Origin: Calocera cornea HHB12733
Taxonomy: Eukaryota; Basidiomycota; Dacrymycetes; Dacrymycetales; Dacrymycetaceae
DNA: 12,399 nucleotides
NCBI GenBank assembly: GCA_001632435.1
Contig: KV424213.1
Location: 1 to 12,399, forward strand
Reading direction: 5' to 3'
A model generated the notes under the pieces. It saw only the letters and a program-made list of their open reading frames with translations. It was not told the origin of the DNA and searched no databases. Position numbers and translations under genes: made by a program. Below are positions 1 to 12,399 of the stretch, in pieces (the stretch's first letter is position 1; every line of letters begins with the position of its first letter).

Positions 1-2295
1 CAATTTGCTGAAATGGAATGTACAGAGTACATTGCCGGCTACCGTCACCTTCATTCCCCTGATTCTCGGCTCTGACAAGACCCACTTGACCAATCATTCC
101 GGAGACAAGACCGTGCATCCCATCTACATCAGCACAGGGGCCATTAAGAAGGATATACGTGCGAAGATCAGCAGACGGGCCTGGCTTCTACTTGCATTCA
201 TTCCGACTGAGGGCTTCACAGGGATGTGGAGCAGCAAGTCGGAAGCCCGCACTGTGCAGAATCTACTCTCGAAGGAAATGTGGCACAAATGCATGCGACA
301 CATCATACAGCCTTTGGTGCTCCTAGCCACCATTCCCCGCCAAATGGTTGATTCATGTGGAAGAATACTCAACGTTGTATCAAGGATTGCAGCATGGTCG
401 GCAGACATTCAAGAGCAGTTAATGATTGCCTGTCTCGCGAACAATAGCTGTGTTTCCTGCATGGCATCCGTTCAACAATTTGATGATGTGGAAGCCCATC
501 CTCCTCGGACTGGTCGATGGATACTATCCACAGTACAGGAATTACGACGGCAGAATCCTATGGCAACACCTTATAAATTCCAGCAAATCTGCTCCAGATC
601 AGGTCTCAACGGGGTCGAGACACCTTTCTGGATGGATTTGCCCTTCTTCGATGTCTGCAGCGTCCTGACAGAAGATGTCTTGCATGGGCTTCACAAGGGA
701 TTCTATGATCACACAGCACAATGGGTCATCGACACAGTAGGGCGCATGGAGATGGACACTCGCATTAAATGTGTACCACATATGCCTGGTATGGAAGCCT
801 TCCCAAAGGGTATCAGTGGTGTTTCCCAGTGGACAGGAAGAAAGCACAGGGCTCTTGAAAGGATCATTCTGTCATGCGCTGCGGGCGCGGAAGGTATGAC
901 ACCGAAAGCCACTCGAGCAGCACGAGCACACCTGGATTTCATCCACCTGGCAAGATATACAAGCCACAGCACAAGCACCCTCCAGTACCTTGAAGATGCA
1001 AATGCAGCCTTTGTGGCAAATCGAGGGGAGTTTGTCCGCAATGGATCCCGCGGGCTTCAGCATTTTCGAGCTCACAAACTCCATAACCTTCGTCATTGGA
1101 AGAAAAACATCGAATATCTGGGCACCACGGACAACTACAACACGGAAACACCAGAGAGATACCACATCGAGTATGCAAAAGAGGCATATAAGGCCACGAA
1201 CAAGAAGCATTTTCTCCCTCAGATGACTGCATGGTTGGACCTCCAAGAGAAGGTGGCGAACTTCAATTCCTATCTTGCCTGGCGGCTCGGAAGGTGGAGT
1301 GCAGAAGAGGAAGCAGATAATTCCGATACAGATTCCCCTCCTTGTGAGGAAAGCTTGGGGGACTTGGAGGAAGAAATTTTGGTCGAACGTACCATTGCAG
1401 GTATGCCAGCAGCTAAGGCCGGTTGGTGCTTGATTGACATGTTTGACAGGAGTGGATGTGGAGCGCTGCTCAGGGCTATCTATGATCCACTCACCAATGC
1501 ACTTGCTCACAACCAAGCCACATATTGAGGGAATGGGGGTGAAGGAAGCATCGAAAGTTTTCTCACTGCCTCGGCTGCGCGAGAAGCTCCTTCTCTATTG
1601 TGCCAACAAGCTCAGCCAGGGCAAGGAGTTGCACCGAGTGCCCATGGGCTTTCAACTTCCTTCGGCATTCAACAAGCTAGACATATGGTTCCACTTCCGA
1701 CTGCGGTTGCCCAAGCTTGATGACCAGTTTGGGAAAGATGGGACACGACTGCTTCGGGCAAGACCACCCCGTGCTGCTGCTGCATCAAGTGATGGAATCA
1801 GCAAGAGATCCAGGAAGCTCCTGCAATCAGATGGACAGTATGATGCCGTGCTTGTGAATATAGACCCTCAGTGTGCTGGGATAGATATGATGCAAGGTGT
1901 GTATCTGCCAATAAAGGAAAACACTGGAGTTGGCTGAACCGCATCATGCAGGGCTGCAAGCGAGCTGCATAAGGCTCATTTTCCGTGCCCATGGCTGTGA
2001 GACTGATAGGGCCTTTGGTGAACCACTTCTGTTGGTTCACTGGTACACCAAGATGAAAGACCAGCCAGAACCGGACTTGCTCATGTACAAGGTTCTAGTA
2101 CAGCATGTGCAGGGCACAGATGAGCCAGCAAGTCATGTTGTTCCTCTGTACTCCGTGGTCCGCAATTGCCCCCTCGTCCCTGCATGGGGTCGGCAGGCTA
2201 ATGCAGCCATGAGCCCCCTTACTGCACTGGATCAGTGCAGCAAGTTCTACATTAACTGCTTTGCTGATCTTATTACCTATATGTCTGTCTACTGA
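1..2295 (+). CDS. Plavaka-type DNA transposase, 5'-truncated by window, three exons
   Basis: Cut-and-paste transposase of the fungal Plavaka (CACTA-like) group, which excises and reinserts its element in the nucleus. Exons are 1-1400, 1450-1896 and 1952-2295. Introns 1401-1449 (49 bp, GTATGC...GACAG) and 1897-1951 (55 bp, CTGAAC branch) restore one frame through to a stop at 2293-2295. Family landmarks seen: LGSDKTHL followed by SGDK (candidate catalytic Asp at 74-76), LTEDVLHGLHKG (Asp at 674-676), a WTGRKHRAL block, DNYNTETPERYHIEYAKEAYK (candidate Glu at 1145-1147), an acidic linker around 1300-1390, and the typical C-terminal blocks starting KPHIEGMGV. The first ~40 bases read like the family in frame 1 (QFAEMECTEYIAG), while the rest is in frame 2, so a small indel at about 31-42 is likely. 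The 5' end and that terminus lie outside the window. The family call is confident; activity is doubtful. Confidence 0.85.
1401..1449 (+). other. Intron 1 of the Plavaka transposase
   Basis: 49-bp GT-AG intron (GTATGC donor, TTGAC branch-like sequence, GACAG acceptor). Without it the frame ends at 1528. With it the reading passes from ERTIAG to VDVERCSG and on into the conserved C-terminal blocks. Confidence 0.7.
1897..1951 (+). other. Intron 2 of the Plavaka transposase
   Basis: 55-bp GT-AG intron with GTGTGT donor, CTGAAC branch and CATGCAG acceptor. Removing it joins DMMQG to LQASCIRLIFRAHG and avoids in-frame stops on both sides. Confidence 0.75.
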
Positions 2296-2655
2296 GTACT
2301 GAGAATGCTTATTTTACTACTTCATGAGCCCATCATTACCTTGCTCTGCAATGAAGGCAAACAGATATGCTACTTTCACATTGAAGCTCCAAGTTCCAAC
2401 CCCTTTCCTGAAGCCTATAACACACTGCTTCAGGAGTACTCTAAGCCTTTGTGGTGACCAAATGATTAGACTCCATTAACATAAAATAGTGCAAGGATGA
2501 TAAACAATGCACTGCATTGTGAAAGATTTTACACAATTCTTCCGTACTCCATATAGAATTGCTCTACTAGATAGCTTTGGGTGTAGCATAAATCAACGCA
2601 AATTACCCAAATTGTGAAATTTATGACTAAATTGAGTAATTTATGTTGCAGAACA
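2296..2655. other. AT-rich spacer after the transposase
   Basis: 360 bp of AT-rich DNA between the transposase stop and the stop of the small minus-strand gene. The 3' end of the Plavaka element should lie here or a little beyond, but the matching 5' end is outside the window, so no terminal inverted repeat can be assigned. No coding signal was seen. Confidence 0.5.
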
Positions 2656-3079
2656 CTAGATGCCATAGATAGCCAATGCACATTTCCTGATGACTGCACG
2701 TACTGGAGATTTTCCTGCTGTACAATGTCAGACAGCGGAGGGCTGTCATTCGAAGAATGTACGTACTAGGGTATTTGTTGCGCTGCGCACTGGCAGTCCG
2801 TCGACTGATCTCCGCAACGTCTACGGCGGGGACAGGCACTGGCTCACATCCGGCACGCACTTCGACAGATGGCTCAGCTCGAGTACGAATTTGCGTGCCT
2901 TCTTTCTGACGGTAATGCTGCTTGCAAGCAAGGCAGCACACCTTGGGGGGCAGGAGAGTTCCTGTGACCGGATCGCGAGGGTGTATTGTATGCCAGCCGG
3001 TTTCATGTGTAATGGGGGAAGTACAGCGAAAGCAGGACGTTCCCTGCCAGGATGTGATGAAGGGAGATATCTCCTCCAT
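2656..3079 (-). CDS. Small protein with GATA-like four-cysteine zinc motif
   Basis: Two-exon minus-strand gene: exon 1 at 3079-2767, 49-bp intron 2766-2718 (GTACGT donor, CTGAC branch, TACAG acceptor), exon 2 at 2717-2656 ending in TAG; 124 residues predicted. The ATG at 3079 has an A at -3. The N-terminus holds Cys16-x2-Cys19, then Trp29, a Pro-x-Thr-Gly turn (37-40), and Cys49-x2-Cys52 followed by His-Tyr. This order (CxxC, Trp, PxG, CxxC, Tyr) resembles a GATA-type finger with a longer loop, so DNA or RNA binding is plausible. The remainder is low-complexity, rich in Glu, Val, Pro and Arg, with no recognised domain. It diverges from the integrase gene at 3994 across a repeat-bearing spacer. 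I do not recognise the family. The intron is well formed, which argues for a real gene, but a longer 3' end through another intron is possible. Confidence 0.5.
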
Positions 3080-3210
3080 TGTGGAAGGTCGAACGGGGAG
3101 GGAGCAGTGAAGTCAGAAACAGAGTACCCCGTTCCCTTAAATGCTGCAAGAGAACAGTCCATGTGATACATGGATGAGAGCGGCGGCCAAGTTTTCTCTG
3201 GATAGGGAAG

Positions 3211-3243
3211 CCTGTCCATCGCCAGTGTCCCGTACTGGACAGG
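3211..3243. repeat. Hairpin repeat copy A
   Basis: Perfect 8-bp arms CCTGTCCA and TGGACAGG around a 17-nt centre. A shared GGGAAG precedes it, and a GTAATCAATG tract follows ~25-30 bp after the second arm, as in copy B. Confidence 0.75.
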
Positions 3244-3357
3244 TTGTACTCCTATCTCTTCCCAGCGCAGTAATCAATGATGACGAAATGACCGCGGGCC
3301 GGGGAATTGCAAGTACGATTGCCGGACACTGTCACAGAGCACCACTTGACAGGGAAG

Positions 3358-3390
3358 CCTGTCCATCGCCCGTGTCCCGTGCTGGACAGG
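3358..3390. repeat. Hairpin repeat copy B
   Basis: Same 8-bp arms CCTGTCCA/TGGACAGG. The centre differs from copy A at only two positions. It starts 147 bp after copy A. Confidence 0.75.
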
Positions 3391-3477
3391 TTGGGTTCAC
3401 CGTCTCCGAAGTCCAGTAATCAATGCTGCAGGATTCATTCGAAGTCGGCCGAGCCTTGGACAGAGTACATGAGGAAG

Positions 3478-3510
3478 CCTGTCCATCGATTGTCCACCGA
3501 GCTGGACAGC
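3478..3510. repeat. Hairpin repeat copy C (diverged)
   Basis: Arms CTGTCCA/TGGACAG are kept (7 bp) with the same total length, while the centre has diverged. It starts 120 bp after copy B. Retention of the arms and arm distance against a drifting centre suggests the dyad itself matters. Confidence 0.65.
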
Positions 3511-3993
3511 TTTTGCTCTCAGCTCTTCTAAGTCAAATCCGGCATGGTTGCTACGCGCCGGACAGCTTGCTCTTCCAACTTCCAGTGTATACGATCACTG
3601 GGTGCCTTGGCACCGCAGAGAGAAGATGGAATGGGCCGCTTAGAAGGCAAAGTGGGCGCGGGAATGGACAGTATTCCACTGTGTGGGTGCGTTGCTGGGC
3701 TGTTCCAGCACTCCGCAGTCCACAGATCCCTATAGCATTCTGTATGGAACATGGGCTAGCTGATCCTGACGTACAAGAAAGAGAAGACTGCTCTTATCGC
3801 ACTCGTTGCAATGGGATACGCCCTTGCTTCATCAAAGCGGGCCGTGTATGACCAAGACGATCAGGGTTCGTGTCGGGCATTCTTTGATACGGAAGTATCA
3901 CACCGCTTTTCCCAACGTCTTGTCCATCAAACGAATATTGCTTGCTCGCTCTGTCGGACCACTGCGTTGCTCCTTAGCATACACACCCCTCAG

Positions 3994-5839
3994 ATGGAGG
4001 AAACTTTCCCCAGGCAGCTGAATCAACACGGGACTGGTGAGTTGAATGCATCCATTGGTATCCAGCCAGCCACGTGGACGCTGATCTCTGCGGGCCAGTC
4101 CCTGATTCAATTCTTCGGCCTTTGGTGGAGAAGTACTACTCTTATGGATACGGGGACAAGAAGATCCTGGAAGCCATATCCCGCGACGTGGAGCTTGAGC
4201 AAAATGGATGGACTCTGTCGTAAGTGACACTTCCCCAGCATGTACTGGCAGCTCTACTCATCCTGTTCAGGACGAAAACCATTCAGCGCCGCCGCAAAGA
4301 GTGGGGCTTGCTGTCTGTCAAGCAGCAAGGGCACACGCTGGAGACCATCTCTCCCTACATAGAGCAACTTCGCATGCAGACCGCCAATCGTCTGGGTTCG
4401 AGGTCAATGCGGGACTTTCTGCGGTCAGACAATGTCTTGGTGTCACGGCTAGTTGACAAACAGACTCTCCCGCGGCAACTGGCTAACAATCTGTCTAGGC
4501 ATCTTATCTCACAGTACCAGTCTCTGACGGATCCCATTGGAAATCGACAGCGACGGGGGAAACGGCTGAAGCATTATCATCTCTGGACAGCTGGCTTGCA
4601 TGAGTTGTGGTCTTTCGATCAGCATGACAAGTGGAAGCGGTTCGGGCTCTTCCTACACGTCGGCTTGGAGAATTTTTCCAACACTGTCCTCTGGCTGAAG
4701 ATCTGGTGGACTAACTCGAACCCACGGCTTATCGCCAGCTACTACTTCGAAGCGGCAAAGCGCTTGCACGGTCTGTGTTCCATTAGCTAGTACACCAGAT
4801 GCTGACATTGCAAAGGTATCCCTCTTCTGACCCAAAGCGATCCAGGAACCGAAAACAATGGTATTGCAAATGCACAGACCACGCTACGACGTCTTCTAGA
4901 TCCATCTCTGGAAGATACCCTCCAGCACCAGTGGATGCGTGGACACTCTAATATCAAACCGGAAATCTTCTGGTCGAAGCTGCGGAGGCAGTGGTCGCAA
5001 GGTTGGGAGGCTCTGTTCCAGGAGGGATTGGACAACGGCTACTACGTGCCTGCATTTCCAGCCGAAGCGTACGTAGTCACCTGTTCCCCTCCTACCCTAC
5101 TAACTGCGTGACAGCCTGTTATTCCGCTGGTTGGCTATTCCGCTGGTGCAGCGTGATCTCGACCGATACGCACAGATTCACAATACCAGCAGACCACGCA
5201 AGAACGACAAGAAAAAGATGCCGACGGAAATTCCGTACGTCCTGATGGAACATCCAGAGGTGTACGGGCCCTATCATGACTACAAAGTCAGTGAGTGTTG
5301 TGAATGAGCCAAAGAGCGAGCCACTGAGAAGAACCGAGTTAGATAGCCATTTCAAAAGAGCTTGTAGACCAGGTGGCACGGGAGTTGGCCCCTGCAGACC
5401 ATCCGGTATTCGAGCTGGTACCTGATGCATTCCGTTATGAAGCGTCGAGAGTTTATGAAGGTTCGAGGTTCGTCCCGGTTGCACTTGAGCAAGTGCTTAC
5501 TGGCTCTGCCTCCCAGCGATAGGCTGTCCCCCGGTGAACCGCAGTACATTCTGGCGAGTTTACACCACAATGCTGAATGCATTTACGGACCTTCCAAATG
5601 CGAACGCTATCCAGGACGAGGCGTTCCGGAACGAGCAACGAGAGGCAACCATTGGGCGCGAATTTATGGAAGTACTTCCAGGACGGGCAGCACGAGGCCC
5701 TGCGTTGATGGGACTTGAAGCTGATGTGGAAGAAGAGGACCCAGAAGGCGAGGACGTGCGGACTGGGGAGAACAACAGATTCTCACCCGACGGCAACGAA
5801 GATGACTTATCAGTATATACACTAACCCTGGCTGTTTAG
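3994..5839 (+). CDS. Integrase-core (DDE) domain protein, seven exons, 509 residues
   Basis: Exons: 3994-4036, 4099-4219, 4271-4770, 4816-5068, 5115-5290, 5347-5460, 5517-5839. The six introns (62, 51, 45, 46, 56, 56 bp) are GT-AG, and all phases agree. Residues ~16-70 (PDSILRPLVEKYYSYGYGDK... RRRKEWGL) look like a helix-turn-helix DNA-binding region. Residues ~165-290 form an integrase-like RNase H fold: LWSFDQHDKW (Asp171, or Asp174), TQSDPGTEN (Asp230) and NIKPEIFW (Glu271) give a D-D-E triad with 40 residues between the second Asp and the Glu. A conserved-looking tail with LLFRWLAIPLVQRDLDRY (~305) and APADHPVFELVP follows, then an acidic C-terminus (~450-500). I know this as a stand-alone integrase-core family of Agaricomycetes, with no reverse transcriptase or gag next to it. 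The first exon is short and the start less certain. It could be an active transposase or a domesticated copy. Confidence 0.85.
4037..5516 (+). other. Six introns of the integrase gene
   Basis: Introns are 4037-4098, 4220-4270, 4771-4815, 5069-5114, 5291-5346 and 5461-5516. Most have a recognisable branch motif (GCTGATC, GCTGACA, ACTAACT, ACTGAG). The third ends in AAAG and the sixth starts GTTCGA, both weaker sites, yet each is required to keep the protein continuous (HG-IPLLTQSD and RVYEAIG-CPPV). Four interrupted reading frames are resolved entirely by splicing, without any frameshift. Confidence 0.75.
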
Positions 5840-6054
5840 TTAGACGTGCGATCTATACCTCATGTATTACAGACTGGCCGTGCTGCGCCATCACAGCACA
5901 TACGGCATCATTGTGGTCAGGCATCTCGGGTACGTGCTGGCCTAGTCGTGCGCATACAGCTTGTTCCCCCTCCGCATACCCCACCAGGCCTTCATTGCCG
6001 AAACTGTCATGGTAAGATGAAAGCTGTCTGTCGAAGACCTTGAATACGAGTACT
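5840..6054. other. Short spacer between integrase gene and RPT2 fragment
   Basis: About 215 bp with no credible gene, terminator or repeat that I can recognise; probably the integrase 3' UTR and then the edge of the captured fragment. Confidence 0.4.
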
Positions 6055-6446
6055 ATGCTCCAGGGAAACGCTGCATCTGGTCTCAACACAGCCAAGGGGG
6101 ACAAGGACGGTCAGAACAAGGACGCAAAGGACAAGGCCTTCTGCATGGATAGGAGCCTTGCTCGCCGTTTGATAGAGACCGCAGCCGAAGACATGGGAGG
6201 CCCCTCTGCCTACTTGAGTGGGCAAGAAGAAGAAGCGTGACCCCGATGCTGCCACCAAGTTGCCTGCCATCTATCCAACTACCCGTTGTCGGTTGAAGCT
6301 GTTGAAGATGGAGCGGATCAACAACTACCTCCTCCTCGAAGGAGTTCCTGCAGAACCATGAAAGGCTCAAGCCCAGTGTTACGGAAGACAAAAATGAGGA
6401 GGAGCGGACGCGAGTAGACGCTCTGAGCGGTTCTCCTATCGACTTT
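6055..6446 (+). pseudogene. RPT2: 5' fragment of 26S proteasome regulatory subunit 4 ATPase (RPT2/PSMC1)
   Basis: RPT2 is an AAA+ subunit of the 19S base of the proteasome. The fragment begins at an ATG (6055) with the Gly/Lys/Asp-rich start (LQGNAASGLNTAKGDKDGQNKDAKDK). 6136-6190 is a 55-bp non-homologous stretch of intron size. Then follow WEAPLPT, a TGA at 6215-6217 where the family has Arg (a CGA to TGA change fits), and [20 protein letters not shown] plus [21 protein letters not shown]. After a frameshift at 6341 comes [11 protein letters not shown]... NEEERTRVDALSGSP. Homology stops near 6446, before the OB and AAA+ domains, so no Walker motifs are present. The retained intron-like segment argues for a DNA-level copy rather than a retrocopy. 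It cannot encode a working ATPase. Recognition comes from the strongly conserved RPT2 N-terminus. Confidence 0.88.
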
Positions 6447-6703
6447 CCCTGAAAGGTGGCAAGATGTTGACCTTGACTGACACACCTCTTTGGCCAGTGC
6501 TTGTCATAGGCGATACCGCAGTTCAGCAGACTGGCCTGCTATCAAATCATGCTCCTGTAGAGCAGACTGGAGTCTATTATGATACTACGAGAGAGGGAAG
6601 GATCACCTCTCTCGTGATCGCACCCCGGCAAGAGCACGGGGCTCGCGTACCGTGCAAAGGGCAACTACAATATATGCTACCGAAAGGAGCTTAAGCAGAA
6701 GGG
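6447..6703. other. Spacer between RPT2 fragment and tandem repeats
   Basis: About 257 bp with no supported gene. It contains a short direct repeat (CAGACTGG near 6527 and 6562) and a small inverted repeat GATCAC/GTGATC near 6600-6620. An open frame from 6464 shows no family resemblance and is probably chance. Confidence 0.35.
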
Positions 6704-7147
6704 GAGGGTCAGGCCCTGCACCTTCCACGGCTCCCAGCATAGGCTGGACACACGACGGGCAAGCCATGCGCGGTTTGCAGCACTACACCGCACGAAAATC
6801 TAAAGTAAACAAGTGCTTCGGCGAGTGGCGAGGGGCAAGCCCTGCACCACTGCCTGTGCACACAACCCAGTCAATGCACGCGACGGTCATGCCATGCGCG
6901 GCACGACTGGGCTGCAGAGAAACTATCTACAGTGTGGGCCTGCGAGAGGTGAGGGGCATGCCCAGCACCGTTCGCTGGCCCACGCAGCCTGGTCAGAACA
7001 CGCGACGGTCAAGCCATGCGCGGTTCAGAGACTCAGGCCGCCACTGGATCCATGGCAAGACAGCTCGTAAAGGGCGAGGGGCAAGCCCTGCGCCAGTTAC
7101 GAGCCACTCACCTGCCTCTTCACTTGCGACGGGCATGCCATGCGCAA
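6704..7147. repeat. Four degenerate ~124-bp tandem repeats with paired palindromic decamers
   Basis: Units begin at 6704, 6830, 6951 and 7076 with GAGGG(G/T)CA and a GCCC-containing core (spacings 126, 121, 125). Each contains a second conserved block CGACGG(G/T)CA(A/T)GCCATGCGC at 6753, 6881, 7003 and 7127 (spacings 128, 122, 124). Both blocks contain the dyad GGGCWWGCCC or a near match: 6833-6842, 6954-6963 and 7079-7088 are full palindrome-type copies. 6707-6716 and the second-block sites at 6757, 6885, 7007 and 7131 are imperfect. The DNA between blocks has diverged much more than the blocks. The array lies 340 bp upstream of the chromo-domain gene start, so it may be its promoter or an element's subterminal repeat region. 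Confidence 0.8.
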
Positions 7148-7164
7148 GATCAGAGAGCAGGGGC

Positions 7165-7371
7165 TGGGAGAAACGCGCAGGTGCGCAGACGCGCAGACGT
7201 GCGCAGATGGAGGTTGAGAAGAGAGATGCATTTGGTTCCGCCGACGCGTCGCGCGTTTCACGTACCCCAAAATACCTCCGCTCAGGGTTCCAAGTTGCTT
7301 CCGCTGCCGCGCCAGTTGCTTCCGCAGCCGCGCCTCATGTTTACGGGGCGTATTCTGCCTCCGCTCAGGGT
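7165..7371. repeat. GC-rich short repeats upstream of the chromo-domain gene
   Basis: Three small repeat types: a GCGCAGAC-like cluster at about 7176-7207, a 21-22 bp tandem pair (GTTGCTTCCGC-GCCGCGC) at about 7292-7333, and CCTCCGCTCAGGGT at 7275-7288 and 7358-7371. They make chance open frames rich in Arg, Pro and Ala on both strands. Confidence 0.5.
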
Positions 7372-7410
7372 CCACAGCGCCTCGCATATATTGTCTCACC
7401 TGACGCCGAA

Positions 7411-7486
7411 CAAGGCTTCTTTGTCCTTCTGCTCCCCCCGCCATTATCTCTGGGCGCTTAAACTTAAAATCCCCTTTGTTTCAAAA
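7411..7486 (+). promoter_or_regulatory. CT-rich tract and A-rich leader before the chromo-domain gene
   Basis: A pyrimidine tract (GCTTCTTTGTCCTTCTGCTC, about 7414-7439) followed by an A/T-rich leader ending CAAAAATGG. CT-rich blocks just upstream of transcription starts are common in filamentous fungi, and AAA before the ATG is a good start context. No TATA box is evident. Confidence 0.4.
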
Positions 7487-10357
7487 ATGGCACCCCGCGG
7501 TTCAGGTCGTCGAGGGCAGAAGAGCACTGGAGCTGGCAGAGGGCGGGGAGGGCGTACTCAAGGCGAAGGGGGTCCAAGGAAGCGACGCAGAGTAGTACCG
7601 CCCAGGCCAGGTTTCGATCAGCTCGGGAACCGGATCTACGGAGCGCAGCCAGTCTATGCCTCTGATGCGGACATTCAGCGCGTTCTGGATGATCAAACAG
7701 ATACTGGCTATCGTCACACGGATGAGGACGATCCCCCAGCAGATGTTCCTGGCCGTGTCTGGAGATGGGAGAGGAACCACTGGCAGCTTTTTCTGACAGA
7801 ACGTCAGGGCAAGGAGGACACAGTGGCCTTGGTGGATATTATACCCCCGAGTGGGGTCGATAGGACGGTAAGTTCTGATCTTTGCTGTTTCCATAGCCAG
7901 TATACTGAATAATCAGCAGAAGTGGACATATCGAAATGTCTTGTACGAGGTGATCGGCCAAGGCAATGAGATCTGGACCTTTGGTATGGACGAGGTGTAA
8001 GTCTTTCACGTGTCCCCCAGTAGCTGACTGGCACTGAACAGAGTGTCTTCGCAGTCTCATCTATCCGGGTTGGGACAAGCAGAAGCTGAAGAAGATATTT
8101 ACTGCCTGGATGGATTCTGACGTATACAACGCTGCGCGGACCGACTACGAAAAGCACTATCAAGTGCACCAGCGAGAAGAACAGTACGAAATCGTGTCGA
8201 TTCTCAACCATGTCCTTATTGGGGATCCGGATCTGCCCAAGAATGAATGGGTATGCTGACCTCGTCTTGTTTATACTGCACTGGTCACTGACACACACAA
8301 TAACAGAAGGTGGAGTATATAGTGCGCTGGCTTGGGGACACATCAGATCCTGGCGACGCGTATCTTGCAAGAAACAAGGCTGATCCGTGGATCCGACCGT
8401 GGGAAGTCGACGATCCTAATGCTGCAACCGGCTTACACATGTTCTGGAGAGTGCCCCATGAGGAACTGGAGTAAGCACATGAGATCACGCTCATTGCCAT
8501 ACCTCACACCTCTACAGAGAAACCGCCCCAGCCCGCCTCTACAAGTACTGGCGCCAGCACGAGATGGATCACAATGACAATGAGTGGCCGCTCGTGGCCA
8601 ATGAAGTATTGGAGTGGGACGAGGATGAGCTGTTTGAAGATGGTAACCTCGCCAGCGGTATCACGGATTTCAAGGAGGCAATGGCAAGTAACGCTGTATA
8701 CTGGTTGCATGCCGCTACTGACAATAGAACAGAAAACATTCGGGCTTCCAGTTGCTTCCCATAGACGTCTGTTCGTGAGTATGTTCACTTATTGTACACA
8801 AATATCTGCTAACATCTGTGATAGCATTGTTCTGTCTGTCGCTCGAGCCGCGGTGCTAGTTCCCTGACCGCATGCACTGCATGTGAAAGGGCCTTCTGCA
8901 TTTCAAGCATCGGCAATGAGGGCTGTGCAAAGATAACCATGGCCGAGCTGGCCAAGCAGGGCGGGACGCGTTGTGTGCAATGTTTCAGAGCGGATGAGGC
9001 CGTTAGAGTTCCTCCAGTAAGTGGACTGGATGGCTGCGCCTATCCTGATACTGACATCATCACCTAGTACCGTTACTCTGGCAAGCTGGTAGATTGGGCG
9101 CAGTCTCCCGTCTACGCGGATCCAGTACTTGCTGTCATGGTACACTGGAGAGAACCCGACCGGCACAGTATGTCCGAGCTGTCAGCCCACATTGTCAAAG
9201 CGCATTTGGGAGAATACTACATCTCCTCTCAGCTCGTAAGTCATTCTCATATCTTTAATCAATCAATACTGAAAGCCACACCAGTATCCTCTTGTGGAGT
9301 GGATCGATGTAGAGGTATCTGAAACTGGAGTTCGCTGGATGAAGAAAGGGGAAGACATATACTCGTCGATTTCGCCCATTGATGGTCTTCAGAGGGCCAC
9401 GAAAGAACTTGCTCGCAACATGAAGAAGAAGTGAGCTTTCTTAGATTCTGATATCCGGTTTGGAGGCTGATAAGGTGTTTTAGATACAAAAAACAGTTCA
9501 ATATCGTGATGACTGTTGATGTCCATAGCAACTGGAACGACGGGGAGATGCTTTTCAATCGAGGAAGAAAGCACCATAGCTATGGAACCCCGCTCGAGGT
9601 ATGCGTATTCAGTCAATACTATCAGCACTGCCTATCTGACTACTGGAAGATCACCAAAAGCGTGTTCGGCGACATTAAGCCCCGAGAGGTTTCAGTGCGC
9701 AGCGTCTGCCTCCTGCTGACATGCAGTGGTACGGTGTTACACGCGCTGGATTCTGTACAAGAAACCACGTACGTGCTCTAGCCTTCCAGTATCCAATGGT
9801 GCAACTGACAACCTCAACTTAGTGTTGCATTCCATTCGGTCGTGGCGTTCACCGCCAAGCAGTTCAACGCTCAAAGGGTTTCGGAACAGTTCCTGCCTCC
9901 CTTCCTTCGCGGCTATCTTCAAGACCGCAAAACGTGCGAGGAAGCGATGCTTCTGGGATACGTCAAAGAACTGGCCAGCACGGAACTCGGTTTGGACATG
10001 TTTCTCTTCGAGGCTAGGTCGGAGATATGGCGGTTCACCTATGCCACTCCCGCTCGCAACTTCACGGGCAACCCTGAAGACATGAACTGCCCCCTCTGCT
10101 CTCACTACATGCAGATGGACGGCAAGCGAAACAGCTCGGGGTTACTGTTCCGCTGTCGTATCCGGGGGTGTAAAGGCAGAGTGCGCTTGAGCTTCGAGAA
10201 CGGTCAGTTTGGGGTGTACGAGCTGTACCCCAGAATGTATGACACCGACTTCCGCGTGCTGAAGATCGAGGTGGACACGAAAGGACCTGGAGGATCTGTG
10301 CGGATCTGCCCCCCCCCTAGACCCATCGACCCCAAGTGGCTCACTCCTAGGTCCTGA
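7487..10357 (+). CDS. Multidomain chromo-like / eight-Cys zinc finger / caspase-like / zinc-ribbon protein, eleven exons
   Basis: Exons: 7487-7867, 7917-7996, 8055-8250, 8307-8470, 8518-8683, 8733-8774, 8825-9016, 9068-9235, 9285-9430, 9484-9768, 9823-10357; 784 residues, all phases consistent. Residues 1-38 are Gly/Arg-rich with a basic RKRRR (31-35), a likely nuclear signal. Residues ~128-165 and ~197-290 look chromo-like; the second has YEIVSILNHVLIGDPD, KVEYIVRWLG and DPWIRPWEVDD, with an insertion. Residues 344-396 are a zinc finger with Cys at 345, 348, 360, 363, 368, 377, 393 and 396 (PHD/RING-like, no His). Residues ~516-660 contain NIVMTVDVHSN (His526) and SVCLLLTCSGTV (Cys592), resembling the His and Cys strands of clan-CD caspase/CHAT folds (inference). 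Residues 696-723 form a CxxC...Cx4C zinc ribbon. A chromatin-associated role is plausible. The gene appears intact. The family is not one I can name, and the start is well supported. Confidence 0.72.
7868..9822 (+). other. Ten introns of the chromo-domain gene
   Basis: Introns: 7868-7916, 7997-8054, 8251-8306, 8471-8517, 8684-8732, 8775-8824, 9017-9067, 9236-9284, 9431-9483, 9769-9822 (47-58 bp). Nine are GT-AG; 8684-8732 is GC-AG. Branch motifs (ACTGA, TACTGAC, GCTAAC, GGCTGAT, AACTGAC) sit just before the acceptors. An extra in-frame candidate, 9599-9649 (51 bp, GTATGC...CTGACTACTGGAAG), would remove 17 residues; I left it in the coding sequence because the retained segment (...LSDYWKITKSV) reads like protein. 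Confidence 0.7.
8684..8732 (+). other. GC-AG intron in the chromo-domain gene
   Basis: The donor is GCAAGT, which matches the strong consensus of rare GC-AG introns, with branch TACTGAC and acceptor ACAG. It joins KEAM to KTFGLPV. Reading through gives a stop at 8763 in that frame. Confidence 0.7.
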
Positions 10358-10930
10358 ACTGACATCGAAATGGAGTGACAATGTAGCCTGTGATAGCAAT
10401 AGTTTACGTAGTTAGAAAACCCCAGAAAACGCAGTTAATAGGGACACAATGATACGGCTTGATGATAATAGAATTCCCTGTTGACTGCACTATGTTGGCT
10501 ACCCCGACGGATTACAAACTGTCTTCCAAGCAACTCCAGCATCTATCAATCTCCCCCGCGGTGTTAACATAGCCGGGTGGTGATCTGCTTCAGCTGAGGA
10601 GATAAAGCCAGTAAACCTCCCTGTCAACGCAGTTCAAAGTGCACTGGAACTCCTCCTGGAACCACATTGCCCAACGGCTCAGAGTGGAAGTTGAATCCAC
10701 GTGAGTCAGAGGAGCACATTAGCTTCAGACTGGGTTGTCCCGTCTACTACAAAAGCTTAAATAATAGATCCCTAATTAGACAGATAAGTACAGTATTGAA
10801 AAAGTCCTCGCTTGTGGAAGCAAGAAGGGCGTGCAGCAATGGGTCCTCCTAGGGAAAAAAGCATTGTTGATACTTGTAAAGCCGAACAATGAAGCTGACA
10901 AAAGTGTAGAAGTCCAAACCAGCCAAACGT

Positions 10931-10966
10931 CAACATCACATTCGTAAGCAGACAAATGTGATGTTG
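10931..10966. repeat. Perfect 12-bp inverted repeat, 12-nt loop
   Basis: CAACATCACATT at 10931-10942 and its exact reverse complement AATGTGATGTTG at 10955-10966, separated by 12 nt. It can form a strong hairpin. Confidence 0.75.
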
Positions 10967-10995
10967 TCGCTTGCAGAAGGCCCAGATCTTCACAT

Positions 10996-11048
10996 GAGCA
11001 CTTTTGATTTGCCAGAGATCACCTATCCCTCCCAAATCAAAGGTGCTC
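10996..11048. repeat. 16-bp inverted repeat with one mismatch
   Basis: GAGCACTTTTGATTTG at 10996-11011 pairs with CAAATCAAAGGTGCTC at 11033-11048. The single mismatch becomes a G-U pair in one RNA strand. The loop is 21 nt. It lies 29 bp after the preceding inverted repeat. Confidence 0.7.
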
Positions 11049-11261
11049 GAAATCATAGATTGCCAACTGTAAGGATCGAACTGTGTCCCACATAGTGGTT
11101 ACCAGTGCGTCCTTACTGCTCAACTATAATTCCTCAACTCAAGAAGCCGAACAACCTCGGTACCAATCTACATTATGTCGATGCATTTCCTGTTGGTTAC
11201 CTACTGGAACCACAGAAGTGACAATCTAAAATACGGCACTGAACCTTGTATGTGAGGCCAA

Positions 11262-11680
11262 ACCTTACATGCGTTGCATGAGCTTAAGCATCCGCACCAG
11301 CTGCTGGCGCTGTACTCTTGTTGGAGTCTGCAATCGGTACCTGGCCCATACAGACGGCGACAGAGAAAGCTCCAGTACTCATGAGAGAGGCTGGATGTGA
11401 ACTTGCATACGGTGCATGAGCTTAAGCTTGAGCACCAGCTGCTGGCACAGTACTCTAATCGAAGTCTTCAATCAATACCTGGCTTATACAGACGGCAAGG
11501 GGGAAAGAGCCAGTACTCATGGGTGATGCTGGGTGACAACTTACAGCCGATGAGCTTGAGCACCTTGAGCACCATCTGCTGGCTTTGTACTCTGGATGGA
11601 GCCTGGAATCCGTATCTGGTTCATGCAGATGGTGAGGAAGAAAACCCAGTACTCATGGGTGATACGGGAAAAGACAGGTA
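11262..11680. repeat. Three tandem copies of a 138-bp repeat
   Basis: Units start at 11262, 11400 and 11538, exactly 138 bp apart, each beginning AACnTnnCA. Shared blocks: CATGAGCTTAAGC (copies 1 and 2; copy 3 has ATGAGCTTGAGC), GCACCAGCTGCTGGC, GTACTCT, AATC-GTA-CTGG, CATACAGACGG and CCAGTACTCATG. The third copy carries a short internal duplication of the CTTGAGCACC segment. Within units, CCAGC-T-GCTGG and GCTTAAGC are small palindromes, and CATGAG...CTCATG bracket most of the first unit. Confidence 0.8.
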
Positions 11681-11730
11681 AGGGACAGAAATTGATTATT
11701 TGCTGCGGACGGAGTACATGTCAGGTGTAT

Positions 11731-12399
11731 CTACTTCGTCTTAGAGCGGTTGCTCTTAGACCCACCGCCCCTGTTCCCTCCGCGCTTGAAGACCTTAAAG
11801 CTGCGGCTCCTACCAGCCGCCGAGGATTCGGCCGGGGCCTCGGCATGAGTGACTCGCGCTTCCTGCTCAAGGAACACCTGCTGCTGGTAGTCGAATTGGC
11901 GATACGGATCCATGTCTCGAGCTTGCTTGCCAGTCTTGAACTGTTCCGCGGCGTCGTGCACGCGCTCAGCCAGCTTCTGCCACTGGGGGTGGGGCCACAG
12001 AGGCGAGCGGCCGATTACGCGCAGGAGGTCGCCCACGAACTCCCACTTCGGTCCAACCAGGTCAGAACCATACGAGCCGGTGGACTGCGCCATAAGGACT
12101 TCCATCATCTTGTCCATGCGCATCTCCTTGCCGCTGTCGTCCGGCCGAAGAGAAATGTTGTTCTCTGTCTTCCCCTGAGAACTCGTCAGCATACATACAA
12201 GTGTCACTCGGCTCTACAGACTCACCCTATCTCCAATCGCAGCCATAATGGGGGCGTGCATCCAGTCCATGAGCGCTGTGTCGTTGTCCAGAACCTCACG
12301 AAGAAACGGCAGGGAATACGGTTGACCATCAGGGTGCTGGAACCACTTGAGGAGGTTGCTGGCGCGGCGTTCGGGATCCTCTTCGTGGAAGTTCACCTC
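11731..12399 (-). CDS. Unrecognised protein, 5'-truncated by the window, two exons shown
   Basis: On the minus strand, exon 12399-12226 (codons in frame from the window edge) joins exon 12174-11731 over a 51-bp intron at 12225-12175 (GTGAGT donor, GCTGACG branch, CTCAG acceptor); the stop is TAG at 11733-11731. At least 205 residues are present. The visible N-terminal part (LLKWFQHPDGQPYSLPFLREVLDNDTALMDWM...) is likely helical. The middle has PLWPHPQWQKLAERVHDAAEQF. The tail (FKVFKRGGNRGGGSKSNRSKTK) is basic and Gly-rich, as in nucleic-acid-binding or nuclear proteins. The true start lies outside the window; the GTG at 12396 is not a credible start. It converges with the chromo-domain gene. 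I do not recognise the family. Clean splicing and an uninterrupted frame support a real gene. Confidence 0.65.
12175..12225 (-). other. Intron of the truncated minus-strand gene
   Basis: 51-bp GT-AG intron in phase 0 with a GTGAGT donor, GCTGAC branch and CTCAG acceptor. It joins AAIGDR to GKTENN and removes an in-frame stop. Confidence 0.75.

Follow-up and report, generated by a model that had tools for sequence, protein, structure and literature searches.

A paper of 2014 reportedly dealt with TET/JBP and KDZ transposons. Some of the Kyakuja-Dileera-Zisupton (KDZ) DNA transposons carry a TET/JBP dioxygenase, and the TET/JBP proteins on fungal transposons are thought to undo host silencing, albeit this function lacks experimental validation (PMC12730594). 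The same source describes a Dileera element with 8-bp duplications (PMC12730594). In Cryptococcus neoformans, the elements KDZ1-KDZ3 are about 9-11 kb in length, bear terminal inverted repeats (TIRs) of 139-241 bp, and encode a KDZ transposase, with duplications of 8 bp in KDZ1 and of 4-8 bp in KDZ2 and KDZ3 (PMC12810828). Fungal CHAT proteins, on the other side, were described to adjoin gasdermins (PMC12881547).

KDZ transposons with accessory genes and clan-CD proteases in fungi are both known already. Among the papers listed in our searches of the open-licence literature, none combined a caspase or CHAT protein with a KDZ or other fungal transposon. The terms caspase, CHAT, and peptidase are absent from the main text of PMC12730594, caspase and CHAT are absent from the available part of PMC12062965, and PMC4066913, in its accessible portion, merely lists a caspase-domain gene among annotated contigs. 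Here, we analyzed a gene, termed gene A, of the jelly fungus Calocera cornea (Dacrymycetes). Our favored reading, which we consider fairly probable, is that the product of gene A is a KDZ-transposon-encoded, probably nuclear, caspase-fold accessory protein, of which the action may involve proteolysis and anti-silencing.

Layout of the window and structure of gene A

The window, i.e., the whole stretch of 12,399 nucleotides analyzed here, is the entire contig C295 of C. cornea HHB12733, of which the genome assembly comprises 32,095,676 bases in 302 contigs. A partial Plavaka transposase is encoded at positions 2-1525 (Pfam E = 1e-63), and a DUF6830 match was detected at 1434-1934 (Pfam, 1.5e-8). 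The Plavaka repeat ends at position 2692, and identical end pieces (93 of 93 bases) were found on contigs C228, C148, and C55. Beyond this point, window 2693-5880 resembles contig C275 at 84% and window 6484-7240 at 93%, and window 7329-12399 forms a 5-kb stretch that is 98.6% identical to contig C279. As the end of C275 and the start of C279 are 88 bases apart in window terms, this second locus is probably ordered in the same way as the window. The C295 and C279 stretches may be alleles or the products of a recent duplication. Downstream of gene A, window 11264-11663 contains three tandem copies of a unit of ~137 nt, which are 71-79% alike.

Gene A of the window is located at 7487..10357 on the forward strand and consists of 12 exons and 11 introns, encoding 769 amino acid residues plus a stop codon. 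Exons 1-6 lie at 7487-7867, 7920-7996, 8055-8250, 8307-8470, 8518-8687, and 8728-8774, and exons 7-12 at 8825-9016, 9068-9235, 9285-9430, 9484-9598, 9650-9768, and 9823-10357, all on the forward strand. The earlier note on this DNA had proposed a single protein, from eleven exons joined by the removal of ten introns. When ten GT-AG introns, each 40-58 nt long, were removed from 7487-10357, a single open frame of 786 residues did result, and the remaining two forward frames of the same splice contain 17 and 35 stops. Furthermore, P0003, the public model of a clade B copy (see below), has 771 residues and is colinear with the 769-residue window protein, so that the exons belong together in one gene. 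Nevertheless, one intron had been missed, and the gene has 12 exons, not 11, and encodes 769 residues. The additional GT-AG intron (9599..9649, forward strand, 51 nt) corresponds exactly to 17 extra residues after GTPLE in the uncorrected window protein in comparison with its paralogues. We regard this stretch as the eleventh intron, since the paralogues have no counterpart of the 17 residues and are themselves interrupted by introns at this position, and since P0001, the public model of a copy 98.6% identical to that of the window, omits 9599-9649. The window protein matched both P0001 (CALCODRAFT_488820), which derives from the near-identical locus, and P0002 (CALCODRAFT_513442), which is the public model for the window gene. 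P0002 differs from the corrected gene at both ends, its start being placed within the upstream repeats and its end behind exon 9. As seen in the sequence, intron 5 could use a GC-AG donor instead, which would shorten the protein by two residues.

Modules of the gene A protein

From the N-terminus to the C-terminus, the 769-residue protein would comprise a basic N-terminus, a stretch with no assigned fold, a finger, a caspase/CHAT fold, and a zinc ribbon. The N-terminal residues 1-40 (7487..7606, forward strand) are RG-rich and include a nuclear-signal-like tract, with 13 K or R among the first 40 residues. The basic, NLS-like N-terminus claimed in the earlier note was thus confirmed, GGPRKRRRV being present, and RG-rich N-termini were also seen in the three other gene A copies inspected. 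In contrast, the chromo-like segments claimed to follow it found no support: a Pfam search with an E limit of 10 listed no match, chromo profiles included, for residues ~197-290, and the model of a relative had pLDDT under 50 throughout residues 1-427, giving no confident fold there.

The segment of residues 346-398 (8825..8983, forward strand) is zinc-finger-like and contains eight cysteines (347, 350, 362, 365, 370, 379, 395, and 398) that are invariant in nine of nine gene A copies; one of these cysteines, together with flanking residues, is absent from the Dacryopinax model. The finger had been called PHD/RING-like. Its eight conserved cysteines stand, but the best Pfam scores (PHD, E = 0.24; FYVE, 0.023) were not significant and leave the PHD assignment in doubt. 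Near the C-terminus, a zinc-ribbon-like motif composed of C681, C684, C703, and C708 (10088..10171, forward strand) agrees with the ribbon anticipated from the window alone, all four cysteines being invariant across the nine copies. The Dacryopinax model ends upstream of this motif.

Clan CD comprises caspases, the MALT1 paracaspase, C11 proteases, and legumain. In the window protein, a caspase/CHAT-fold domain was assigned to about residues 424-650 (9110..9997, forward strand, 5 exons) on the basis of the models of relatives and structure matches. The caspase-hemoglobinase fold was found in the predicted models of two relatives of the window protein, P0003 and P0004, and these models were built on 4-5 sequences. 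SAVED-CHAT (PDB 8tl0) was among the best structural matches. The TM-scores to the best Foldseek matches were only 0.33-0.36 with large rmsd, and the identity to the listed clan-CD structure matches was 5-13%. Of the six Foldseek matches that reached E <= 0.001, two were COPII proteins, and other folds, including INTS13-INTS14 and TFIIH chains, occupied six of the 50 rows of the structure-match list. The candidate catalytic residues are His528 (in VDVHSN; codon at 9524..9526, forward strand) and Cys577 (in LLTCSG; codon at 9722..9724, forward strand), each placed just behind a predicted strand in the models of the relatives. The two sequence motifs are invariant, and the His and Cys, which are 49 residues apart, are identical in all nine copies and kept in Dacryopinax.

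Profile searches gave no corresponding match. None of the CHAT, C14, C11, C13, and separase profiles was listed at E <= 10 for three members of the family searched from about residue 186. With the window protein and the public models as queries, Pfam listed no peptidase or CHAT profile at E <= 1. In all of these searches, the HMMER filters discard most matches above 0.1. NCBIfam (4 proteins), PADLOC (3 proteins), and the sequences of solved structures yielded nothing significant for gene A. Matches to a bacterial antitoxin and a B-box at E of 0.1-0.2 were taken as chance. Altogether, the caspase/CHAT-like domain and the caspase-type His and Cys strands that the earlier note had suspected are supported by the structure prediction of the relatives, albeit with no Pfam peptidase or CHAT match, and we predict that the domain adopts a clan-CD (caspase-hemoglobinase) fold with a conserved candidate His-Cys pair.

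Copies of gene A in the genome

A genome search with segments of gene A recovered nine copies with the C-terminal half, which fell into clade A (C295, i.e., the window, and C279), clade B (C52, C122, C80, C218, and C222), and clade C (C48 and C200). In addition, the 5' portion of a further gene of clade C lies on C95. No stop was found in the readable coding part of any of the nine copies, with the reservation that the splice aligner penalises stops and is biased towards intact frames. Four of the nine are incomplete (421-511 residues), C122 and C218 because of contig ends, C80 because of a gap, and C48 because of a break in an intron. The C48 copy breaks off 12 nt before exon 7 at foreign sequence (positions 7335-9900 of L015), which continues for 2.5 kb to the contig end. 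As the first 294 nt of this sequence recur on C124 at 93%, it may be a repeat inserted in the intron, or a misjoin. The missing 5' part of C48 and a left end are carried by C95, and an exact duplication is common to C95 and C48.

Clades B and C gave NG86 dN/dS values of 0.13-0.18 against each other, at a high dS of 1.8-1.9, and between clade A and clade B or C the synonymous sites were saturated in all but one pair. Within clade A, the pair of the window and C279 showed a dN/dS of 0.166 with 17 synonymous versus 10 non-synonymous differences, the deficit of the latter being significant (Fisher P = 6e-6). The ten pairs within clade B ranged from 0 to 0.77 on few differences, with one undefined. 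As judged from these substitutions, the gene A family is under purifying selection. Among the matches listed in three protein searches, which were of limited sensitivity as they needed shared 5-residue words and as the first two considered at most 7992 candidates, the homologues were only those of C. cornea and one protein of Dacryopinax primogenitus, so that the family may be distributed more widely.

A KDZ element as the carrier of clade B and C copies

All seven copies of clades B and C lose their mutual match ~400 nt behind gene A, at the same point to within one base, and the right-end motif GACCCTGGATGGTCTC was found there in each of the seven with 0-1 mismatches. This motif has 11 matches genome-wide, seven of them at gene A copies, whereas a backward control pattern has 2. 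On C199, the match coincides with a contig end that bears the terminal repeat of these elements, and the match on C206 is accompanied by a related repeat. The latter (L027, C206:31921) has no gene A nearby and possibly belongs to another element family. Matches on C94 and C190 were dropped, as the terminal repeat was absent by eye.

On the 5' side of gene A, the element continues with a repeat array, a divergently transcribed gene B, gene C, and a second precise end; this left end point was seen in six places. Gene C exons matched CxC5 (2.7e-25) and CxC6 (7.1e-27) above the cut-off, and one exon matched the KDZ domain below it (0.0013; 18.9 bits vs. a cut-off of 26.6). On the basis of these matches, we take gene C as a KDZ transposase. 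Gene A and the transposase reside on one contig in C52, C80, and C95, of which C80 and C52 have assembly gaps between the two genes and C95 has only the 5' part of gene A; the other copies are linked to the transposase by the shared terminus or a duplication only. The C80 element spans 8,857 nt, including a gap of 770 N, and its ends are inverted repeats with 85 identities over 107 aligned positions in a 110-nt comparison. The elements are flanked by 8-bp target duplications, of which TATTCACG, CACCGATT, and GACGGGCG are exact and a fourth pair matches at 7/8. When seven right flanks were compared with six left flanks (42 pairs), three pairs shared 8/8 and one 7/8, against an expectation of 0.0006 exact pairs. 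Both ends are on one contig only in C80 and C52; in the two remaining exact pairs, the left and right flanks come from different contigs.

The presence of many gene A copies at contig ends could have pointed to a subtelomeric gene family, but telomere-type repeats were absent from the 12 stretches scanned. Rather, judging from the termini and target duplications that the copies have in common, most of these ends appear to be places where the assembly broke within a repeat.

By eye, the N-terminal part of gene B (L020, 1155-2726) is rich in cysteines, and the gene matches an AT-hook-like motif below the cut-off (E = 0.078); for these reasons, we dropped the idea that gene A and gene B form a toxin-antitoxin or gasdermin pair. 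Distant relatives of gene B occur on C104, C167, C47, and C212, and also on C238, beside another KDZ transposase. With one transposase exon as the query, at least 25 matches were found in the genome, six at 87-100% identity representing the gene A family and 19 at 68% or less. Beside the C238 transposase, nothing better than E = 0.077 was found for gene A in the 5 kb beyond the gene B-like sequence. Together with the KDZ transposase matches of other families, this element, a KDZ transposase beside a gene B-like sequence with no gene A nearby, suggests that gene A is not needed for KDZ transposition generally, although a single element makes for a small sample. Judging from the sequence of these loci, gene A is an optional, recurrent cargo of a mobile KDZ element.

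The window copy and the KDZ element

Upstream of gene A, the window contains an array of five GACGGNCANGCCATGCG copies, four exact and one with 2 mismatches (6754..7144, forward strand); 0.04 matches are expected per mononucleotide-shuffled window (50 shuffles). Two inverted CGGAAGCAA motifs (7295..7324, reverse strand) lie between the array and gene A. The same order of array, CGGAAGCAA motifs, and gene A was found in the KDZ elements L010, L012, and L016/L017, and the window copy is tied to the KDZ elements by the protein plus this upstream region. The array and the CGGAAGCAA motifs around gene A in the elements are possible binding sites, and gene A might instead encode a protein that assists or regulates transposition by binding to terminal or upstream repeats, with its caspase fold serving as a binding scaffold and no proteolysis taking place. 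A protein with a zinc finger, a ribbon, and a basic tail is well suited to contact DNA, and the weak AT-hook-like hit noted above for the partner gene B (E = 0.078, below the cut-off) points the same way. Nevertheless, a pure scaffold would need neither the candidate His nor the candidate Cys, both of which are invariant in nine of nine copies and kept in Dacryopinax, and a KDZ element with no gene A nearby exists. We consider this alternative unlikely.

Under the favored reading, in which gene A encodes a caspase-fold accessory protein of KDZ transposons, the state of the window copy has to be accounted for. No gene B or gene C match at E <= 0.01 was detected in the window, in C279, or in 9,900 bases of C275, and neither the KDZ right-end motif behind the window gene nor KDZ termini beside it were found. 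The earlier suggestion of an element-encoded factor is supported for the family, in which seven relatives end at a KDZ terminus, but finds no such support for the window copy, which has neither a KDZ transposase nor a terminal repeat beside it. In the best reading, the window copy is a stationary family member, which kept its frame and the upstream array and from which the transposase and terminal repeats were lost, if they were ever present.

The window also encodes an integrase-like gene at 3760-5800 (rva_4, E = 0.013, below the cut-off), located inside the C275-like part and belonging to a repeated family with 34 exon matches genome-wide, the window's own among them. Instead of being a stranded KDZ gene, the window gene may be a passenger of this adjacent integrase-type (rva_4) transposon. 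The second locus seems to repeat the integrase, array, and gene A, split over the ends of C275 and C279, and the transfer of cargo between transposon lineages was described for TET/JBP (PMC12730594). On the other hand, the integrase parts of the two loci are 84% identical in contrast to 98.6% for the gene A parts, and the other integrase matches listed have no gene A match nearby. A passenger origin appears unlikely to us.

Possible function

The gene A family rides in transposons with their transposase, and this suggests that the transposons carry their own protease-like helper. The gene A protein would act in the nucleus on behalf of the transposon, as a cysteine protease that may be held at chromatin or element ends via the finger and the basic tail. 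It may cut host proteins that silence the element, an option that we put forward tentatively, or might process proteins of transposition. By analogy, the TET/JBP dioxygenases on other fungal KDZ transposons offer a parallel, of which the putative gene A protease would be the protein-level counterpart. The full scenario, that a nuclear caspase/CHAT protease was acquired by the KDZ superfamily and selected to cut host silencing or defence proteins and that one copy became detached and kept by the host, is conceivable but on the doubtful side.

It has also to be considered whether gene A encodes a caspase-like effector of the cell-death or allorecognition type, carried selfishly for addiction or killing, or is a host gene captured by the transposon. 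In fungi, CHAT proteases take part in cell death of the gasdermin type (PMC12881547), and the window copy has been retained with no adjoining transposase. However, the profile listings contained no NLR, TPR, ankyrin, or WD40 match, and the basic nuclear-type tail and the zinc modules are unlike a gasdermin activator. Among the matches listed, in searches of limited sensitivity, there was also no homologue beyond the family and the one Dacryopinax protein. We regard such an effector as improbable. Another alpha/beta fold (e.g., von Willebrand A-like), with the caspase match reflecting a common strand arrangement, would be in line with the shallow alignments, the COPII proteins among the Foldseek matches, and the six rows of other folds described above, but we deem it very improbable.

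If the reading of gene A as a caspase-fold accessory gene of KDZ transposons is true, it would add a novel type of cargo to an already known transposon superfamily. Beside TET/JBP, it would be a second, independent accessory enzyme, of which the target would be proteins instead of DNA marks, and it would open an experimental path to the means by which transposons of basidiomycetes evade silencing. It would also place a caspase-fold protein outside the cell-death setting described for fungal CHAT proteins (PMC12881547, accessible text).

Comparison with known systems

The gene A domain shares with the CHAT proteases (SAVED-CHAT 8tl0, TPR-CHAT/Csx29, and fungal CHAT) the predicted position of His and Cys behind neighbouring strands. 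Unlike in these proteases, no CHAT profile and no SAVED, TPR, or NLR part was found in gene A, and the domain is flanked by a zinc finger and a ribbon and is borne by a transposon. From caspases, MALT1, C11 proteases, and legumain, gene A is set apart by an identity of 5-13%, the absence of a profile match, and the nuclear-type flanking modules.

The carrier elements resemble KDZ1-KDZ3 of C. neoformans in their similar size, TIRs, target duplications, and KDZ transposase, whereas the C. neoformans transposases carry CxC1 and a caspase-like gene is unmentioned in the available part of that work (PMC12810828). The KDZ transposons with TET/JBP are likewise similar, as they combine a KDZ-type transposase, inverted terminal repeats, and, in a Dileera element, 8-bp duplications with an accessory gene whose role is likely epigenetic or directed against silencing and whose frames are mostly intact (PMC12730594). 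In contrast to those elements, the cargo here is a predicted caspase-fold protein with zinc modules and not a dioxygenase.
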